Positions 1 through 64,000 are shown, numbered from the stretch's first letter. The stretch is DNA of 64,000 bases from Candidatus Cloacimonadota bacterium (GCA_012839325.1 DUNQ01000043.1:1-64000); one strand, 5' to 3'. Made by a program: numbers and translations. The notes: generated from the sequence alone by a model not told the origin.

Positions 1-401
1 ATTGATAGGGATCGCATCCTTTATGCTCCTCCGGCTTGATACGCTAAGCATTCTTATCTTTATAGGCTTTTTCGCCCAAGAGCCCATCATGTTCTTTCTT
101 TATTTTTGCAAAAATATTATCGAATGTATCAGTCATTTCTGTCGTCTCCATAAGTTTTTCAAAGCTACTCATAAGATAGCGCTTAATAAGAGGATTAACA
201 AACAAAATCAGCATTTCACGAAATATTTCTTGACTATATTTGCTTCTTTCAAAATAGAGTTTAATAAAGGAAACATTTAACAGTGTGTATTATATATTGG
301 CTCTGTAGTGCTGATTTGGCTTATATACTACAAATAGGAATGAATTTAGCATAAACAGAATAAAATAAAAGAAATAAAACAAAATATGGAGACCTTAGAA
401 A
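1..401. other. Left-edge intergenic region, no confident gene
   Basis: No convincing complete gene is seen in these 401 bases. The plus strand has a hydrophobic reading frame (2-280) without a ribosome site or family resemblance. The minus strand has a charged, more protein-like frame at 44-214, listed separately. The DNA next to the following gene is very AT-rich. A GGAG about 10 nt before the ATG at 402 is the probable ribosome site of that gene. No clear promoter hexamer pair was found. Confidence 0.5.
44..214 (-). CDS. Possible short protein or decayed gene fragment (56 aa)
   Basis: A minus-strand frame opens at about 288 and stops at a TAG at 44-46; its first ATG is at 214. The translated tail is rich in Lys, Glu and Asp (for example FDNIFAKIKKEHDGLLGEKA), as a real soluble protein would be, and the same frame stays open after the stop toward the window edge (RIKPEEHKGC). 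That pattern would fit an old gene with an in-frame stop, or a real small gene followed by chance open frame. I do not recognise a family, there is no good ribosome site, and the left edge cuts the context. Low confidence. Confidence 0.2.
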   Translation of the reverse strand: MLILFVNPLIKRYLMSSFEKLMETTEMTDTFDNIFAKIKKEHDGLLGEKAYKDKNA

Positions 402-2297
402 ATGAAAAAGAGCATACTACTCTTGATAATCGCGGTGTTTATCACCGGACTTTTTGCAGTCCCTCGCGAGATGGTGATCGTTGAGATCGCCACGGGAACA
501 TGGTGTGGATACTGTCCCGGAGCAGCCATGGGTGCCAGTGATCTTATCGCAAACGGACATAATGTTGCCATTATCAAAAACCATAATGGCGACCCCTTTG
601 CAAACACATATTCAAATGCAAGAAATAACTATTATTCACCGAGTGGATACCCGACAGCATATTTCGACGGAGGTAATCCCACAAGCGGCGGCAGCTCGAA
701 CCAATCACTTTATTCAAACTATCTGCCCAAAGTAAACGCGCGCCTTAACGTTCCCTCGAACTATACCATATCTGCAGAAGCTGAAGTGAACGGCAATATT
801 ATGACTGTAGATGTGACAGTGACAAAAGTTTCTAATGATACAAACACGAACGTAAAGCTTCGCTCATCCATCACACAGTCTAACATTGCATTCAACTGGT
901 TTAACCAAACCGTGCTCGACAATGTAAACAGACTTATGGCACCGGACGCAAACGGCGTAACCATCAACCTCGGAACGGGTGATTCCGTTACTGAAACCCT
1001 TGTATTTAATCTTGATGGCACTTGGCAAGTCCCCGATCTGGAGCTTGTGCTTTTCCTTCAAACTGATTCAACTAAAGAGATCCTTCAAGGCAAAAAGTAT
1101 AGCCTTGCCGGTCTCACCGGAGCTTATCCCGCTTCCACAGACAGCATTATTTATGACGGAATCTATGTTGGCGGATCTCAGCCCGTTGCTGTGACTTTTT
1201 ACAACTATTTCGACACCCCGGTGACAGCAACTTTGACCAGCTCAAGCGAGCATTTCACCGTTGATCATGATGAGATTTATATCCATGCATCACAGTCCTT
1301 TACCACGGATATTTCCTTCACACCGCAAGCAGCAGGTGATTTTACAGGAACCATCAACGTAGTAGGAAACTTCAATTTCCACCCTGATTTCGATATAGAA
1401 GTATCCGGCAGCTCTTTCCTGAACGAGCCTCCATCTGTCGAGAATGTGGTAGTGCTCGGAGCGCCCATAGCCTATGAAGTCCTCACGGCTTCTTATGACT
1501 TCATTGATCCCGATAACGATCCCGAAGGAGATACCGAGTTAGCCTGGTATATCTTCAGCGGAAATCAACACTATCCCTTAGACGACCATCATGGACCCAC
1601 ATACAACGTTCAAAGCCATGATATCGGCTTGCAGATTGCTTTTAGCGTAACCCCATACGATATTCACGGCATGCCCGGAGAGACGGTATTCAGCCAGCCG
1701 AGCGCTGTGATTCAAAACATTCCTCCTCCGGAAAACCTTGCCGCTGAAGTTGAACGCCCGAACACAGTTATCCTCACATGGGAAAAGCCTTCCGCATATA
1801 GCGATCGCGCTTTTGTTGGATACAAGCTTTTCCGTAATGGACTGAATATCTCCACGATCACAAATACAAATACCCTCACTTTTAGGGATACTTATTTACC
1901 CGACGGAACCCATGAATATTGGATTTGCACATTCTTCAACAACCCCGTTGCAATGTCTGATCCCTCACCTTCAGTATTCGTCGAAATAGATGCAACGTCC
2001 AACGAAGATGCCGTGAGCAACGTCCAATTCGGCATTTCCTCTTCACCCAACCCATTTGCAAACTCTATGAGTTTCGCAGCAAAGTCTCTGCCCGCCAGCG
2101 ATGTGAACATCTCTGTCTATAATATCAAAGGGCAGCAAGTCAATTCTTTCACCGCAATCGCAGATATCAACGGTGAAGTAAATCTCGACTGGGATGGAAA
2201 GGACAAACATGGTAGAAACCTTGAAAGCGGAGTCTATCTCTACAAGATGGAATCCTCAGGCAAGAGCTTTACCGGCAAAATGATCAAAACAAAATAA
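402..2297 (+). CDS. Secreted thioredoxin-like (Omp28-type) protein with C-terminal Por/FlgD-like sorting domain
   Basis: This 631-residue protein starts with a signal peptide (MKKSILLLIIAVFITGLFA, cleavage probably near residue 19). It then has a thioredoxin-like segment with the redox motif WCGYC (Cys35, Cys38), as in the Omp28-related family. The middle is beta-rich, and a fibronectin type III-like domain lies at about 475-565 (LTWEKPSAYSD, VGYKLFRNG). The last ~85 residues (SPNPF...VYNIKGQQV...GVYLYKM...GKMIKTK) are the Por-secretion/FlgD-Ig type tail common on exported proteins of Bacteroidota, Cloacimonadota and relatives. It is probably an exported, surface-attached or periplasmic protein with disulfide chemistry or disulfide-stabilised binding. 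It stands alone, with its own terminator at 2319-2353. The exact substrate cannot be told. Confidence 0.8.
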   Translation: MKKSILLLIIAVFITGLFAVPREMVIVEIATGTWCGYCPGAAMGASDLIANGHNVAIIKNHNGDPFANTYSNARNNYYSPSGYPTAYFDGGNPTSGGSSNQSLYSNYLPKVNARLNVPSNYTISAEAEVNGNIMTVDVTVTKVSNDTNTNVKLRSSITQSNIAFNWFNQTVLDNVNRLMAPDANGVTINLGTGDSVTETLVFNLDGTWQVPDLELVLFLQTDSTKEILQGKKYSLAGLTGAYPASTDSIIYDGIYVGGSQPVAVTFYNYFDTPVTATLTSSSEHFTVDHDEIYIHASQSFTTDISFTPQAAGDFTGTINVVGNFNFHPDFDIEVSGSSFLNEPPSVENVVVLGAPIAYEVLTASYDFIDPDNDPEGDTELAWYIFSGNQHYPLDDHHGPTYNVQSHDIGLQIAFSVTPYDIHGMPGETVFSQPSAVIQNIPPPENLAAEVERPNTVILTWEKPSAYSDRAFVGYKLFRNGLNISTITNTNTLTFRDTYLPDGTHEYWICTFFNNPVAMSDPSPSVFVEIDATSNEDAVSNVQFGISSSPNPFANSMSFAAKSLPASDVNISVYNIKGQQVNSFTAIADINGEVNLDWDGKDKHGRNLESGVYLYKMESSGKSFTGKMIKTK

Positions 2298-2318
2298 AGA
2301 TAAACTAATATAAATAAT

Positions 2319-2353
2319 GCCCTGTCATGTGTTTACGTGGCAGGGCTCTTTTT
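2319..2353 (+). terminator. Rho-independent terminator after the Omp28-like gene
   Basis: The arms GCCCTGTCA (2319-2327) and TGGCAGGGC (2338-2346) form a stem with one mismatch and a 10-nt loop, followed by a T-rich run (TCTTTTTAT). It sits 21 nt after the stop codon of the upstream gene. Confidence 0.85.
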
Positions 2354-2377
2354 ATGAGTGCCATGCCCTGAATGCCG

Positions 2378-2471
2378 CTTCCCTATTGGGTTCCGATGGT
2401 GATGTGGTCATGATATGGTCATGGGTATGAGCACATCATAAGCGAAACACGGGCTGAACCATATAGGGAAG
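2378..2471 (+). repeat. 94-bp near-palindromic intergenic repeat, copy A
   Basis: One of three 94-bp copies in the window (others at 23189-23282, inverted, and 43641-43734). Its outer arms are CTTCCCTATTGGGTTC at the left end and GAACCATATAGGGAAG at the right end, complementary at 14 of 16 positions. The core contains GATGTGGTCATGATATGG and ATGAGCACATCAT. By hand alignment without gaps it matches the reverse complement of the 23189 copy at 80 of 94 positions and the 43641 copy at 66 of 94. It lies 80 nt after the end of the Omp28-like gene, just past its terminator. It has no coding potential and no obvious target-site duplication. Confidence 0.9.
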
Positions 2472-2522
2472 GGATAGGAAAAAAGCAGAAATATTGGCGA
2501 ACATGCGCAAAAACCAATAATT

Positions 2523-2550
2523 TTGGTGGACAACATTTCAACTATATTAA
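2523..2550 (+). promoter_or_regulatory. Possible promoter of the EF-G gene
   Basis: TTGGTG (2523-2528), a 16-nt spacer and TATTAA (2545-2550) resemble a sigma-70 promoter about 58 nt before the EF-G start. The -35 box is only a partial match. Just upstream is an imperfect inverted pair (ATTGG ... CCAAT) that could bear on regulation. Weak call. Confidence 0.35.
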
Positions 2551-2607
2551 AACTGTCTTAATCACTGTTATGACTTAAGAATTGCTAATTTATATAGAGG
2601 ATTTATT

Positions 2608-4725
2608 ATGAAAACCGATGCGGACAACCCGCTTTCTAAGATTAGAAACATTGGCATCATGGCTCACATTGATGCCGGAAAAACCACGACAACGGAGCGA
2701 ATACTCTTTTACACCGGCTTTTTGCACAAAATGGGTGAAGTGCATGATGGAAATGCCTTCACAGACTGGATGCAACAGGAACGCGAAAGAGGAATAACGA
2801 TTACCTCCGCGACCGTCACTTGCCCCTGGCGAGATCATCAGATCAATATCATCGATACCCCCGGGCATGTGGACTTTACCGCCGAAGTGGAACGCTCGCT
2901 CAGAGTTTTGGACGGAGCAGTAGGCGTGTTTTGCGCCGTTGCAGGGGTGGAGCCCCAGTCTGAAACCGTTTGGCATCAAGCAGATAGATACCACGTTCCC
3001 AGAATTGCCTATGTAAACAAGATGGATAGGACCGGTGCGGATTATGAGCGCGTGATTCAGATGATTCACGAAAGGCTCACCACCAAGGCTTGCGCCATCA
3101 ATATCCCCATCGGCAGAGAGGATGATTTTGAGGGCGTGATAGATCTCATCAGCATGCGTGCTTGGTATTTCGACCCGCTTACCCAGGGCTGCGATATTCG
3201 CAATATCGAGATTCCCGAAAGCCTGATGAAAGAGGCAGAAGAGGCTCGCGAACACCTGATTGAGACCGTTTCTGAATATAGCGACGAGCTTATCATTGCT
3301 TTCTTAGAAAATAAGGAAATCAGTGCTGAGATGATCTGCAAGGCAATACGCAAAGGGACGCTGGAACATGGCTTCATCCCCGTGCTATGTGGCTCATCAC
3401 TGAGAAATAAGGGCTTGCAGCTCTTGCTTGATGGAGTGGTAGATTTCTTGCCTTCGCCTTTGGATATCGGCGATACTCAGGCAATGCTTGTTGATAGCGA
3501 TGAAACCATTGACTTGGCGCCGGATCCCGATGGTCCGCTTGCCGGAATGGCATTTAAGGTTCAGATGGATAAATATGTGGGCAGATTGATCTACGTTCGC
3601 ATCTACTCCGGAACTCTAAAAAAGGGCGCCAGCTTCATTAATATGACCAATGGAAAAAAAGAGAGAGTTTCGCGCATCTTGCAGATGATGTCGAATAAAA
3701 AGAACGACAAAGACAGTCTGCATGCCGGCGATATCGGTGCGATTGTAGGTCCGCGATTCTTGGTGACGGGCGATACAATCACCGATGGCAAGGAAGACAT
3801 TATCTTCTCACGCATGAACTTCCCGGATTCCGTGATCTCGATTGCGATCGAACCCAGATCAAAGTCGGACGAGGAAAATCTGAGCAATGCGCTTGAACGC
3901 TTGCAGGAAGAAGATCCCACTTTCCACGTTCATATAGATAAAGACTCCGGTCAGACCATACTTTCGGGCATGGGCGAGCTTCATCTTGAGGTTATCGTAG
4001 ATAGGATCAGACGTGAATTCGGCGTCTCGGTGAATGTTGGTAATCCGCAGGTCTCTTATAAGGAAACTATCACCAGAGGCTTGGAGCTTACGGAAGTATT
4101 CCAGCGCGAGATGAACGGCAAAGGCAACTATGCATCCGTGAAATTGCGTCTCACTCCAATCCCGGAAGATCAGATCACCGAGAGCGTGAAAAACACCTTT
4201 ACAAACTCTGTTACGGCAGATAAGATTCCCAGTGAATATTGGAAAGCGATAGAAGAAAGCGCGCTTGCGGCGTTAAGCGATGGACCGCTCATCAGCGGAG
4301 CGGTGGAAAGAGTGGCAATTGAGCTCATCGATGGCGACTTTAACCCCGTAGATTCCAATGAATTGGCGTTCCGCATTGCAACCTCAATGGCTGTATGCCG
4401 TGGCTTGCAAGAGGCGAAACCGGTGATAATGGAGCCCGTGATGTTGCTCACGGTTCACTCTCCGGACGAATTCATCGGCGATATCATCTCTGACGTGAAT
4501 GCAAAACGTGGCAAAGTAAACGTGATGAGGCGTCATAGCGAATACCTTCAAGAAGTGGTTGCAGATGTGCCGCTATCCGAGCTTTTCGGCTATTCCACGC
4601 GGATTCGCAGTCTCTCTCAGGGAAGGGCGCTTTATACCTTGGAATTCAACAAGTTTGACATAGCGCCTTCTCAGGTGCAGAATGATGTTTTAAGAAGAAT
4701 CCGCGGATACGTAGATTATTCTTGA
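2608..4725 (+). CDS. fusA: Translation elongation factor G (possibly a second paralogue)
   Basis: This 705-residue GTPase has the G1 motif [14 protein letters not shown] near the N terminus, switch [10 protein letters not shown], the NKMD guanine motif, and the later EF-G domains (GMGELHLEV in domain III, and domains IV and V). EF-G moves tRNAs and mRNA through the ribosome after peptide bond formation and helps recycle ribosomes. A GAGG at 2597-2600 sits 7 nt before the ATG. The usual neighbours rpsL, rpsG and tuf are absent, and the switch I region reads [17 protein letters not shown] instead of the more common form with ATMDW. The gene could therefore be one of the additional EF-G paralogues known in several phyla; this window cannot settle it. 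Confidence 0.93.
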
Positions 4726-4750
4726 CATCGGGACTCATTTCAGATATTCT
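4722..4750 (+). promoter_or_regulatory. Strong sigma-70-type promoter before the STAS gene
   Basis: A perfect -35 box TTGACA (4722-4727) overlaps the EF-G stop codon and is followed by a 17-nt spacer and TATTCT (4745-4750). The STAS gene starts 27 nt downstream at 4777, after an AGGAAAGGAGAAAG ribosome site. This suggests that the signalling pair and the following genes are transcribed apart from EF-G. Confidence 0.7.
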
Positions 4751-4776
4751 TTAAGTAAAGAGGAAAGGAGAAAGTT

Positions 4777-5085
4777 ATGAATATTGAACTCAACTTTAAC
4801 GAAAAAGTTGCATCCATGAGAATCGAAGGAATACTCAATAGCGAAAATGCGCATATTTTGCAAGAAAAGCTATCTGAAGTAATGAAAAGTGATGCAATTA
4901 TGCTCGAACTTGATTTGTTTGATTGCCGCAATATATCGTCAACCGGAATCGGTAAAATCCTGCTGTTTTACAAAGACTTTATCTCCAGAGGCGGAGAGAT
5001 TGAGGTCGTGCGCAGTTCAAACAGCGTGTACGAACTCTTTACAATGTTAAAACTCAATCAATTGTTTACAGTAAATCTTGGGTGA
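4777..5085 (+). CDS. STAS-domain anti-sigma factor antagonist
   Basis: This 102-residue protein is a stand-alone STAS domain of the SpoIIAA/RsbV type. Such proteins bind and sequester an anti-sigma kinase, and are switched by phosphorylation of a Ser or Thr at the start of the second helix. The matching segment here is FDCRNISSTGIGKIL (about residues 48-62), with Ser54, Ser55 and Thr56 as candidate phosphosites. The next gene overlaps or nearly touches its end and encodes a response regulator fused to a HATPase of the RsbW class, so the two are likely partners. No PP2C phosphatase and no sigma factor gene is present nearby, so the final target is unknown. Confidence 0.82.
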   Translation: MNIELNFNEKVASMRIEGILNSENAHILQEKLSEVMKSDAIMLELDLFDCRNISSTGIGKILLFYKDFISRGGEIEVVRSSNSVYELFTMLKLNQLFTVNLG

Positions 5086-5086
5086 T

Positions 5087-6001
5087 ATGTCCGCGGAGAA
5101 TCAGATTCTCGTAGTTGATGACAGCTTGGTCATCGTCGAATCTCTCGAAGCGATCTTACGACTCAGTGGCTATAAGGTTGATACCGCCTATAGCGGCAGC
5201 GAAGCTCTGAGGAAAATCCATCAAAAAGACTATGATATCGTTATATGTGATATAGAAATGCCCGGTCTGGACGGGCTGGAGTTCCTCAGCAGAGCAAAAA
5301 AGGAATTTGACGACGATCTTGATGTGATCCTCATGACAGGCTATCTGGAACACGACTACTTCATCAGTGCTATCAGGCTGGGTGCAAGCGACTTCATCAG
5401 GAAGCCCATCGATAGTAAACAGCTTATAAACTCCATACGTGATCTGCTCTTTCGGAAACAAGAACGGAAGGACTTCCTCAGCATATTTAACAATCTTGAA
5501 AAGGCAAGTCTTGAATTTGAAATATCGGCAAGAGAATTTTCAAAATTCGGTGTTTCGAGGATATTTAAATCTGCAATGAAACACTATTTCCGCAGCATCC
5601 CAAAGACCATGAATGAGCTCTTGATCTGCCTGGATGAGATGGCTTATAATGCATATATTCACGGCACGCTGAAGCTAAGTGTATCTGAACGTAGTCTATC
5701 GCACGATAAACTCAAAGCTGTGATAGATAAGAGGTTGGCAGATGATGAGATTGGCAAGAAAAGAGTGATCTTGAGCATCACCGCGAGCAATGAAGAAGAA
5801 TATATTGAAATAAAAGTGTCTGACGAAGGTGATGGCTTTGATTATAAATCATGGCTTGAGAAAGTGAAAGAGGAGCCTTTCTTGGACATGGTGAGCCATG
5901 GGCGCGGGCTGTCTATGCTCTATCATCTTTGTGATTTGGTCGCATTTGATAATGGCGGCAGAACCGTAATCGTCAGAAAAAGCTTGAATAGCGCGACTTA
6001 A
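5087..6001 (+). CDS. Response regulator fused to RsbW-like HATPase (anti-sigma kinase type)
   Basis: The protein has about 304 residues from the ATG at 5087; a TTG three codons earlier (5078) would overlap the STAS gene. Residues 1-120 are a receiver domain with the acidic pair Asp11-Asp12, the phospho-acceptor Asp55 (ICDIEMPGLDG), Thr84 and Lys106. The C-terminal half is a GHKL ATPase with an N box (LDEMAYNAYIHG), G1 box (SDEGDGFD) and G2 box (HGRGLSM). It lacks the histidine-kinase dimerisation helix with the phospho-His, so it resembles RsbW/SpoIIAB anti-sigma kinases. The likely scheme is that a sensor kinase phosphorylates the receiver, which controls how the ATPase phosphorylates or binds the adjacent STAS protein. 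The cognate sensor is not in the window. Confidence 0.82.
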   Translation: MSAENQILVVDDSLVIVESLEAILRLSGYKVDTAYSGSEALRKIHQKDYDIVICDIEMPGLDGLEFLSRAKKEFDDDLDVILMTGYLEHDYFISAIRLGASDFIRKPIDSKQLINSIRDLLFRKQERKDFLSIFNNLEKASLEFEISAREFSKFGVSRIFKSAMKHYFRSIPKTMNELLICLDEMAYNAYIHGTLKLSVSERSLSHDKLKAVIDKRLADDEIGKKRVILSITASNEEEYIEIKVSDEGDGFDYKSWLEKVKEEPFLDMVSHGRGLSMLYHLCDLVAFDNGGRTVIVRKSLNSAT

Positions 6002-6002
6002 A

Positions 6003-6806
6003 ATGTTTGCAGATGATATCTGCCTTAAGTATCAAGATCTGAAGCCGGAAGACATTAGGTTTCTCCTTTCGGAAATCTTGAGCCTTCCGCCATCGCGTCT
6101 GCATTCTCGCCTTACATTTAACTCAGAACAAAAACACCTTTTTGAAAGTGCTATAAAGCGCCTGCGCACGGGCGAACCTCCGCAATATATAGTAAATAAT
6201 GCTTGGTTTTATGGCTTGTCTTTCTACGTGGATAAAAGAGTCTTGATTCCCAGGTTTGATAGCGAGGTGCTCGTTGAGGCTCTGTCGCGATATATAAAAG
6301 GCGATGAAAGGGTGCTGGAGATAGGGGTGGGCAGTGCTGCGCTATCTATCGCTCTTAAAAAAGAGTTTCCATCATTGGTGATGCACGGCACGGATATCAG
6401 CAAAGATGCGCTCGCTGTTGCAAAGATCAATGCAGAGCGTCACGGCTGTGATATTACTTTTCATCATGCCGATCTTTTTCCGAGCGTCGAAAGCGGCTTT
6501 GATATTATTTTGTCAAATCCACCGTATATCAGCGAAAATGAGTATCAAAAGCTGGATAGCAGGGTGAAAGATTATGAGCCAAAATCGGCTCTACTTGCAA
6601 AAAATGAGGGCTTGGAATACTATCAAAGAATATATGAAAACATGGCAAGCTATTTGAATATCAATGGTATAGTTGCCTTTGAGCATGGCTTTGATCAGCA
6701 AGCGCGCATTGTAAACTTGACAGAAAGCTATGGATTCAAAATACTGCAGATGGGGAAAGATTTGTCTTCCCGAGACCGCTTTATAATAGCAAAAATAAAT
6801 TCCTAA
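6003..6806 (+). CDS. prmC: Peptide chain release factor N5-glutamine methyltransferase
   Basis: This 267-residue class I SAM methyltransferase fits PrmC/HemK, which methylates the Gln of the GGQ motif in release factors RF1 and RF2. It has an N-terminal helical domain (about 1-85), the SAM-binding glycine region LEIGVGSAA (105-113) and the hallmark NPPY motif (172-175). It starts one nucleotide after the stop of the signalling gene and ends 10 nt before murA. The usual partner prfA is not here. The SAM motif has Val and Ala where most family members have Thr and Gly, which is unusual but does not change the call. Confidence 0.9.
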   Translation: MFADDICLKYQDLKPEDIRFLLSEILSLPPSRLHSRLTFNSEQKHLFESAIKRLRTGEPPQYIVNNAWFYGLSFYVDKRVLIPRFDSEVLVEALSRYIKGDERVLEIGVGSAALSIALKKEFPSLVMHGTDISKDALAVAKINAERHGCDITFHHADLFPSVESGFDIILSNPPYISENEYQKLDSRVKDYEPKSALLAKNEGLEYYQRIYENMASYLNINGIVAFEHGFDQQARIVNLTESYGFKILQMGKDLSSRDRFIIAKINS

Positions 6807-6816
6807 AGAGGATGTG

Positions 6817-8070
6817 ATGGATAAATTTATAATTGAAGCAAATCGCGATCTTAGTGGTAAGATCTATGTTGATGGCGCGAAAAACGCTATCCTGCCGGCA
6901 ATGGCAACTTGTCTTTTGGCTCCGGGTAAATCCAGGCTGACAAATGTTCCCAGTCTTATAGACCTCAAATCTATGGCTCATCTAATGAGGGTGATAGGCG
7001 CGCGCGTGGAATATGAAAATGGTGAGATGTATATTGATAGTAAAGATGTTTGCTATCCTGAAGCGCCTTATGAACTTGTAAGCAAGATGCGTGCATCCAT
7101 ATATGTCTTGGGTCCTCTCTTGGCTCGTTTGGGTAAGGCGCGTGTGTCTTTCCCCGGCGGATGCGCTATCGGAACGAGACCCGTTGATCTTCACCTCAAA
7201 GCCATGGAAGCGCTTGGTGCAAAGATAGAAATTGAGCATGGCTATATCATCGCAACGGCAGAAAAGCTCGTGGGTGCTGATATTCATTTTGAAAAGTCCT
7301 CTGTGGGAGCCACGGTGAATGCGCTCATGGCATCCGTGCTCGCAGAAGGCAGAACTCGCATCCTAAGTGCAGCTATGGAACCTGAGATTGATCTCGTGAT
7401 TGATATGCTCGTTAAAATGGGCGCAAAGATCAGCGGGAAAGGCACCACTACGCTCATCATTGATGGAGTGAAAGAGCTGTATCCTATCGAGATGGAGATG
7501 ATTCCGGATAGGATTGAGGCAGGAACTTTCCTCATCGCCGGTGCGCTTTCAACAAAGCCGGTGACGGTTTGCAATTGTGAGCCAAATCACCTCAGAGCCC
7601 TTTTAGATAAGCTCTGGGAAGTGGGTTGCGAGCTGGATATCAATGGAAAAGATATCACTGTTATCCCGCCGGAAGTGATCAAGCCTTGTAATATTCTTAC
7701 ATTGCCGCATCCGGGATTCCCTACAGACCTTCAGGCTCAATTCACTGTGCTCATGTGTCTTGCAGATGGCGTAAGCTTTGTGGAAGATACTATTTTCCCC
7801 GATAGATTTATGCACGTTGCAGAGCTTAATCGCTTGCAGGCAAACATTGAATTGCAGCGCAATGTGGCAACCATCAGAGGGGTGGAGAAGCTCAGCGGAG
7901 CGGAAGTAATGGCAACAGATCTCAGAGCGAGTGCTGCATTGGTTCTCGCCGGTATGATCGCCGAGGGAACCACCACTGTCTCGCGCATCTATCACATCGA
8001 TCGCGGTTATGACAGAATCGAAGAAAAGCTGAGCGGTATAGGCGCGAAGATCAGAAGAGTGAAAGGTTAA
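6817..8070 (+). CDS. murA: UDP-N-acetylglucosamine 1-carboxyvinyltransferase
   Basis: MurA adds enolpyruvate from PEP to UDP-GlcNAc, the first committed step of peptidoglycan synthesis in the cytoplasm. The 417-residue protein has the GAKNAILPAM N-terminal motif and the active-site loop PGGCAIGTRPVDLH with Cys116. That Cys is the fosfomycin target in sensitive enzymes, and some bacteria replace it with Asp. The C-terminal DLRASAALVLAGM is also typical. I chose the ATG at 6817, 4 nt after GAGGA; a GTG immediately before it is possible. Confidence 0.96.
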   Translation: MDKFIIEANRDLSGKIYVDGAKNAILPAMATCLLAPGKSRLTNVPSLIDLKSMAHLMRVIGARVEYENGEMYIDSKDVCYPEAPYELVSKMRASIYVLGPLLARLGKARVSFPGGCAIGTRPVDLHLKAMEALGAKIEIEHGYIIATAEKLVGADIHFEKSSVGATVNALMASVLAEGRTRILSAAMEPEIDLVIDMLVKMGAKISGKGTTTLIIDGVKELYPIEMEMIPDRIEAGTFLIAGALSTKPVTVCNCEPNHLRALLDKLWEVGCELDINGKDITVIPPEVIKPCNILTLPHPGFPTDLQAQFTVLMCLADGVSFVEDTIFPDRFMHVAELNRLQANIELQRNVATIRGVEKLSGAEVMATDLRASAALVLAGMIAEGTTTVSRIYHIDRGYDRIEEKLSGIGAKIRRVKG

Positions 8071-8121
8071 GCCTTCGCTGTTGGATTATAAAATGTTTAA
8101 ATAAATAGAGTTGAGATAAAT

Positions 8122-9417
8122 ATGCAAAAGTTTGAAAAGATTATTGCCTTGATTAAGGATGAGGTTGTGCCCGCCATGGGCTGTACCGAGCCGGCTGCCG
8201 CAGCATTGGCAGCCGCGCATGCCGCAAATCAAGTAGAAGGCGAGATAGAGGAAATCAGGCTCATCGTAAGCCCCTCAATTCTCAAAAATGGGATGGGGGT
8301 AGGAATACCCAATACGGGCTTAGTCGGGCTGGATATCGCTGCTGCATTGGGCGCAGTCGTTGCCGAACCTGATAAGCAGTTGGAGATCTTAGGTGGCATC
8401 AGTGAAGCCCAAATCGAGCAGGGTAAAGCTCTTTTGGAAAAGATCACGACCACCATGGAAGCGCAAGACGAAAAGGTCTATATCAAAGCGATTGTGAAAA
8501 CCAAGAGTCAGAGCGCTGCTGCAACTATCAGATGGCGGCATAACTGGCTCTATCAACTGGAAGTGGATGGTAAGATCATCCTTCATCAGGAGCTGAAGCA
8601 AGAGGGTGATTCTCATCTTGCCGGTGCGGATGAATTCCGTCTTATTGATTACTTTGAATTTGCCAACGCAGTTGAGTATGACGAGCTTTTGAAGCTGGAT
8701 CTCGGAGAGAAGATTAATAGACGTATCGCCGATCTTGGCTTAAGCGAAGATTCCGGCATGGGGGTGGGGAAGACCATCCTGCAAAATATTAAGGACGGGC
8801 TTCTCGGGGACGACCTGCACAACTATGCAATGGCGCTTACTGCTGCTGCAACGGACGCTCGCATGAGTGGTTGCAATTTGCCCGTGATCTCAAACTCGGG
8901 TAGCGGTAATCAGGGGCTTTCCATCACATTGCCCATCATCGCAGCGGCGGAGAAGCTCAGTTCAACACATGAGATGCAGGTCAGGGCATTGGCGCTGGGG
9001 CATCTCGTGAGCATTCATATCAAAAATAAGACGGGGCTGCTTTCCAGTCTTTGCGGATGTCTTTCTGCATCTGCGGGTGCTGCTTGTGGCATATTGCTCC
9101 TGCTTGGCGGTGATTTTGTGAAGATGGAACATGCCATCAAAAATATGATTGGTAATACCACGGGCATGCTCTGCGATGGCGCCAAAGAGGGGTGTTCACT
9201 CAAGGTGGCGACAACTACCTCAGCTGCCGTTCAAGCTGCACTTCTCGCGAGCATGGGGCGTAGCATTTCTCCTAATGACGGCATAGTCACAGACGATGTG
9301 GATGAAACTATAGCCAATCTTGCTCAGATCGTGAATACGGGCATGCAAGATACTGACTCTACAATACTTAACATAATGATAAATAAAAAGAATACTAAAG
9401 AGGCAAGTGATGTCTAA
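8122..9417 (+). CDS. cyuA: L-cysteine desulfidase (UPF0597 / serine dehydratase-like family)
   Basis: This 431-residue protein matches the CyuA/YhaM (UPF0597) family, whose members break down L-cysteine to pyruvate, ammonia and sulfide using an oxygen-sensitive iron-sulfur cluster. The diagnostic N-terminal VVPAMGCTEPAA carries Cys21. Further Cys at about 311, 313, 322, 351 and 358 lie in small Gly/Ala-rich segments, where the family places its cluster ligands. Gene overlap with urocanase suggests joint expression of two amino-acid catabolic steps. The family also resembles the alpha domain of iron-sulfur serine dehydratases, so activity on serine cannot be excluded. Confidence 0.85.
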   Translation: MQKFEKIIALIKDEVVPAMGCTEPAAAALAAAHAANQVEGEIEEIRLIVSPSILKNGMGVGIPNTGLVGLDIAAALGAVVAEPDKQLEILGGISEAQIEQGKALLEKITTTMEAQDEKVYIKAIVKTKSQSAAATIRWRHNWLYQLEVDGKIILHQELKQEGDSHLAGADEFRLIDYFEFANAVEYDELLKLDLGEKINRRIADLGLSEDSGMGVGKTILQNIKDGLLGDDLHNYAMALTAAATDARMSGCNLPVISNSGSGNQGLSITLPIIAAAEKLSSTHEMQVRALALGHLVSIHIKNKTGLLSSLCGCLSASAGAACGILLLLGGDFVKMEHAIKNMIGNTTGMLCDGAKEGCSLKVATTTSAAVQAALLASMGRSISPNDGIVTDDVDETIANLAQIVNTGMQDTDSTILNIMINKKNTKEASDV

Positions 9418-11401
9418 CAAACCATTTCAAGTTTTATTAGACCCGGTTTTGCCGCCCGATCCTGTGTTTGAAGAAGGGATTAGGCGCGCGCCGGATAGAG
9501 GACTCAACCTCTCTAAAAAAGAGATTAAAACAGCTCTGAAGAATGCCCTGAGATATGTGCCTGAAAGTCTGCATAAAGACTTGGCGCCGGAGTTCTTGGA
9601 AGAGCTCAAAACGCGTGGCCGCATCTATGGCTATCGCTATCGTCCCCAGGGCAGGCTCACAGGAAAACCTATTGATGAATACAAAGGAATAGTCCAAGCC
9701 CGAGCCTTGCAGGTGATGATTGATAACAATCTTGATTTTGATATTGCGCTGTATCCTTATGAATTGGTCACCTATGGCGAGACCGGACAGGTGTGTCAAA
9801 ACTGGATGCAATATAGGCTCATCATGAAATATCTTGAAGTGATGACTGAAGATCAGACCTTGGTGGTGGCAAGCGGGCATCCTGTGGGGCTTTTCCCATC
9901 CGCGCCGCATGCACCCAGAGTAATCTCTACCAATGGTCTTGTGATCGGTAAGTGGGATAATCCTGAGGACTTCAAGCGTCTCACCGCGCTCGGTGTGGCG
10001 AATTATGGTCAGATGACCGCCGGCGGATGGATGTATATCGGGCCGCAAGGCATCGTACATGGAACCTATATCACGCTACTCAATGCAGGTCGTAGATACC
10101 TCGGCATTCCCGAAGATGAAGATCTCGCCGGAGTACTGTTCATCTCATCCGGTTTAGGCGGTATGAGCGGTGCGCAGGCTAAAGCTGTGGAAATCGCAGG
10201 CGGCATCGGTGTCATCGCTGAAGTGGATTATTCACGCATAGAAACCCGTCATACACAAGGGTGGGTGAAGAAAGTTTCCTCAGATCTGGCTGAAGTATTC
10301 AGCTGGGTAGATGAGGCACGAGTCTCGAGAGAGCCGATGTCTATTGCATATCACGGCAATATTGTCGATCTCTTGGAATATGTTGATAAACATGATATCA
10401 AGGCGGAGCTTATCAGCGATCAAACCTCTTGTCATGCCGTTTATGAAGGCGGATATACTCCTGCCGGCTATAGCTTTGACGAGGGGCGCGCACTGCTTGA
10501 AAAGGATGAAGATGCTTTTAAGAAAAGCGTGGATGAATCGCTTAAAAAGCATTTCCGCGTGCTTAAATCGCTCACTGCAAAAGGTGGTAGATTTTGGGAC
10601 TATGGCAATAGCTTCATGGCGTCTGTATTTGATGCCGGTGAAGTGGAGATTGCCAAGGACAAGAAGAGCACAAACGATGGCTTCATCTGGCCTTCCTATG
10701 TGGAAGATATCATGGGTCCAATGTGCTTTGACTATGGATATGGTCCTTTCCGCTGGGTATGTCTCTCACGCAAAGATAGCGATCTGAGGGCAACCGATAA
10801 GGCGGCTACTGATCTTATCGATCCTACGCGCAACTCTATGGATAGAGACAATCATCACTGGATCACCACTGCTGAAGAGAATGCTCTCGTGGTGGGCACA
10901 AAAGCCAGGATTCTCTATGCCGATGAGGAAGGACGCGTGAGAATCGCGCTCAAGTTCAACGATATGGTGCGCAAGGGCGAGATTGGTCCCGTTATCCTCG
11001 GTAGAGATCATCACGACGTATCCGGAACGGATTCACCCTTTAGAGAGACCTCCAATATCTATGATGGATCGAATCTCATGGCTGATATGGCTACTCATTG
11101 CTTTGCCGGAAACTCGGCGCGTGGAATGACGCTCACCGTGCTTTCCAATGGTGGCGGAGTGGGCATCGGCAGAAGCATCAATGGTGGAAACGGCATTGTG
11201 CTGGATGGAAGCGATCTCATGGATGAAGTGATACGTAAAGGACTATCCTGGGACGTGATGGGCGGAGTGGCTCGCAGAGCGTGGGCTTGTAACGAAGGTG
11301 CAGTCAAAACCTCTGCAGATTGGAACGATAAACATAAAGAACAAGGCGCTATCACCATCCCCTTTGAAGCGGATGACGACTATCTGGATAGCTTAATCTA
11401 A
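9410..11401 (+). CDS. hutU: Urocanate hydratase (long form)
   Basis: Urocanase uses NAD+ as an electrophile to convert urocanate to imidazolone propionate, the second step of histidine degradation. The 663-residue protein shows typical segments such as YGETGQVCQNWMQYRL, VVASGHPVGLFPS, GQMTAGGWMYIGPQG and FISSGLGGMSGAQ. It is about 100 residues longer than the classical proteobacterial enzyme and corresponds to the longer form seen in animals and some anaerobes. I chose the ATG at 9410, 6 nt after AAAGAGG; it overlaps the cysteine desulfidase by 8 nt. No hutH, hutI or hutG is in the window, so the rest of the pathway must be elsewhere if present. Confidence 0.95.
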   Translation: MSNKPFQVLLDPVLPPDPVFEEGIRRAPDRGLNLSKKEIKTALKNALRYVPESLHKDLAPEFLEELKTRGRIYGYRYRPQGRLTGKPIDEYKGIVQARALQVMIDNNLDFDIALYPYELVTYGETGQVCQNWMQYRLIMKYLEVMTEDQTLVVASGHPVGLFPSAPHAPRVISTNGLVIGKWDNPEDFKRLTALGVANYGQMTAGGWMYIGPQGIVHGTYITLLNAGRRYLGIPEDEDLAGVLFISSGLGGMSGAQAKAVEIAGGIGVIAEVDYSRIETRHTQGWVKKVSSDLAEVFSWVDEARVSREPMSIAYHGNIVDLLEYVDKHDIKAELISDQTSCHAVYEGGYTPAGYSFDEGRALLEKDEDAFKKSVDESLKKHFRVLKSLTAKGGRFWDYGNSFMASVFDAGEVEIAKDKKSTNDGFIWPSYVEDIMGPMCFDYGYGPFRWVCLSRKDSDLRATDKAATDLIDPTRNSMDRDNHHWITTAEENALVVGTKARILYADEEGRVRIALKFNDMVRKGEIGPVILGRDHHDVSGTDSPFRETSNIYDGSNLMADMATHCFAGNSARGMTLTVLSNGGGVGIGRSINGGNGIVLDGSDLMDEVIRKGLSWDVMGGVARRAWACNEGAVKTSADWNDKHKEQGAITIPFEADDDYLDSLI

Positions 11402-11421
11402 AAATATAAAGGAAGTGCGAA

Positions 11422-12783
11422 ATGCTTAGTCAGTTTACTCGAATGATGAAAGCCGAAGGTCTGCCGGAGCTTGCTATCCGCACCTTTTCATCTTATTATG
11501 AAGCATTGAAGAAGGGCGAGAAGGGCATGATCCCGGATGCGGATATAAGGCCGCCATCCACTGAATCCTTAATACGATATGAAGACCTCTCATCACAAGA
11601 TATTTCGCGCTATCTAAAGAAAATAGCGGTGATAAAGCTCAATGGAGGTCTCGGCACCTCCATGGGGCTCTCCCGCGCTAAATCCCTGCTTCCCGTGAAG
11701 GGGAACATGACCTTTTTGGATATCATCGTGCGGCATGTGCTTGCTCTGCGCTCAGGAAGCGGCTATGAGATACAACTCATGTTTATGAATAGCTTTGCAA
11801 CCGAAAAGGATACGCTCAAGTATCTTGAGAAATATCCCGATCTTATGAATCAGGAGCTGCCGGCTACCTTTGTGCAAAACAAATATCCTCGCGTCAAAGA
11901 GGAAGATCTCACACCTATGGATTCAAAGGATAAGACACAGAATTGGAATCCGCCCGGGCATGGGGATATCTATACCATACTTTCTTCTACCGGGCTCTTG
12001 CAGGAGATGATCAACAAAGGTTATCGCTATGCCTTCGTCTCGAATTCAGATAATCTCGGTGCAACGGTGGATCCGCGCATTGCAGCCTATATGGAGGAGC
12101 ATCAGGTTCCTTTCATCATGGAAGTCTGCGATCGCCTTGAGATGGATAAGAAGGGCGGACATCTCGCGGAAGATCATGAAGGACAATTGCTGCTAAGAGA
12201 AGTAGCTCAATGCCCTCAGGAAGATATAGATAGCTTCCAAGATATCGAGAAGTATAAGTTCTTCAATACAAACAACCTGTGGATAGATCTGCAGGCGTTG
12301 GATTGGCACCTCATCACGGGTGAAGGCATGATGAATTTACCCCTGATAATCAATCCCAAAGAGGCTGAAGGTAAGAAAGTCTTTCAGATCGAGACCGCAA
12401 TGGGCGCAGCTATCAGTAGCTTCTCCGGCGCGAAAGCTTTGGTTGTTCCCAGAGAGAGATTTGCTCCAGTAAAGACCACCAACGATCTGCTTGCAGTGTG
12501 GTCAGACGCCTATGAGCTTAACGATCAATATCAGATACAGCTTAGGCGTGGGCTTTATAAATCCCCATATATCGAACTTGATAAGCGTTATTATAATGAT
12601 ATCAGTGCCATGCAAAAACGTTTCCCGCATATCCCGTCCCTTGCCGGATGCAAGGAGCTGATTGTGACTGGAGATATTACCTTTGGCGAAGAGGTGATCT
12701 GCGACGGAAGGGTGAATATTAGCTCTTCTACGCCGCATACAATCCGCAATAAGTTTTATACCGGCACCATCGAGCTCGAATAA
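11422..12783 (+). CDS. UTP-glucose-1-phosphate uridylyltransferase, eukaryotic (UDPGP) type
   Basis: This 453-residue enzyme belongs to the UDPGP family found mainly in eukaryotes and some bacteria, not to the GalU family. It has the nucleotide-binding loop KLNGGLGTSMGLSRAK (near residues 72-87), the sugar-site segment FVSNSDNLGATVD, and a short C-terminal beta-helix part. It makes UDP-glucose from UTP and glucose-1-phosphate for glycans and lipopolysaccharide. A related UDP-sugar pyrophosphorylase specificity is possible. An AAGGAAG ribosome site precedes the ATG. It ends 12 nt before the lipid-transport operon, so it may be co-transcribed with it. Confidence 0.85.
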   Translation: MLSQFTRMMKAEGLPELAIRTFSSYYEALKKGEKGMIPDADIRPPSTESLIRYEDLSSQDISRYLKKIAVIKLNGGLGTSMGLSRAKSLLPVKGNMTFLDIIVRHVLALRSGSGYEIQLMFMNSFATEKDTLKYLEKYPDLMNQELPATFVQNKYPRVKEEDLTPMDSKDKTQNWNPPGHGDIYTILSSTGLLQEMINKGYRYAFVSNSDNLGATVDPRIAAYMEEHQVPFIMEVCDRLEMDKKGGHLAEDHEGQLLLREVAQCPQEDIDSFQDIEKYKFFNTNNLWIDLQALDWHLITGEGMMNLPLIINPKEAEGKKVFQIETAMGAAISSFSGAKALVVPRERFAPVKTTNDLLAVWSDAYELNDQYQIQLRRGLYKSPYIELDKRYYNDISAMQKRFPHIPSLAGCKELIVTGDITFGEEVICDGRVNISSSTPHTIRNKFYTGTIELE

Positions 12784-12795
12784 GGAGGCAATGAT

Positions 12796-13995
12796 ATGGT
12801 TTCTAAGGCTACTAAAGTTCGATTGGGCATATTTCTGGTGGTGGGCTTCGTGCTCATTCTCGTCTTTGCGGCAGCCGTTGCAGGCAATAGACTCACACAG
12901 AAATGGGACGAATATTACATTGTTTTTGATGACTATCCGGTAAGTGGCTTGCAGGTGGGCGGCACGGTGAACTATCAAGGCATTAAGGTGGGACGAGTCA
13001 AGGATATACGCATTGATCCCAATGATGTGAAGAAGATACAATTGACCATACAGATAGAGCCCGGAACACCCATTAAAGAAGATACGGAAGCTGTGCTTGC
13101 ATTGGTAGGTATCACAGGGATCAAGGCCGTGGAGATCAAAGGCGGAACCAATGAAGCTGTCACCATGAAGCCTTTATCCTTCATCAAAGCGGGCTCCACA
13201 ATGATTGATGATATCTCCGATAGAGCGGCTTCCATTGTTGATAAACTGGAGCTTATCGCAGACAACGTGCACGAGCTTACAAATCAACAAAATAGGGATA
13301 ACATTGCCAAGATATTGGAAGAGACCGGCTTGATCCTAACAGAGACGCGGGAAAACGTGAGCACCACCATGCAGGCACTCACTCGTGTGGCAAACAATAC
13401 CGCTGTCCTGACCGACGAGCTTAGTCAAAACATTGAATCACTAACGGAGAACCTTACTGAAAACATCGACGATGTGGCTAATGTGACCATAGACTCTGTA
13501 AAAGAGATAACGGAATCCCTGAACAAGGAGCTGCTCACGATCACTAAAAGCCTGAATACAACGGTGGATGAGCTTTCAGACCAAACCATTGCGCTGATGG
13601 ACGACACACGCTTTCACTTAAATAATATAGGCGCAAATGCAAACAATCTCGTGCTGGAAAGCACCGAGCAGATTGTTTTATTGAGCACCAATCTAAACAG
13701 CTCTTTAGACAAGATCAACAGCGTGATACACTCCGATGAGTTCGACTCGATCGTTAATAACTTTAACATACTTGCCGGACAGCTAAGCGAAGCTAATCTC
13801 GGCGAGCTTGCCACCGATATCGGTGTGACGATAAAGCGCACTGGCACACTTATAAACAATTTGAACAGAACGGTGCAAAGGTCTCGAGATGATCTTGCTG
13901 AAACGCTTGAAAACCTTAGAGATGCAACCGACAACCTTAATGAATTTTCACGTCAGATAGCCGATAACCCAGCGATTCTCATTCGCGGCAATTAA
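12796..13995 (+). CDS. mlaD: MCE-domain (MlaD-like) lipid transport protein
   Basis: This 399-residue protein has one N-terminal membrane helix (LGIFLVVGFVLILVFAAAVAG, about 9-29). An MCE domain follows at about 38-115 (VSGLQVGGTVNYQGIKVGRV), and then a long region rich in Leu, Asn, Thr and Asp that should form helices or coiled coil. MCE proteins form periplasmic hexameric rings that carry phospholipids between the inner and outer membranes. The helical tail is long, which suggests a needle-like extension as in some MCE proteins. The ATG at 12796 follows AAGGAGG by 7 nt. The next genes encode the auxiliary lipoprotein, permease and ATPase of the same transporter. Confidence 0.88.
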   Translation: MVSKATKVRLGIFLVVGFVLILVFAAAVAGNRLTQKWDEYYIVFDDYPVSGLQVGGTVNYQGIKVGRVKDIRIDPNDVKKIQLTIQIEPGTPIKEDTEAVLALVGITGIKAVEIKGGTNEAVTMKPLSFIKAGSTMIDDISDRAASIVDKLELIADNVHELTNQQNRDNIAKILEETGLILTETRENVSTTMQALTRVANNTAVLTDELSQNIESLTENLTENIDDVANVTIDSVKEITESLNKELLTITKSLNTTVDELSDQTIALMDDTRFHLNNIGANANNLVLESTEQIVLLSTNLNSSLDKINSVIHSDEFDSIVNNFNILAGQLSEANLGELATDIGVTIKRTGTLINNLNRTVQRSRDDLAETLENLRDATDNLNEFSRQIADNPAILIRGN

Positions 13996-14008
13996 ACGAG
14001 GTGTTTTT

Positions 14009-16174
14009 ATGAGAAAGAGTTTGATTTTTGGCATATTACTTCTAACACTGCTTATGGCAGGGTGTTTCGCCAAAGTTGATAGAGCGCAAACCAACTACTA
14101 TGTTCTGGATTACCAAAGCAGCACAGAGGTGCCGGACTTGGTGATGCAAAACCACAACGGCAAAGCACTTCATGTGATGAACGGACGTATCAACCGGACT
14201 TATAATAGAAACCAGATCGTGGTGAAAGAGAGCTTTTATCAGGTTCGCTTTTTATCAGATGAACTTTGGGCAAACCGCCTGTCCGACGCCATCCCTGCCA
14301 TTATCTCGCAAAGACTCAGGGCATATAACATCTTTTCCAGTGTAAGCCGTGAGGCTACAGAGCATGACCCGGATTACTATCTTGAAACAAACGTTCTAAA
14401 CATAGAAAAGATAGAAGGCAAGCAACCGAGAGCCTTCTTGAGGATAGAACTCATCTTAAGAGACAGCTCCGGCGAAAAGACCATCGTTGCGCACAGTGCA
14501 GAGCGATATAGCGAACTCACCGACGACTCCACCGTATATTTTGTCCAAGTAATAAACAACATGATAATGGAGGAGACCAATACCTTTGCTGCGAAATACA
14601 TTGCTCACTCGGCAGGCAGGCCTTTCACTTCTTCAAAAGATGAAGGCTTGCGCAGACTTTCCGCTCCCGAAAGATATCTCGCCGAGCAATTAGAGCACGA
14701 AGATGTGCATCCCTCTTTCGGAGAATTGCTTCTGAGAACAAAAGCCAACGTTACAACAGAGCTGAAATATACCATTGAGGCATTAGATAGCCTGAACACC
14801 GTGATCGCAACATATACGGGTGAATTTAACGAGCCCATACAATTGCTCACAGGCAGATACCGCATCATCACCGGTCATAACGAAGATATCAGCATGATCT
14901 TAGACATTCATCCCATGCAGCGCACGGTTGTGCCCCGTGATTGGTGTGAACTGCGTGTGCGCATACTGGATCTATCACAGGATAGAGTGAGACAGAATTA
15001 CGACATTTGGTCGCGCAACGAAGAAGATTTGGGATACAACCGAGTAGGTCAAGACTTCAGCGTGGGCGACGAAGAGCATGGCATTGATGAGAAGCTGTGG
15101 ATCCTGCCGCCCGGCAACTACATGGTGACCCTAAGCGGCTATTCATGGAGTGATCTGAAAGACTTCACCACTGTATGCCTGAACCAGGGAGACAGTCATC
15201 TTTTGACCGTCATCGTGGATCCCGCCTCAAGCAGCGGCACCATATTTGTTGGCGCAGGCATCTTGGCTGATGAGATGGATATTGGCGGCGCGAAGCTTCA
15301 CAAAGGCGCAATACACGCAAACGTGAACTTCACTTCAAATAATGAAGCAGATAAGAATGATCCCACCTTCAGTCTCAACCTAAACGGCTCATTTGACAAC
15401 ACCATAGACTATGAATTCAAGCCTTTTCACTACAACTTACGCAGCATCTATGACGTGGGCGCAAACTTCTCTAAGAATAACGATTTCAGAATCAACTTAG
15501 ACGGATATTCCATGAAGAACGTATTGCTGCTATATCCTTGGTCGCGCGATAGAAAGCTGCTCAACAACTTTGCTGTATATGCAAGAGCAGACTTGAGCAC
15601 ACACTTCTGGGATGAATACACCTATTTCAGCGGGAAACGCAACATCCTGCTAAAGAACACGGATGATGTGGAAATAGACCGCATGCACGATCAAGAAAGA
15701 CTGCGCACCAAAGTTTCCTTATATCCTCTCAGGCTCAAAGAGGGCGGCGGGCTCACTTACAGACTCAATCTGGGACCAAACGGCAGCGTAAGCCTCAGGG
15801 GTGGCTACGGTTGGCAACAAGATCTAAATAGATGTGCCTTCAGCCATAAAGAGAGCAAAACAATAGACGGCACACCTTATGAAGTCTATATGGAATCATC
15901 CGATAAGTTCGATCGCGGCATTGAGGCAACTCTGATCCTTTCCGCGGTGAACATCCTCAAGATATTCTCTTTAAACAGCTCTATCGATGCTCTTTTCCCC
16001 ACTGATGAAATGGGCGTTATGCCGCGCATAGAAAATGAGAACAGGCTAAACTTTAGGATATACAGAAACGTATCCTTGGACTTCCGTCTGAATCTTCATT
16101 ACGATGAGTACTCTGACAATAGCAGATGGATTTACGACTATAGCACTTACTTGCGCATGAGCCTCTTCTACTAA
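14009..16174 (+). CDS. PqiC-like auxiliary lipoprotein with apparent C-terminal outer-membrane beta-barrel
   Basis: The 721-residue protein begins with a lipoprotein signal whose lipobox is LMAGC (Cys19). Residues about 30-205 resemble the ABC-type transport auxiliary lipoprotein family (PqiC/YmbA): a YYVLDY strand, LWANRLSDAIPAIISQRL, and a LRIELILRD core. A middle part (about 215-410) is beta-rich and may be carbohydrate-binding or Ig-like. The last ~300 residues have alternating short strands and turns (LNLNGSFDN, VSLRGGYGW, LDFRLNLHY) and end in aromatic residues (SLFY), as outer-membrane beta-barrels do. It lies between the MCE protein and the permease. It may be the outer-membrane end of this lipid bridge. 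The barrel is inferred from pattern only. Confidence 0.7.
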   Translation: MRKSLIFGILLLTLLMAGCFAKVDRAQTNYYVLDYQSSTEVPDLVMQNHNGKALHVMNGRINRTYNRNQIVVKESFYQVRFLSDELWANRLSDAIPAIISQRLRAYNIFSSVSREATEHDPDYYLETNVLNIEKIEGKQPRAFLRIELILRDSSGEKTIVAHSAERYSELTDDSTVYFVQVINNMIMEETNTFAAKYIAHSAGRPFTSSKDEGLRRLSAPERYLAEQLEHEDVHPSFGELLLRTKANVTTELKYTIEALDSLNTVIATYTGEFNEPIQLLTGRYRIITGHNEDISMILDIHPMQRTVVPRDWCELRVRILDLSQDRVRQNYDIWSRNEEDLGYNRVGQDFSVGDEEHGIDEKLWILPPGNYMVTLSGYSWSDLKDFTTVCLNQGDSHLLTVIVDPASSSGTIFVGAGILADEMDIGGAKLHKGAIHANVNFTSNNEADKNDPTFSLNLNGSFDNTIDYEFKPFHYNLRSIYDVGANFSKNNDFRINLDGYSMKNVLLLYPWSRDRKLLNNFAVYARADLSTHFWDEYTYFSGKRNILLKNTDDVEIDRMHDQERLRTKVSLYPLRLKEGGGLTYRLNLGPNGSVSLRGGYGWQQDLNRCAFSHKESKTIDGTPYEVYMESSDKFDRGIEATLILSAVNILKIFSLNSSIDALFPTDEMGVMPRIENENRLNFRIYRNVSLDFRLNLHYDEYSDNSRWIYDYSTYLRMSLFY

Positions 16175-17262
16175 TGAATCTAAGAGTCGAAAACAACATA
16201 CTTTATGTCCAAACTGATATGGACAAATTCAGCGTGCCTGAGCTGAAGAGCCAATTTATGCGGCTAAAGAAGAGCGGTGATCTTGAGGGCATTAGCGTGA
16301 TAGATCTCGAAGCTGTGAACCTGATAGACAGCGCCGGAGTTGCTCTTTTGGATAGCTTTCAGCAAGCCTTGGAAGAGGATGCAAAGCTGCTTTTGACGCG
16401 TGGCGCACAGCCGAAGATCAGAAGCCTGATAGATACCTTCAGCACTACCAAGATTAAGTTTGCACCCATCCCCAAGCCGCAAGGATTCTGGGAATCCGCA
16501 GGCGAGGCAACAGTCAATTTCTATACCAAGATGGTGGCAGCGCTCACCCTTGCTTCCGAAATATTCTACTACAGCTTTGTAGGGCTATTTACGCCCAAGT
16601 CAAAGCGCAAGGGTTCATTAACACAACAAGCTTTCCTATTGGGAAGTCAGGCTTTACCGATCGTTGCACTACTCTCATTCATCATCGGTTTTATCCTCTC
16701 CTTGCAATCCGGCGTACAGCTGAAGAACTTCGGCGCAGGGATATTTTTGGCAGACCTTCTATCCATCACCATGGTCAGAGAGATGGGTCCGCTGATTACA
16801 TCCATAATCGTTGCAGGCAGGAGCGGAAGCGCCATCGCCTCCGAGATCGCCACCATGCAGGTGACGGAAGAGCTTGACGCCTTGCGCATGATGGCGTTGC
16901 ATCCTATCAAATTCATCGTAGTGCCGAAGTTTCATGCAATCACCATCGTGATGCCCATCTTAGTTATGTTTAGCATTATCGTAGGCCAGATCGGCGGCGC
17001 AATCATCGCCTTAGGCATGTTAGATATCTCTATGGAATCCTTTATCTCACGCTCGGTAAACATCCTTGCGCTTAAAGATATTATCATCAGTTTTGCAAAG
17101 AGTATATGGTTTGCCTGGGTGATCGTAATAGTCGGCTCATTTTATGGCTTTGAAGTCAAAGGCGGGGCAGAGGGCGTTGGAAAAGCCACCACATCCGCAG
17201 TTGTGACCTCCATCTTCGCCGTGATCGTTTTCGACGCAATCTTCAGCCTATTATATTTATGA
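16174..17262 (+). CDS. mlaE: STAS-MlaE permease of MCE lipid transporter
   Basis: The 362-residue protein joins an N-terminal STAS domain (about 1-95, with the DLEAVNLIDSAGVALLD core, equal to MlaB) to an MlaE-type permease (about 110-362). The permease has five or six hydrophobic helices and the family motif EIATMQVTEELDALRMM. In Gram-negative bacteria MlaE sits in the inner membrane and couples ATP hydrolysis to phospholipid movement through the MCE ring. The start codon overlaps the upstream stop by one base (TAATG). Fusion of MlaB to MlaE is known in many phyla, and there is no separate mlaB here. Confidence 0.92.
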   Translation: MNLRVENNILYVQTDMDKFSVPELKSQFMRLKKSGDLEGISVIDLEAVNLIDSAGVALLDSFQQALEEDAKLLLTRGAQPKIRSLIDTFSTTKIKFAPIPKPQGFWESAGEATVNFYTKMVAALTLASEIFYYSFVGLFTPKSKRKGSLTQQAFLLGSQALPIVALLSFIIGFILSLQSGVQLKNFGAGIFLADLLSITMVREMGPLITSIIVAGRSGSAIASEIATMQVTEELDALRMMALHPIKFIVVPKFHAITIVMPILVMFSIIVGQIGGAIIALGMLDISMESFISRSVNILALKDIIISFAKSIWFAWVIVIVGSFYGFEVKGGAEGVGKATTSAVVTSIFAVIVFDAIFSLLYL

Positions 17263-17269
17263 GGTGAAA

Positions 17270-18016
17270 GTGAGCAACATAAAACCCGTTATCCGCGTAA
17301 AAGACTTAGTCGCAAAATATGGCGAACTCACCGTATTGGAGGGGATTAGCGTTGATATCATGCCCAATGAAATAACGGTGATCTTAGGCGCCAGCGGATG
17401 CGGTAAAACCACACTACTGAAGAACATATTGCGCTTATATGAACCCTTTGCCGGCAGCGTTGAATTCTGGGGCGAGAATGTATTAGACATGAACGAAAAA
17501 GAGTTTGACGATGTACTGAAAAAGACGGGCATGCTCTTTCAAGGTGGCGCGCTTTTAAATTCCATCAGCATCTATGAAAACGTGTCAATCCCCCTGGAAA
17601 TGCACACCAATCTCGATAGAGATCTGATGGACAAAGTCATACGAGTAAAGCTCAATCTTGTAGGGCTGGAAGATGCCGCGCACAGGCTTCCTGCCGAGCT
17701 TTCAGGAGGCATGCGCAAACGAGCAGCGCTGGCAAGAGCCATGGCTTTAGACCCTGAAATACTGTTCTTTGATGAGCCCTCAGCGGGGCTGGATCCCATC
17801 ACTTCGGAAGCATTGGACTCATTGATATTAACGCTTAAAAAGCAACTGAACATGACCTTTTTGATAGTCACCCACGAGCTTGCTTCCATCCACCGCATTG
17901 CAGATAAGATCATCTTTTTAGATGGCGGCGAGATGCTCTTTTACGGAACGCTTGAAGAGGCAGGGAAAGCCGGCATAGCTCAGATGGATCACTTCTTCGA
18001 GGTGGGCAGATTTTGA
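17270..18016 (+). CDS. mlaF: MlaF-type ABC ATPase of the lipid transporter
   Basis: This ~248-residue ATPase powers the MCE transporter. It has a Walker A loop LGASGCGKTTLLKN, a signature LSGGMRKRAALARAM and Walker B with catalytic Glu (EILFFDEPSAGLD). The Met after SGG is typical of the MlaF/Ttg2A group. The GTG at 17270 fits best, 5 nt after GAGG (17261-17264); another GTG at 17264 lies inside the likely ribosome site. The gene ends with a 4-nt overlap with folA. Confidence 0.93.
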   Translation: MSNIKPVIRVKDLVAKYGELTVLEGISVDIMPNEITVILGASGCGKTTLLKNILRLYEPFAGSVEFWGENVLDMNEKEFDDVLKKTGMLFQGGALLNSISIYENVSIPLEMHTNLDRDLMDKVIRVKLNLVGLEDAAHRLPAELSGGMRKRAALARAMALDPEILFFDEPSAGLDPITSEALDSLILTLKKQLNMTFLIVTHELASIHRIADKIIFLDGGEMLFYGTLEEAGKAGIAQMDHFFEVGRF

Positions 18017-18495
18017 GCATCAAGATCATAGTGGCGACGGCTAAAAACGGAGCGATAGGCAAAGATAACCGCATGCCTTGGGACTTACCCGAAGACCTGA
18101 AATACTTTAAAGAACAGACCATGGGGCACGCTATCATCATGGGACGCAAGACCTATGATTCAATCGGCAAAGCATTACCGGGCAGAAAAAACATTGTTAT
18201 CAGCAGAAACGAGTGTTTAGAACTGCCGAATGTGACCATATATAACAGCTTAGAGAGCGCTTTAGCCAAGGAAAAAGACTCCTTCATCATGGGCGGCGCA
18301 GAGATATATGAACAGGCGCTTCCCCTTGCCGATTATCTTTATATTACTCATATAGATGCCGAGATCGAGGCTGACAGATATTTCCCATCCATAGATAAAG
18401 CACAATGGGAAAAGCAATCTTCAAATAAGATCACCAGCCAAAACGGAATCGGGCTTGAATTTGCCATCTACAAGCGCAAATCAAAACCATCCTAA
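18013..18495 (+). CDS. folA: Dihydrofolate reductase
   Basis: This 160-residue enzyme reduces dihydrofolate to tetrahydrofolate with NADPH. It shows the N-terminal IIVATAKNGAIGKDNRMPW segment with the conserved Trp, the DLKYFKEQT substrate helix (Asp-27 equivalent at LPEDL), GRKTYDSIGKALPGR, and FIMGGAEIYEQAL near the cofactor site. It probably starts with TTG, and overlaps the mlaF stop as TTGA. The last gene of this plus-strand run; no clear terminator follows. Confidence 0.94.
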   Translation: MSIKIIVATAKNGAIGKDNRMPWDLPEDLKYFKEQTMGHAIIMGRKTYDSIGKALPGRKNIVISRNECLELPNVTIYNSLESALAKEKDSFIMGGAEIYEQALPLADYLYITHIDAEIEADRYFPSIDKAQWEKQSSNKITSQNGIGLEFAIYKRKSKPS

Positions 18496-18562
18496 ACACG
18501 GCTAAATATGGCTTTTCAAGCGCTTATCAAAAACCTGAAAACACACACAATTTCGATTTAGC

Positions 18563-18590
18563 TTGACCAAAGCCCGCTAATTTCTATATT
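18563..18590 (+). promoter_or_regulatory. Probable promoter of the nadE operon
   Basis: TTGACC (18563-18568), a 16-nt spacer and TATATT (18585-18590) form a good sigma-70-type promoter 20 nt before the nadE ATG at 18610. Confidence 0.6.
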
Positions 18591-18609
18591 GGGATAAGTA
18601 AAAACAGAC

Positions 18610-19377
18610 ATGGAAAAGAACATGAGAAAAATAGACTATAAAAAAGAGATTCAGAGAATTGAGAAGTTCCTGCAAGATTACCTCATCCAAAGTGGGATGA
18701 AGGGCTATATTGTGGGCGTTTCCGGCGGCATTGACAGCGCGCTCTCACTTGCCTTGGCGCAAAGTGCCATCGGCAAAGAGAAGGTATATGGCGTGCTAAT
18801 GCCTTACAAAGAGAGCCACCCCGACAGCACCGCCGACGGCATCAAGCTTTGCGAGGCTTTAGGCGTTGGCTACGAGACACAGGATATCAGCCCTTTCGTG
18901 GATGAGTGGTTCAAAGATAGCGAAGTATCCATGCTCAGAAAAGGCAATTGGATGGCGCGCATCAGGATGAACATACTCTTTGATCTCTCTGCAAAGATGT
19001 CTTACCTCGTTTTGGGCACCTCAAATTACAGTGAGTGGATGACGGGATACTTTACCCAGTTCGGCGATGTAGCCTGCGCGCTTGAACCAATCGGAAAGCT
19101 ATATAAGACTGAGGTTTGGGAGATGTCTCGCCATTTTGACATACCTATGTCGATCATAGATAAAATCCCCACGGCTGATCTCTGGCAGGATCAATCCGAC
19201 GAACAGGAGATGGGTATAAATTACGATGATCTCGATGCAATCCTCTATGCGATGAGCACAAGCGCGGATCTTCAAAACTTTGATCACAAACAAGTTGAAC
19301 TGGTACAAAATCTTATCAATAGAAGCCGGTTTAAGCGCAAGCTTGCACCCATGCCGGAGACTCCATGCTCTCTTTAA
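18610..19377 (+). CDS. nadE: NH3-dependent NAD+ synthetase
   Basis: The 255-residue enzyme amidates nicotinic acid adenine dinucleotide to NAD+ with ATP and ammonia. It has the PP-loop VSGGIDSALSLALA (SGGIDSA at 38-44), the RMNILFDLSAKM and GTSNYSEWMTGYFTQFGD segments, and the P2-like loop IPTADLWQDQSDE. It has no glutaminase domain, so it belongs to the short, ammonia-using form. No strong ribosome site precedes 18610; a second ATG at 18622 is possible. The 3' end overlaps the next gene by 13 nt. Confidence 0.95.
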   Translation: MEKNMRKIDYKKEIQRIEKFLQDYLIQSGMKGYIVGVSGGIDSALSLALAQSAIGKEKVYGVLMPYKESHPDSTADGIKLCEALGVGYETQDISPFVDEWFKDSEVSMLRKGNWMARIRMNILFDLSAKMSYLVLGTSNYSEWMTGYFTQFGDVACALEPIGKLYKTEVWEMSRHFDIPMSIIDKIPTADLWQDQSDEQEMGINYDDLDAILYAMSTSADLQNFDHKQVELVQNLINRSRFKRKLAPMPETPCSL

Positions 19378-20543
19378 AAACCAGAAAAGACCGCTGTAAA
19401 CAGTGTAAAAAAGAAAGAGCGCTAAGGCTTTGTCCCCGTAGAAACAAAGGACTTTGCTGGAAGTGTTGCAACGCTCTCCGCGTGGACTTAAAATGCCCCG
19501 AGAGCTGCCCCTATGCCGGCAAGATTGATTCCGACAATGCTTTCCCTACTTTCAGATCCGACAATAACAGCGAATACAAACAAATAAACCAAAGCTATAT
19601 AGATGTTTGGATAAATAAAACAATCAGCGATTGGGAAGGGCTGAGCCCCGCTCAACTGAGAAAGCAGGATAAAGACGCATTGCTGAAGAAGCTAAGTGAA
19701 TACCAGTATCCCGGAAACTTCCCCATTGCTTATCTGATGAACAGACTTGATCTTGAGACCGAAAAGATCGCTATGCCAAAAAGCCCGGACGATATCGTTG
19801 CCGCATATCTTGACGACATCATAGCGCTTGATTTTGACAAGCTGATAACGCATACGCTGAACAAGCTTGACTTTAAGGACACGCAAGATCGCTATGCCAA
19901 GATAATCAGACAAAACCCCTATTTCAAAAAGCTGAAACGCTATAGCTTCATACATAGCGGCTTAGCGGAAGACGGCTCCCAAGCCATTGTATTCGTAGAG
20001 CTTAACCTCAAAGAAGAATACACATTCATCCTCAGAAACGATGACAATAAATGGTATATCCGCCAAAGCATAGCGGGTAATCCATCACTTTATTTCAAAC
20101 AAAACGATGCCTATGCCGCCATAGCCCAACACCTGAGCGAAAACAAGCTTGAAGATGCCTTTTATGACATCTCTGAGGCTATGCGCAGCTATCCCGATAG
20201 CGCTGATCTATATTACTATCGCGCGCTATATTGGGGCTTGGTAGACGAAAAGGAGAAGGCAAAAGAAGACCTCTTAAACAGCATTGCTCTTGAAAACACC
20301 TTTTCCAGCCCATACATGAACCTTGGACTACTGTATCTCATTGATAAAATATATGATGAGGCTCTTTTTTGGTTCGATGAACTAACAAAGCTTGAGCCCG
20401 ATAATCTCGATGCAAAAAACAACCTCGCCATCGTACATCTCGCGAGCGAAAATAAAGAGAAAGCCATGCAGATTTGGCGAGAATTAAACGATAAACACCC
20501 GGCATATCAGCCGGCAAAACAAAACTTAGAGCTTTATGGATAA
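19365..20543 (+). CDS. Uncharacterised Cys-cluster protein with C-terminal TPR repeats
   Basis: I do not recognise a named family for this 392-residue protein. Residues 8-45 contain about nine Cys in patterns such as CKQCKK, CPRRNKGLCWKCC and CPESCPY, likely binding zinc in one or two sites. The middle (about 130-240) looks like a SEC-C/NTF2-like alpha+beta region (YSFIHSGLAEDGSQAIVFVEL, KWYIRQSIAG). Residues about 245-390 are three to four TPR-type helical repeats (ADLYYYRALYWGLVDEKEKA, PYMNLGLLYLIDKIYDEAL, LDAKNNLAIVHLASENKEKA). The gene overlaps nadE by 13 nt and ribD by 8 nt, so the three are surely co-expressed. It may act as a protein- or RNA-binding adaptor, but this is inference. Confidence 0.8.
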   Translation: MLSLKTRKDRCKQCKKERALRLCPRRNKGLCWKCCNALRVDLKCPESCPYAGKIDSDNAFPTFRSDNNSEYKQINQSYIDVWINKTISDWEGLSPAQLRKQDKDALLKKLSEYQYPGNFPIAYLMNRLDLETEKIAMPKSPDDIVAAYLDDIIALDFDKLITHTLNKLDFKDTQDRYAKIIRQNPYFKKLKRYSFIHSGLAEDGSQAIVFVELNLKEEYTFILRNDDNKWYIRQSIAGNPSLYFKQNDAYAAIAQHLSENKLEDAFYDISEAMRSYPDSADLYYYRALYWGLVDEKEKAKEDLLNSIALENTFSSPYMNLGLLYLIDKIYDEALFWFDELTKLEPDNLDAKNNLAIVHLASENKEKAMQIWRELNDKHPAYQPAKQNLELYG

Positions 20544-21618
20544 GTATTACATCAAAGTCGCAATGCGCAACGCCGAGAAATCACGCGGGAAATGCTCCCC
20601 AAACCCCTTTGTAGGTGCCACCATAGTTAAAGATGGAAAGATCGTAGGTGAAGGAAACACACAGCCTTACGGTCAAGATCATGCCGAAATAGTAGCATTA
20701 AAAGAAGCCAAGGATCAAGCCAAAGGTGCAACACTTTATGTGACCATGGAACCATGCTGTCACTATGGCAAAACTCCTCCCTGCACGGACGCCATCATTA
20801 AGGCAGGGATAAAGAGAGTGGTGGTGGGCATCCTGGATCCCAACCCGGCTGTTTCCGGCATGGGCGTGCAAACCCTAAAAGACGCCGGCATAGAGGTTTC
20901 GGTGGGATACTCCGAAGACGAGATCAACGAGCAGCTGGAATACTATCTTTGCTATATCACCAAAAAGCGTCCTTTCGTGATTTGGAAGACGGCGCTTACC
21001 TTGGACGGAAGATACGCCGCCAGTGACGGTAGCTCGAAATGGATAAGCAACGAATCTTCGCGCAAATATGTGCATCGCCTCAGATCGCAAGTTGATGTAG
21101 TTTTGGCAGGAGTAAATAGCGTTAACATGGATAATGCTATGCTCAATGCACGCGGTTTCAGAAACATAAATCAACCGCTGCGCGTGGTATTAGACCCCAC
21201 TTTGCAGATCAATCTACAATCCGCAATCGTAAAAAGTGCAAAAGATTTTCCCACTTTAATTTTACATCACAGCAGCGATCCCGAAACAATTTATCGCCTC
21301 GATGATATGGGGGTGGAGCATCTCCAGATAGAAGGTCAAGACGATGTCTTGGATCTGGACTTAGTCTTGGACGTGATCTACGAAAGAAAGCTTAATTCCA
21401 TCTTGCTTGAAACGGGCAACAGGCTCAGCGAAGCATTTTGGCACCAAGAGCTCGTTGATAAATGCTTTATCTTCTATGGCAATAAGATATTAGGCGGGGA
21501 TAAGAGCTCGCTGAGGAATTACGATAGAGGCGGAATAGACAAGGCGGTAGAGCTTTCTAAGATACGTTTTAGACGCCTGAAAGACAACGTGATGGTTGTC
21601 GGATATCCGCAATACTAA
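20536..21618 (+). CDS. ribD: Bifunctional riboflavin deaminase/reductase
   Basis: RibD catalyses two riboflavin steps: deamination of the pyrimidine from GTP, then reduction of the ribose. The 360-residue protein has a cytidine-deaminase-like N terminus with the zinc ligands HAE (49-51) and PCCHYGKTPPC (Cys74, Cys83). A reductase domain of the DHFR-like RibD_C type follows (TLDGRYAASDGSSKWISN). Both domains look intact. Other rib genes are not in this window. Confidence 0.95.
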   Translation: MDKYYIKVAMRNAEKSRGKCSPNPFVGATIVKDGKIVGEGNTQPYGQDHAEIVALKEAKDQAKGATLYVTMEPCCHYGKTPPCTDAIIKAGIKRVVVGILDPNPAVSGMGVQTLKDAGIEVSVGYSEDEINEQLEYYLCYITKKRPFVIWKTALTLDGRYAASDGSSKWISNESSRKYVHRLRSQVDVVLAGVNSVNMDNAMLNARGFRNINQPLRVVLDPTLQINLQSAIVKSAKDFPTLILHHSSDPETIYRLDDMGVEHLQIEGQDDVLDLDLVLDVIYERKLNSILLETGNRLSEAFWHQELVDKCFIFYGNKILGGDKSSLRNYDRGGIDKAVELSKIRFRRLKDNVMVVGYPQY

Positions 21619-21690
21619 AACCCCGGACAATTGTTTTAATATCGCGGCAAAAATAAGAGTTCACAATTATAATAAAAGCCTGTAAATCGC

Positions 21691-21718
21691 TTGACACAAA
21701 AGGGCAATTTTATATCAT
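21691..21718 (+). promoter_or_regulatory. Promoter of glutamate dehydrogenase gene
   Basis: TTGACA (21691-21696), a 16-nt spacer and TATCAT (21713-21718) make a near-consensus sigma-70 promoter. It is 36 nt before the gdhA ATG at 21755, which also has a GGAGGA ribosome site (21743-21748). Together they suggest strong, separate expression. Confidence 0.75.
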
Positions 21719-21754
21719 GGCAATAAACAAATAAAAAACCATGGAGGAACCAAC

Positions 21755-23092
21755 ATGACCTTTAAGGAATTTATGGCTAAGGTCGAAGCGAAGAATCCGG
21801 GCGAACCCGAATTTCTTCAAGCCGTCAAATCAGTTGTAGAAACTATCTGGGATGCTTACGAAAGCAATCCTCGTTTCGTGCAGAACAACATTCTCGAACG
21901 CTTGGTAGAACCCGAGCGCACAATCATCTTCCGCGTCCCTTGGATGGACGACAACGGTGAAGTTCACGTTAATCGTGGAATTCGTGTTCAATATAACAGC
22001 GCAATCGGTCCCTACAAGGGCGGAATCCGCTTCCACCCCAGCGTAAACCTTTCAACGCTTAAGTTTTTGGGCTTTGAGCAGATCTTCAAAAACAGCCTTA
22101 CTTCCCTGCCCATGGGCGGCGGTAAAGGCGGTAGCGATTTTGACGCAAGAGGTCGCTCTGATGCCGAAATCATGAGATTCTGCCAATCCTTCATGGCTGA
22201 ACTCTATCGCCACATCGGTGCTGATCTCGACGTTCCCGCAGGGGACATCGGCGTTGGCGCTCGTGAAGTTGGCTACATGTATGGCTATTACAAGAAGCTT
22301 CGCAATGAATACACCGGCGTTTTCACCGGTAAGGGTAGAACTTGGGGCGGAAGCCTCATTCGTCCCGAAGCTACCGGTTTTGGCGTAGTGTATTTCACCA
22401 ATGAAATGCTCAAGACCAAAGGCACGGATTTCAAAGGTAAAACCGTTGCTCTCTCCGGTTTTGGACAAGTTGCATGGGGCGTAGCTCAGAAAGTAACCGA
22501 ACTTGGTGGAAAGGTCGTTACCCTCTCCGGCCCTGACGGATACGTTTACGACGAAGAAGGTCTAAACGAAGAAAAGATCGCTTATATGACAGAACTTCGT
22601 GCTTCCAATAACGACCGCATCGCCGACTATGCAGACAAATTCCCCAACGCGAAATTCTTCGCAGGCAAGCGTCCTTGGGAAGTTAAAGTTGATATCGCCA
22701 TTCCCGCAGCAACTCAGAACGAACTCGATGCAGACGATGCGAAAGCACTTCTTGCTAACGACGTTTTCTGCGTATGCGAAGCTGCAAACATGCCCTGCAC
22801 AGCAGAAGCAATGGGTATCCTTTTGGATGCCAAGATTCTCTATGCACCCGGCAAAGCAGCTAACGCCGGCGGCGTAGCAACCTCAGGTCTTGAAATGACC
22901 CAGAACTCAATGCGCCTCAGCTGGGAAAGCGAAGAAGTTGACGAAAAACTTCAGTCAATCATGCGCAACATCCACGCAGCCTGTCTCGAGCACGGTGCTC
23001 AAGATGATGGATATGTGGACTACTTCAAAGGCGCAAACGTTGCAGGCTTCATCAAAGTTGCCACCGCAATGTGCGACCAAGGTCTTGTATAA
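21755..23092 (+). CDS. gdhA: Glutamate dehydrogenase
   Basis: The 445-residue enzyme interconverts glutamate with 2-oxoglutarate and ammonia. It matches the hexameric ~450-residue form common in anaerobes and enterobacteria: VQYNSAIGPYKGGIRFHPSVN, KNSLTSLPMGGGKGGSDFD (catalytic Lys region), VPAGDIGVGAREVGYMYG, and the Rossmann motif VALSGFGQVAWG. Its base composition is richer in C-ending codons (CTC, TTC, AAC) than its neighbours, which with the strong promoter and ribosome site fits high expression. Cofactor choice between NADH and NADPH cannot be read with certainty. In an amino-acid fermenter it may work in the catabolic direction. Confidence 0.96.
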   Translation: MTFKEFMAKVEAKNPGEPEFLQAVKSVVETIWDAYESNPRFVQNNILERLVEPERTIIFRVPWMDDNGEVHVNRGIRVQYNSAIGPYKGGIRFHPSVNLSTLKFLGFEQIFKNSLTSLPMGGGKGGSDFDARGRSDAEIMRFCQSFMAELYRHIGADLDVPAGDIGVGAREVGYMYGYYKKLRNEYTGVFTGKGRTWGGSLIRPEATGFGVVYFTNEMLKTKGTDFKGKTVALSGFGQVAWGVAQKVTELGGKVVTLSGPDGYVYDEEGLNEEKIAYMTELRASNNDRIADYADKFPNAKFFAGKRPWEVKVDIAIPAATQNELDADDAKALLANDVFCVCEAANMPCTAEAMGILLDAKILYAPGKAANAGGVATSGLEMTQNSMRLSWESEEVDEKLQSIMRNIHAACLEHGAQDDGYVDYFKGANVAGFIKVATAMCDQGLV

Positions 23093-23117
23093 ATAAATAC
23101 AATATCAAATAAAAGAA

Positions 23118-23147
23118 AAGGCGGAGCCATTTGGTTCCGTCTTTTTT
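23118..23147 (+). terminator. Terminator of gdhA
   Basis: AAGGCGGAGCC (23118-23128) pairs with GGTTCCGTCTT (from 23133) with two imperfect positions, and is followed by a T run (TCTTTTTT). It sits 26 nt after the gdhA stop. Confidence 0.85.
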
Positions 23148-23188
23148 AATTGTTCCAAAACCTGAGCTAAATCCCTGCCATCCCATGG

Positions 23189-23282
23189 CTTGCCTATACG
23201 GTTCAGCTATTGATACGGTGATGATGTGCTCATGGGCATGACCATATCATGACCACATCACCACCAGAACCCAATAGGGAAG
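23189..23282 (-). repeat. 94-bp near-palindromic intergenic repeat, copy B (inverted)
   Basis: This copy is inverted relative to the copy at 2378-2471 and matches its reverse complement at 80 of 94 positions with no gaps. Its right end reads GAACCCAATAGGGAAG, the complement of the left arm CTTCCCTATTGGGTTC of the first copy. The core includes ATGATGTGCTCATGGGCATG. It lies 97 nt after the gdhA stop, just past the terminator, the same placement as the first copy. Confidence 0.9.
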
Positions 23283-23566
23283 CGGTGGTGAAGCAATGTG
23301 CATTTTTGCCCCAAAAGGGCTGTTTTCATGAAAAAGAAAGCCCGTGATTCTCTCCGTCTTTGGAGTGTTTTGCTTGCAATTGTCTTTATATATCAGCCAT
23401 AAACTTGAATTAGAAAAAGCGTTCAACTCCATAGTACATCTATCATTAAAGCCATTGTCAAAAGGTGAGTTGTGGAAATATATCAAATATTTGATAAAAT
23501 AACTTGACGAAAAGCACACTTAGTCAAACACTTGAATAAATAAAGATGCAGAATAAAGGGGGTTAT
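23283..23566. other. Intergenic region before the debranching enzyme gene
   Basis: After the repeat, no gene was found in these ~284 bases. They hold a 16-bp perfect palindrome at 23481-23496 (listed separately) and a TTGACG at 23504-23509 without a good matching -10 box. The region is AT-rich near the next gene. Confidence 0.5.
23481..23496. promoter_or_regulatory. Perfect 16-bp palindrome, candidate operator for the glucan genes
   Basis: TATCAAATATTTGATA is its own reverse complement. It lies 70 nt before the probable start of the debranching enzyme gene (23567) and just upstream of a -35-like TTGACG (23504-23509). Such a placement fits binding of a dimeric regulator, but AT-rich DNA gives short palindromes by chance. 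Confidence 0.35.
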
Positions 23567-25588
23567 ATGAATAATTACTTTATGGAAACTCACAACCATG
23601 AGTGGATTTTGACAAACCGTCAAGGCTCTTATGCCTTAGGCACGGGAAATTTGGTCAATCAAAGGAAATATCACGGCCTTTTGGTTGCTTCAAAAGATAA
23701 GCTCGTGCGCCAGCATCTCGTTGCCGGTATTGAAGAAAAAGTCGAATGGCGAGGCGAGAGCTTTTTCATGGATAGCACAAACTACAGTAATTGTATCTAT
23801 CCCGAAGGCTTTCTCCACCTCGTAAAGCCATGGTTACGCCCTTACCCAATTTTTTTATATTCTGCATTGCCTCACCAAAATGAGATTCTTGTGCTCAAAG
23901 AAATCATGATGGACGATGAGAGCAATAGCACGCTGGTCAAATACACTAATTTCGGAAGTCATCCCTTGCAGTTTGAACTTTTGCCAAAGTTTACCATGTG
24001 CCCGCATCATGAAATTAATGCTTACGGCAGTTTAGACTTCGTTGATTTTGAGCAGATCATAAATGAAAAGGAAGCCGGCGGCACTTTCTCGCTTACGCGG
24101 AAGGATAATGGCATCAGCGTTCATGCCGCGCTGCAAAGTGGTGAAATTAAATCACATAGAAACTTATATCGCATGGTTTACTATCCCTGGGAAGTGATGA
24201 ACGGCTATGAAGGAGTGGGGGATCAGATCTCGCTCTTTAAGTTCAAGTTCACTCTTGCGCCCGGGGAGAGCAATTATCTCATCTTTTCGGATAGCGCAGT
24301 TGAAGAGATGCCTGCTTTGATCTCGCGCATAGAAAAGCGTTATGCAAACCTGCCTTTGCCAAAGGACTATCCCAATTACAGCGATGGTGAAGATTTCCTT
24401 GCAAGTCTGGATTATGAAGACAAACCGCTTTTTGATTTTGAAGACTATATGATCATCTTAAAGCAAAGCTTGAAAGACTTCATCTTAAAGGACGATATCA
24501 TAGGCGGTTATCCCTACTATGGAATTTGGGGAAGAGACGCGATGATCGTGCTCGAAGCGCTGCTTCATAATGGTGAGGAAATCGATGTTATCACCGAAAT
24601 CTTAGGACGATATAGCAAGAAGGTGAAGGACGGTCTTTTGCCGAATATGCACTATGAAGGCTTTGATCTCTTTGAATATGAGAGTATTGAGGTCACTCTG
24701 CGCTATATTCATCTGCTCTGTGAGCTTGCACTCAAGAAAGACGATGCTAAAACTTATCAGGAAATGACTTATATCGCCGAGAGCTTGCTTAAAGGCATAT
24801 ATCAAAATGAGAAATACGACTTCCGCGTGAAGGAAGACGGGCTGATTTATCTGGGCAGGACCTTAGCGCAAGGCACGTGGATGAATACAGTTATAGACAA
24901 CGATCCAGTTACGCCTCGCGAAGGCGCGCCCGTGGAAATCAATGCGCTTTGGTATAATGCTATTGCCTCTTATTTAGAAATTATCAACAAACATAAAGAA
25001 GGTGAAAAGCCCGATGCAGAGCTGCTAATGACTAAAGAAAAGCTTGAAGATTCCATGCAAAGATATTGGAACGGAGTGTATTTGGCGGATCGCATACATG
25101 AAGATGAAACCATCTTTGAGCTGAGACCCAATGCCGTGATTGCGCTCGCGCTGAAGCATAGTCCCTATTCAAAAGAGGTTTATCAAACGGTTTACAATCG
25201 TGCATTTGCCGAACTCTATACATTTTATGGTTTAAGAACACTCTCTCCCAAAAATCACCGCTTTATGAAGAAGCATTATGGCGATCAAAATGAACGCGAT
25301 CTTGCCTTTCATAACGGCAGCGTTTGGGCTTGGCTTCTTGATCCCTTCTGCAAGCTGTATATCAAGGCTTTTGCAGATGAAAAGAGTGCCGAGGATATGG
25401 AGAAGGTGCTAAGCGGGCTTATCACGGTATTCCGCAATGGATATATCAAAGGGCACATAGCCTCCGTCGCAGAGGTTTGGGATGGAGATATGCCGCATTT
25501 CCCCAAGGGGGCGCCGGCAAAAGCCATCAGTGTTGCAGCAATTTATAGCGTTGAAAATCTAATTATGAACTTAGGAGGGAAATCATGA
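23567..25588 (+). CDS. Amylo-alpha-1,6-glucosidase (glycogen debranching enzyme)
   Basis: The ~673-residue protein fits the bacterial/archaeal GDE family: an N-terminal beta domain (about 1-260, with LTNRQGSYALGTGNL and RKYHGLLVAS) and a C-terminal (alpha/alpha)6 catalytic domain (about 280-670). The latter has GGYPYYGIWGRDAMIVLEALL, LLPNMHYEG, PVEINALWYNAI and FHNGSVWAWLLDPF. These enzymes hydrolyse alpha-1,6 branch points of glycogen in the cytoplasm. I chose the ATG at 23567, 5 nt after AAGGGGG; an ATG at 23546 would add seven residues. The stop overlaps the next start by 4 nt (ATGA), so it is translated together with the glycosyltransferase. Confidence 0.92.
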   Translation: MNNYFMETHNHEWILTNRQGSYALGTGNLVNQRKYHGLLVASKDKLVRQHLVAGIEEKVEWRGESFFMDSTNYSNCIYPEGFLHLVKPWLRPYPIFLYSALPHQNEILVLKEIMMDDESNSTLVKYTNFGSHPLQFELLPKFTMCPHHEINAYGSLDFVDFEQIINEKEAGGTFSLTRKDNGISVHAALQSGEIKSHRNLYRMVYYPWEVMNGYEGVGDQISLFKFKFTLAPGESNYLIFSDSAVEEMPALISRIEKRYANLPLPKDYPNYSDGEDFLASLDYEDKPLFDFEDYMIILKQSLKDFILKDDIIGGYPYYGIWGRDAMIVLEALLHNGEEIDVITEILGRYSKKVKDGLLPNMHYEGFDLFEYESIEVTLRYIHLLCELALKKDDAKTYQEMTYIAESLLKGIYQNEKYDFRVKEDGLIYLGRTLAQGTWMNTVIDNDPVTPREGAPVEINALWYNAIASYLEIINKHKEGEKPDAELLMTKEKLEDSMQRYWNGVYLADRIHEDETIFELRPNAVIALALKHSPYSKEVYQTVYNRAFAELYTFYGLRTLSPKNHRFMKKHYGDQNERDLAFHNGSVWAWLLDPFCKLYIKAFADEKSAEDMEKVLSGLITVFRNGYIKGHIASVAEVWDGDMPHFPKGAPAKAISVAAIYSVENLIMNLGGKS

Positions 25589-26937
25589 GAGTTTTAATGT
25601 TTACTTGGGAGTTTCCTCCGCTTATCGCCGGCGGACTGGGCATGGCGTGTTATGGAATGGTCAAATCTCTGCTCAAACTCGGAGTAGAGGTTGATCTCGT
25701 TTTGCCCACGGAAGAGCTTATTTATATGCCTCTCAGGAAGGTGGAAGATGTGGATCTGCTCCCCACGGTCTTCCTTGATCCCATAAAACAGCATGAATTT
25801 AAGAGCAAGGAATTTCAAAGCAAAGAAGAAAAGTTTGAATTTATAGGCATAAGCGGCATCCCGGAAAGCTATGCTCAGCTTTCGCTTTCGGATGATGAAC
25901 ATAGCAAGATATTGCAAGAATATTGGGATGCCGAGCTTAGAGATATAGATGATAGAAAGCTTTGGCAAGCGATGAGCGATAACCTTGTGGGTGAAGAAGA
26001 TATCATCCGCAAGGTGCAGATATTTACTCAGCGTGCCAAGCGTTTTGCATCGGAACTCAAGTTTGATCTCATCCATGCGCATGATTGGCTTACATATCCT
26101 GCCGGAATGATTGCGCGCAAGATAAGCGGAAAGCCCATGGTGGCGCATATTCATGCCACAGAATTCGATAGAGCAGGCGGCCCCGGAGATGAGCGCGTGC
26201 ACAAGATCGAGCATGCGGGCATGAGTTTTGCAGATAGAGTGATAGCTGTTTCGCAATATACCGCGCAGATGATCATGAGTCGCTATCAGATAGACAGCGG
26301 CAAGATCTGCATAGTGCACAATGCTTTCACCATCCCCGAAGATGCCGTGCTGAATAAGAAAAGGATATTTGCCGGGCCTGTGATTCTCTTTTTGGGACGT
26401 ATCACGTTGCAAAAGGGGCCTGAATATTTCTTGGAAATGGCTAAGAGAGTATTGGATAGACATCCCGATGCTCGCTTCATCATGGCGGGAACGGGGGATA
26501 TGGGCAGGCAGATGCTGCGCGATTCGGCTGCAAAGCGTCTGAAAAATAAGTTCCTCTTTACCGGCTTCTTAAATAGAAAAGAGGTTGAGAGAATTATTCG
26601 CGCGTCTGATATATATGTCTTGCCGTCCATCTCCGAGCCTTTTGGGATCAGCCCCTTGGAAGCCATGGCTTATGGCATAACTTCCATTATATCAAAGCAA
26701 TCGGGTGTATCCGAAGTGGTTCAAAATGCTTTCAAGATAGACTATTGGGATGTTGATCTTTGGGTTCAAACCATCAGCCATCTCATTGACAATCCTGAAA
26801 AGTGTACACAGCTTGGCTTGGACGGAATGAAGGAAGTGCATCTCATTCAATGGGATGACGCCGCCGAGAAGCTAAAGAAAGTGTATGAAGACAAGTGTTT
26901 ACCGGTCAAAACAAAAACTGAAAAAGGCAAGGTTTGA
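25585..26937 (+). CDS. GT-B glycosyltransferase, glycogen synthase-like (GT4/GT5)
   Basis: This 450-residue protein has the N-terminal signature MRVLMFTWEFPPLIAGGLG, where the Gly-rich loop binds the sugar nucleotide as in starch/glycogen synthases. HAHDWLTYPAG and a C-terminal Glycos_transf_1 domain follow (LFLGRITLQKGPEYFLEMAKRV; SISEPFGISPLEAMAYG with an EX7E pair). Its place between a debranching enzyme and a GH57 enzyme suggests alpha-glucan synthesis from UDP- or ADP-glucose. A different glycosyl acceptor cannot be excluded. Confidence 0.85.
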   Translation: MRVLMFTWEFPPLIAGGLGMACYGMVKSLLKLGVEVDLVLPTEELIYMPLRKVEDVDLLPTVFLDPIKQHEFKSKEFQSKEEKFEFIGISGIPESYAQLSLSDDEHSKILQEYWDAELRDIDDRKLWQAMSDNLVGEEDIIRKVQIFTQRAKRFASELKFDLIHAHDWLTYPAGMIARKISGKPMVAHIHATEFDRAGGPGDERVHKIEHAGMSFADRVIAVSQYTAQMIMSRYQIDSGKICIVHNAFTIPEDAVLNKKRIFAGPVILFLGRITLQKGPEYFLEMAKRVLDRHPDARFIMAGTGDMGRQMLRDSAAKRLKNKFLFTGFLNRKEVERIIRASDIYVLPSISEPFGISPLEAMAYGITSIISKQSGVSEVVQNAFKIDYWDVDLWVQTISHLIDNPEKCTQLGLDGMKEVHLIQWDDAAEKLKKVYEDKCLPVKTKTEKGKV

Positions 26938-26938
26938 G

Positions 26939-28138
26939 ATGTTATCGATAATATTTTACTTTCAAGTTCATCAACCCTATAGACTCTCTCATTACAATGT
27001 TTTAGATATAGCAAAAGATAAAGATTTCTTCGACGAGCCGCTGAATAAAGAGGTGATGCAAAAGGTGGCGCAAAAGTGCTACCTGCCTACAAATAAGCTG
27101 CTCCTCAAGCTGATCAATCGCTTTGAAGGTAAGTTCAAGGTGGCTTTTTCCATCACCGGAACGGCTATTGAGCAATTCAAGAAATATAGCCCCGAAACCT
27201 TGGAGTCTTTTCAGGCTCTTGTGGATACGGGTTGCGTAGAGACCTTGGGTGAAACATATTTCCACTCGCTAACCTCTTTGTATGATTCCAATGAGTTTTT
27301 GGATCAAATTGGAATGCATAGAGAATTGATGTTCAAAGAGTTCGGCTGCTATCCTACAACTTTTCGTAATACCGAATTGATCTATCAGGATAGAATTTCC
27401 GATCTCGTTTATGAATATAAAGGCTTTACAACCATGCTCACGGAAGGGGTGGATCGCATTCTCAAATGGCGCTCTCCTTTGTATGCTTACAAGAATTATA
27501 GCAAGCGGCTGAACCTGCTTTTGAAGTATTATAAGCTTTCAGATGACATTGCCTTTAGGTTTTCAAATCGTGAGTGGCCGGAATATCCGCTGACCGTGGA
27601 AAAGTTTGTCAGTTGGGTAGATAAACTCACGCACAGCGAGACCGAGGAGCGAAATCAGTTCCTCAATCTATTTATGGATTATGAGACCTTTGGCGAGCAT
27701 CAGTGGGCGGAGAGCGGGATCTTTGACTTTCTTGAAAAGCTTCCCGAAGCGATACTTAAGCACGATCATTTGAGCTTTATCCATCCCAAAGATGCTGCGG
27801 AACTATCCAACTATCAGCAAGAGGCGATCTCGTTCCCGGAAGCGGTTTCTTGGGCGGATGAAGAGCGCGATACTACGGCGTGGCTGGGGAACGATATGCA
27901 GCAAAATGCGCAGGAGACCCTGGCTGAGCTCATGTTTAAAGTGAAGGCGAAAGGTGATGAGGAGCTGCTTAGAAAGGCGCGTCTGCTCACCACTTCAGAT
28001 CACTTTTATTATATGTGCACAAAGTATTTCCAGGATGGAGACGTTCATAAATACTTCTCTCCTTACGATTCGCCGGATCAGGCTTATGTCTATTATATCA
28101 ATGCATTAGCGGGTTTAGAAGAAAGGCTTTTGAGGTAA
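26939..28138 (+). CDS. Glycoside hydrolase family 57 (alpha-amylase / glucanotransferase type)
   Basis: The 399-residue protein shows the GH57 motifs in order: FYFQVHQPYRLSHYN near the start, GETYFHSLTSLYD, FRNTELIYQDRI with the nucleophile Glu, and LFMDYETFGEHQW with the acid/base Asp. GH57 enzymes act on alpha-1,4-glucans as amylases, 4-alpha-glucanotransferases or branching enzymes. The short length fits the ~400-residue amylase-like group. It starts 1 nt after the glycosyltransferase stop, in the same operon, so it likely trims or degrades intracellular glycogen. The precise activity is not determined from sequence. Confidence 0.9.
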   Translation: MLSIIFYFQVHQPYRLSHYNVLDIAKDKDFFDEPLNKEVMQKVAQKCYLPTNKLLLKLINRFEGKFKVAFSITGTAIEQFKKYSPETLESFQALVDTGCVETLGETYFHSLTSLYDSNEFLDQIGMHRELMFKEFGCYPTTFRNTELIYQDRISDLVYEYKGFTTMLTEGVDRILKWRSPLYAYKNYSKRLNLLLKYYKLSDDIAFRFSNREWPEYPLTVEKFVSWVDKLTHSETEERNQFLNLFMDYETFGEHQWAESGIFDFLEKLPEAILKHDHLSFIHPKDAAELSNYQQEAISFPEAVSWADEERDTTAWLGNDMQQNAQETLAELMFKVKAKGDEELLRKARLLTTSDHFYYMCTKYFQDGDVHKYFSPYDSPDQAYVYYINALAGLEERLLR

Positions 28139-28142
28139 AATA

Positions 28143-29558
28143 ATGTATAAAGGTAAAGTTCTTATTCTTGAAGATGATTTCGTTTTGGCGGATCAGCTGG
28201 CGCTGGTGCTGGAAAACTATTCATATCAAGTGTTGATTACTACAAATTCGGAAATGTTTTTTGAGGAGCTCAGGATATTTAATCCCGACGTTATTCTTTT
28301 GGATGTTTTCTTGGTGGGAAGCAAGCTCAATGGAATTCAGGTGCTGAAACACCTCAAGGAGGAAATGGACTTAAATTACAAGGTCATAGTTGTTTCCGGA
28401 GAGGTGAGCACCAGTCAAGTTCGTGAAATTCGCCGCCTCGGGGCATATCATTTCATTGAAAAAGGTAGTTCGTTTAATACGAATCAACTGCTTTTACACA
28501 TCGATAACGCCATCACCCTGAAGAGGCAAGAGGAAGAGCATATCGGCTTGCAGATAGAGGTTATCAATCTCAAAAAGCAATTTGCGCGGTCTTTTCCTTT
28601 CATTGGGGAGAGCCCTGAAATCCAAAAGGTACGCGAGCAGATTCATAAGCTGGCAGAGGTGGATGAAGATCTCTTTCTCACCGGCGAAACCGGCACGGGT
28701 AAAGAGGTTGCGGCGAACTATTACTATATCAGTTCCAAGCGTTTTGGTAAGCCTTTCCATACTCTGAACTGTTCTGCTTTGACCGAGAACTCTATTGAAA
28801 GCGAGCTTTTCGGACACATGAAGGGCAGCGTGAGCGGTGCTACTAAAAACAAAGTCGGCTTTTTTGAAGAATGCAGCAATGGCGTGCTTTTCTTGGATGA
28901 AGTAACAAATCTTTCTATGGTGGCTCAGTCTAAGATTTTGCGTGCGATAGAAAATAAAGAGATACAGGTGGTGGGCGGGCCGATGAAGAAGGTGAATACC
29001 AGTCTCATCTTCGCTACAAATGCAGATAAGAGCGTGCTTTCAGATCCCAATAGATTCAGGCAGGATCTCTTTTATCGTATCGAGGGGAATATCATCGAGC
29101 TGCCGCCCTTAAGAGATAGAGGAGAGGATGTCTTGTTGCTCATGAGCTTCTTCCTCACCAGCTATTCGCATCGTTTTAATATCAATGAAAAGCTTGATCT
29201 CACTACACTTAAAGATCATCTTCTAAGCTATAACTGGCCGGGAAATATCCGTGAGCTGAGAAACTTCTGTAAATTCATAATGATTAATGAAAAAAATATC
29301 TCCAATGCAATAATAATCAAGCATATGGAGCATAAACTAAAAAACAAAACCGAACATATTGCTGATGGAGAATCGCCTTATATTAGCATTCCTAACCTAA
29401 GGCAAAGTGTAGCACTGTATGAAAATGATTATCTTATCCACCATCTGCAAGCCAATAATTGGCGCGTGGCTAAGACGGCGGAAAGCATTGGCATCGAAAG
29501 AACTACACTGTATAAAAAGATAAAACAATATGGTATCAATATCCATGACGAGGATTAA
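28143..29558 (+). CDS. NtrC-family response regulator with altered sigma-54 contact loop
   Basis: The 471-residue protein has a receiver domain (about 1-125; acidic pair Glu10-Asp11-Asp12, phospho-acceptor Asp54). An AAA+ domain follows (about 150-390), with Walker A GETGTGKE (181-188), Walker B GVLFLDEV (247-254) and the FRQDLFYRI arginine segment. It ends in a Fis-type helix-turn-helix (NNWRVAKTAESIGIERTTLYKKI). The loop that normally reads GAFTGA and touches sigma-54 reads GSVSGA (228-233) here. Loss of the Phe and Thr often marks family members that work without sigma-54. No cognate kinase is adjacent. It follows the glucan genes by 4 nt and may regulate them. Confidence 0.92.
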   Translation: MYKGKVLILEDDFVLADQLALVLENYSYQVLITTNSEMFFEELRIFNPDVILLDVFLVGSKLNGIQVLKHLKEEMDLNYKVIVVSGEVSTSQVREIRRLGAYHFIEKGSSFNTNQLLLHIDNAITLKRQEEEHIGLQIEVINLKKQFARSFPFIGESPEIQKVREQIHKLAEVDEDLFLTGETGTGKEVAANYYYISSKRFGKPFHTLNCSALTENSIESELFGHMKGSVSGATKNKVGFFEECSNGVLFLDEVTNLSMVAQSKILRAIENKEIQVVGGPMKKVNTSLIFATNADKSVLSDPNRFRQDLFYRIEGNIIELPPLRDRGEDVLLLMSFFLTSYSHRFNINEKLDLTTLKDHLLSYNWPGNIRELRNFCKFIMINEKNISNAIIIKHMEHKLKNKTEHIADGESPYISIPNLRQSVALYENDYLIHHLQANNWRVAKTAESIGIERTTLYKKIKQYGINIHDED

Positions 29559-30428
29559 ATGTTTAAAGAAAATCTTGGATTAAAGCTCTTTGCGCTCTCG
29601 CTGGCGATCTTGATTTGGCTGCAATCTGTTTTGGTAATGGAACATAAAAGCAAGGTCAACCTTCCCGTGCGGCTCAATAGCTTGCCGGCTGATATCAGTC
29701 TTGAAAATATGCCGACAACAATTCCCTTCAGCGTGGAAGGCAAGGGCTTAGATATCCTGAGGCTCGCGATTTCAAGACCCGTCGCAAATATTGATGCGAG
29801 CGGGCTTTCAGCGGGATTAGATCTCATTTCACTGCAAAATTATGCGATAAATATTCCTGAAAATAATAAGGTTAAAATCCTTGGGCCGGCTGATAATAAT
29901 AAGATCGCCGTGCAGACCGATGTTTTGCTCAAAAAGAGCGTCTCTGTAAAGCTTGCTTTCAAAGATAGGCAGGCGCAGAGCGAACTTAAGGAATATCAAT
30001 ATCATATTAGTCCCGAGAAGGTGACCCTACATGGACCGAAGAATAAGGTGCAACTCGTTTCTCAGCTTCATACAGAGGAAATCACTACGGATATGCTCAA
30101 GCAAAAGATAATTGAGCTGCCTCTTGCGCCTATCGATTCGGATATAAATCTTTCGGAAAACAGTGTTTTACTTACCATTAGCGGCTCTCAAGAAAGCACT
30201 AAAGTTGTTTCAAATATACTTTTACCCGATGGATATATGCTGGGTAGCGTTGCGGCGAGGATACAGGGCTCTGCGGAGGATATCAAGTCTCTTACTGCGG
30301 CTAAGATAAAGGCGATAGTCTCGGAAGAACCGGATGAAAGAGATATGTATGAGATTGAGCTGGAAGTGCCGGAAGGCTTGCGCGTATTGGCGATTACTCC
30401 AAATAAAGTAAGAAAGCGTGGTCGATGA
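29559..30428 (+). CDS. YbbR/CdaR-like domain membrane protein
   Basis: The 289-residue protein begins with an N-terminal membrane helix (LKLFALSLAILIWLQSVLVM, about 7-26) and continues with about three YbbR-type beta repeats (VNLPVRLNSLPADISLENMP; KVKILGP; YHISPEKVTLHGPKNKV). YbbR proteins anchor in the membrane with the repeats outside. In Firmicutes, CdaR regulates the di-adenylate cyclase CdaA, but no cdaA or glmM is in this window. It starts directly after the regulator stop and overlaps tsaD by 4 nt. Confidence 0.82.
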   Translation: MFKENLGLKLFALSLAILIWLQSVLVMEHKSKVNLPVRLNSLPADISLENMPTTIPFSVEGKGLDILRLAISRPVANIDASGLSAGLDLISLQNYAINIPENNKVKILGPADNNKIAVQTDVLLKKSVSVKLAFKDRQAQSELKEYQYHISPEKVTLHGPKNKVQLVSQLHTEEITTDMLKQKIIELPLAPIDSDINLSENSVLLTISGSQESTKVVSNILLPDGYMLGSVAARIQGSAEDIKSLTAAKIKAIVSEEPDERDMYEIELEVPEGLRVLAITPNKVRKRGR

Positions 30429-31438
30429 AATATATTTTGTCTTTTGAAACCTCTTGCGATGATACCTCTGTCGCGGTGTTAAATACAGATTATGAGGTGC
30501 TGTCCAATGTAGTCTCCACGCAAAAAGAGCATCTTGAATTTGGTGGAGTTTTGCCTGAGCTTGCATCAAGAATGCATATGCAAAATATTATGCGGCTTAC
30601 TCAGGTGGCGCTGGATAAGGCGGGGCTTGAAATGAGTCAAATTGATGCGCTGGCGGTATCCGTCAATCCCGGGCTTATAGGGTCACTCATTGTAGGGCTG
30701 GCTTTTGCAAAGAGCATGGCTTGGTCTCTTGAGGTTCCACTGATCACTGTCAATCACTTGTTGAGTCATATCTTTGCAAATTTCATAGAACATAGGGGCA
30801 AGATAGAGTCTCCCTTTCTTGCCTTAGTTGTATCGGGCGGGCACACTGAGCTTGTGCATTTTATCAGTGAAACGGAGTTTGAGGTGGTGGGCAAAACCTT
30901 AGATGATGCGGCGGGGGAAACTTTTGATAAGAGCGCCATACTCATGGGACTGGATTTTCCCGGCGGACCTATCATTGATAAACTTTCCAAGGGCGGGGAT
31001 AAGAGCTTTGTAAAGCTGCCTAATCCTTTGCCTCAGAAAGATAACTATAACTTTAGCTATAGCGGTATGAAGACGGCAATTCGCACGTATTTGCTGGATA
31101 AAGATGAAGACTTCATCAAAGAGCATATTCATGATATTGCTGCCAGTGTGCAGGATGCAATCATTCAGCCACTGATTAAAAAAACGCTGAGAAAAGCAAG
31201 AGAGCTAAAGATCAATCAGGTGCTAATCTCAGGCGGGGTAGCGGCGAATAGTGCGCTTAGGCATAAGATGACTCATGCTGCAAAAAGGCAGGGGATTGAG
31301 GTCTTTTATCCATCGCTGGAGCTTTGTACTGATAATGCTGCGATGATTGCGGCGGCGGCTATTCCGAAGTTCAAGGCGGGGGATTTTGCCGAGCTTTCGG
31401 TGAATGCGGATTCTACTAAGGGGACGAGGTATTTGTAA
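30425..31438 (+). CDS. tsaD: tRNA N6-threonylcarbamoyladenosine transferase subunit TsaD
   Basis: TsaD transfers the threonylcarbamoyl group to A37 of tRNAs that read ANN codons, with TsaB and TsaE. The 337-residue protein has the N-terminal ETSCDDTSVAVL loop, the metal ligands in VNHLLSHI (His111, His115), VSGGHTELVHF, FPGGPIIDKLSKGG and the C-terminal SGGVAANSALR. It is the last gene of the plus-strand glucan/regulator run. TsaB and TsaE genes are not seen here. Confidence 0.97.
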   Translation: MKYILSFETSCDDTSVAVLNTDYEVLSNVVSTQKEHLEFGGVLPELASRMHMQNIMRLTQVALDKAGLEMSQIDALAVSVNPGLIGSLIVGLAFAKSMAWSLEVPLITVNHLLSHIFANFIEHRGKIESPFLALVVSGGHTELVHFISETEFEVVGKTLDDAAGETFDKSAILMGLDFPGGPIIDKLSKGGDKSFVKLPNPLPQKDNYNFSYSGMKTAIRTYLLDKDEDFIKEHIHDIAASVQDAIIQPLIKKTLRKARELKINQVLISGGVAANSALRHKMTHAAKRQGIEVFYPSLELCTDNAAMIAAAAIPKFKAGDFAELSVNADSTKGTRYL

Positions 31439-31598
31439 GGCGCTGAGTTTGAATGGTATCGTTTAGGAGGTGTAGCGGGCAAAAGGGCATGAACCCGGGA
31501 CATTCGGCTAAAGATTCTCCGTATTCTATACACTTTAATCGAGAAAAGATTTTAATCATATTTCATCAATCATATTGCTGCTGATCCACCGTGTTATT

Positions 31599-31618
31599 GT
31601 GTCAACTTTGTTTGACAC
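31599..31618. repeat. Inverted repeat GTGTCAA-N6-TTGACAC
   Basis: Two perfect 7-nt arms, GTGTCAA (31599-31605) and TTGACAC (31612-31618), are separated by CTTTGT. There is no T run after the pair, so it is not a typical terminator for tsaD. A protein-binding site is possible, but no promoter or gene start was found nearby. Confidence 0.4.
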
Positions 31619-32027
31619 TACACGTCAAAATTAACTCTACAAAAAGCATCAAGTTTACATAACATTTTGCAATTTAAAATAAATCAAAATATTTCAGGCC
31701 TTATTTATCAGGTACTTACGAGATCGCTCAAAAAATAGTTGCAAAATTTGGTCATAATTTTCACTTTTGGGCTCCTATATAAAAGTAGAGGGTGCCAACT
31801 CACCAAAATGGTAATTAAAGATCAAAGAAGCACCGACTTTCTTCCTGATCAGTTGAATGGGTTTTTCTTTACTTTTTAATCAGCAGTGTGGTTGGCTAAA
31901 ACCCTATAGTTCTTTTATAAGCGTATAGTTGTGTTAAACAGTGTTAATCAGGCTGAATTGTGTGTATAAGCCTAATCGGCGAAGTGTGCCAGCTTCTTCG
32001 AGCAATAGTCGTGTGATCGTGCTGAAT

Positions 32028-32064
32028 AGAAAAAGCGCGTCTTGCATAAAACAGGACGCGCTTT
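32028..32064 (-). terminator. Terminator of the V-ATPase operon
   Basis: On the minus strand AAAGCGCGTC and GACGCGCTTT form a perfect 10-bp stem around a 13-nt loop, followed by TTTTTCT. It lies 21 nt after the stop of the K subunit gene. The stem would also fold in tsaD-direction transcripts, but with a weaker tail. Confidence 0.9.
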
Positions 32065-32084
32065 AGATAGTGTGTTTTTTAGAT

Positions 32085-32588
32085 TTAAGCCAATCCGGGG
32101 ATTGAACCAGAGATCAAGAAACAGGTTGCAAATGCTACGATAGCATAAAGCTCCGGGAACACGCCAAGGATGAGGGTGTTTGCGAAGACATCGTTTCCTG
32201 AACCCATGCTTTCGATTCCGTTGGCCACGATTCTTGCCTGATGATAGGCTGAGATTAATCCCACCACTCCCATGATGAGTCCTGCGCCAAAGATGGCTGA
32301 GGCTTGCATCATGTTCATCTCAAGCGAGATATGGCCGCTGAGGATAAAGAAAGCACCAAATCCATACAATCCCTGTGTACTGGGAAGTGCAGAAAGAATC
32401 ATGCAGTTAGGGAAGATTTCACTTCTCTTTTTAAGGGCTCCTACGGTTGCACTACCACCGATTACTGTTCCCCAGGCGCTTCCGATTCCGGAAAGGCCTA
32501 CCATGAGAAACATACCGATCCAGGCTAAGAAATATGCCAGATTTCCGCCCGCCATGGTCTGTGCTAAGCTTGTGGTTACGGGTTCCAT
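32085..32588 (-). CDS. ntpK: V-type ATPase subunit K (proteolipid, c-ring)
   Basis: The 167-residue protein has four hydrophobic helices, a doubled hairpin as in V-ATPase K subunits. Two copies of the unit line up (about 20-85 and 95-165). The second unit carries the key carboxylate in GVFPELYAIVAF (Glu146). Thr71-Gln72 in LPSTQGLYGFG and Gln117 in SAYHQARI match positions that bind Na+ in the Enterococcus hirae c-ring, as I recall it. This suggests, but does not prove, Na+ coupling. It has a strong ribosome site (AGGAGG) and is the last gene of the operon. Confidence 0.93.
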   Translation of the reverse strand: MEPVTTSLAQTMAGGNLAYFLAWIGMFLMVGLSGIGSAWGTVIGGSATVGALKKRSEIFPNCMILSALPSTQGLYGFGAFFILSGHISLEMNMMQASAIFGAGLIMGVVGLISAYHQARIVANGIESMGSGNDVFANTLILGVFPELYAIVAFATCFLISGSIPGLA

Positions 32589-32603
32589 TGAACCTCCTAT
32601 TCT

Positions 32604-34391
32604 TTAATTAGTTGTTTTAGCAAAGGGTTTATATTCAGTGCCGGCTCCTTCGAAGCCTGCGTTTCCATAAAATTCGATAAAGGTGAGTCTAAGCGGATGT
32701 ACGAATCCTGAGAGGCTACCCAAGGCAAGGTTCAAGGTGTGTCCTAAGATCATGAAGATCACAAAGACAATGCCGCCAATCAAAGGTATTCCTAACATCT
32801 CGGCGCCAACGCTATTGATAACGAGCCCTAAGATGCTGCTGGAAACTCCCAGAGCAAAGAGGCGGATATAGCTGAGTATATCGCCAAAGAAGCCGCTGAT
32901 GATATTATAGAGTTCCCAAAGTCCGCTTGCTACGTTGATAAAGGGATTGCGTCCGGGTTTGTTGAAGAGCAGGATAAGTCCCAGCCCTCCCCAAAGTGAG
33001 TATTTCAGGTAGGGGCTAAAGGCCGAGATATCAGCATCCAAAAGACCGGCGCCCATGATGGACAGAGTTCCTATCAAGAGGAAATTGCCAATGGGCTGCA
33101 AGGTGTGCAAAAAGCCTTCTTTGACAGCTTTGCGTATTATGGTAATGCTCACGCCAAAGAGGATCTGAATCACGCCTAAGAGCAAGCCCAGATTAAATAT
33201 CTGGTTTGTATCCCGTACGGGAATCTTGTCTCCGATCACTGCTACCTCTTTGAGGTCAAAGCCTAAGACGGAACCCATCACCCAGCCCATGACTATCGAT
33301 GCAGCTCCGAAAAGCGCAACAAGGGTCATATAAGATTTCATGTTCGGGTTCTTAATCTTTGCGCGCAAGATCACGGCAAGGAGTACTAAAACCACGCCAT
33401 AAGCCATGTCTGCATTACAGAAGCCAAAGAAGAGCATGAAGAAAGGCGCAAAGAATGGCGTCAGATCAAACTCTGTGTATTTGGGCAACATATACATGCG
33501 CGTGATAGGCTCGAAAAGGCGTGAGAACCAGTTGTTTACCAAGTTAATGGGCGGCTCGTCATCTTCTGTGGCTTCGGAGGCGACGTGGATGATTCCTTCC
33601 TCATCGAGAAAGGATTTGAGTCCTTCTTCTTTGCTGATGGGAATCCAGCCGCTGATCACTTTGAGATGACCGTCAGCTTCGTCATGCGCTTGTTCGCTGA
33701 TGTCTGCATAGTCATACTCGGTGGTAAGCCTTGCTATCTCCTTTTGGAAAGCATTGATGGCGAAGTCTGCGATGTTCTCGAAATACTGGTCAATCTCAGA
33801 GATATTAGTGCTTACTGCATCACGTTCTTTGATCAGCTCTTGCAGGCTTTTCTCTGGGAAGATAAAGTTGTCTGCTTCGATTACCGGTGATTCGCCTAAA
33901 GCAAGCACCACGAAATAGATGATGCCTACACGCTCACCAATCTTATAAAGAGTGTTTTCTTCTTCCCACTCTTCCTTGAAATGGTTTTTGGGGCAATGAT
34001 AGAAATCAAGGGCAATCCCGCTCTCTCTGAGCGTGGAAACTATGTCATAGTCAAAGCTTCCCCATGGTTCGAGGTCTCTGACATGCTTGTTCAAGCTTTC
34101 TATTTCTCTGCCCAGAGCGTCCTTTTCTTCTCTTGCTTGATTGATGTGATTGAGAAGTGAAAGAGTAGGCTGGTTCGAGCTACCTTTGGACTCATCTCCC
34201 TGATGTTTGCTAAGAAGCTTAATCGCTTCAGAATACTTGACCAACATCTCTTGATTCTCCAAGAGAGCAGGGGTGAGGTCGTCTGTAGAACGAATGATGT
34301 GCAAAAGTCCTAGCTCTTGGAGCTTAGCCAGAAAGTCCGGATACTCCCTATGATAGAGCACGAAAGAATACTTTTTCATCTTCTCAATCAT
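32604..34391 (-). CDS. ntpI: V-type ATPase subunit I (membrane stator)
   Basis: Subunit I is the a-subunit equivalent that forms the ion half-channels and holds the stator. The ~595-residue protein has a cytoplasmic N-terminal half with coiled-coil segments (about 1-310) and a C-terminal half with about seven membrane helices (EFDLTPFFAPFFMLFFGF; GDILSYIRLFALGVSSSILG with the conserved Arg; LGHTLNLALGSLSGFVHPLRL). I chose the ATG at 34391, which overlaps the D subunit stop by 8 nt; an upstream ATG at 34472 would lie deep inside the D gene. Confidence 0.93.
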   Translation of the reverse strand: MIEKMKKYSFVLYHREYPDFLAKLQELGLLHIIRSTDDLTPALLENQEMLVKYSEAIKLLSKHQGDESKGSSNQPTLSLLNHINQAREEKDALGREIESLNKHVRDLEPWGSFDYDIVSTLRESGIALDFYHCPKNHFKEEWEEENTLYKIGERVGIIYFVVLALGESPVIEADNFIFPEKSLQELIKERDAVSTNISEIDQYFENIADFAINAFQKEIARLTTEYDYADISEQAHDEADGHLKVISGWIPISKEEGLKSFLDEEGIIHVASEATEDDEPPINLVNNWFSRLFEPITRMYMLPKYTEFDLTPFFAPFFMLFFGFCNADMAYGVVLVLLAVILRAKIKNPNMKSYMTLVALFGAASIVMGWVMGSVLGFDLKEVAVIGDKIPVRDTNQIFNLGLLLGVIQILFGVSITIIRKAVKEGFLHTLQPIGNFLLIGTLSIMGAGLLDADISAFSPYLKYSLWGGLGLILLFNKPGRNPFINVASGLWELYNIISGFFGDILSYIRLFALGVSSSILGLVINSVGAEMLGIPLIGGIVFVIFMILGHTLNLALGSLSGFVHPLRLTFIEFYGNAGFEGAGTEYKPFAKTTN

Positions 34392-34995
34392 TTTGTTTCT
34401 CCAATCTGAGTTTCTCCAGTCTTGTTTTAAGAATCTTTTGAGCAGCTTTACTGAGGTTCTCTTCGTCTTCAAGGAAGCGCTTGATTCTCAGTATGGCATC
34501 TTCAAAGGCGGGGATTTGCACCTTCTCATAGAGGTTCACCTTTTGGGTGGTCTTCTTTCTCACTTGCTCCAAGATAAGCATCTTGCGGATGAAGAACTCA
34601 CGCTCTATCTGCAAGCGAGCAAGCTCTTTGAGCAGCGTGATTCCATCCAGATACCAGCTGGGGGCAGTGAAGAGATTGAAGGGTGCGATCTCAAAATCAA
34701 TATGCTCGAGTTCGGGAGTTTTGACCCCCGCGATCTTCTTGGTTCTGATATCCACATCTCTGATTGAGATCAGGCTTTGATCGAATTCACCCCAAAGGCG
34801 CATGAGTGCATTGATTTCGGTATTGCGTTGAGCGATAGCCCGTTCCAGCTCTGCAGCGTCGTCGCGGGCACGCTTAACCTCCAGCCTCAATGCAGACTCC
34901 TTGTTCTTCAGGGTCGGCAAAGCCTTTTCTCTAACCTCAAGCTGCTTTATTAGCTGTAGCTGTGAGATTTTATTGTACTGAAAATTTATTTTCAT
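34384..34995 (-). CDS. ntpD: V-type ATPase subunit D (central shaft)
   Basis: The 203-residue protein fits the long antiparallel coiled coil of subunit D, which forms the rotating shaft inside the A3B3 head. The N-terminal segment INFQYNKISQLQLIKQLEVREKALPTLKNKE and the C-terminal QKILKTRLEKLRLEK fit this. Its ATG overlaps the B subunit stop by 4 nt. No gene for the usual companion F subunit is present in the operon. Confidence 0.92.
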   Translation of the reverse strand: MKINFQYNKISQLQLIKQLEVREKALPTLKNKESALRLEVKRARDDAAELERAIAQRNTEINALMRLWGEFDQSLISIRDVDIRTKKIAGVKTPELEHIDFEIAPFNLFTAPSWYLDGITLLKELARLQIEREFFIRKMLILEQVRKKTTQKVNLYEKVQIPAFEDAILRIKRFLEDEENLSKAAQKILKTRLEKLRLEKQND

Positions 34996-36314
34996 TCTTT
35001 CTTCCAGTAGATGTTCATGAGGTCGTCTCTAATGCCGATCTCTTCCTTTTTCATATATTTTTGGAATAGTTCCCATGCTATGTCTAACATGGTGTCTGTA
35101 TCGATATTGACGTCAATTGCCAGAATGTCGTGTGAATACTCTTTAGCAAATTCCAATACGCGCTCGTCGTAGTCGGAGAGATCAAAGCCGTTCTCCAGCT
35201 TTGTCTTTGCGTTTGCAGCGTCGGCATAGAGGCGCACTGCGGTGTTCATCACTTGAGGATGATCTTCGCGCGTCTCTGTTCCGATCACCAGCTGTTTGAG
35301 ACGAGATAGCGAGCGGAAGGGGTCAACTACTGTTTTAGAGATGTCAGTATCTCTCTTGAGGAAGAGCTGACCTTCAGTGATATAACCGGTGTTATCCGGG
35401 ATAGCGTGCGTGATATCACCGCCGGAGAGCGTAGTCACCGCGATAATGGTAATCGAGCCACCTTCGGGGAATTGCACTGCCTTTTCATAGAGTTTTGCCA
35501 GATCACTATAGAGGGAGCCGGGCATGGAGTCTTTGGATGGAATCTGATCCATACGGTTTGAGACAATGCTGAGGGCGTCGCAATAAAGCGTCATATCTGT
35601 AAGAAGAACCAGCACTTTCTCGTTATGTTCCGCTGCAAAGTATTCAGCGGCGGTGAGCGCCATATCGGGAACCAAGAGGCGTTCAACGGTGGGGTCTTCC
35701 GTGGTATTCATGAATGATATGATTCTATCTATCACGCCGGCGTTCTCGAAAGCGTGTTTATAAAAGAGATAGTCGTCATTGGTAAGCCCCATGCCGCCCA
35801 GGATAATCTTATCACTTTGGGCTCTGAGGGCAACCATGGCCATCACTTCATTATAAGGCTGATCGGGGTCTGCGAAGAAGGGAATCTTTTGCCCCGTCAC
35901 AAGGGTATTATTCAGGTCGATGCCTGCAATACCGGTCGCGATGAGTTCCGAGGGTTGTTCACGACGCACGGGATTGACGGAAGGCCCGCCAATCTCAACT
36001 TCTATGCCGTCTATCTCGGGACCGCCATCAATGGGGTCTCCATAAGCATTGAAGAAGCGTCCGGCAAGCTCTGTGCCTACTTTGAGTGTAGGCGCTTTGC
36101 CAAAGAAGATAACTTCAGCGTCGGTGCCTATGCCTTCTGTTCCGGCAAAGACCTGCAGGGTGATTTCATCTTCAACTATTTTCACAACCTGAGCCAAGCG
36201 TCCGCCAACGGTTGCAAGCTCTTCGCTGCCCACACCCGTAGCTTTGACAGAACAAGTAGCTTTCGTGATCTGATTAAGTTTGGTGTATATTTTCTGAAAA
36301 GCTTGTGTAGCCAT
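34992..36314 (-). CDS. ntpB: V-type ATPase subunit B
   Basis: The 440-residue protein is the non-catalytic nucleotide-binding subunit of the V-ATPase head. It shows the family segments GGRLAQVV, GEPIDGGPEI, SELIATGIAGIDLNNTLVTGQKIPFF, VLLTDMTLYCDALSIVSNRMDQIPS and GSITIIAVTTLSGGDITHAIPDNTGYITEGQ. As expected for B, it lacks a standard GxxxxGKT P-loop. It overlaps the A subunit by 1 nt (TAATG). Confidence 0.95.
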   Translation of the reverse strand: MATQAFQKIYTKLNQITKATCSVKATGVGSEELATVGGRLAQVVKIVEDEITLQVFAGTEGIGTDAEVIFFGKAPTLKVGTELAGRFFNAYGDPIDGGPEIDGIEVEIGGPSVNPVRREQPSELIATGIAGIDLNNTLVTGQKIPFFADPDQPYNEVMAMVALRAQSDKIILGGMGLTNDDYLFYKHAFENAGVIDRIISFMNTTEDPTVERLLVPDMALTAAEYFAAEHNEKVLVLLTDMTLYCDALSIVSNRMDQIPSKDSMPGSLYSDLAKLYEKAVQFPEGGSITIIAVTTLSGGDITHAIPDNTGYITEGQLFLKRDTDISKTVVDPFRSLSRLKQLVIGTETREDHPQVMNTAVRLYADAANAKTKLENGFDLSDYDERVLEFAKEYSHDILAIDVNIDTDTMLDIAWELFQKYMKKEEIGIRDDLMNIYWKKE

Positions 36315-38068
36315 TAGTTTGCACTCCTTTCTTCAACTATTTTGTGAAGGTCTTCCAAATACCCGTCAAATTCAGTAGATTGGAACTTAACATAGTTCAT
36401 CTGCCTGAGAACGTTGACTATCTTCATGTAATATGGCATGACTTCTTCAAAGGATTCAAATACAAAGTCTTTCTCACAGAGATCTAAGACCAGTTTCAAC
36501 ATGTATTCTTGGCGCTTCATCGGGGTAGAGGCATCGACATCGTCGAAGGCATCCTGTTGAAGGATCACTCTATCCAAAAGCTCGCTCTTCCAATATCTAT
36601 CGTGATAGGAGAGCGGCACGCCGTCATCACCGAGGATGTTGATCTGTTCCTGAGCTTCGCGCCCGCGGAGGAGCATGTCTTTTGTAAAGAGCACGCTATC
36701 TACCCAGTCGCTTTTGATGTTTTCATTCAGATACTGAACAACTTCGGTGTATTCAAGATATTTACTATAAGACTCAATGGGATCAACCGCGGGATAGCGC
36801 TTACTATCTGCCCTGGATTGGGAGAGAGCATAGAAGCATCTCGCAGCTTTTTTGGTGGATTCCGTTACAGGTTCCTTGAGGTTTCCACCCGCAGGGGAGA
36901 CCGTTCCGATGAAGGTAATAGAGCCTGTTTCACCATTATTGAGATATACATAACCGGCACGAGCGTAGAAGTTTGAAACTATCGCCGTGAGGTCCATGGG
37001 GAAAGCATCCGGTCCGGGAAGCTCTTCCATGCGGTTACTCATCTCTCTTAGCGCCTGAGCCCAACGTGAGGTCGAGTCTGCCAAGAGCAGCACTCTGAGC
37101 CCCATATTGCGATAATATTCCGCAATGGTCATAGCGGTATAGACAGAAGCTTCACGTGCCGCCACGGGCATATTAGAGGTATTACAAATGATAATCGTGC
37201 GCTCCATGAGTTTACGCCCTGTTCTGGGGTCGTCCAACTGCGGGAACTCCACAAAGATTTCAACTACTTCGTTTGCACGCTCACCGCATGCTGCAAAGAT
37301 GATGAGATCTGCTTCAGCGTTCTTAGAGATTGAGTGCTGAAGTACAGTCTTACCTGCGCCGAAGGGTCCGGGAATAAAGCCCGTTCCACCTTCCACCATA
37401 GGGTTCAGGGTATCCAGCGTTCTCACTCCTGTTTCCAAGAGTTTGAATGGACGCGGCTTTTCTTTGTAGCTCCTGATGGGAATCTTCACCGGCCAGCGCT
37501 GAATCATATTTACCTCTATCTCATTACCATCCTCATCAGTGAGAGTGGCAATGGTATCGGTGAGTTTATAATTGCCTTTATCGACAATGCTTTTAATAGT
37601 GTATTCGCCTTCAAGGGCAAAGGGAACCATGATCTTGTGGGATATCCAGCTTTCCGGAACGCTTCCCAACCAGTCCCCGCCGGAAACTCTATCTCCGGCC
37701 TTAAGAATGGGCGTAAAATCCCAAACACTGTCTTCATCGAGAGGATCTGTATAGTCGCCTCTTTGCAGGAAGACACCTTCCATTTTATTCAGATCATTTT
37801 GCAGTCCGTCATAACTCTTTGAGAGCATGCCTGGGCCAAGCTTGACTTCGAGCATATGTTTGGTGAATTCCACATTTGCTCCGGGCTTGAGTCCGCGAGT
37901 GCTTTCAAATACCTGCGTATATGCGATATTGCCAAGCACCTTAATGACTTCAGCCATTAGTCTTACAGACCCCAGTTCGATATAACAAATCTCGTTTTGA
38001 GCAACGGGACCTGAGACCTCGACCTGAACGAGGTTTTCAATGATTGCTTTTACAACACCTTTGGTCAT
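36314..38068 (-). CDS. ntpA: V-type ATPase catalytic subunit A
   Basis: The 584-residue protein is the catalytic subunit of the V-type ATPase. It has the P-loop GPFGAGKTVLQ (from residue 234), the bulge domain typical of A subunits (about 95-200), the conserved FAACGERANEVVE and VLLLADSTSRWAQALREMS, and PVTESTKKAARCFYALSQSRADSKRYPAV. With B it forms the hexameric head that hydrolyses or makes ATP. The size matches bacterial A subunits (about 580-590). The gene lies 11 nt after the DUF2764-like gene. Confidence 0.97.
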   Translation of the reverse strand: MTKGVVKAIIENLVQVEVSGPVAQNEICYIELGSVRLMAEVIKVLGNIAYTQVFESTRGLKPGANVEFTKHMLEVKLGPGMLSKSYDGLQNDLNKMEGVFLQRGDYTDPLDEDSVWDFTPILKAGDRVSGGDWLGSVPESWISHKIMVPFALEGEYTIKSIVDKGNYKLTDTIATLTDEDGNEIEVNMIQRWPVKIPIRSYKEKPRPFKLLETGVRTLDTLNPMVEGGTGFIPGPFGAGKTVLQHSISKNAEADLIIFAACGERANEVVEIFVEFPQLDDPRTGRKLMERTIIICNTSNMPVAAREASVYTAMTIAEYYRNMGLRVLLLADSTSRWAQALREMSNRMEELPGPDAFPMDLTAIVSNFYARAGYVYLNNGETGSITFIGTVSPAGGNLKEPVTESTKKAARCFYALSQSRADSKRYPAVDPIESYSKYLEYTEVVQYLNENIKSDWVDSVLFTKDMLLRGREAQEQINILGDDGVPLSYHDRYWKSELLDRVILQQDAFDDVDASTPMKRQEYMLKLVLDLCEKDFVFESFEEVMPYYMKIVNVLRQMNYVKFQSTEFDGYLEDLHKIVEERSAN

Positions 38069-38079
38069 CGTGACACCTT

Positions 38080-38961
38080 CTATTTTTGCTTAATTTTAAT
38101 ATTAAAATCTTCGGGGAAGCTGAAGCTGTTTTCAAGCCTATCAATAGTATCTTGAAAGACTTGTCTACCCAGCTCGGCATCAGCCCTTATCCATCTGTCT
38201 ATGATTCTGAGCATGGAATAGTAGCCCAAAATCCTATCTATATTGAAGTAATTAAAAAAGTTTTGCTCGTCAATCCATTTGCCTTTATAGACGTCGTATC
38301 CGCGCTCTCTATGGAGAATGTCATTTTGTTCCCATATACGCATAACGTTATCGAATATAGGCAGTTCTTTACCGAGTCCGAAGTCTGCTGCATGGCTGCT
38401 GCTGAGTTGAAAAACCAGCTCGTCATCTCCGATGAGATACTGCGCAAAGGGAACTTTATGATTGCGTCCATTGATGGCAGAGAGGATGTTTCTGATGTAT
38501 CTTTCCATCTCAAACCAAGCCCTGAGAAAAGGATTCTTATGCTCGGCGGTAAAGCGAAAGAATTGACTGAGAAGCTCTTTATTCACGCTATCTTTAGCGG
38601 GCAACTCCTCTAAAGATAGCGTTTTTTTTATGCTTACACGCACAAACTCAGGGATAGCCTGAAACTCAGCTGGGCAAGCAAGATTGCTATTATCCAAATT
38701 GTCTCGGATATAGTCAATATAATCTTGCCAATATTCATGCGAATATATGCCTTCAGAGTCCCTTCTATCCTCTTTGTAAAGGACATGCAGCAGGTTCTGC
38801 ATATCCGAGGGCAGGTGCAAAAGCTCAAGATAGGTATAATCCTTTTTACTGAGCTGTTCTTTTGCCTCTTGCCGAAATTGCTCAGGTCCCACCGCGATTT
38901 TACTATCATCAAGTGAGATGTTTGGCAATCCGGCTACAAGATAGTAGTATTGCTTTGCCAT
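38080..38961 (-). CDS. V-ATPase operon DUF2764-like protein
   Basis: The ~293-residue protein starts MAKQYYYLVAGLPNISLDD, a form found in the DUF2764 family. This family occupies the same slot between E and A subunit genes in Chlamydia and Borrelia V-ATPase operons. It is largely helical with many aromatic and charged residues (ILGYYSMLRIIDRW). The operon has no recognisable gene for subunit C or F, so this protein may do part of their work, for example linking the shaft to the c-ring. That is an inference from gene order. The ATG at 38961 is 2 nt after the E stop; a TTG at 38967 is also possible. Confidence 0.85.
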   Translation of the reverse strand: MAKQYYYLVAGLPNISLDDSKIAVGPEQFRQEAKEQLSKKDYTYLELLHLPSDMQNLLHVLYKEDRRDSEGIYSHEYWQDYIDYIRDNLDNSNLACPAEFQAIPEFVRVSIKKTLSLEELPAKDSVNKELLSQFFRFTAEHKNPFLRAWFEMERYIRNILSAINGRNHKVPFAQYLIGDDELVFQLSSSHAADFGLGKELPIFDNVMRIWEQNDILHRERGYDVYKGKWIDEQNFFNYFNIDRILGYYSMLRIIDRWIRADAELGRQVFQDTIDRLENSFSFPEDFNIKIKQK

Positions 38962-38963
38962 AA

Positions 38964-39563
38964 TCAATTTTCAAAAAGTATTTCAGCAGTTCTCGGACGT
39001 AAATAGTTTTTAAATAAAGCAGCGAAATCATCATCGCTAAAGCTGAGCTTATAGCTGCCATCGAGAGGGGCGATGGAGAAGCCTGCGCGGATCTTGGGGC
39101 TAAAGTCGATCTTAACCTCTTTATTGAAAGCACTTTTGATAGATGCAAGAAATGCCTCGTCTATCTTTGCTTCCATAGATTCTGCGATGCTGATCTGAGC
39201 GGATGATTCCTTCCAAGCTTCAAGTGCTTCCTTGATGAGCTCTTTTACGAACTCAGGATCTTGAAAGCCGGTCTTGGTGGATTCTTCGACGGTGATTTTG
39301 AGCAGCATATCAACGATGTTTTGCTTCAGCACGCTAATGCTGTGATTTGAAGCCATCTTGATATCGCCTTCGGTATTGCTCTTCAGGGCGTCTGCATCGG
39401 CTTGAGCAGCGGCAAGGGTTTCTTTTGCCTTATCATTTGCTTCAGCCAAAATAGTTTCAGCTTCTTTTTTTGCTTTTTCCAAAATAAGATCGGCTTCGGC
39501 ATTTGCCTTGGCCACTCCCTCGTCATAAACCTTGCTTAAAAGATTTTGTAGCTGGTCGTTCAT
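38964..39563 (-). CDS. ntpE: V-type ATPase subunit E (peripheral stalk)
   Basis: The 199-residue protein has an N-terminal coiled-coil helix rich in Ala, Lys and Glu (EGVAKANAEADLILEKAKKE, about 15-75) and a C-terminal globular part with the AGFSIAPLDGSYKLSF strand region. This matches subunit E, the peripheral stalk that holds the A3B3 head. It is the first gene of the operon, with a GGAG ribosome site and a good promoter 34-61 nt upstream. No subunit H/G gene was seen. Confidence 0.9.
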   Translation of the reverse strand: MNDQLQNLLSKVYDEGVAKANAEADLILEKAKKEAETILAEANDKAKETLAAAQADADALKSNTEGDIKMASNHSISVLKQNIVDMLLKITVEESTKTGFQDPEFVKELIKEALEAWKESSAQISIAESMEAKIDEAFLASIKSAFNKEVKIDFSPKIRAGFSIAPLDGSYKLSFSDDDFAALFKNYLRPRTAEILFEN

Positions 39564-39596
39564 AGCGTCTTACTCCAGGATTTATCATTTTTTGCA

Positions 39597-39624
39597 TTTA
39601 TAAAACTCTTTACATTTTTGTCAA
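39597..39624 (-). promoter_or_regulatory. Promoter of the V-ATPase operon
   Basis: On the minus strand a perfect TTGACA (39624-39619), a 16-nt spacer and TATAAA (39602-39597) make a strong sigma-70 type promoter, 33 nt before the E subunit ATG at 39563. Confidence 0.8.
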
Positions 39625-39722
39625 CAAGAATATCAATAAATATATCACTATTGGGCTTTAAGGGCTAATAGATCAATCTCTTAGCGGTATATAATAATCT
39701 TTATTCACTAAATACAACTATA

Positions 39723-41477
39723 TTATTTCTTGAGATGTTCATGCAAGAAATCGTGGTACTCTTTGCTTGCAAAAACCAAGTTATCATGACTATCTTTATG
39801 CACTTTACCTTCAGAATCTATGAAGAGAATGCTGTCCACATATCTGAGCGTGGAAAGTCTATGCGAGATCACGATGGAAGCGGTATCAGGATAGTGTTTA
39901 TTGATATCCTGCCAGAGCCTCTCTTCATTTTCGGCGTCCAAGGATGCAGTGATGTCATCTAGGATCAGTAGCTTAGGACGCTTGATGAGGGCACGCGCGA
40001 TGGTGAGTCTTTGCTTTTGTCCGCCAGACACGCCCAATCCGCGCTGACCCAGCATTGTGTTTTCTTTCATGGGGAAGTCTGCGATCTCATTTGTCATCTG
40101 AGATGCCTTGATTGCCAAATCATATTCTTCTTCATCTGCTTCAAGATTTGCCAGCATGATGTTTTCTTTGATGGTGCCACTAAAGAGTGAGGCTTCCTGG
40201 GGAACAAAGGCTACCACATCACGAAGGCTTTTGATATTGATTTCTTCTATATTTATTCCGCTGAAGCTAATCTTTCCTTTACTGGGTTTGATTAACCCCA
40301 AGATCAGGTTTGCAATGGTAGACTTACCGCTTCCCGTGGCTCCCAAGATCAGCATCTTTTCACCGGGATTCATCTCAAAACTCATATCCCTTAAGATCTC
40401 TCTATCGCCATCTGCATAGCGCACAGAAACATCTTCAAAGCTGAGGCCGCTAAAGCCTTTTGCTTTCACGCCAAAATCCTCATCCTTATTGAATGTAGGA
40501 TAGTCTTTCATCTCTTCCAATCTATCGATATTTACGAAGGCTTGTTTGCCCGAAACAAAAAGCTGGGGGAGATCCAACAGCGGATAGATCATCATGGAAA
40601 GATAGGTATAGAAAAGGAAGAATGTGCCCACGGAGATCTCGCCTCTCACCGCCATCCAACCGCCGAACATGATCACGCCAATCTGCGCAAAATAATCAAT
40701 ATATTGATAAAATAGGGTGAGTATGGCATTGAGTTTTACCACGCTCATCTCGGTCTTAAACCTTCTATTTAGCGCATCATCAAAGAAGCGATTATACTTT
40801 TCTTCACTCACAAAAGACTTCACAATCCTGATTCCTGAAAAGCTCATCTCTAATTGATTATTGATATTAGAGATAGCCCTCTGATTTGCCTCAAAATTCG
40901 TATAGAGCTTTTCGCTGGCAAAATAGAAGACGACCATCATCAAAGGCAGAGGTGCAATGGAAAGCAAAGTGAGCTTCACATTGATGCTAAACATTACCAG
41001 GACGGAGAATAGGATGAGCGAGAATGAATTGAAGGCACGGAATATCCCGCTACAGAGAAACCAAGATATCTTGGGATAATCCGAGAGATCATCTGTGAGC
41101 CTCGTCACGATATCACCGGTTCTATATTTATTGAAGAATCTATAGTCTTTTTTGATGATTTCACCGAAGTAAAGCATGCGTAATGCGTGTTCAAAGCGAT
41201 AGTTAACCCACCCGCGAATGCTGGGATAGAAGCCTGTAAATATCTGCGCCATTCCTATAAAGAGGAAGAACCTAATTACCTTGCCAACCTCGCGCATGGG
41301 CTCCGGGAAAAGCTCCGGATTGCTCATGATTTCGCTAAGCACGTCGATTGTTTTTTTGAAGGCAATAGGATAGGCGATGGACACAGCGGAGGTAACCAGC
41401 GTGAAGAGCACCATTACAAGCACAAACCATTTATGAGCCTTATATTGGGTGAGAATCCAGCGAATATGCTTATTCAT
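39723..41477 (-). CDS. ABC exporter half-transporter, degenerate-site subunit
   Basis: The 584-residue protein has an N-terminal six-helix membrane domain (about 15-310) and a C-terminal ATPase domain. The latter has Walker A GATGSGKST (379-387), signature VSGGQKQR (483-490) and Walker B LLILDD (Asp507, Asp508). The position after the Walker B Asp is Asp instead of the catalytic Glu, as in the degenerate subunit of heterodimeric exporters such as TM287/TM288 and BmrC/BmrD. The partner gene upstream overlaps by 8 nt and has the normal Glu. The cargo is unknown: drugs, lipids or peptides are all possible. Confidence 0.9.
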   Translation of the reverse strand: MNKHIRWILTQYKAHKWFVLVMVLFTLVTSAVSIAYPIAFKKTIDVLSEIMSNPELFPEPMREVGKVIRFFLFIGMAQIFTGFYPSIRGWVNYRFEHALRMLYFGEIIKKDYRFFNKYRTGDIVTRLTDDLSDYPKISWFLCSGIFRAFNSFSLILFSVLVMFSINVKLTLLSIAPLPLMMVVFYFASEKLYTNFEANQRAISNINNQLEMSFSGIRIVKSFVSEEKYNRFFDDALNRRFKTEMSVVKLNAILTLFYQYIDYFAQIGVIMFGGWMAVRGEISVGTFFLFYTYLSMMIYPLLDLPQLFVSGKQAFVNIDRLEEMKDYPTFNKDEDFGVKAKGFSGLSFEDVSVRYADGDREILRDMSFEMNPGEKMLILGATGSGKSTIANLILGLIKPSKGKISFSGINIEEINIKSLRDVVAFVPQEASLFSGTIKENIMLANLEADEEEYDLAIKASQMTNEIADFPMKENTMLGQRGLGVSGGQKQRLTIARALIKRPKLLILDDITASLDAENEERLWQDINKHYPDTASIVISHRLSTLRYVDSILFIDSEGKVHKDSHDNLVFASKEYHDFLHEHLKK

Positions 41478-43227
41478 CCTCTCCTCCCAAAAGCTGCAAT
41501 TCCACCAGTCTCTGATAGGCAGGACTCTCTTTCATCAGCGTTTGATGATCACCGCGCGCCTTGATTTCACCTTCTTCAAGATACAAGATCTCATCGGCAT
41601 CGAGAACGGAGGTGAGTCTATGCGCCACAACGACTATGGTCTTGCCTTCAAAAGCAGTTTTCATGGTTCTTTGTATGCGCGCCTCGGTTTGCGGATCTAT
41701 GGAAGCCGTAGCCTCATCCATGATGATGATTTCGGATTCAAAGGCCAAGGCTCTCGCAAAGGAGATCAGCTGTTTTTCGCCATGCGAAACGTTTTGCCCA
41801 CGCTCGGCAAGCTCGGTCATCAAGCCATCCGGCTGTTTATTTATGAAGGCATCTAATTGTACGATATTGATGGCATTTTCCACCTGAGAGTGATCGATGT
41901 TATCGTTATAAACTCTAACATTTTCCAAGATCGAGCCCGGAAAGAGGAAGATGTCCTGCAAGATGAGTCCTATCTTACTGCGCCAAGCGCGAAAATCCAT
42001 CTCACTGATAGGCACGCCGTCCACCGTTATTTGCCCCTTTTGTGCATGATAGAAGGCACAGAGCAAGCTGATTGCGGTGGATTTACCACTACCCGAAGGC
42101 CCTACGAGGGCTATTTTTTTGCCCTTAGGAATGGTGAAATTGATATCCTTTAGCACCCAATCTTCATCGTTGTAGGCAAAGCTCAGGTTTTCAAACTTTA
42201 TCTCTTTTTCAAATGATGGCAGAGTAGTGCCGGTAAAGCTCTCATCTTCAGTCTTTAACGAGGTGAGCTCCAATATCCTCTTCAGCGAAACAAAGCTCCT
42301 TTGCATTTGTATCACATTCTCACCTAAGTGCATGATAGGCCAGATCATACGGAAGATATATTGGATGAATACGACGAGGGTTCCCAGCGATGCCGCTCCG
42401 GCGATGATCTTGGGAGCGGTTGCAAGGATAACGATGACTACGAAGAGCACGTTAAACACAAATTCAAATATGCCCTGCGAGCCGTAATGAATGAAATTAG
42501 CTTTTACTTCCAAGACAAGTTTATCTCTGGAAGCATAAGCCATATCGTCATATACGCGCTTCTCTTGATTGAGTGCCTGGATCATGGACATGCCCTGCAC
42601 ATAGTCTGTAATCTTTGCAGAGATTAGGGCATATTTCTCCCTGATTCTACGATAAAACTTTGCCAGGAACTTATATAATAGCCAATACAATATGATGCAG
42701 ACGATGATTATCGGCATGAGGATGATAGTGGTCTTAAAATCCTTGTAGAGCAAGACTGCGAACACTCCGATGAAAAACAGTAAGTTGCCGACAATGGTGA
42801 TAGAAAGATCCGAGAAAAGCACTTTCACGCGCTCGCTATCGCTTTCCACTCGTGCAATTAGCTCGCCTACCGGTTGTTTATTATACCAGGAAATGGGGAG
42901 CTTGAGCAGATGGCTGAAGACTTCGCCCTTGAAGCGCGTGATTACTTTGATGCCAAACCTGCTTAGCAAAACGATTTGCGCATAAGAGAGGAGCCCGGAT
43001 ACCAGAACCACAGCCACAAACATAAAGCCATAGCGAAACATTTCGCTGAGATCATGATTTGGGATGCTCTTATCGATTATCAGGGCTAGGATTAGAGGAT
43101 CAACGAGCCTGAGGAAAGAGGTGACAAGCATCGCAAAAAGACCAAAGAATAAGAGCCCTTTATTGTCTGCTATAAAAGGATGAAGCAGCTTCAGGTAGTA
43201 TTTATAGTTATGCTTTTCTTTCGGCAT
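41470..43227 (-). CDS. ABC exporter half-transporter, catalytic-site subunit
   Basis: The 585-residue protein is the partner of the half-transporter encoded just downstream (8-nt overlap). It has six membrane helices (about 20-310) and an ATPase domain with Walker A GPSGSGKST (376-384) and Walker B IIIMDE (Asp504, catalytic Glu505). Its signature is the divergent VSHGEKQ (480-486) instead of LSGGQ. With the partner this gives one complete ATP site (this Walker A/B plus the partner VSGGQ) and one degenerate site. It is first in its operon, about 190 nt after the tRNA-Pro. Confidence 0.9.
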   Translation of the reverse strand: MPKEKHNYKYYLKLLHPFIADNKGLLFFGLFAMLVTSFLRLVDPLILALIIDKSIPNHDLSEMFRYGFMFVAVVLVSGLLSYAQIVLLSRFGIKVITRFKGEVFSHLLKLPISWYNKQPVGELIARVESDSERVKVLFSDLSITIVGNLLFFIGVFAVLLYKDFKTTIILMPIIIVCIILYWLLYKFLAKFYRRIREKYALISAKITDYVQGMSMIQALNQEKRVYDDMAYASRDKLVLEVKANFIHYGSQGIFEFVFNVLFVVIVILATAPKIIAGAASLGTLVVFIQYIFRMIWPIMHLGENVIQMQRSFVSLKRILELTSLKTEDESFTGTTLPSFEKEIKFENLSFAYNDEDWVLKDINFTIPKGKKIALVGPSGSGKSTAISLLCAFYHAQKGQITVDGVPISEMDFRAWRSKIGLILQDIFLFPGSILENVRVYNDNIDHSQVENAINIVQLDAFINKQPDGLMTELAERGQNVSHGEKQLISFARALAFESEIIIMDEATASIDPQTEARIQRTMKTAFEGKTIVVVAHRLTSVLDADEILYLEEGEIKARGDHQTLMKESPAYQRLVELQLLGGEDE

Positions 43228-43421
43228 GACTGCCTTTTTCCCTTTTTTTAATACAATTTTGCCTTTGGCTTTGCTGACGCTTCGAATCTATTTCTGCAAC
43301 TGCAATAAGATTCGGATAATGAGAATCGTGGGCAAGATGCCGAGGCGAATACTTGCCGCAACGCTATGTGAGCCTTGATGCCGCGCGTTTTGTGATAGGC
43401 AAGAAGACCACATTATTAAAG
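43228..43421. other. Spacer between tRNA-Pro and ABC exporter, nothing recognised
   Basis: These ~194 bases hold no supported gene. They should contain the promoter of the ABC exporter on the minus strand and the 3' end of the tRNA transcript, but no clear hexamer pair or hairpin with T run was found. Confidence 0.4.
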
Positions 43422-43499
43422 TGGTCGGGATGAGAGGATTTGAACCTCCGACTTCTCGGTCCCGAACCGAGCGCGCTAACCGGGCTGCGCTACATCCCG
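43422..43499 (-). tRNA. tRNA-Pro (anticodon CGG)
   Basis: On the minus strand the gene reads from 43499 to 43422. The acceptor stem is CGGGATG/CATCCCG, then discriminator A and an encoded CCA. The anticodon stem CTCGG/CCGAG encloses the loop TTCGGGA, so the anticodon is CGG, reading CCG proline codons. The T arm has GGAGGTTCAAATCCTC. All stems are intact, and the length is 78 nt including CCA. Confidence 0.95.
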
Positions 43500-43513
43500 A
43501 CTCAGATTGATCC

Positions 43514-43541
43514 ATGCTTTCTGCAACTGATAAAATGTCAA
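43514..43541 (-). promoter_or_regulatory. Possible tRNA-Pro promoter
   Basis: On the minus strand a perfect TTGACA lies at 43541-43536, 36-42 nt before the tRNA 5' end. The best -10 candidate at the right spacing (16 nt) is AAGCAT at 43519-43514, a poor match, so the call rests on the -35 box and position. Confidence 0.35.
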
Positions 43542-43640
43542 GATTATTCTTGAGGCTCCATAATTATCTTTTTTATGAGAGATAGATGGCGAGAATTTTA
43601 TCGATGGCATATATGCTTATATATCACGCCTTTCCCACTG

Positions 43641-43734
43641 CTTCCTTATGGGATTCTGCTATAGATGCGGTCATGATACGGTCATAGCCATGAGCACATC
43701 ATGACCACATCTCCACGTGAACCCCATAAGGGAC
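43641..43734 (+). repeat. 94-bp near-palindromic intergenic repeat, copy C
   Basis: The third 94-bp copy, in the same orientation as the copy at 2378-2471, matches it at 66 of 94 positions without gaps. It is the best palindrome of the three: about 34 of 47 positions can pair across the centre. These include GATGCGGTCATGAT with ATCATGACCACATC (one mismatch) and the outer arms CTTCCTTATGGGATTC with GAACCCCATAAGGGAC. It lies 41 nt after the stop of the PHP gene, where a terminator would be expected. Confidence 0.88.
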
Positions 43735-43775
43735 AAGGGTTTAGCAGGTTGTCTGTTTTCTATCAAAAAGAGGGC

Positions 43776-44522
43776 TTATCTGAACCTTTTAATGGGATTG
43801 GAGGGAAGGTTAAAGCGTTGTAATATAGGGGTGTTATCTACAAACTCGTTGATTCGATGTGTGTCTGAACCAATGCAGAGCAGTTTTCCGCCCATTTCTT
43901 TATACATATCCAGCATTTCCGGCTCTGGAATTATCATCTGATAAGGTTTATTTAAACTGCTAAGATTAACCTCTAAATAGATGTTTCGTTCTATGAGCGC
44001 GGAAAAGATTTCCTCGATAATGGGATAAACAAAGCGTTCATCTAAACTTTGATTATAATATCTCTTATATACTCCGAGATGACCTAAGATATCTATATCA
44101 CAATTCTTTACGAGTTCGAGATTTTGATTATAATATTCAATCGTGTGCTCTTTTGAGAGTTTGCCGTCTAAAAGTATGGCAACATTTGTATTGTCTTCGA
44201 GGATGTGAACAGAGCCCATGATTGGGAAGAAGTCGAAGCCTTCAAGTAGCTGCAAAGCAAAGTCTTTGGTGCGATGATAGTCGCCTATTTCTAAGCCGCA
44301 ATAGAGCTTGATTTGCGGATACTCTTTTTGTAGTTCTTGGCAATAGTTCCAATATTTCCTGAGTGCAGGGATGCCGTGGCTTCTTACTTCAAAGGGGAGC
44401 AGGTCGAGGTGTTCGGTGATCGCGATCTCTTTGTAGCCTAAGGCTATCGCCTTCTCCATGAGCTCTTTACCTTTGATGCGGCTATCGAAGCTATATTCTG
44501 TGTGCAGGTGATAATCGTACAT
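43776..44522 (-). CDS. PHP-domain phosphatase, histidinol-phosphatase type
   Basis: The 248-residue protein begins MYDYHLHTEYSFD, the first PHP metal motif (His5, His7), and continues with ITEHLDLLP, CGLEIGDYHR, MGSVHIL and the late SDTHRINEF. This fits the HisJ/HisK-type histidinol-phosphatases, which remove phosphate from histidinol phosphate using a trinuclear metal site. No other his genes are nearby, so another phosphomonoester could be the substrate. The ATG at 44522 overlaps the activator stop by 1 nt (TAATG). Confidence 0.82.
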   Translation of the reverse strand: MYDYHLHTEYSFDSRIKGKELMEKAIALGYKEIAITEHLDLLPFEVRSHGIPALRKYWNYCQELQKEYPQIKLYCGLEIGDYHRTKDFALQLLEGFDFFPIMGSVHILEDNTNVAILLDGKLSKEHTIEYYNQNLELVKNCDIDILGHLGVYKRYYNQSLDERFVYPIIEEIFSALIERNIYLEVNLSSLNKPYQMIIPEPEMLDMYKEMGGKLLCIGSDTHRINEFVDNTPILQRFNLPSNPIKRFR

Positions 44523-45277
44523 TAAAACGCCAATATTGCTGCGCCTAAAGCGCCGGTTATTTCGGGATCGAAGGGGACGTGTAGCTCGTGTCCGCAAGCT
44601 TTGCCGATGCAATGAACGAGATCGCTGCCTTGGGCGACTCCGCCGGTGAAGACAATGGGTGCTTGCCAATTAAGCGGTGCCATCTGAGCGTAGATACGCT
44701 TGGCTATGCTGTTATTTACCGCACGGGCAATGTTTTCAGGCTTTTCGCCTTTTGCCAAAAGTCCGATTATTTCGCTTTCTGCAAAGACGACGCAGGTGGA
44801 ATTTAAAGGGATTTCCTTGTCTGCTTTAGATGCGAGATCGGAGAGCTCGGAAATGTCGCATTCAAGCTTGTTTGCGGTCATTTCTAAGAACCTTCCCGTC
44901 CCTGCGGCACATTTGTCGTTCATGATAAAATCTTCTACGTTTCCTGCCTCAGTGAGCGTGATAACCTTTGAATCCTGTCCGCCGATGTCTATTACAGTGC
45001 GCGCCTGCGGGAAGAGCATATGGCATGCCTTTGCATGGCAGGTTATCTCGCTTTTAATGGAATCAGCTTCCTTGTACATCTTTCTGCCATAGCCGGTTGC
45101 GCAGCTATATTTAATAGATGAGGTTAAGTTGCCTGCTTTATCTAACAGTGCATCAATAGTTTCCTTGATGATTACACCCGTTGCAGTATATGCGCTAAAG
45201 AGGATTTCTTTTTGAGAGTTATCCCAAATTACTATCTTTGTATTGCGTGAACCAATGTCAATTCCAAGACTAATCAT
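44522..45277 (-). CDS. 2-hydroxyacyl-CoA dehydratase activator (HgdC/BadF-type ATPase)
   Basis: The 251-residue ASKHA-fold ATPase resembles component A (archerase) of 2-hydroxyglutaryl-CoA dehydratases and benzoyl-CoA reductase activators. These dimers carry one [4Fe-4S] cluster and use ATP to push an electron into the dehydratase. The two cluster Cys are present: NDKCAAGTGRF (Cys123) and NSTCVVFAESE (Cys162). IDIGSRNTKIV and DIGGQDSKVI bind phosphate. No dehydratase subunits (HgdAB) are in the window, so its partner must be encoded elsewhere; it could also serve an orphan reductase of the family. The gene lies 3 nt after the M16 protease gene. Confidence 0.87.
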   Translation of the reverse strand: MISLGIDIGSRNTKIVIWDNSQKEILFSAYTATGVIIKETIDALLDKAGNLTSSIKYSCATGYGRKMYKEADSIKSEITCHAKACHMLFPQARTVIDIGGQDSKVITLTEAGNVEDFIMNDKCAAGTGRFLEMTANKLECDISELSDLASKADKEIPLNSTCVVFAESEIIGLLAKGEKPENIARAVNNSIAKRIYAQMAPLNWQAPIVFTGGVAQGSDLVHCIGKACGHELHVPFDPEITGALGAAILAF

Positions 45278-45280
45278 ATT

Positions 45281-47890
45281 TCAAACCATCACATAAGTAT
45301 ATTGATTATCAGTGTTTAAGTATTTGTTTGCCAGATAATTAAGTAGTTCTATATCAACTGAGTTTAAGCGTTCTTCGCGGCTGAGGTAATAATCGAGATC
45401 GTAGCCAAGGCATAGCAGGTTGGAAATCGCCGCTGCTCTGAATGAAGCGCTCTCACCATCCATCTTGGTGATTGCGCTGAGATATTTCTTGCCGCGCGTG
45501 AGCTCTTCTTCATTGAATCCATCTTTTAGCAGATCATCAAAAACACGCCTAAGTGCTTTCAGGCTATCTAAATACTGATCAGGATCGCAGAAGACGTAGG
45601 AATACCAGTAGCCGAGATCTTGAATGGAAGAAAAGTCGAAACCGGTTTGATATGCGTAGCCGTTGTTTTCCCTCAGAGTCCAGTAAAGCCGCGAGGAGAG
45701 ATCACCGCCCATGAGGTGGGAAAGCACGTAGAATGCAGTGTTTTCTTCTATATTTGAAGCCGGGCTGGCGATGCCGCCGCAATAGATGATTGCTTGATCT
45801 ATCTTTTGGTAATCCCTGTAGAGCTTGGGTTTACGCTCTTCGTAGATGGGATTGAATTTGCGTTCGCTCGTGTAATTCAGCTTCGCGCCAAAGTATTTAT
45901 TTGCATAGCTCAGCACGAGATGAGGGTCTAAAGAGCCCACAATGGCGAGGCTATATGCTGTTCCTGAGTTTTTGTAGGCAAGCCAATCCTCGCAATCTGA
46001 AAGCTTTAGCTTGTTAATTGCATCGAGATTACCGGTGGGGTAATAGAGGTTGTTTTTCGCGCCGAAAAGGGATTTGAACCACTTTGTGTAGGCGTGGGTG
46101 ACGGAATAGTCTTTATCGCGCCTAAGGCCTTCAGCCGCAGTGTTCTTGAGCATCTGAAAGTATCCCTTGTCCAGTTTTGGCTCGGTGATGATCTCGCTGA
46201 GCAAGGCAAGCGCGCCATGCAGGTTCGAGCTGTGGCATTTACCGCGGAAAGTGGTGCTATCTATGTGATTGAAAGCACGGATGTTAAAGCCGCGCTCACG
46301 CGAGTATCTGGAAATCTCATCATAGCTTCTATGCTGAGTGCCGTGAAGCATTAGGTTGGCAGTAAAAAAGCATGAGCCTTTCTTATCTTCATTTAGCTGA
46401 GATAGGGGAAAGGAGAGTGAGAATCCGCATATATCCTTACCGGGCTGATGGTTATATACGAAATCCATGCCGTTTTGCAGTTTGAAAACATGATATTTGG
46501 GGAAAGTACGTGCAAGACTATGATTTGCCAGATAGTTAGCGATGTCTTCCTTTTCTTCTTTTGGCTGGATAGTGGTGGCTGCTTTGGGGAAATCCTTGTT
46601 TTGGTATTCGTCAAAGATGTCGATAGCGGCCTGCGTTAAGTCCTTTTTGCCCTGATAGAAAAAGGCCTGTCTATCCAATGTCCAGTATCTGCGCGTTGCA
46701 TTTATTATGCCCTCATTATCGATTCCGCAGAGGATTTTGCCAAAATTGAAGATGCGACTGAGGTCATCGTTATATTCTTCCGCTGCAATGAGAACACAGA
46801 TATTTTCCACACCCTCGAAGCTATATAGCCAATGGTGCATGATGTCGCTGCGGATGAGCTCAATATTATCTGCCGGCACGCCGTGAGTGATAACCTTCCA
46901 AAGCTCCTCAAAATAAACACTTATGATGCGTTCTTTGTATTCCGGTTTGATGGGTGCAAAGAGAATCGCGCTGGCTCCGGCTTTGATTCCCGAAAGTGAG
47001 CTTACTCTCACAAAGGCGCAGAGCTTTTCTTTCTCTACGAGGCGCTTATATAAAATGCTGGATTTGCCTATGGCTAAATGTCTTATCGCTATATGTAAAG
47101 CCTCGGATTCAGGATGCTTTTCGGGCAATTCGGGAAGGAGAAAAGAGATGAACTCTCTACCCTTTTTATTGCGGCTGAAATAGCGCCATTTGAGATCTGA
47201 ACCCATGGTGTATTCGACAGGCTCAGGTGCTTTGCCTTCCCATGCGCCAAAGAGTCTGAGAAAAGAGGCAAGCAGATCACCTTCTTCAAAATCACCGGTT
47301 GCTACTATGAAAGAATTTTGAGGCGTATAATGCTTCTTATAGAAAGCAGTTAAGCTTTTGACCGTAGCATTTTTTAGGCTCTGTTTATTGCCTAATACGG
47401 GGTATTGCAGGGGACTATCGGTGAAATAATTAGTTTGCACATATTCCAAGAAGTCGGTATCAGGCTCAGCTTTATATTGATAGATTTCTTCGAGCACTAT
47501 CTGTTTCTCTGTCTTGATATCCTCCGCCTTAAACACACTGTGCATCGCCATTTCTGCAAGAATCATCATGCCTTCATGCAGTTTCTCGCGAGGCAGGGTG
47601 AGATAGTAGCAGGTGGTATCAAAATCGGTGTAGGCGTTTAGAACTGCGCCGATATCCGAGGCAAAGTGGCTGATATCGTTATTGGGAAAGCGATTTGTGC
47701 ATTTGAATACGAGATGTTCCAAAAAATGCGCAAAGCCGCGCTCATCCTCACTTTCAGAGATCGCGCCGCTCTTGATATAAAGCTGAAGACAGATGATAGG
47801 ATTTGATCTATCACTTGCGTAAAGTAGTTTTAGTCCATTGGCTGCTTCGTGGATTTGCAGCGCCAGATCGGGTCGGTCGCTAAGCTTCAT
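45281..47890 (-). CDS. M16-family zinc metallopeptidase (insulinase/pitrilysin type)
   Basis: The 869-residue protein has the inverted zinc motif HFLEH (His55, Glu58, His59) in GFAHFLEHLVFKCT, followed by the distal Glu in KQIVLEEIYQYK (about 135). A second M16-like half follows (about 470-860: SFSLSFPLSQL, FNHIDSTTFRG, GYAYQTGFDFSS), which as usual has no zinc motif. No signal peptide is visible, so it is probably cytoplasmic and degrades peptides. The start overlaps the folE2 stop by 4 nt. Confidence 0.9.
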   Translation of the reverse strand: MKLSDRPDLALQIHEAANGLKLLYASDRSNPIICLQLYIKSGAISESEDERGFAHFLEHLVFKCTNRFPNNDISHFASDIGAVLNAYTDFDTTCYYLTLPREKLHEGMMILAEMAMHSVFKAEDIKTEKQIVLEEIYQYKAEPDTDFLEYVQTNYFTDSPLQYPVLGNKQSLKNATVKSLTAFYKKHYTPQNSFIVATGDFEEGDLLASFLRLFGAWEGKAPEPVEYTMGSDLKWRYFSRNKKGREFISFLLPELPEKHPESEALHIAIRHLAIGKSSILYKRLVEKEKLCAFVRVSSLSGIKAGASAILFAPIKPEYKERIISVYFEELWKVITHGVPADNIELIRSDIMHHWLYSFEGVENICVLIAAEEYNDDLSRIFNFGKILCGIDNEGIINATRRYWTLDRQAFFYQGKKDLTQAAIDIFDEYQNKDFPKAATTIQPKEEKEDIANYLANHSLARTFPKYHVFKLQNGMDFVYNHQPGKDICGFSLSFPLSQLNEDKKGSCFFTANLMLHGTQHRSYDEISRYSRERGFNIRAFNHIDSTTFRGKCHSSNLHGALALLSEIITEPKLDKGYFQMLKNTAAEGLRRDKDYSVTHAYTKWFKSLFGAKNNLYYPTGNLDAINKLKLSDCEDWLAYKNSGTAYSLAIVGSLDPHLVLSYANKYFGAKLNYTSERKFNPIYEERKPKLYRDYQKIDQAIIYCGGIASPASNIEENTAFYVLSHLMGGDLSSRLYWTLRENNGYAYQTGFDFSSIQDLGYWYSYVFCDPDQYLDSLKALRRVFDDLLKDGFNEEELTRGKKYLSAITKMDGESASFRAAAISNLLCLGYDLDYYLSREERLNSVDIELLNYLANKYLNTDNQYTYVMV

Positions 47891-48663
47891 CTTATCTTGC
47901 GTGAGATCATTGCATAAGCGTTGTGTAGATGGATGGATTCTTGGTTTTCACTTTCCACATGGAAGCTTCTGATGCGTGGATCGCTCTGCAGCTTCTGAGT
48001 CACCTCGCGAACTATGTCTTCAACGAACTTGGGGTTATCATAAGCGCGCTCGGTCACATACTTTTCGTCCGGGCGTTTGAGCAGGGAATATATCTCGCAT
48101 GATGCTGAAGATTCGGCGATCTCGATGAGCTCTTCCAGCCAAACAAAGCCGTCGTAGCTTACCTTTATGCTGATCCTGCTGCGCTGATTGTGTGCGCCCG
48201 CTTCAGAGATCTCCTTGGAGCAGGGGCAGAGCGTGGTGACGGGAACATCCACACCGATGATGAGTTCATATTCATCTTTGAGCGAGGCGTTGAAATGGCA
48301 GTCATAAGCCAAGAGTGAGCCTATCTTTGAGACCGGTGCGGTTTTATGAACAAAATAGGGGAAAGTGAGGTCTATATATGCGGCTTCAGCTTGCAGTGAG
48401 CTCTTCAGCTCTTTAAGAAAGCTTTCGAGATTGCTGATGAGCATCTCGGTATGATAATGGTGCAAGATCTCCACGAAGCGGCTCATGTGGGTGCCGCGCA
48501 TGTGGTGGGGCAGCTCTACATATATGTTTAGGTCTGCGATGGTGTGTTGGGTGCCGTTTTCCCTGTCCTCCACTACAACGGGGTATTTGAGGGATTTGAC
48601 GCCAACCTTATCTATTACTATATTTCTATTGTCGTTTTGACTTTGTGTGTCCGGGATATTCAT
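47887..48663 (-). CDS. folE2: GTP cyclohydrolase FolE2 (type IB)
   Basis: The 258-residue enzyme makes 7,8-dihydroneopterin triphosphate from GTP for folate or modified tRNA bases. It matches the IB (FolE2/MptA) family: LPHHMRGTHMSRFVE and PVTTLCPCSKEISEAGAHNQRS with catalytic Cys146 and the adjacent Cys148. It can work with metals other than zinc, which is the usual reason to carry this form. It forms 4-nt overlaps with apbE and with the M16 gene. Confidence 0.95.
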   Translation of the reverse strand: MNIPDTQSQNDNRNIVIDKVGVKSLKYPVVVEDRENGTQHTIADLNIYVELPHHMRGTHMSRFVEILHHYHTEMLISNLESFLKELKSSLQAEAAYIDLTFPYFVHKTAPVSKIGSLLAYDCHFNASLKDEYELIIGVDVPVTTLCPCSKEISEAGAHNQRSRISIKVSYDGFVWLEELIEIAESSASCEIYSLLKRPDEKYVTERAYDNPKFVEDIVREVTQKLQSDPRIRSFHVESENQESIHLHNAYAMISRKIR

Positions 48664-49670
48664 ATACTCTCACTAAAATCAAGCTTTTTGATGCCCTCGG
48701 TTTTCAGCGAAACTATGGCACCGTCTTCTTCGTAATAAATCACGAAATAGCTGTCTTCAAATTCTTTGATTAGCTCCATGGCGTTGGCGGGGTCTGTGGT
48801 GAAAAATGCCGTGGCAAGCCCGTCTGACCAGGCTGCTAAGGGCGAAACTACGGTGACGGAGAATATATCCTGAACGGGATAGCCCGTCTTGGCATCGATG
48901 ATGTGATGGTAGCGGGTGTCGTCTATCTCAAAATATTGCTGATAGTCACCGCTGGTGCCGATGCTGAGGTTATTTGCTCTGAGGCTGGCTATGCTATCAT
49001 CAATCTTGCGAGGATGTTGGACATATATCAAGGGGGAAATCTTGTATCCGAAAAAGCGCATGGAGCTGCGGCAATCGATAAAGCCTCGAATTACCTCGCG
49101 TTCTTGCATGTAAGCGAGTGCTTGGTCGATGATATAGCCCTTGGCGATTGCTCCGAATGTGAGCTGCATTCCTTTGGGTTTATAAAGCGTGGTTTCGTCG
49201 AATGTGATCCTGCTAAAGTCTACATTCATAAGCTCTTCTTCAATCAAGGTGCTATCGGGAATAGCAGGGGAAACTTCGTTGAATCCCCAGAGATCCCAGA
49301 CGGGCTTGATGCTTGCGTCGAAAGAGCCGTCCGTTAGCTGGTAAAGCTTTTCGGAGATCTCAAGCAGGGCAAAGATGTCTTCATCAATCTCAAAATGCTC
49401 TTCATCGCTTGAGTTGATGAGGCTGATCATGCTCTCGGGATCAAATTCATCGAACTTGCTTTCCAGCTTTTTAATGAAGTCGAAAACGGCTTCGATATCA
49501 TTGCCCACATTCTTGGATTTTGAGCTGGCTGAGACCTGGACTATCGTGTCCATCAGGTATTTGCTGCGTGTTTCCGTGTATTCTCTGGTTATAAATTTAT
49601 ATGAACCATAGGCGATAACGGCGATTAATATAATTAGCGAAAAGATTTCTTTTTTAGTCATGAAATTCAT
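48660..49670 (-). CDS. apbE: FAD:protein FMN transferase (ApbE)
   Basis: The 336-residue protein has an N-terminal membrane or signal helix (IFSLIILIAVIAYGSYKF) and an ApbE domain (YLMDTIVQVSAS; TFGAIAKGYIIDQAL; DARYHHIIDAKTGYP-like DTRYHHIIDAKTGYPV; ADG-like AAWSDGLATAFF). ApbE attaches FMN by a phosphoester bond to Thr/Ser of membrane flavoproteins such as RnfG/RnfD and NqrB/C. No Rnf or Nqr genes lie in the window. Overlaps the upstream gene by 4 nt. Confidence 0.92.
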   Translation of the reverse strand: MNFMTKKEIFSLIILIAVIAYGSYKFITREYTETRSKYLMDTIVQVSASSKSKNVGNDIEAVFDFIKKLESKFDEFDPESMISLINSSDEEHFEIDEDIFALLEISEKLYQLTDGSFDASIKPVWDLWGFNEVSPAIPDSTLIEEELMNVDFSRITFDETTLYKPKGMQLTFGAIAKGYIIDQALAYMQEREVIRGFIDCRSSMRFFGYKISPLIYVQHPRKIDDSIASLRANNLSIGTSGDYQQYFEIDDTRYHHIIDAKTGYPVQDIFSVTVVSPLAAWSDGLATAFFTTDPANAMELIKEFEDSYFVIYYEEDGAIVSLKTEGIKKLDFSESI

Positions 49671-50449
49671 ATCCTGTAGTCGAGGAGTTCGTATTCTATC
49701 AATAGATCAACGTAATCTCGGATGGCGAAATAGCTCCACGCCAGGGTGAAAAGGGCGGGGAAGATGAGCAGTGTGAATCCGAGGATATTCAGCAGTATAA
49801 AAAGTAGCGCCATGAGATAGATGTTCCATCTGGGATCTCCAAGGTGTTTGAAGCTGGTCTTTATGGCTTTCCATGCGTTTTGACCGGTTCTTTCCATGAT
49901 GATGGGTGCGGGAAGTGATATGGCAAACCAATAGTTTAGAAGCACTATCCAAACCAGGCGCAAGATGGGATCGCTGGCGAAACCGGGGAAGCCGAAGCAG
50001 ATCAGGTAGATTAGCGAGAAATAAAGTGCGTTGATCAGGGAAAAAAGGAAGTAACGAGGGTAGTTGCGAAATGAGGATAGCAGGGCTTTGAGTTCTATCT
50101 TGTATTCTTCTGTGGCGCAAACGCTTACAAAAGGCAAAAGCAGCATGGGCATGAAGATGCTGTAAAGCAGGGATTTTAGCCCAAGATTGAGTAGCAAGCC
50201 CATCGTGGTGCTATATTCAACATAGCGTGCAAATATCCAGGTTAGCAGGGCTATGGGGATCGCGCCTGTGATGATGCTGAAGCCAATTGCGGGCACGTTT
50301 GCGGAGATATGGGGCTTGAAGCCTTGGCGGCTTCTTTTCATGCTTTTGAGCGTTGAAAGCTCGTTTTTGATTCGGGGAGTTTGCGTGCCGCATTCCACGC
50401 ACCAAAGATCGTGTTTTGCAAGTCTGCTGTTACATTTTTTACAACGCAT
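49667..50449 (-). CDS. Zinc-ribbon integral membrane protein of unknown function
   Basis: The 260-residue protein starts with a short zinc ribbon (MRCKKCNSRLAKHDLWCVECG; Cys3, Cys6, Cys17, Cys20). After a basic linker it has about five or six hydrophobic helices from residue 48 on (IGFSIITGAIPIALLTWIFA; LLYSIFMPMLLLPFVSVCA; YLMALLFILLNILGFTLLIF). Proteins of this kind are common but undefined; the membrane part resembles DUF975/glycerophosphoryl-type permease-like families only loosely. It is 12 nt after nrdJ and overlaps apbE by 4 nt. Confidence 0.75.
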   Translation of the reverse strand: MRCKKCNSRLAKHDLWCVECGTQTPRIKNELSTLKSMKRSRQGFKPHISANVPAIGFSIITGAIPIALLTWIFARYVEYSTTMGLLLNLGLKSLLYSIFMPMLLLPFVSVCATEEYKIELKALLSSFRNYPRYFLFSLINALYFSLIYLICFGFPGFASDPILRLVWIVLLNYWFAISLPAPIIMERTGQNAWKAIKTSFKHLGDPRWNIYLMALLFILLNILGFTLLIFPALFTLAWSYFAIRDYVDLLIEYELLDYRI

Positions 50450-50461
50450 TAATTTCTACCT

Positions 50462-52717
50462 TTAACACTTTGACCAGCCGCAAGAGACGCATTTGAGGCA
50501 GCCTTCTATGTGTTCTACCACGTTGCCGCAATCCGGGCAATTGAGAACGTTCTTCTTCGTGTCTGAAAATTCTATCTGTTGTTTACCTTCTAATCCTTCG
50601 ATGTTTATGCTTTTAACGTCTGAGTTCTTGTGAAACAAAAGGAAGTTTTCCAATGCCTGACCAACGGCGTCTCCGCAGGAGGTGATCATCTTGCCTTTGT
50701 GCCACATAGGGGATTGGCATCTGATGCCTTTTAACTGGCGAATTAGCGATTCTACCTTCACATTTGCCCTGAGCGCAAGTGAGGAGAGGCGGGCGATGGC
50801 TTCTAACTGAGCGGAAGCGCAGCCGCCTACTTTGCCCATCTGGACAAATACTTCGCAAGCGCCGTGAGAGTCTGTATTTATGGTCACATACATGTGTCCG
50901 CAACCTGTTTCCAAGCGCTGGGTGGTGCCTTGGGTGATCTCCGGTCTTTCTCTGGGGGCAACCTTTTTCTTTGTATCCGCAATGGATGCATCGGTGGTCG
51001 TGCCCAGGGATAGAACTTGATTGTCACGGCTGCCGTCTCGATAGACTGTGACGCCTTTGCAACCGAGATCATAGGCCAAAAGATATGCCTCGTTGATGTC
51101 TTCAATGGTGGCATAATTCGGGAAGTTGATGGTTTTGCTCACGGCGTTATCGGTAAACTTTTGGAAAGCCGCTTGCATCTTGATATGCCAGGTAGGGCTG
51201 ATGTCGTGAGCGGTTTGGAAAGTGTCTTTGAGTTCCTGAGGCATCTCGGTGACGTGTGAGATGGAGCCGGTTTGGCTTACTTCTTCGAGAATGGTCTGGC
51301 TGAGAAGTCCCCATTCTTCCAGGGCTGCTTCAAACCATTTATTTACATAGAGCAGCTTTTCGCCATCCATCACGTTCTTTACATATACTAATGAAAATTG
51401 AGGCTCGATTCCGCTGGAAGTATCGGCTATCATGCTGATTGTCCCGGTGGGTGCGATGGTGGTATGGGTGGCATTTCGCATGCCGTTCTTTTTGATATCG
51501 CTGATGAGCTTTGCCCACTTTGTGCCTTCACGCTTGAGTTCGCCGGTGGCGTAAATGCTGTTTTCAAAATTGGGGAAGCTGCCTTTTTCCTGCGCCATCT
51601 CCATGCTCTTCTTTTTTGCTTCAAAGTCAATGGTTTCCATCACGGTCTCGGCGAGTTCTACGGCTTCTTGGCTCATATATGGTATCTTGAGTTGGAAGAG
51701 AAGATCTGCCCAGCCCATGATTCCCAGGCCAATCTTGCGGTTTGCATGGCTCATCTCTTCGATGGCGGGAATGGGGTATTGGGATTGATCTATCACGCAG
51801 TCAAGAAATTCAACGCTGTCGCGCACTACGGTGGTGAGTTTGTCCCAGTCTATGGCTTCCTCTTTGATCAGCGCGGCAAGATTGATGGAACCTAAGTTGC
51901 AAGCTTCATTTGGTAAAAGCGGTTGTTCGCCGCAGGGGTTGGTGGATTCTATTTCGCCTAAGAGCGGCGTGGGATTTGCGCTGTTCATTCTGTCTAAGAA
52001 AATGATGCCGGGTTCGCCGTTTCTGTGAGCCATTTCCACGATGAGATCGAAGACCATACGAGCATTTAACTTACCTGCAACCTCGCCCGTGTGGGGAGAG
52101 ATCAGGGCATACTCCGTATTGTCTTGTACGGCTTGCATATAGTCTTCTGTGATGCCCACGCTGATGTTGAAGTTGGTCAGTTCGGTGGGATCTTGTTTGC
52201 AGGTGATGAAATCCAGGATCTGCGGGTGGTCGATATTTAGTATCGCCATGTTTGCACCGCGTCTGGTTCCGCCTTGTTTTACGGCGTCTGTTGCGGAATT
52301 ATAGACCTTCATGAAGGAGATAGGTCCGCTGGATACGCCGCTGGTGGAACGCACCCGAGCGTTGGCTTCCCTTAGTTTTGAGAAAGAGAAGCCGGTGCCT
52401 CCTCCGCTCTTGTGGATGAGGGCAGCATTTTTTAGCGTCTCAAATATGCTTTCCATGCTGTCGTCTATAGGTAAGACAAAGCAGGCGGAAAGCTGTTGAA
52501 GATCAGCTCCGGCGTTCATTAGCGTCGGAGAATTCGGTAAAAAATAACCGCTATCCAAAAGGTGGAGAAACTTATCGTAAAGTTCATCGTTGCCGCCGGA
52601 TATGTTCCTGGCAACTCGATCAATCAAGGATTCCCAGTCTTCTAAGAATTCACCATTGTCGTCTTTTCTGAAATATCTTTTTTCCAATACGATTTTGGCA
52701 TTTTCGCTCAGATGCAT
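50462..52717 (-). CDS. nrdJ: Adenosylcobalamin-dependent ribonucleotide reductase (class II)
   Basis: The 751-residue enzyme reduces ribonucleotides to deoxyribonucleotides using a coenzyme B12 radical, needing no oxygen and no separate radical subunit. The barrel motifs are present: FLPNSPTLMNAG, LSACFVLPIDDSM, NPCGEQPLLPNEACNLGSINLA with active-site Cys and Glu, and ATHTTIAPTGTISMIAD. The C terminus has a TSCPD-type region (ETGCGHMYVTIN) and a zinc-ribbon tail (CPDCGN ... CLKCVSCGWSKC) that probably shuttles electrons. There is no N-terminal ATP cone. The gene begins 16 nt after kce, and no cobalamin riboswitch was seen. Confidence 0.95.
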   Translation of the reverse strand: MHLSENAKIVLEKRYFRKDDNGEFLEDWESLIDRVARNISGGNDELYDKFLHLLDSGYFLPNSPTLMNAGADLQQLSACFVLPIDDSMESIFETLKNAALIHKSGGGTGFSFSKLREANARVRSTSGVSSGPISFMKVYNSATDAVKQGGTRRGANMAILNIDHPQILDFITCKQDPTELTNFNISVGITEDYMQAVQDNTEYALISPHTGEVAGKLNARMVFDLIVEMAHRNGEPGIIFLDRMNSANPTPLLGEIESTNPCGEQPLLPNEACNLGSINLAALIKEEAIDWDKLTTVVRDSVEFLDCVIDQSQYPIPAIEEMSHANRKIGLGIMGWADLLFQLKIPYMSQEAVELAETVMETIDFEAKKKSMEMAQEKGSFPNFENSIYATGELKREGTKWAKLISDIKKNGMRNATHTTIAPTGTISMIADTSSGIEPQFSLVYVKNVMDGEKLLYVNKWFEAALEEWGLLSQTILEEVSQTGSISHVTEMPQELKDTFQTAHDISPTWHIKMQAAFQKFTDNAVSKTINFPNYATIEDINEAYLLAYDLGCKGVTVYRDGSRDNQVLSLGTTTDASIADTKKKVAPRERPEITQGTTQRLETGCGHMYVTINTDSHGACEVFVQMGKVGGCASAQLEAIARLSSLALRANVKVESLIRQLKGIRCQSPMWHKGKMITSCGDAVGQALENFLLFHKNSDVKSINIEGLEGKQQIEFSDTKKNVLNCPDCGNVVEHIEGCLKCVSCGWSKC

Positions 52718-52733
52718 TTTAACTCCTTATCTA

Positions 52734-53573
<840 letters not shown>

Positions 53574-53592
53574 CTATGTTTTATTTATTTCT

Positions 53593-54396
53593 TTATTCTA
53601 TGAACCAGCTCTCGAAAAGGCTGACTCTTTTTAAATTTTCTAAGGGTTTTCCTAAGATGTTTTCAGCTATCGTGGCGAACTTTTCTTCGTTGTCGCTTAC
53701 GTAAAATGTGTCTGTGCCGATGCTTGTGTCGTCATTAGCTTCAATAAGATTGTTGAGATATAGTGCAATTGCATCAGCGCTATCAACGAGGGTGACGCTC
53801 TCGCCGACTACTTTTTGAATCACATCTTTTAGTAGCGGATAGTGTGTGCAGCCCAAAACTAAGGTGTCAATCTCGTTCTCCATAAGAGGGCTTAGGTATT
53901 CGCGCACAATGCTTTCGGCGATGGGCTTATCTTGCCAGCCTTCTTCTGCGATGGGAACGAATAGGGGACAGGCGGCGGAAAATATCTCGGCTTCGGGTTC
54001 GCGCGCTTTGATCGCCTTTAAATAGGCTTGGCTTTTAACGGTGCCTTCCGTGCCGATTACGCCGATCTTTTTGTTCTTAGTGGTGGATAGTGCCACCTTG
54101 CTGCCGGGCTCGATCACGCCTATTATAGGGATATTTGTGAGCCTCTTTAGAGAAGGTATGGCAACTGCGGAGGAAGTATTGCAGGCAACGACGAGGATTT
54201 TGACTCCAAGTTGCAAGAGAAAGCGGGCGTTCTGCACGGAATAGTCGATGATTGTGTCAGCTGATTTGGGTCCATAAGGCACGCGCGCGGTATCACCAAA
54301 ATAGATAAGATCCTCATGCGGAAAGGCTTCGCGGATTGATTTATATACGGTCAATCCACCAACACCGGAGTCAAAAATACCGATTGCGTGTCTCAT
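53593..54396 (-). CDS. murI: Glutamate racemase
   Basis: The 267-residue enzyme makes D-glutamate for peptidoglycan. The two catalytic Cys are in VACNTSSAVA (Cys72) and LGCTHYPLL (Cys183); the N-terminal IFDSGVGGLTV has the substrate-binding Asp9 and Ser10. It overlaps rnr by 4 nt and ends 31 nt before kce. Confidence 0.96.
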   Translation of the reverse strand: MRHAIGIFDSGVGGLTVYKSIREAFPHEDLIYFGDTARVPYGPKSADTIIDYSVQNARFLLQLGVKILVVACNTSSAVAIPSLKRLTNIPIIGVIEPGSKVALSTTKNKKIGVIGTEGTVKSQAYLKAIKAREPEAEIFSAACPLFVPIAEEGWQDKPIAESIVREYLSPLMENEIDTLVLGCTHYPLLKDVIQKVVGESVTLVDSADAIALYLNNLIEANDDTSIGTDTFYVSDNEEKFATIAENILGKPLENLKRVSLFESWFIE

Positions 54397-56660
54397 TTCC
54401 TTCCTCTTTTCCTTCTATTTTCTGCTTTATATTCACTTTTTTTTGTCTTTGCTTTGGCGTCAATCTTTATCTTTTTGCGAACGCTTGCAGGGCGGGGTGG
54501 ATGGATATGCGCATCTTTTGTATTTGCAAGCTTTAAGTATATGTCGTCGCTCACTTCTATAATCTGAACTTTTACGTGGTCAATGAGCTGGTAAGAGTAT
54601 CCTGTATTGCGGTTCACAAAACGCATTTCTTGGGATATGAATTGCCAGTTTCCTGATTTGAATTCTTCCTTTTTGAGCATGGCTGTGACGGGGATTTCAT
54701 TTAAGGATATGATTAGTCCACGGCTATTTACAGAGATCACAATCCCGGTGAAATGCTCGCCTATCTTATCCTTCATATAGGTGTTGTTATATATCCTTTG
54801 TATATCGCGCTCGGCGCTGTCTGCTTCGAGTTCTTGTTCGGAAGAAACGCTTGCCCAGCGTTTAAGTTGGTTATAATCGATCTTTTCTTTGCTGCTGCCT
54901 AAAAGGTGGATTTTGCAAAGATGATGGATCACTAGGTCGCAGAGCCGTCTGATCGGACTGGTGAAGTGGGTATAGTCCTCCATTGAAAGTCCGAAATGGC
55001 GGATGTGTTGCACGGAATATTGTGCCTTCTTCATGCTGCGCAGGATTATTCGGTCGAATACGCGGTGATAATCTTCATTTGGAAGCGAGTAGAGCAGGTT
55101 TTGAATGCTTTTATTGAGGTTCTTTTCTGGTTTGTAAGGGACACCGTAATAGGAGAGGATGCTTACCATCTCTTCTATCTTGTATTGATCCGGGTCGTCG
55201 TGAATCCTGTATATGCTTGTCTTGGCTTTATTTGAAAGCTGTTTGGCAACATATTCATTGGCTACAAGCATGAAGTTTTCAATAAGTTTGTGGCTTTCTG
55301 TTTCCTCATCTAAATACATTTTTCGCATGAAGCCATCATCGTCGTAGTGATAAGATATATCGGGAAGATCGAAGAAGATATAGCCTTGGTTTAGTCTGTG
55401 TTGGCTCAGCTGTTTTGAGAGTATGCGTGCAGTTTGTAGAGATTCAACTATGTCTTTCGGTAGCTTTGTGGCCTTGTTTTCAAATATTTCATCTACATCT
55501 TCATAGGAAAGACGATGTTTGGAGCGGACGACGCTTTCATGTAAGGATTGTCTCTGAATCTTTCCTTTGGAGTTGAATACTGTCTTTACGCTAAGGCAAA
55601 GCTTGTCTTCATTGGGACGCAGGCTGCATAGTTTGTTCGAGAGGGTCTCGGGAAGCATGGGTATAACTCTCTTGGGAAAGTAGAAGCTATTCCCGCGGTC
55701 AACAGCCTCTTTAAAGATATTGCTATCAGTGCTTACATAATGAGATACGTCTGCTATATGAACCCAAAGGATGATATTGCTCTCTATATGTTCAATAGAT
55801 ATAGCGTCATCGAAGTCTTTTGCAGAGATGGGATCTATAGTAAAAGTGAGTAGATGCCTAAGGTCTAATCGTCTCTTTATTTCGGTATCTTTGATAGTGG
55901 GACTTATTCTTTTTGCTTCCTCTAATACTGTATCTGGGAAGTGTAGGGATAAACCATATTGACGAATTACCGATAGTAATTGAATCTCAGGATCATCGCT
56001 GGGACCCAATACTTCTATGATCTTGCCATGAGGATACTTACCTTCATGGGGGTTGCCCCAATTTTGCACCTTTAAGATCACTATTTGATTTTGTTTTGCA
56101 TCTCCGATATCAGTAATTTCAAACCATTTATGTATCTTAGGATTGCTGGGAACAAATATCCAGCGGTTATACATCTTAGAAATAGAGCCGGGGATCTCAA
56201 GATTGGCTCTTTCAATTATCTTGATAACATTGGCTCTATCGCCATATTCACCGCCTCTTTTGAGCTCTATATGCACAGTATCATTGTGAAAGGCATTTAG
56301 AGTGTCTTCTCCATCGACAAAATAGTCTCGTTCTTCTGTTCTTACAAATGCAAATGATCTATCACGAGCAAGAGAAGTTGCATCGAATTTTCCTGTAATA
56401 ATTCTTGCAGGAACTTTAGGTTTTGATTGTTTTATTTCTTTCTTTTCTTGCACTTGCTGTTGCGGTCTGAATCTCTTTCTATCCTTTAAGATAGCTCCAC
56501 TATTTAAAAGTGTTTTCAAGGTGCTTGAGAGCGCACGTTTTTCTTTTCTTGTTCGGGCAATATCCATGGTCAACTCACCATAGGTCAGACCACGATTGCC
56601 CTTTGATTTTATAGTTTCATATACGAGCTTTTCAAAAGCTCTCAGTTCTTTTTTATTCAA
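54393..56660 (-). CDS. rnr: Ribonuclease R
   Basis: The 755-residue 3'-5' exoribonuclease has an N-terminal helix-turn-helix-like region, cold-shock domains (about 85-235), a RNB catalytic domain with TIDPISAKDFDDAIS (metal-binding Asp residues) and SPIRRLCDLVIHH. An S1 domain (about 640-725) and a Lys/Arg-rich tail follow. RNase R degrades structured RNA and helps remove faulty rRNA. A TTG start overlaps the stop of the upstream gene as TTGA. Confidence 0.95.
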   Translation of the reverse strand: MNKKELRAFEKLVYETIKSKGNRGLTYGELTMDIARTRKEKRALSSTLKTLLNSGAILKDRKRFRPQQQVQEKKEIKQSKPKVPARIITGKFDATSLARDRSFAFVRTEERDYFVDGEDTLNAFHNDTVHIELKRGGEYGDRANVIKIIERANLEIPGSISKMYNRWIFVPSNPKIHKWFEITDIGDAKQNQIVILKVQNWGNPHEGKYPHGKIIEVLGPSDDPEIQLLSVIRQYGLSLHFPDTVLEEAKRISPTIKDTEIKRRLDLRHLLTFTIDPISAKDFDDAISIEHIESNIILWVHIADVSHYVSTDSNIFKEAVDRGNSFYFPKRVIPMLPETLSNKLCSLRPNEDKLCLSVKTVFNSKGKIQRQSLHESVVRSKHRLSYEDVDEIFENKATKLPKDIVESLQTARILSKQLSQHRLNQGYIFFDLPDISYHYDDDGFMRKMYLDEETESHKLIENFMLVANEYVAKQLSNKAKTSIYRIHDDPDQYKIEEMVSILSYYGVPYKPEKNLNKSIQNLLYSLPNEDYHRVFDRIILRSMKKAQYSVQHIRHFGLSMEDYTHFTSPIRRLCDLVIHHLCKIHLLGSSKEKIDYNQLKRWASVSSEQELEADSAERDIQRIYNNTYMKDKIGEHFTGIVISVNSRGLIISLNEIPVTAMLKKEEFKSGNWQFISQEMRFVNRNTGYSYQLIDHVKVQIIEVSDDIYLKLANTKDAHIHPPRPASVRKKIKIDAKAKTKKSEYKAENRRKRGRK

Positions 56661-57094
56661 AATTCTTTTCCAATCTTTTCTTTTAGGATTTCAACCATCT
56701 CGGCCTTTTCTTCTTGTGTTTTAGAGAACCTAAGTGATAGTCCTCTGAAAGGATCCAGCCTTCTTGGACGAACGAATGTAGAAAGCATGACTCCGCGTTT
56801 GTCCATATAGAAGCAGCCGAAATCACTGTAAGGCCTTCTGATTGTGATAAATATGTATCTAACTTTAACTTCTGTTTCCAATAGCCAATACTCTGTTACT
56901 ATGAAATATGGCGCAAGATTAAGGATCACAAGCAGGTTTCCGGCAAAGAAATAAAAGGGCATTTCCCAATTTAATACAGCAATCCAATATAACAGGAAGT
57001 TTAGAAATATTAAAAATATTATCAATAGGGCAGAGGGGAGTGGGCGTTCTGCGAAAGGCCATGATTTCCAATATAGTAGGTGTTTACGAGACAT
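56657..57094 (-). CDS. Small membrane protein of unknown function (PH-like?)
   Basis: The 145-residue protein has two hydrophobic helices (about 20-40 ALLIIFLIFLNFLLYWIAV; 48-68 FYFFAGNLLVILNLAPYFIV). A soluble strand-rich C-terminal part follows (EYWLLETEVKVRYIFITI, RPYSDFGCFYMDKRGVMLS, LRFSKTQEEKAEMVEIL), in the order of a bacterial PH-like domain: strands then a final helix. No family is certain. It overlaps yicC by 11 nt and rnr by 4 nt, so it is translated with them. Confidence 0.75.
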   Translation of the reverse strand: MSRKHLLYWKSWPFAERPLPSALLIIFLIFLNFLLYWIAVLNWEMPFYFFAGNLLVILNLAPYFIVTEYWLLETEVKVRYIFITIRRPYSDFGCFYMDKRGVMLSTFVRPRRLDPFRGLSLRFSKTQEEKAEMVEILKEKIGKEF

Positions 57095-57959
57095 TATGTG
57101 CGATCTCCCTGCATTTTTCTATTTCTTCTTTAATGACAATGATGTTCTGAAAGGTATTGCTATTGGAGAACTTGGAGCCTAAAGTATTAGCTTCTCTTTG
57201 CATTTCCTGCAAGATAAAGTTAAGGTTTTTACCAATTTCACTTTCGTTTTCAATGGTCTCTAAAAAGAGCTCAATATGTGATTCAATCCTGGTTATCTCC
57301 TCATGAACATCGTATCTATCAATATATAGTGCGAGCTCTTGCACTAATCTTTGTTCTAAAGTATCTATCTTAAAGTCTTGTGTGATCTGCTCTATGCGCT
57401 TTTTCATTGTTTCAAAAAGCTCCTCTTTGTAAGGTTGGATTTCCTGCTTTACTTTCTCTATTGCAGATTCTATTGTTTCTATTGAATCCATGAAGACTTT
57501 CTTTATATTCGCTCCTTCTTCGGACAGCGAATTTTCAAGCTCATCAATAGCATGTTTTATTGCGTTTTGGATAAGCTCGATGAGAATACTGTCTTCATCC
57601 GCCTTATAATCAATTTCAAATATATCAAGATTAGCAAACAATATGTCAAGCGGTATTTCTTGGTCTATTTTGAGCAAATCGAGGGCTTTTTTCATGACTT
57701 CATAGTGTTTTCTCAACTTGAGCTCGTTTACGGCGATATTTGGCTCACGCTGGTCATCTATGTATAGGCGAAGCTCGATCGTGCCTCTTTTGAGCCTTGC
57801 AGAAACCATTTTTCTGATTTCATATTCAAAAAAGTTTAGTTCACGGGGGATATATGTCTTGAGATCAAAGAAGCGACCGTTGATACTCTTGATCTCTACA
57901 TACACTTCGACGCTGTCTTTGGCAATTCTGCTTTTACCGAATCCGGTCATACTCTTCAT
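57084..57959 (-). CDS. yicC: YicC-family endoribonuclease
   Basis: The 291-residue protein has the hallmark N terminus MKSMTGFGKS, the SINGRFFDLKTYIPREL segment, and the C-terminal NFILQEMQREANTLGSKF near the family's catalytic residues. YicC proteins are Mn2+-dependent endoribonucleases; in E. coli YicC targets small RNA RyhB. It is the first gene of a group with the membrane protein, rnr and murI, so two RNA-degrading enzymes are coupled. Confidence 0.94.
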   Translation of the reverse strand: MKSMTGFGKSRIAKDSVEVYVEIKSINGRFFDLKTYIPRELNFFEYEIRKMVSARLKRGTIELRLYIDDQREPNIAVNELKLRKHYEVMKKALDLLKIDQEIPLDILFANLDIFEIDYKADEDSILIELIQNAIKHAIDELENSLSEEGANIKKVFMDSIETIESAIEKVKQEIQPYKEELFETMKKRIEQITQDFKIDTLEQRLVQELALYIDRYDVHEEITRIESHIELFLETIENESEIGKNLNFILQEMQREANTLGSKFSNSNTFQNIIVIKEEIEKCREIAHNVS

Positions 57960-58021
57960 AATTCTCTCCAGCTTATTTTAATCATCTTAGGAACACAGGG
58001 GAGTAGGGCATCTACAACACT

Positions 58022-58044
58022 GTCAAAGAGATAGATCCTTTGAC
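58022..58044. promoter_or_regulatory. Inverted repeat GTCAAAG-N9-CTTTGAC between miaB and yicC
   Basis: Perfect 7-nt arms GTCAAAG (58022-58028) and CTTTGAC (58038-58044) lie in the 122-nt gap upstream of yicC and downstream of miaB on the minus strand. No T run follows on the minus strand, so it is not a good terminator. A regulator-binding site for yicC is possible. Confidence 0.35.
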
Positions 58045-58081
58045 GCAAGTTTACATAACATGTGTTAAGCCAAAACATACA

Positions 58082-59374
58082 TTACTCGCAGATCAATGTG
58101 CCGGCGGTGGCATCTATCACTTTTGCGCGCATGATGCTTCCTATGTCACTCGCGCTTCCGGTTAAAACGCAGATCTTAAAATCGCGGCTCTTACCGGAAA
58201 CTTTCTTTTTGCTTTTCTTGCTGAAGCCTTCTACATAGACTTCAACTTCTTTGCCGATCATTGCTTTATATTTATCAAGTGTGATCTTTCTTTGTAGTTC
58301 AATCATTTCTTGCAATCTTCTTAATCTTTCCGGTTCCTTGACTTGATTTTCATAGCTTGCTGCTTCGGTGCCCTCACGAGGGCTATATTTGAAACAAAAA
58401 GCATAATCGAAGCATATATCACTCATTGCTTGTAAAGTGTCCTTAAATTGCGCCTCAGATTCACCCGGGAAACCGGCAATGAGATCTGTGGTGAGCGCGA
58501 TATCAGGAACAGCTTTACGCAATTTATTGACTATCAGCATGTAATCATCGAAACTGTATGATCTGCTCATACGGCTTAGAACTTCATTGTTGCCGCTTTG
58601 CATGGGCAAATGAATGTGGTTGCACAGCATTGAACTCTCTGCCATAACTTCGATTAGCTCGTCTGATAGGTCTTTTGGATGTGAGGTAATGAATCTCAAT
58701 CTTTCTATATCTGGGAAGTCCTTCTCGATTTGTTTAAGTAACGTCGGAAAGGCTTTATCTTCAAAGAGATAAGAATTCACATTCTGACCCAAAAGTGTGA
58801 TATCGAGCATATTGCTTTTCAGAGCATCTTCGATATCTTTCTTGATATCTGAATATGGCCTGCTTCGCTCTCTGCCACGCACATGCGGGACTATACAATA
58901 TGAACAGAAGTTATTGCAGCCGCGCATGATAGTGATGAAAGCGCAATGTTCTCCCTGATGTTTTGGGATTATCCCTTCATATACCTGATTAAAATCAAAA
59001 TTCAGCTCCGCCCCACAGTCCTCTTTTAAAATTTGCGGCAAGGCGTGATATTGATCTACACCTATGGCAAAATCAATGCCGAGATCTTCGTTAATTAGCC
59101 TCTCCCCAAGTCTTTGCGCCATGCAGCCCAAGATGCCAATCTTTAAACCGGGCTTCTGGATCTTCCTGTGTCTTTCATTAGAAACACGCCCCAACACACG
59201 CTGTTCGGCATGTTCACGCACAGAGCAGGTGTTGAAGAGAATGATATCAGCATTATCAATTGATTCCACTTTCTCATAATCATCGTTATCAAGCACGGAT
59301 ATGATTAGCTCGCTATCAGATACATTCATCTGACAGCCATAAGTTTCTATATAATAATTTTGTTTTATTTTCAT
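58082..59374 (-). CDS. miaB: tRNA-2-methylthio-N6-dimethylallyladenosine synthase
   Basis: The 430-residue radical-SAM methylthiotransferase adds the ms2 group to i6A37 of tRNAs. The N-terminal UPF0004 domain has Cys14, Cys50 and Cys84 (second cluster). The radical-SAM motif is CNNFCSYC (Cys153, Cys157, Cys160), followed by IVPHVRGRERSR and GFPGESEAQF, and a C-terminal TRAM-like domain. HIHLPMQSGNNEVLSRMSR is typical. RimO or MtaB are less likely given the length and motifs. The start overlaps the DAHP synthase stop by 4 nt. Confidence 0.95.
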   Translation of the reverse strand: MKIKQNYYIETYGCQMNVSDSELIISVLDNDDYEKVESIDNADIILFNTCSVREHAEQRVLGRVSNERHRKIQKPGLKIGILGCMAQRLGERLINEDLGIDFAIGVDQYHALPQILKEDCGAELNFDFNQVYEGIIPKHQGEHCAFITIMRGCNNFCSYCIVPHVRGRERSRPYSDIKKDIEDALKSNMLDITLLGQNVNSYLFEDKAFPTLLKQIEKDFPDIERLRFITSHPKDLSDELIEVMAESSMLCNHIHLPMQSGNNEVLSRMSRSYSFDDYMLIVNKLRKAVPDIALTTDLIAGFPGESEAQFKDTLQAMSDICFDYAFCFKYSPREGTEAASYENQVKEPERLRRLQEMIELQRKITLDKYKAMIGKEVEVYVEGFSKKSKKKVSGKSRDFKICVLTGSASDIGSIMRAKVIDATAGTLICE

Positions 59375-60114
59375 TTGAATACGTCTTTATAAGTTTTACT
59401 GAATGATATAATATCCTGCAATTGATCGAGGGCAATAGTTTGTTTAGCATCACAAATACTGCTATCGGGATCAAGATCGCATTCTATCATCAAACCCATT
59501 GCGCCTGCAGCAATTGCAGCTTTTGAGAGTGCGACAACGAAGCGCCTATCCCCTGCTGCGTGTGAAGGATCGACAATTACAGGTTGAGAATAGTTATTTT
59601 GTAGGACAGGAACTGACGATAAGTCAAGCGTGAAGCGGGTTTCTGACTCAAAGGTTCTTATTCCTCTTTCACAAAATATGGTTTTATTATCACCAGACTG
59701 TTTAATATAATTAGAAGCCTCGACCCATTCCTGATAAGTTGTAGAAATCCCGCGCTTTAGGATTATTGGATTATCTACAGCACTCAAAGCCTTTAACAAA
59801 GCATAGTTGTGCATACTTCGAGCTCCGACGGTAAGGATATCAATATGCTCTGCCATAAACTCTATTTTATCGATGCGAGTGACCTCGGAAACCGTCTTTA
59901 TGCCAAGTTCTTTGCCCACTTTTGAAAGTATCTTAACGCCTTCATCGTGCAGTCCTTGAAAGCTTTCACAGCTCGTCCGCATCTTATATGCACCGCCTCT
60001 AAGATATTCAATGCCAAGCTCTTTGAGCGCTTTTGCGGTGGCATAAAGTTTGTCATAACTTTCGATGGTGCATGGACCAGCAATGATCTTGAATGTATTT
60101 ATAAAGTCGCTCAT
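59371..60114 (-). CDS. aroF: DAHP synthase (3-deoxy-7-phosphoheptulonate synthase), type I-beta
   Basis: The 247-residue enzyme condenses PEP and erythrose-4-phosphate, the first step of aromatic amino-acid synthesis. It contains IIAGPCTIES, YLRGGAYKMRTS, LKRGISTTYQEW, CERGIRTFE and the metal-binding DPSHAAGDRRFV. It has neither the N-terminal chorismate-mutase nor ferredoxin-like regulatory domain, so it is the short unregulated form. The related Kdo-8-phosphate synthase is less likely by the RGGAYKMRTS and DPSHAAG wording. It overlaps both neighbours by 4 nt. Confidence 0.9.
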   Translation of the reverse strand: MSDFINTFKIIAGPCTIESYDKLYATAKALKELGIEYLRGGAYKMRTSCESFQGLHDEGVKILSKVGKELGIKTVSEVTRIDKIEFMAEHIDILTVGARSMHNYALLKALSAVDNPIILKRGISTTYQEWVEASNYIKQSGDNKTIFCERGIRTFESETRFTLDLSSVPVLQNNYSQPVIVDPSHAAGDRRFVVALSKAAIAAGAMGLMIECDLDPDSSICDAKQTIALDQLQDIISFSKTYKDVFK

Positions 60115-62036
60115 TTTATAGACCTTGCAAAGCCGTAATTGATGCCGTCGTCATTGAAGCTGAAAGTGTGAATTTCAAATTTAAACATGAGTGCTTTGAG
60201 TATTCTTGCAACATAAAACATCGAAAAATGAGAACGAATTTCTTCATCTTCAACGAGATCTGTTAATAATACCGGGACTTTCAAGTATTCTTTCGTGAGT
60301 AGCAGGTCTTCGATATCATACAAATACTTTGGATCTATCTCATTTCTCATGGAGTGCATTTCCTTGTGAAAGAGCATCGCCGTAAGCCCAATGAGAACAA
60401 TATTATCGATATCTTTAAGCTTCAAGCTGTCTACTGCATTCGTTACAATATCCAAAGTATCTTCATCATTATTGTGAGCTTCGATGAGGCTTACCAAACC
60501 AAAGTCCAATGATACACTTTGCTGTCTACCTGCCTTGTTTAGCCAGGATAGCTCAGTGCTGGTGCCACCTATATCTAAAACAAGATATTTATGGTTGTTA
60601 GATATACTTTCTTCGATGGCTTTCCATCCGTATTGAGCTTCTTTTTTAGCTGTTATAATTTTAGTTTTATAAGCCCAGCGAGATTCGATCCAAGACAAGA
60701 TCTCACAAGCGTTTTCAGCTTTGCGACTAATGCCGGTTGCAATCAGGTGTTTTTCAGACTCTATTTGTGAATCTACCTCAAAGAGAACTTCCAGATTGTT
60801 CTTAGCATTATCAATACTTATTTCTGCAAGCATACCATCAGCAAAGCCACGCGCTAAACCCGTTGTAAGCCACTGTTTATGCAGCTTTATCTTTTTAGTG
60901 TGATTATATAAAAGGTAATTAAAATTATTCGAGCCCAGATCGCATATACTTACTATCTTATCGCTTGGATAGAGCTTCTTAAAGTATCTTGATAAGATCA
61001 TCCCCGCAAGCGCTTCATTTGCAACACACATGGGAACACAATCATCGGCGATATTAGCAAAGATCTCTTGCCAGCTATCCAAATCAACAGGGATACTATC
61101 TATAAGTTGCGCCGCAGGATAATCGTCCAATCCACGAATGAGACAAGGCTCTTCTGGATAGTTCCTGCGTGGCAGATACAGCATTGGCTTGCCCATGGAA
61201 AGCACCTCAGCAAAGCTGCTATAACCAGGTTTACACACGACCAACCTGCTAATCCTGATCAACTCAGAGAAATCCTCGTCTTTAGGAATGCAGACATGAT
61301 TCACTGCATCACAAGCCTCAAAAGGCGACAGAACCACGCCTTGCCAAGCTTCACAGATCACATCAAGCGGCACATCCATCTTGCCCTCGCCGCCGAACAT
61401 AATCAGCAGGATATCAACATCTTGCGAAATAGAATACTTTTTCCTGAGATCCTCTTTAGCACGCCGCTGACGCACAATTAGCCCCACATCTTCGGGATTT
61501 CTGAATCCTGGCAGAGAATTATCACAGCTGCCCGTTTTCAGCCTAAAACTGCCATCCATCCGTCTATATAAGCCATAGATAGTATTGAGGATAGGCTTCA
61601 TCTCGGCATCATCTCTAAATAACTCAGAATAAATAAAATACCAATCAAAATTTGAGACACCGAAAACCGGCACATGAGCATATCCACAGGCTTCAATGAT
61701 GAAATATGGAGCATCCGCCACGACGAGATCAATGCGCTCATCTCTGAGAAATTCAACCTCATGCGCTACGAGCTCTTCACGACGGGTAAATAGCTCTAAA
61801 ATAGCCTCTTTCGTGCGCTTCAGATCGGAGACGAGATTCTCCTTATGCACAACCCCGACATCGATCTGACAATGGCGATACTTCGCAACGCCACCCTCAA
61901 GGTTTTCAAAGAGAAACTTAGGCCTATCCGTGCAAACAAAGACCTCAGCACCAAATCCCATGAATGACGAAGCCAGCGCCGCCATGCGCGTAGCATGCCC
62001 AAAACCGTGATTAGAAGGATATATCGCTATTTTCAT
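60111..62036 (-). CDS. Glycosyltransferase-like / Ppx-GppA-like fusion protein
   Basis: This 641-residue protein joins two domains. Residues 1-355 form a GT-B fold of the kind seen at the N terminus of plant L-arabinokinase: SNHGFGHATRM (7-17), VVADAPYFIIEAC (105-117), and VCKPGYSSFAEVLSMGKPMLYLP (267-289, with the donor-binding region). Residues about 360-640 match the Ppx/GppA family: ICDLGSNNFNYLLYN (364-378), ATGISRKAENACEIL, ITAKKEAQYGW with Glu466 at the catalytic-Glu place, and VLDIGGTSTELSW (486-498). Ppx/GppA enzymes hydrolyse polyphosphate or pppGpp. I do not know this fusion from any characterised protein. It overlaps DAHP synthase by 4 nt. Confidence 0.85.
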   Translation of the reverse strand: MKIAIYPSNHGFGHATRMAALASSFMGFGAEVFVCTDRPKFLFENLEGGVAKYRHCQIDVGVVHKENLVSDLKRTKEAILELFTRREELVAHEVEFLRDERIDLVVADAPYFIIEACGYAHVPVFGVSNFDWYFIYSELFRDDAEMKPILNTIYGLYRRMDGSFRLKTGSCDNSLPGFRNPEDVGLIVRQRRAKEDLRKKYSISQDVDILLIMFGGEGKMDVPLDVICEAWQGVVLSPFEACDAVNHVCIPKDEDFSELIRISRLVVCKPGYSSFAEVLSMGKPMLYLPRRNYPEEPCLIRGLDDYPAAQLIDSIPVDLDSWQEIFANIADDCVPMCVANEALAGMILSRYFKKLYPSDKIVSICDLGSNNFNYLLYNHTKKIKLHKQWLTTGLARGFADGMLAEISIDNAKNNLEVLFEVDSQIESEKHLIATGISRKAENACEILSWIESRWAYKTKIITAKKEAQYGWKAIEESISNNHKYLVLDIGGTSTELSWLNKAGRQQSVSLDFGLVSLIEAHNNDEDTLDIVTNAVDSLKLKDIDNIVLIGLTAMLFHKEMHSMRNEIDPKYLYDIEDLLLTKEYLKVPVLLTDLVEDEEIRSHFSMFYVARILKALMFKFEIHTFSFNDDGINYGFARSIK

Positions 62037-62045
62037 TTTATAAAC

Positions 62046-62414
62046 CTATTGTAGATAAAGTTTGATCTCATCCGAGCTATTCTCAAAGCGTAAAACGAGC
62101 TTATTCGGCATACAGATTATCGGCATGGTATTGCTGAAACCCTGCTTGACACAACGTTTATCGGGACAATCCGAAAAGACAATTCCCGCCTTACTATCCT
62201 TGATTTCGATAGTATTATGCTCATCAATCTCGATGATACGATTTTCAAAGAGATCGTAGCTGCCCCAAAGCCCGGCATCTTTATAGACCAAAACCGAGCT
62301 CCCCTCTCCCCTCTTGCCCGGCAGAAAAAATATAATCGCCAGGATGCAAAATATGATAAGGATTGCGTCCGTGATAGTCAGTGATCTAAAGTATTGCCTA
62401 ATCGAAAATTCCAT
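62046..62414 (-). CDS. NusG domain II-containing membrane-anchored protein
   Basis: The ~122-residue protein has one N-terminal membrane helix (DAILIIFCILAIIFFLPG) and a NusG-II type beta domain with the family signature CPDKRCVKQG (about 80-90) and a C-terminal MPNKLVLRF strand. Members of this family are small extracytoplasmic proteins of unknown role. An ATG at 62414 fits better than a TTG at 62423. The gene overlaps the radical-SAM gene by 17 nt and is 9 nt from the fusion gene. Confidence 0.85.
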   Translation of the reverse strand: MEFSIRQYFRSLTITDAILIIFCILAIIFFLPGKRGEGSSVLVYKDAGLWGSYDLFENRIIEIDEHNTIEIKDSKAGIVFSDCPDKRCVKQGFSNTMPIICMPNKLVLRFENSSDEIKLYLQ

Positions 62415-63399
62415 AAACTTCAAAGCCGCAGTTTGGACACGTTCCGGACTCAGTCAAATAGTTTTCCGTGTACCACACGCTTCGATCTATGAGCAAAGTA
62501 TCACATTCAACGCAGATCGTTTTTGCATGCGTCATACCCGGCAAATTCCCGCCATAGACCCAGTTCAAGGATTCTTTAGCAATATCAATCGCACGGACAA
62601 CATCCTCAGTCTTAGTTGCCGGTATATTAGTGAGATAGGCAGGACGATATGCCGAGATATGCAGCGGAATATCCTTTGATATAGAGGCGATAAATTGCGC
62701 CAAACTCCGCACATCTTCATCGGAATCATTTCTGCCCGGGATCAGCAAGAGAGTGACTTCCAAATGCACCCCGGCATCGAAAACAGTCTTAATCGTATTC
62801 TTTACGGGCTCGATCTTTCCCTGACAGAAATCAGTATAAAAATCATCGCTAAATCCCTTAAGATCTATATTCATAGCCGATATCTTGGGCAAGATCTCCT
62901 TAAGCGGAATCTCGTTGATAAAACCATTTGAGACCATTACGATCTGTACATCCGAATAGGCCTCGGCAAAGTCATAGATAAACTCATACCAGGTAAAAGG
63001 TTCGGTATATGTAAAAGCCACTTGTTTAGGATTCTTATACAGCTTGCAAATCTCCTCATAAAGCAGCGCGGGCTCTATTTCGTGGGTCACCACCTCAAAT
63101 TGAGAGCTTTGATAATTCTGACAATAGTCGCACTTGAGATTACAAGAGTTCGGTCCCAGAGAAGCAATCATGGAACAGGGATGGAAGTGATATAGCGGCT
63201 TTTTTTCAATGGGATCGACGGCTATGCCTATACTTTTACCGTAGTTAGTTGCCCAAAGCTTGCCCTTGATATTCTTTCTCGAACGACAGATTCCGCTCTC
63301 ATTTAATTCCAGGACACAATGATGCGGACACAGTTCACATGCGAGCTTCCCACCCGGGAGCTTCTGGTAATGCATTGCTTCTCTATATACTAAATCCAT
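62398..63399 (-). CDS. amrS: AmmeMemoRadiSam system radical SAM protein
   Basis: The 333-residue radical-SAM protein has CNLKCDYC (Cys86, Cys90, Cys93), an upstream Cys set (CELCPHHC, GICRSR) and a C-terminal CVECDTLLIDR / CPNCGFEVYG zinc-ribbon. This is the layout of AmrS, which works with the Memo and AMMECR1 proteins in a largely uncharacterised system. Memo and AMMECR1 genes are not seen here. It overlaps the Kdo transferase gene by 10 nt. Confidence 0.92.
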   Translation of the reverse strand: MDLVYREAMHYQKLPGGKLACELCPHHCVLELNESGICRSRKNIKGKLWATNYGKSIGIAVDPIEKKPLYHFHPCSMIASLGPNSCNLKCDYCQNYQSSQFEVVTHEIEPALLYEEICKLYKNPKQVAFTYTEPFTWYEFIYDFAEAYSDVQIVMVSNGFINEIPLKEILPKISAMNIDLKGFSDDFYTDFCQGKIEPVKNTIKTVFDAGVHLEVTLLLIPGRNDSDEDVRSLAQFIASISKDIPLHISAYRPAYLTNIPATKTEDVVRAIDIAKESLNWVYGGNLPGMTHAKTICVECDTLLIDRSVWYTENYLTESGTCPNCGFEVYGIFD

Positions 63400-64000
63400 T
63401 TTTCTATCCCTTTTATGTGATTATCGAGCGCAGAGGCGTTTTCCGTCAAGGCATATTTTCCCTTGCGTCCCATTTCGCGCCCATACTCCTGATTTGCAAT
63501 AAAATAGCTAAGATCTTCTTTCAGAGTTTCTTGCGTAGAGATCTTGATGGCATCATATCTCTTTAAGATTGCTACAGAATCGCGACAAGACCTATGATAA
63601 CTCCCGATGATTGTAGGCTTTGCGTAGTATACAGGCTCCAGCGGATTGTGCCCGCCAAAGTCGAAGAAAGAGCCGCCAACTATCGCCAGATCGCAGCAAG
63701 CATAAGCCATGCTGAGCTTACCCAAACTGTCAATCAAGAGTATATCAAAATCATGGACACCTGGATCCAACTCAGAGAGCCGAACGTAGGAATAACCCTC
63801 TAATAGGGAAGCAACTTCATCACTGCGATCAGGATGTCTGGGCGCAAGGATGAGCTTGAACTCCGGATAAGTGCGCTTTATTTCGCTGAAAGCCGCAAGC
63901 ATGAGCTCTTCTTCACCGGGACGCGAACTGCCCCAAACGGCGATATAGTCAGACTCCTGAAATCCCCACTGCGCGCGAATCACAGCACTATCGTGCGCCG
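63390..64000 (-). CDS. waaA: 3-deoxy-D-manno-octulosonic acid (Kdo) transferase, partial
   Basis: The C-terminal ~203 residues of a GT-B enzyme are present; the N-terminal half lies beyond the right edge. The segments VWGSSRPGEEELML, LILAPRHPDRSDEV and IVGGSFFDFGGHNPLEPV are diagnostic of WaaA/KdtA. This inner-membrane-associated enzyme adds Kdo to lipid IVA, so the organism makes LPS. The GTG at 63983 is internal, because the frame continues to the window end. Confidence 0.94.
   Translation of the reverse strand, partial: AHDSAVIRAQWGFQESDYIAVWGSSRPGEEELMLAAFSEIKRTYPEFKLILAPRHPDRSDEVASLLEGYSYVRLSELDPGVHDFDILLIDSLGKLSMAYACCDLAIVGGSFFDFGGHNPLEPVYYAKPTIIGSYHRSCRDSVAILKRYDAIKISTQETLKEDLSYFIANQEYGREMGRKGKYALTENASALDNHIKGIEKWI

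Follow-up and report, generated by a model that had tools for sequence, protein, structure and literature searches.

The window analysed here is the whole of a 64,000-nucleotide stretch of DNA from a Candidatus Cloacimonadota bacterium (GCA_012839325.1, DUNQ01000043.1:1-64000). On its minus strand, one open reading frame encodes a protein of 641 amino acids (60111-62036; ATG at 62036, stop codon at 60113-60111) made of two halves: residues 1-355 (60972-62036), a GT1-like GT-B glycosyltransferase (GT) with a linker helix, recognised through alignments, a structural model, and Foldseek; and residues 360-641 (60114-60959), a short-type Ppx/GppA domain (ASKHA), recognised through PF02541, Foldseek, and a profile match. 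An earlier note had proposed this fusion from a handful of motifs and had thought it not obviously decayed. Both points stand. The quoted motifs are found in the frame, which has no internal stop on translation of the minus strand; PF02541 matches the one half, Foldseek assigns a GT-B fold to the other, and the catalytic residues are intact. Comparison of the window's genome (G000) with its closest relative (G001; 73% identical) gives a dN/dS of about 0.10 for the gene as a whole; in the Ppx half by itself dS is saturated, and no ratio is given for it. This comparison shows that the fusion gene is under purifying selection.

An AlphaFold2 model of the whole fusion (27-sequence alignment as input) has a mean pLDDT of 90.5 and a pTM of 0.91. 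Searched with this model, Foldseek ranks Ppx/GppA structures first, then NTPDases and GT-B enzymes. That a sequencing or assembly error, or a frameshift, joined two genes is practically excluded, because the identical junction recurs as a single frame across many independent assemblies, including G020, which was assembled as one contig.

Gene Neighbourhood

The fusion frame is overlapped by 4 bases by a gene on the same strand for DAHP synthase, a type I beta catalytic domain of 247 aa (59371-60114; TIGR01361, 290 bits over cut-off). On the other side, 9 bases upstream, lies a gene for a stand-alone NusG domain II protein (62046-62423, minus; PF07009, 66 bits), and beyond it one for an AmmeMemoRadiSam-system radical SAM enzyme (62398-63399, minus; TIGR04337, 279 bits over cut-off).

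Cloacimonadota families are numbered here: f1 is the window's own, and f2, f3, and so on are the others. The conserved order in f1 is WaaA-like Kdo transferase, AmmeMemoRadiSam radical SAM enzyme, NusG domain II protein, fusion, (DAHP synthase), MiaB, YicC, and RNase R. The radical SAM gene is kept upstream of the fusion in f1, and the fusion starts 6-12 bases after the NusG domain II gene in most f1 loci. In nearly all f1 genomes examined, the NusG domain II gene sits between the other two. The proximity of WaaA hints weakly at a role in envelope glycans.

The Glycosyltransferase Half

Motifs of the GT half are H10-G-F-G-H14-A-T-R17; D59-x-G61; D108; N129-F-D-W-x-F-I-Y136; F214-G-G; K269-P-G-Y-S-S-F-A-E277; and P294-E295. 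Over residues 1-350, scores against two named families fall below their cut-offs: 18.2 bits for Glyco_trans_1_3 (PF13528; cut-off 25), and 36.2 bits for TIGR00661 (MJ1255/VC2487-type; cut-off 195.9). The latter is matched by 23 of 25 relatives, the first member far under the cut-off.

Structure prediction followed by Foldseek supports both the GT-B and the Ppx/GppA assignment. For the N-terminal half, the model was that of a GT-only homologue in G012 (pLDDT 93.3), which matches PcApiGT (3e-13), a macrolide GT (2iya; 1e-12), and YojK (2e-12, with TMq 0.70). The matches are GT1-type GT-B enzymes, many of them UDP-bound, and include macrolide GTs and plant UGTs. Judged by this model, the predicted fold is clearly GT-B. 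Twenty columns are invariant across 25 fused and free GT relatives, among them H10, G11, G13, H14, and R17 in HGFGHATR and those of the KxGYS...E donor loop. We take the H14 position to be that of the N-terminal loop histidine of GT1 and MurG enzymes.

Stand-alone GTs of 354-424 aa, from Cyanobacteria, Pseudomonadota, and Thermodesulfobacteriota, belong to the same family and are likewise sub-threshold to PF13528 and TIGR00661. They share with the fusion residues H10, G11, G13, H14, R17, D59, G61, D108, N129, F130, W132, and Y136, as well as K, G, Y, S, E, and the equivalent of E295. Unlike the fusion, they are never joined to Ppx/GppA in the loci examined; their neighbourhoods outside the phylum contain no conserved partner and no Ppx close by.

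A GT-like N-terminal half is also found in plant L-arabinokinase, where it is fused to a GHMP kinase. Presumably, the HGFGHATR motif and the KxGYxxxxE loop are common to both proteins. They are alike in joining a GT-B-like half to a phosphoryl-transfer domain, but the partner in the plant enzyme is a GHMP kinase, whereas here it is a Ppx/GppA phosphohydrolase. The fusion protein has no GHMP kinase match; Pfam assigns its C-terminal half to Ppx-GppA. Among 198 genomes drawn from the phylum to which a Desulfocapsa relative belongs, no frame combined the GT with a GHMP kinase; the 10 strong matches were all open frames of 364-451 aa.

The Ppx/GppA Half

Several independent comparisons place the C-terminal half in the Ppx/GppA family. 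PF02541 matches residues 400-524 (E=1.2e-19; 71.3 bits, cut-off 27), and all 25 f1 members match it too. The NCBIfam exopolyphosphatase model TIGR03706 matches residues 362-525 at 1e-23, under its own cut-off, and phmmer aligns residues 357-531 to solved Ppx/GppA chains (best E=1.5e-11). A 25-sequence family profile aligns over nearly the full domain (profile positions 16-290) with the Aquifex aeolicus Ppx/GppA (E=3.5e-31), and the best structures by Foldseek are those of A. aeolicus (1t6d; E=3.4e-18) and Helicobacter pylori (6pc1; 1.5e-17). Assignment to a different ASKHA family is ruled out by these Pfam, profile, and Foldseek matches.

The motifs of this half are D366-LGSN370, R438 (the catalytic arginine), E466, D488-I-G490-G-T-S493-T-E495, G513, G550-L-T, and G631. 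All 33 fusions examined have R438, E466, D488, G490, and G491; position 493 is S in 32 of the 33 (one T), and position 495 is E in 31 (one Q, one D). Residues E466, D488, G490, S493, and E495 align with E126, D149, G151, S154, and E156 of Pseudomonas aeruginosa Ppx (paPpx), each of which, when changed to alanine, leaves both activities lost or severely reduced (PMC4631893). The alignment also matches the active-site residues to Mycobacterium tuberculosis Arg84/Glu112 and Asp135/Glu142 (PMC3411833). E466 is presumed to be the general base.

The nearest known counterparts are the A. aeolicus Ppx/GppA (1t6c/1t6d/2j4r) and M. tuberculosis Rv0496 and Rv1026. Like the C-terminal half of the fusion, these consist of a two-lobe domain of about 300 aa; lack the C-terminal domains III-IV of Escherichia coli Ppx; and have the same catalytic residues and motif order. 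Only the Cloacimonadota protein has a GT-B domain in front. It also differs from the canonical Ppx paralogue of Cloacimonadota, since the fusion lineage has N371 for S and lacks the GLR arginine. The Ppx half belongs to a lineage of its own, apart from the canonical Ppx of the cell.

Distribution and History

Matches were found in 91 genomes when 98 relatives were searched, with a full-length single-frame fusion in most f1 genomes. A profile search of 125 Cloacimonadota genomes located the full-length fusion in f1 and also in seven further families of the same order: f2, f3, f4, f5, f7, f8, and f11. (The f4 fusion, in G061, is counted though its first residues are missing at a contig edge.) No fusion outside Cloacimonadota was found in 84,980 species genomes scanned with short peptide patterns, which could miss distant fusions; the GT occurs alone in the three outside phyla named above.

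Within the phylum, f9, f10, and f13 encode the Ppx half as a stand-alone orthologue of about 300 aa that has no GT attached. These proteins score 224-295 bits with the Ppx-half profile, as against 99-195 bits for the canonical Ppx paralogue, which most Cloacimonadota genomes carry beside the fusion. The canonical paralogue was not found in G000, which is 94.9% complete in 147 contigs, so this may be a gap. In the Ppx tree, fusions and stand-alone orthologues form one clade (100/99), and canonical paralogues another (100/99). The f1 fusions are monophyletic, on a long stem, and the fusions of other families are intermixed with stand-alone forms. In the GT tree, the GT halves form a single clade against the outside GTs (100/99). 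The simplest history is that the fusion arose once in Cloacimonadota and that the GT half was lost several times afterwards; a history in which the same GT was gained repeatedly is less likely.

The neighbourhood of the Ppx half has its own history. DAHP synthase adjoins the fusion in the window's genus and in f5, f7, f8, and f11, and comes after the stand-alone Ppx orthologues of f9 and f10. Since it follows the Ppx gene in f5 and f7-f11 too, it is an old neighbour of that half, kept at its side across the order with no evident mechanistic reason for the pairing. The enzyme itself varies: in the window's genus it is the bare catalytic domain, and in f5, f8, and f11 it has 334-336 aa with an extra N-terminal part. 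A gene for an NYN-domain (PF01936) protein of about 270 aa immediately precedes the stand-alone Ppx gene in f9 and the fusion gene in f7 (L142:4338-5150 and L107:3855-4691). This suggests the ancestral order NYN-Ppx-DAHP synthase.

Some individual genes depart from the full-length form. G054 (f6) encodes a 437-aa protein (L141:4240-5553) in which a stub of about 130 aa, resembling an eroded GT N-terminus, precedes an intact Ppx half; it looks like a fusion in the course of losing its GT. The GT motifs are eroded in G059 (f11). G012 (f1) has lost the Ppx half and retains a GT-only variant of 362 aa (L112:1044-2132) that overlaps the start of MiaB; its branch in the GT tree measures 1.14, against mostly 0.2-0.7 for fused GTs. 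Outside the phylum, a contig labelled Rhodopirellula sp. MED697 (L136; NZGD01000290.1) has the gene order and a near-identical GT common to marine Synechococcus, and probably is a mis-binned cyanobacterial contig.

Loss of one half or the other in some lineages means that the two are separable. They might be two independent enzymes, fused by chance inside an operon and co-expressed without functional coupling. The free Ppx of f9, f10, and f13, the free GT of G012 and the outside phyla, and the f6 stub before an intact Ppx half all agree with this reading. We nevertheless consider it rather unlikely, as the fusion has survived deep divergence in f1 and in the seven other families, and AlphaFold2 is confident of the overall arrangement of the halves.

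Pocket Changes in f1

Three positions of the Ppx half set f1 apart. The third glycine of DxGGGSTE (G492 position) is replaced in 24 of 25 sequences (A in 10, F in 7, S in 3, M in 2, T in 1, V in 1); the second glycine of the GGT loop (G551 position) is L in all 25; and R515, which nearly every stand-alone orthologue and non-f1 fusion possesses, is missing from all 25. The window protein has T492 and L551. Fusions of other families keep each loop glycine in 7 of 8 cases, and canonical paralogues keep the third glycine of DxGGGSTE in 22 of 26, the loop glycines being a usual, not an exclusive, trait of the Ppx/GppA family.

Positions 492 and 551 align with paPpx Gly153 and Gly224, both of which contact polyphosphate (polyP) in a docking model (PMC4631893). 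There, Arg304 (the GLR arginine) is a ribose contact (PMC4631893); this arginine is absent across the whole orthologue group, fused and stand-alone. Meanwhile E466, the metal ligand D488, and R438 are invariant in all 25 f1 sequences. With its catalytic residues kept and its loop residues altered, the f1 protein retains the catalytic machinery behind changed substrate loops.

Invariance of these three residues is hard to explain without catalysis. For that reason it seems doubtful that the f1 Ppx half is a ligand-binding regulatory module, such as a nucleotide sensor, that controls the GT and no longer works as a phosphatase. Such a module would fit the lost loop glycines and the long f1 stem. 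It would also fit the uneven divergence of the halves. Within f1, GT halves are on average 46% identical in pairwise comparison and Ppx halves 33%, so that the Ppx half evolves faster, whereas the other families show near-equal values (34% and 33%).

Polyphosphate and (p)ppGpp Gene Content

The classical substrates of Ppx/GppA enzymes have known synthetases, and the gene-content gap described here concerns those known types only. PPK1 (PF02503) exceeds its cut-off in none of the 125 Cloacimonadota genomes (7 of 14 control genomes are positive); PPK2 does so in 1, marginally, the VTC polyphosphate polymerase in 16, and RelA_SpoT in 23. Within f1, the RelA_SpoT domain occurs only in G028 and G030, both times in short frames. 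Among the 37 genomes that have a full-length fusion and a completeness of 90% or more, PPK1 and PPK2 occur in none, VTC in 1 (G033), and RelA_SpoT in 6 (G028, G030, G050, G051, G053, and G056). None of the four markers was found in 30 of these 37, nor in the window's genome, nor in G020, which carries the fusion on a single contig of 2,246,820 bases. As most carriers lack known genes for polyP or pppGpp synthesis, the phosphatase half probably acts on another substrate. A side observation is that this phylum, without PPK1 and in f1 nearly without RelA/SpoT, nonetheless has a second, canonical Ppx/GppA in most genomes.

The earlier note had suggested that the fusion may link an alarmone or polyphosphate signal to glycan or cell-wall precursor levels. 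As a general role this is not supported, given the scarcity of PPK1, PPK2, and RelA_SpoT and the altered substrate loops of f1. The corresponding explanation, that the Ppx half keeps its classical role, hydrolysing pppGpp or polyphosphate and thereby tying such a signal to the attached GT, has in its favour true membership of PF02541, intact catalytic residues, and four genomes outside f1 (G050, G051, G053, and G056) that encode a long RelA/SpoT, three of them with ancestral loops. It is distinctly improbable, in view of the missing synthetases and the f1 pocket.

Pocket change and RelA loss do not coincide exactly. Families f4, f7, and f11 lack RelA_SpoT yet have ancestral loops, and in f2 (G050) a RelA occurs together with altered loops; this mismatch counts against the altered-substrate reading given below.

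Possible Function

We infer activity of both halves, a nucleotide substrate, and coupling between them. The fusion would be a single cytoplasmic protein in which both active sites work. Its N-terminal half would be an inverting, GT1-like GT-B glycosyltransferase, with H14 as the likely base and the KPGYSxxAE loop taking a nucleotide-sugar donor, probably UDP-linked. Its C-terminal half would be a short-type Ppx/GppA phosphohydrolase that, in f1, cleaves the terminal phosphoanhydride of a small nucleotide. Synthetase loss may have freed the f1 domain from alarmone or polyphosphate metabolism. The changed pocket, the kept catalytic residues, and the absence of known synthetases make a small nucleotide the most likely substrate, over polyP or pppGpp. 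A two-active-site protein of this kind, with an altered substrate in f1, is our preferred reading of the gene, although we put its likelihood somewhat below even. Precedent comes from Rv1026, a short Ppx/GppA that hydrolyses ATP and ADP but neither polyP nor pppGpp (PMC3411833). Against two coupled sites stand the Ppx of f9, f10, and f13 without a GT and the G012 GT without a Ppx: neither half strictly requires the other.

The most economical candidate substrate is the NDP product of the GT to which the domain is attached. Clearance of this NDP would relieve product inhibition and pull transfer forward. This narrower idea, of a built-in nucleotide phosphatase clearing the product of its fused GT, is a tentative one, possible rather than probable. 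In yeast, the GDPase Gda1 clears GDP for Golgi glycosyltransferases, and the proposed removal of the GT's nucleotide product by the fusion is analogous.

GDA1/CD39 NTPDases (for example, Legionella NTPDase1) share the ASKHA fold with the Ppx half and are the next Foldseek class after Ppx/GppA. The fusion is not a member of that group; all members scanned match PF02541. Convergence of the f1 pocket on NTPDase motifs (GGAST, ATxGxR) was attractive by eye, but profile scores were not raised: the f1 profile gives E=0.08-0.4 against NTPDase chains, and the canonical paralogue gives 0.005 at best.

Significance

Both domain types were already known, and the fusion is undescribed as far as the open-access literature was searched. 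That literature yielded nothing relevant on such a fusion, on Cloacimonadota and their (p)ppGpp or polyphosphate, or on alternative substrates, though such silence is no proof of absence.

Proteins with a Ppx/GppA domain are routinely labelled exopolyphosphatase or pppGpp phosphohydrolase. In Cloacimonadota, the fusion and, in most genomes, a canonical Ppx are maintained where the genome encodes no known synthetase of polyphosphate or (p)ppGpp. This raises a testable question: what is the work of Ppx/GppA enzymes in cells that lack their textbook substrates? Should the fused half turn out to be a nucleotide phosphatase that serves the glycosyltransferase, bacteria would have, in a single chain, a counterpart of the eukaryotic pairing of Golgi glycosyltransferase and GDPase. 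Such a protein would represent a new means of driving bacterial glycosyl transfer, and would call for caution with automatic annotation.
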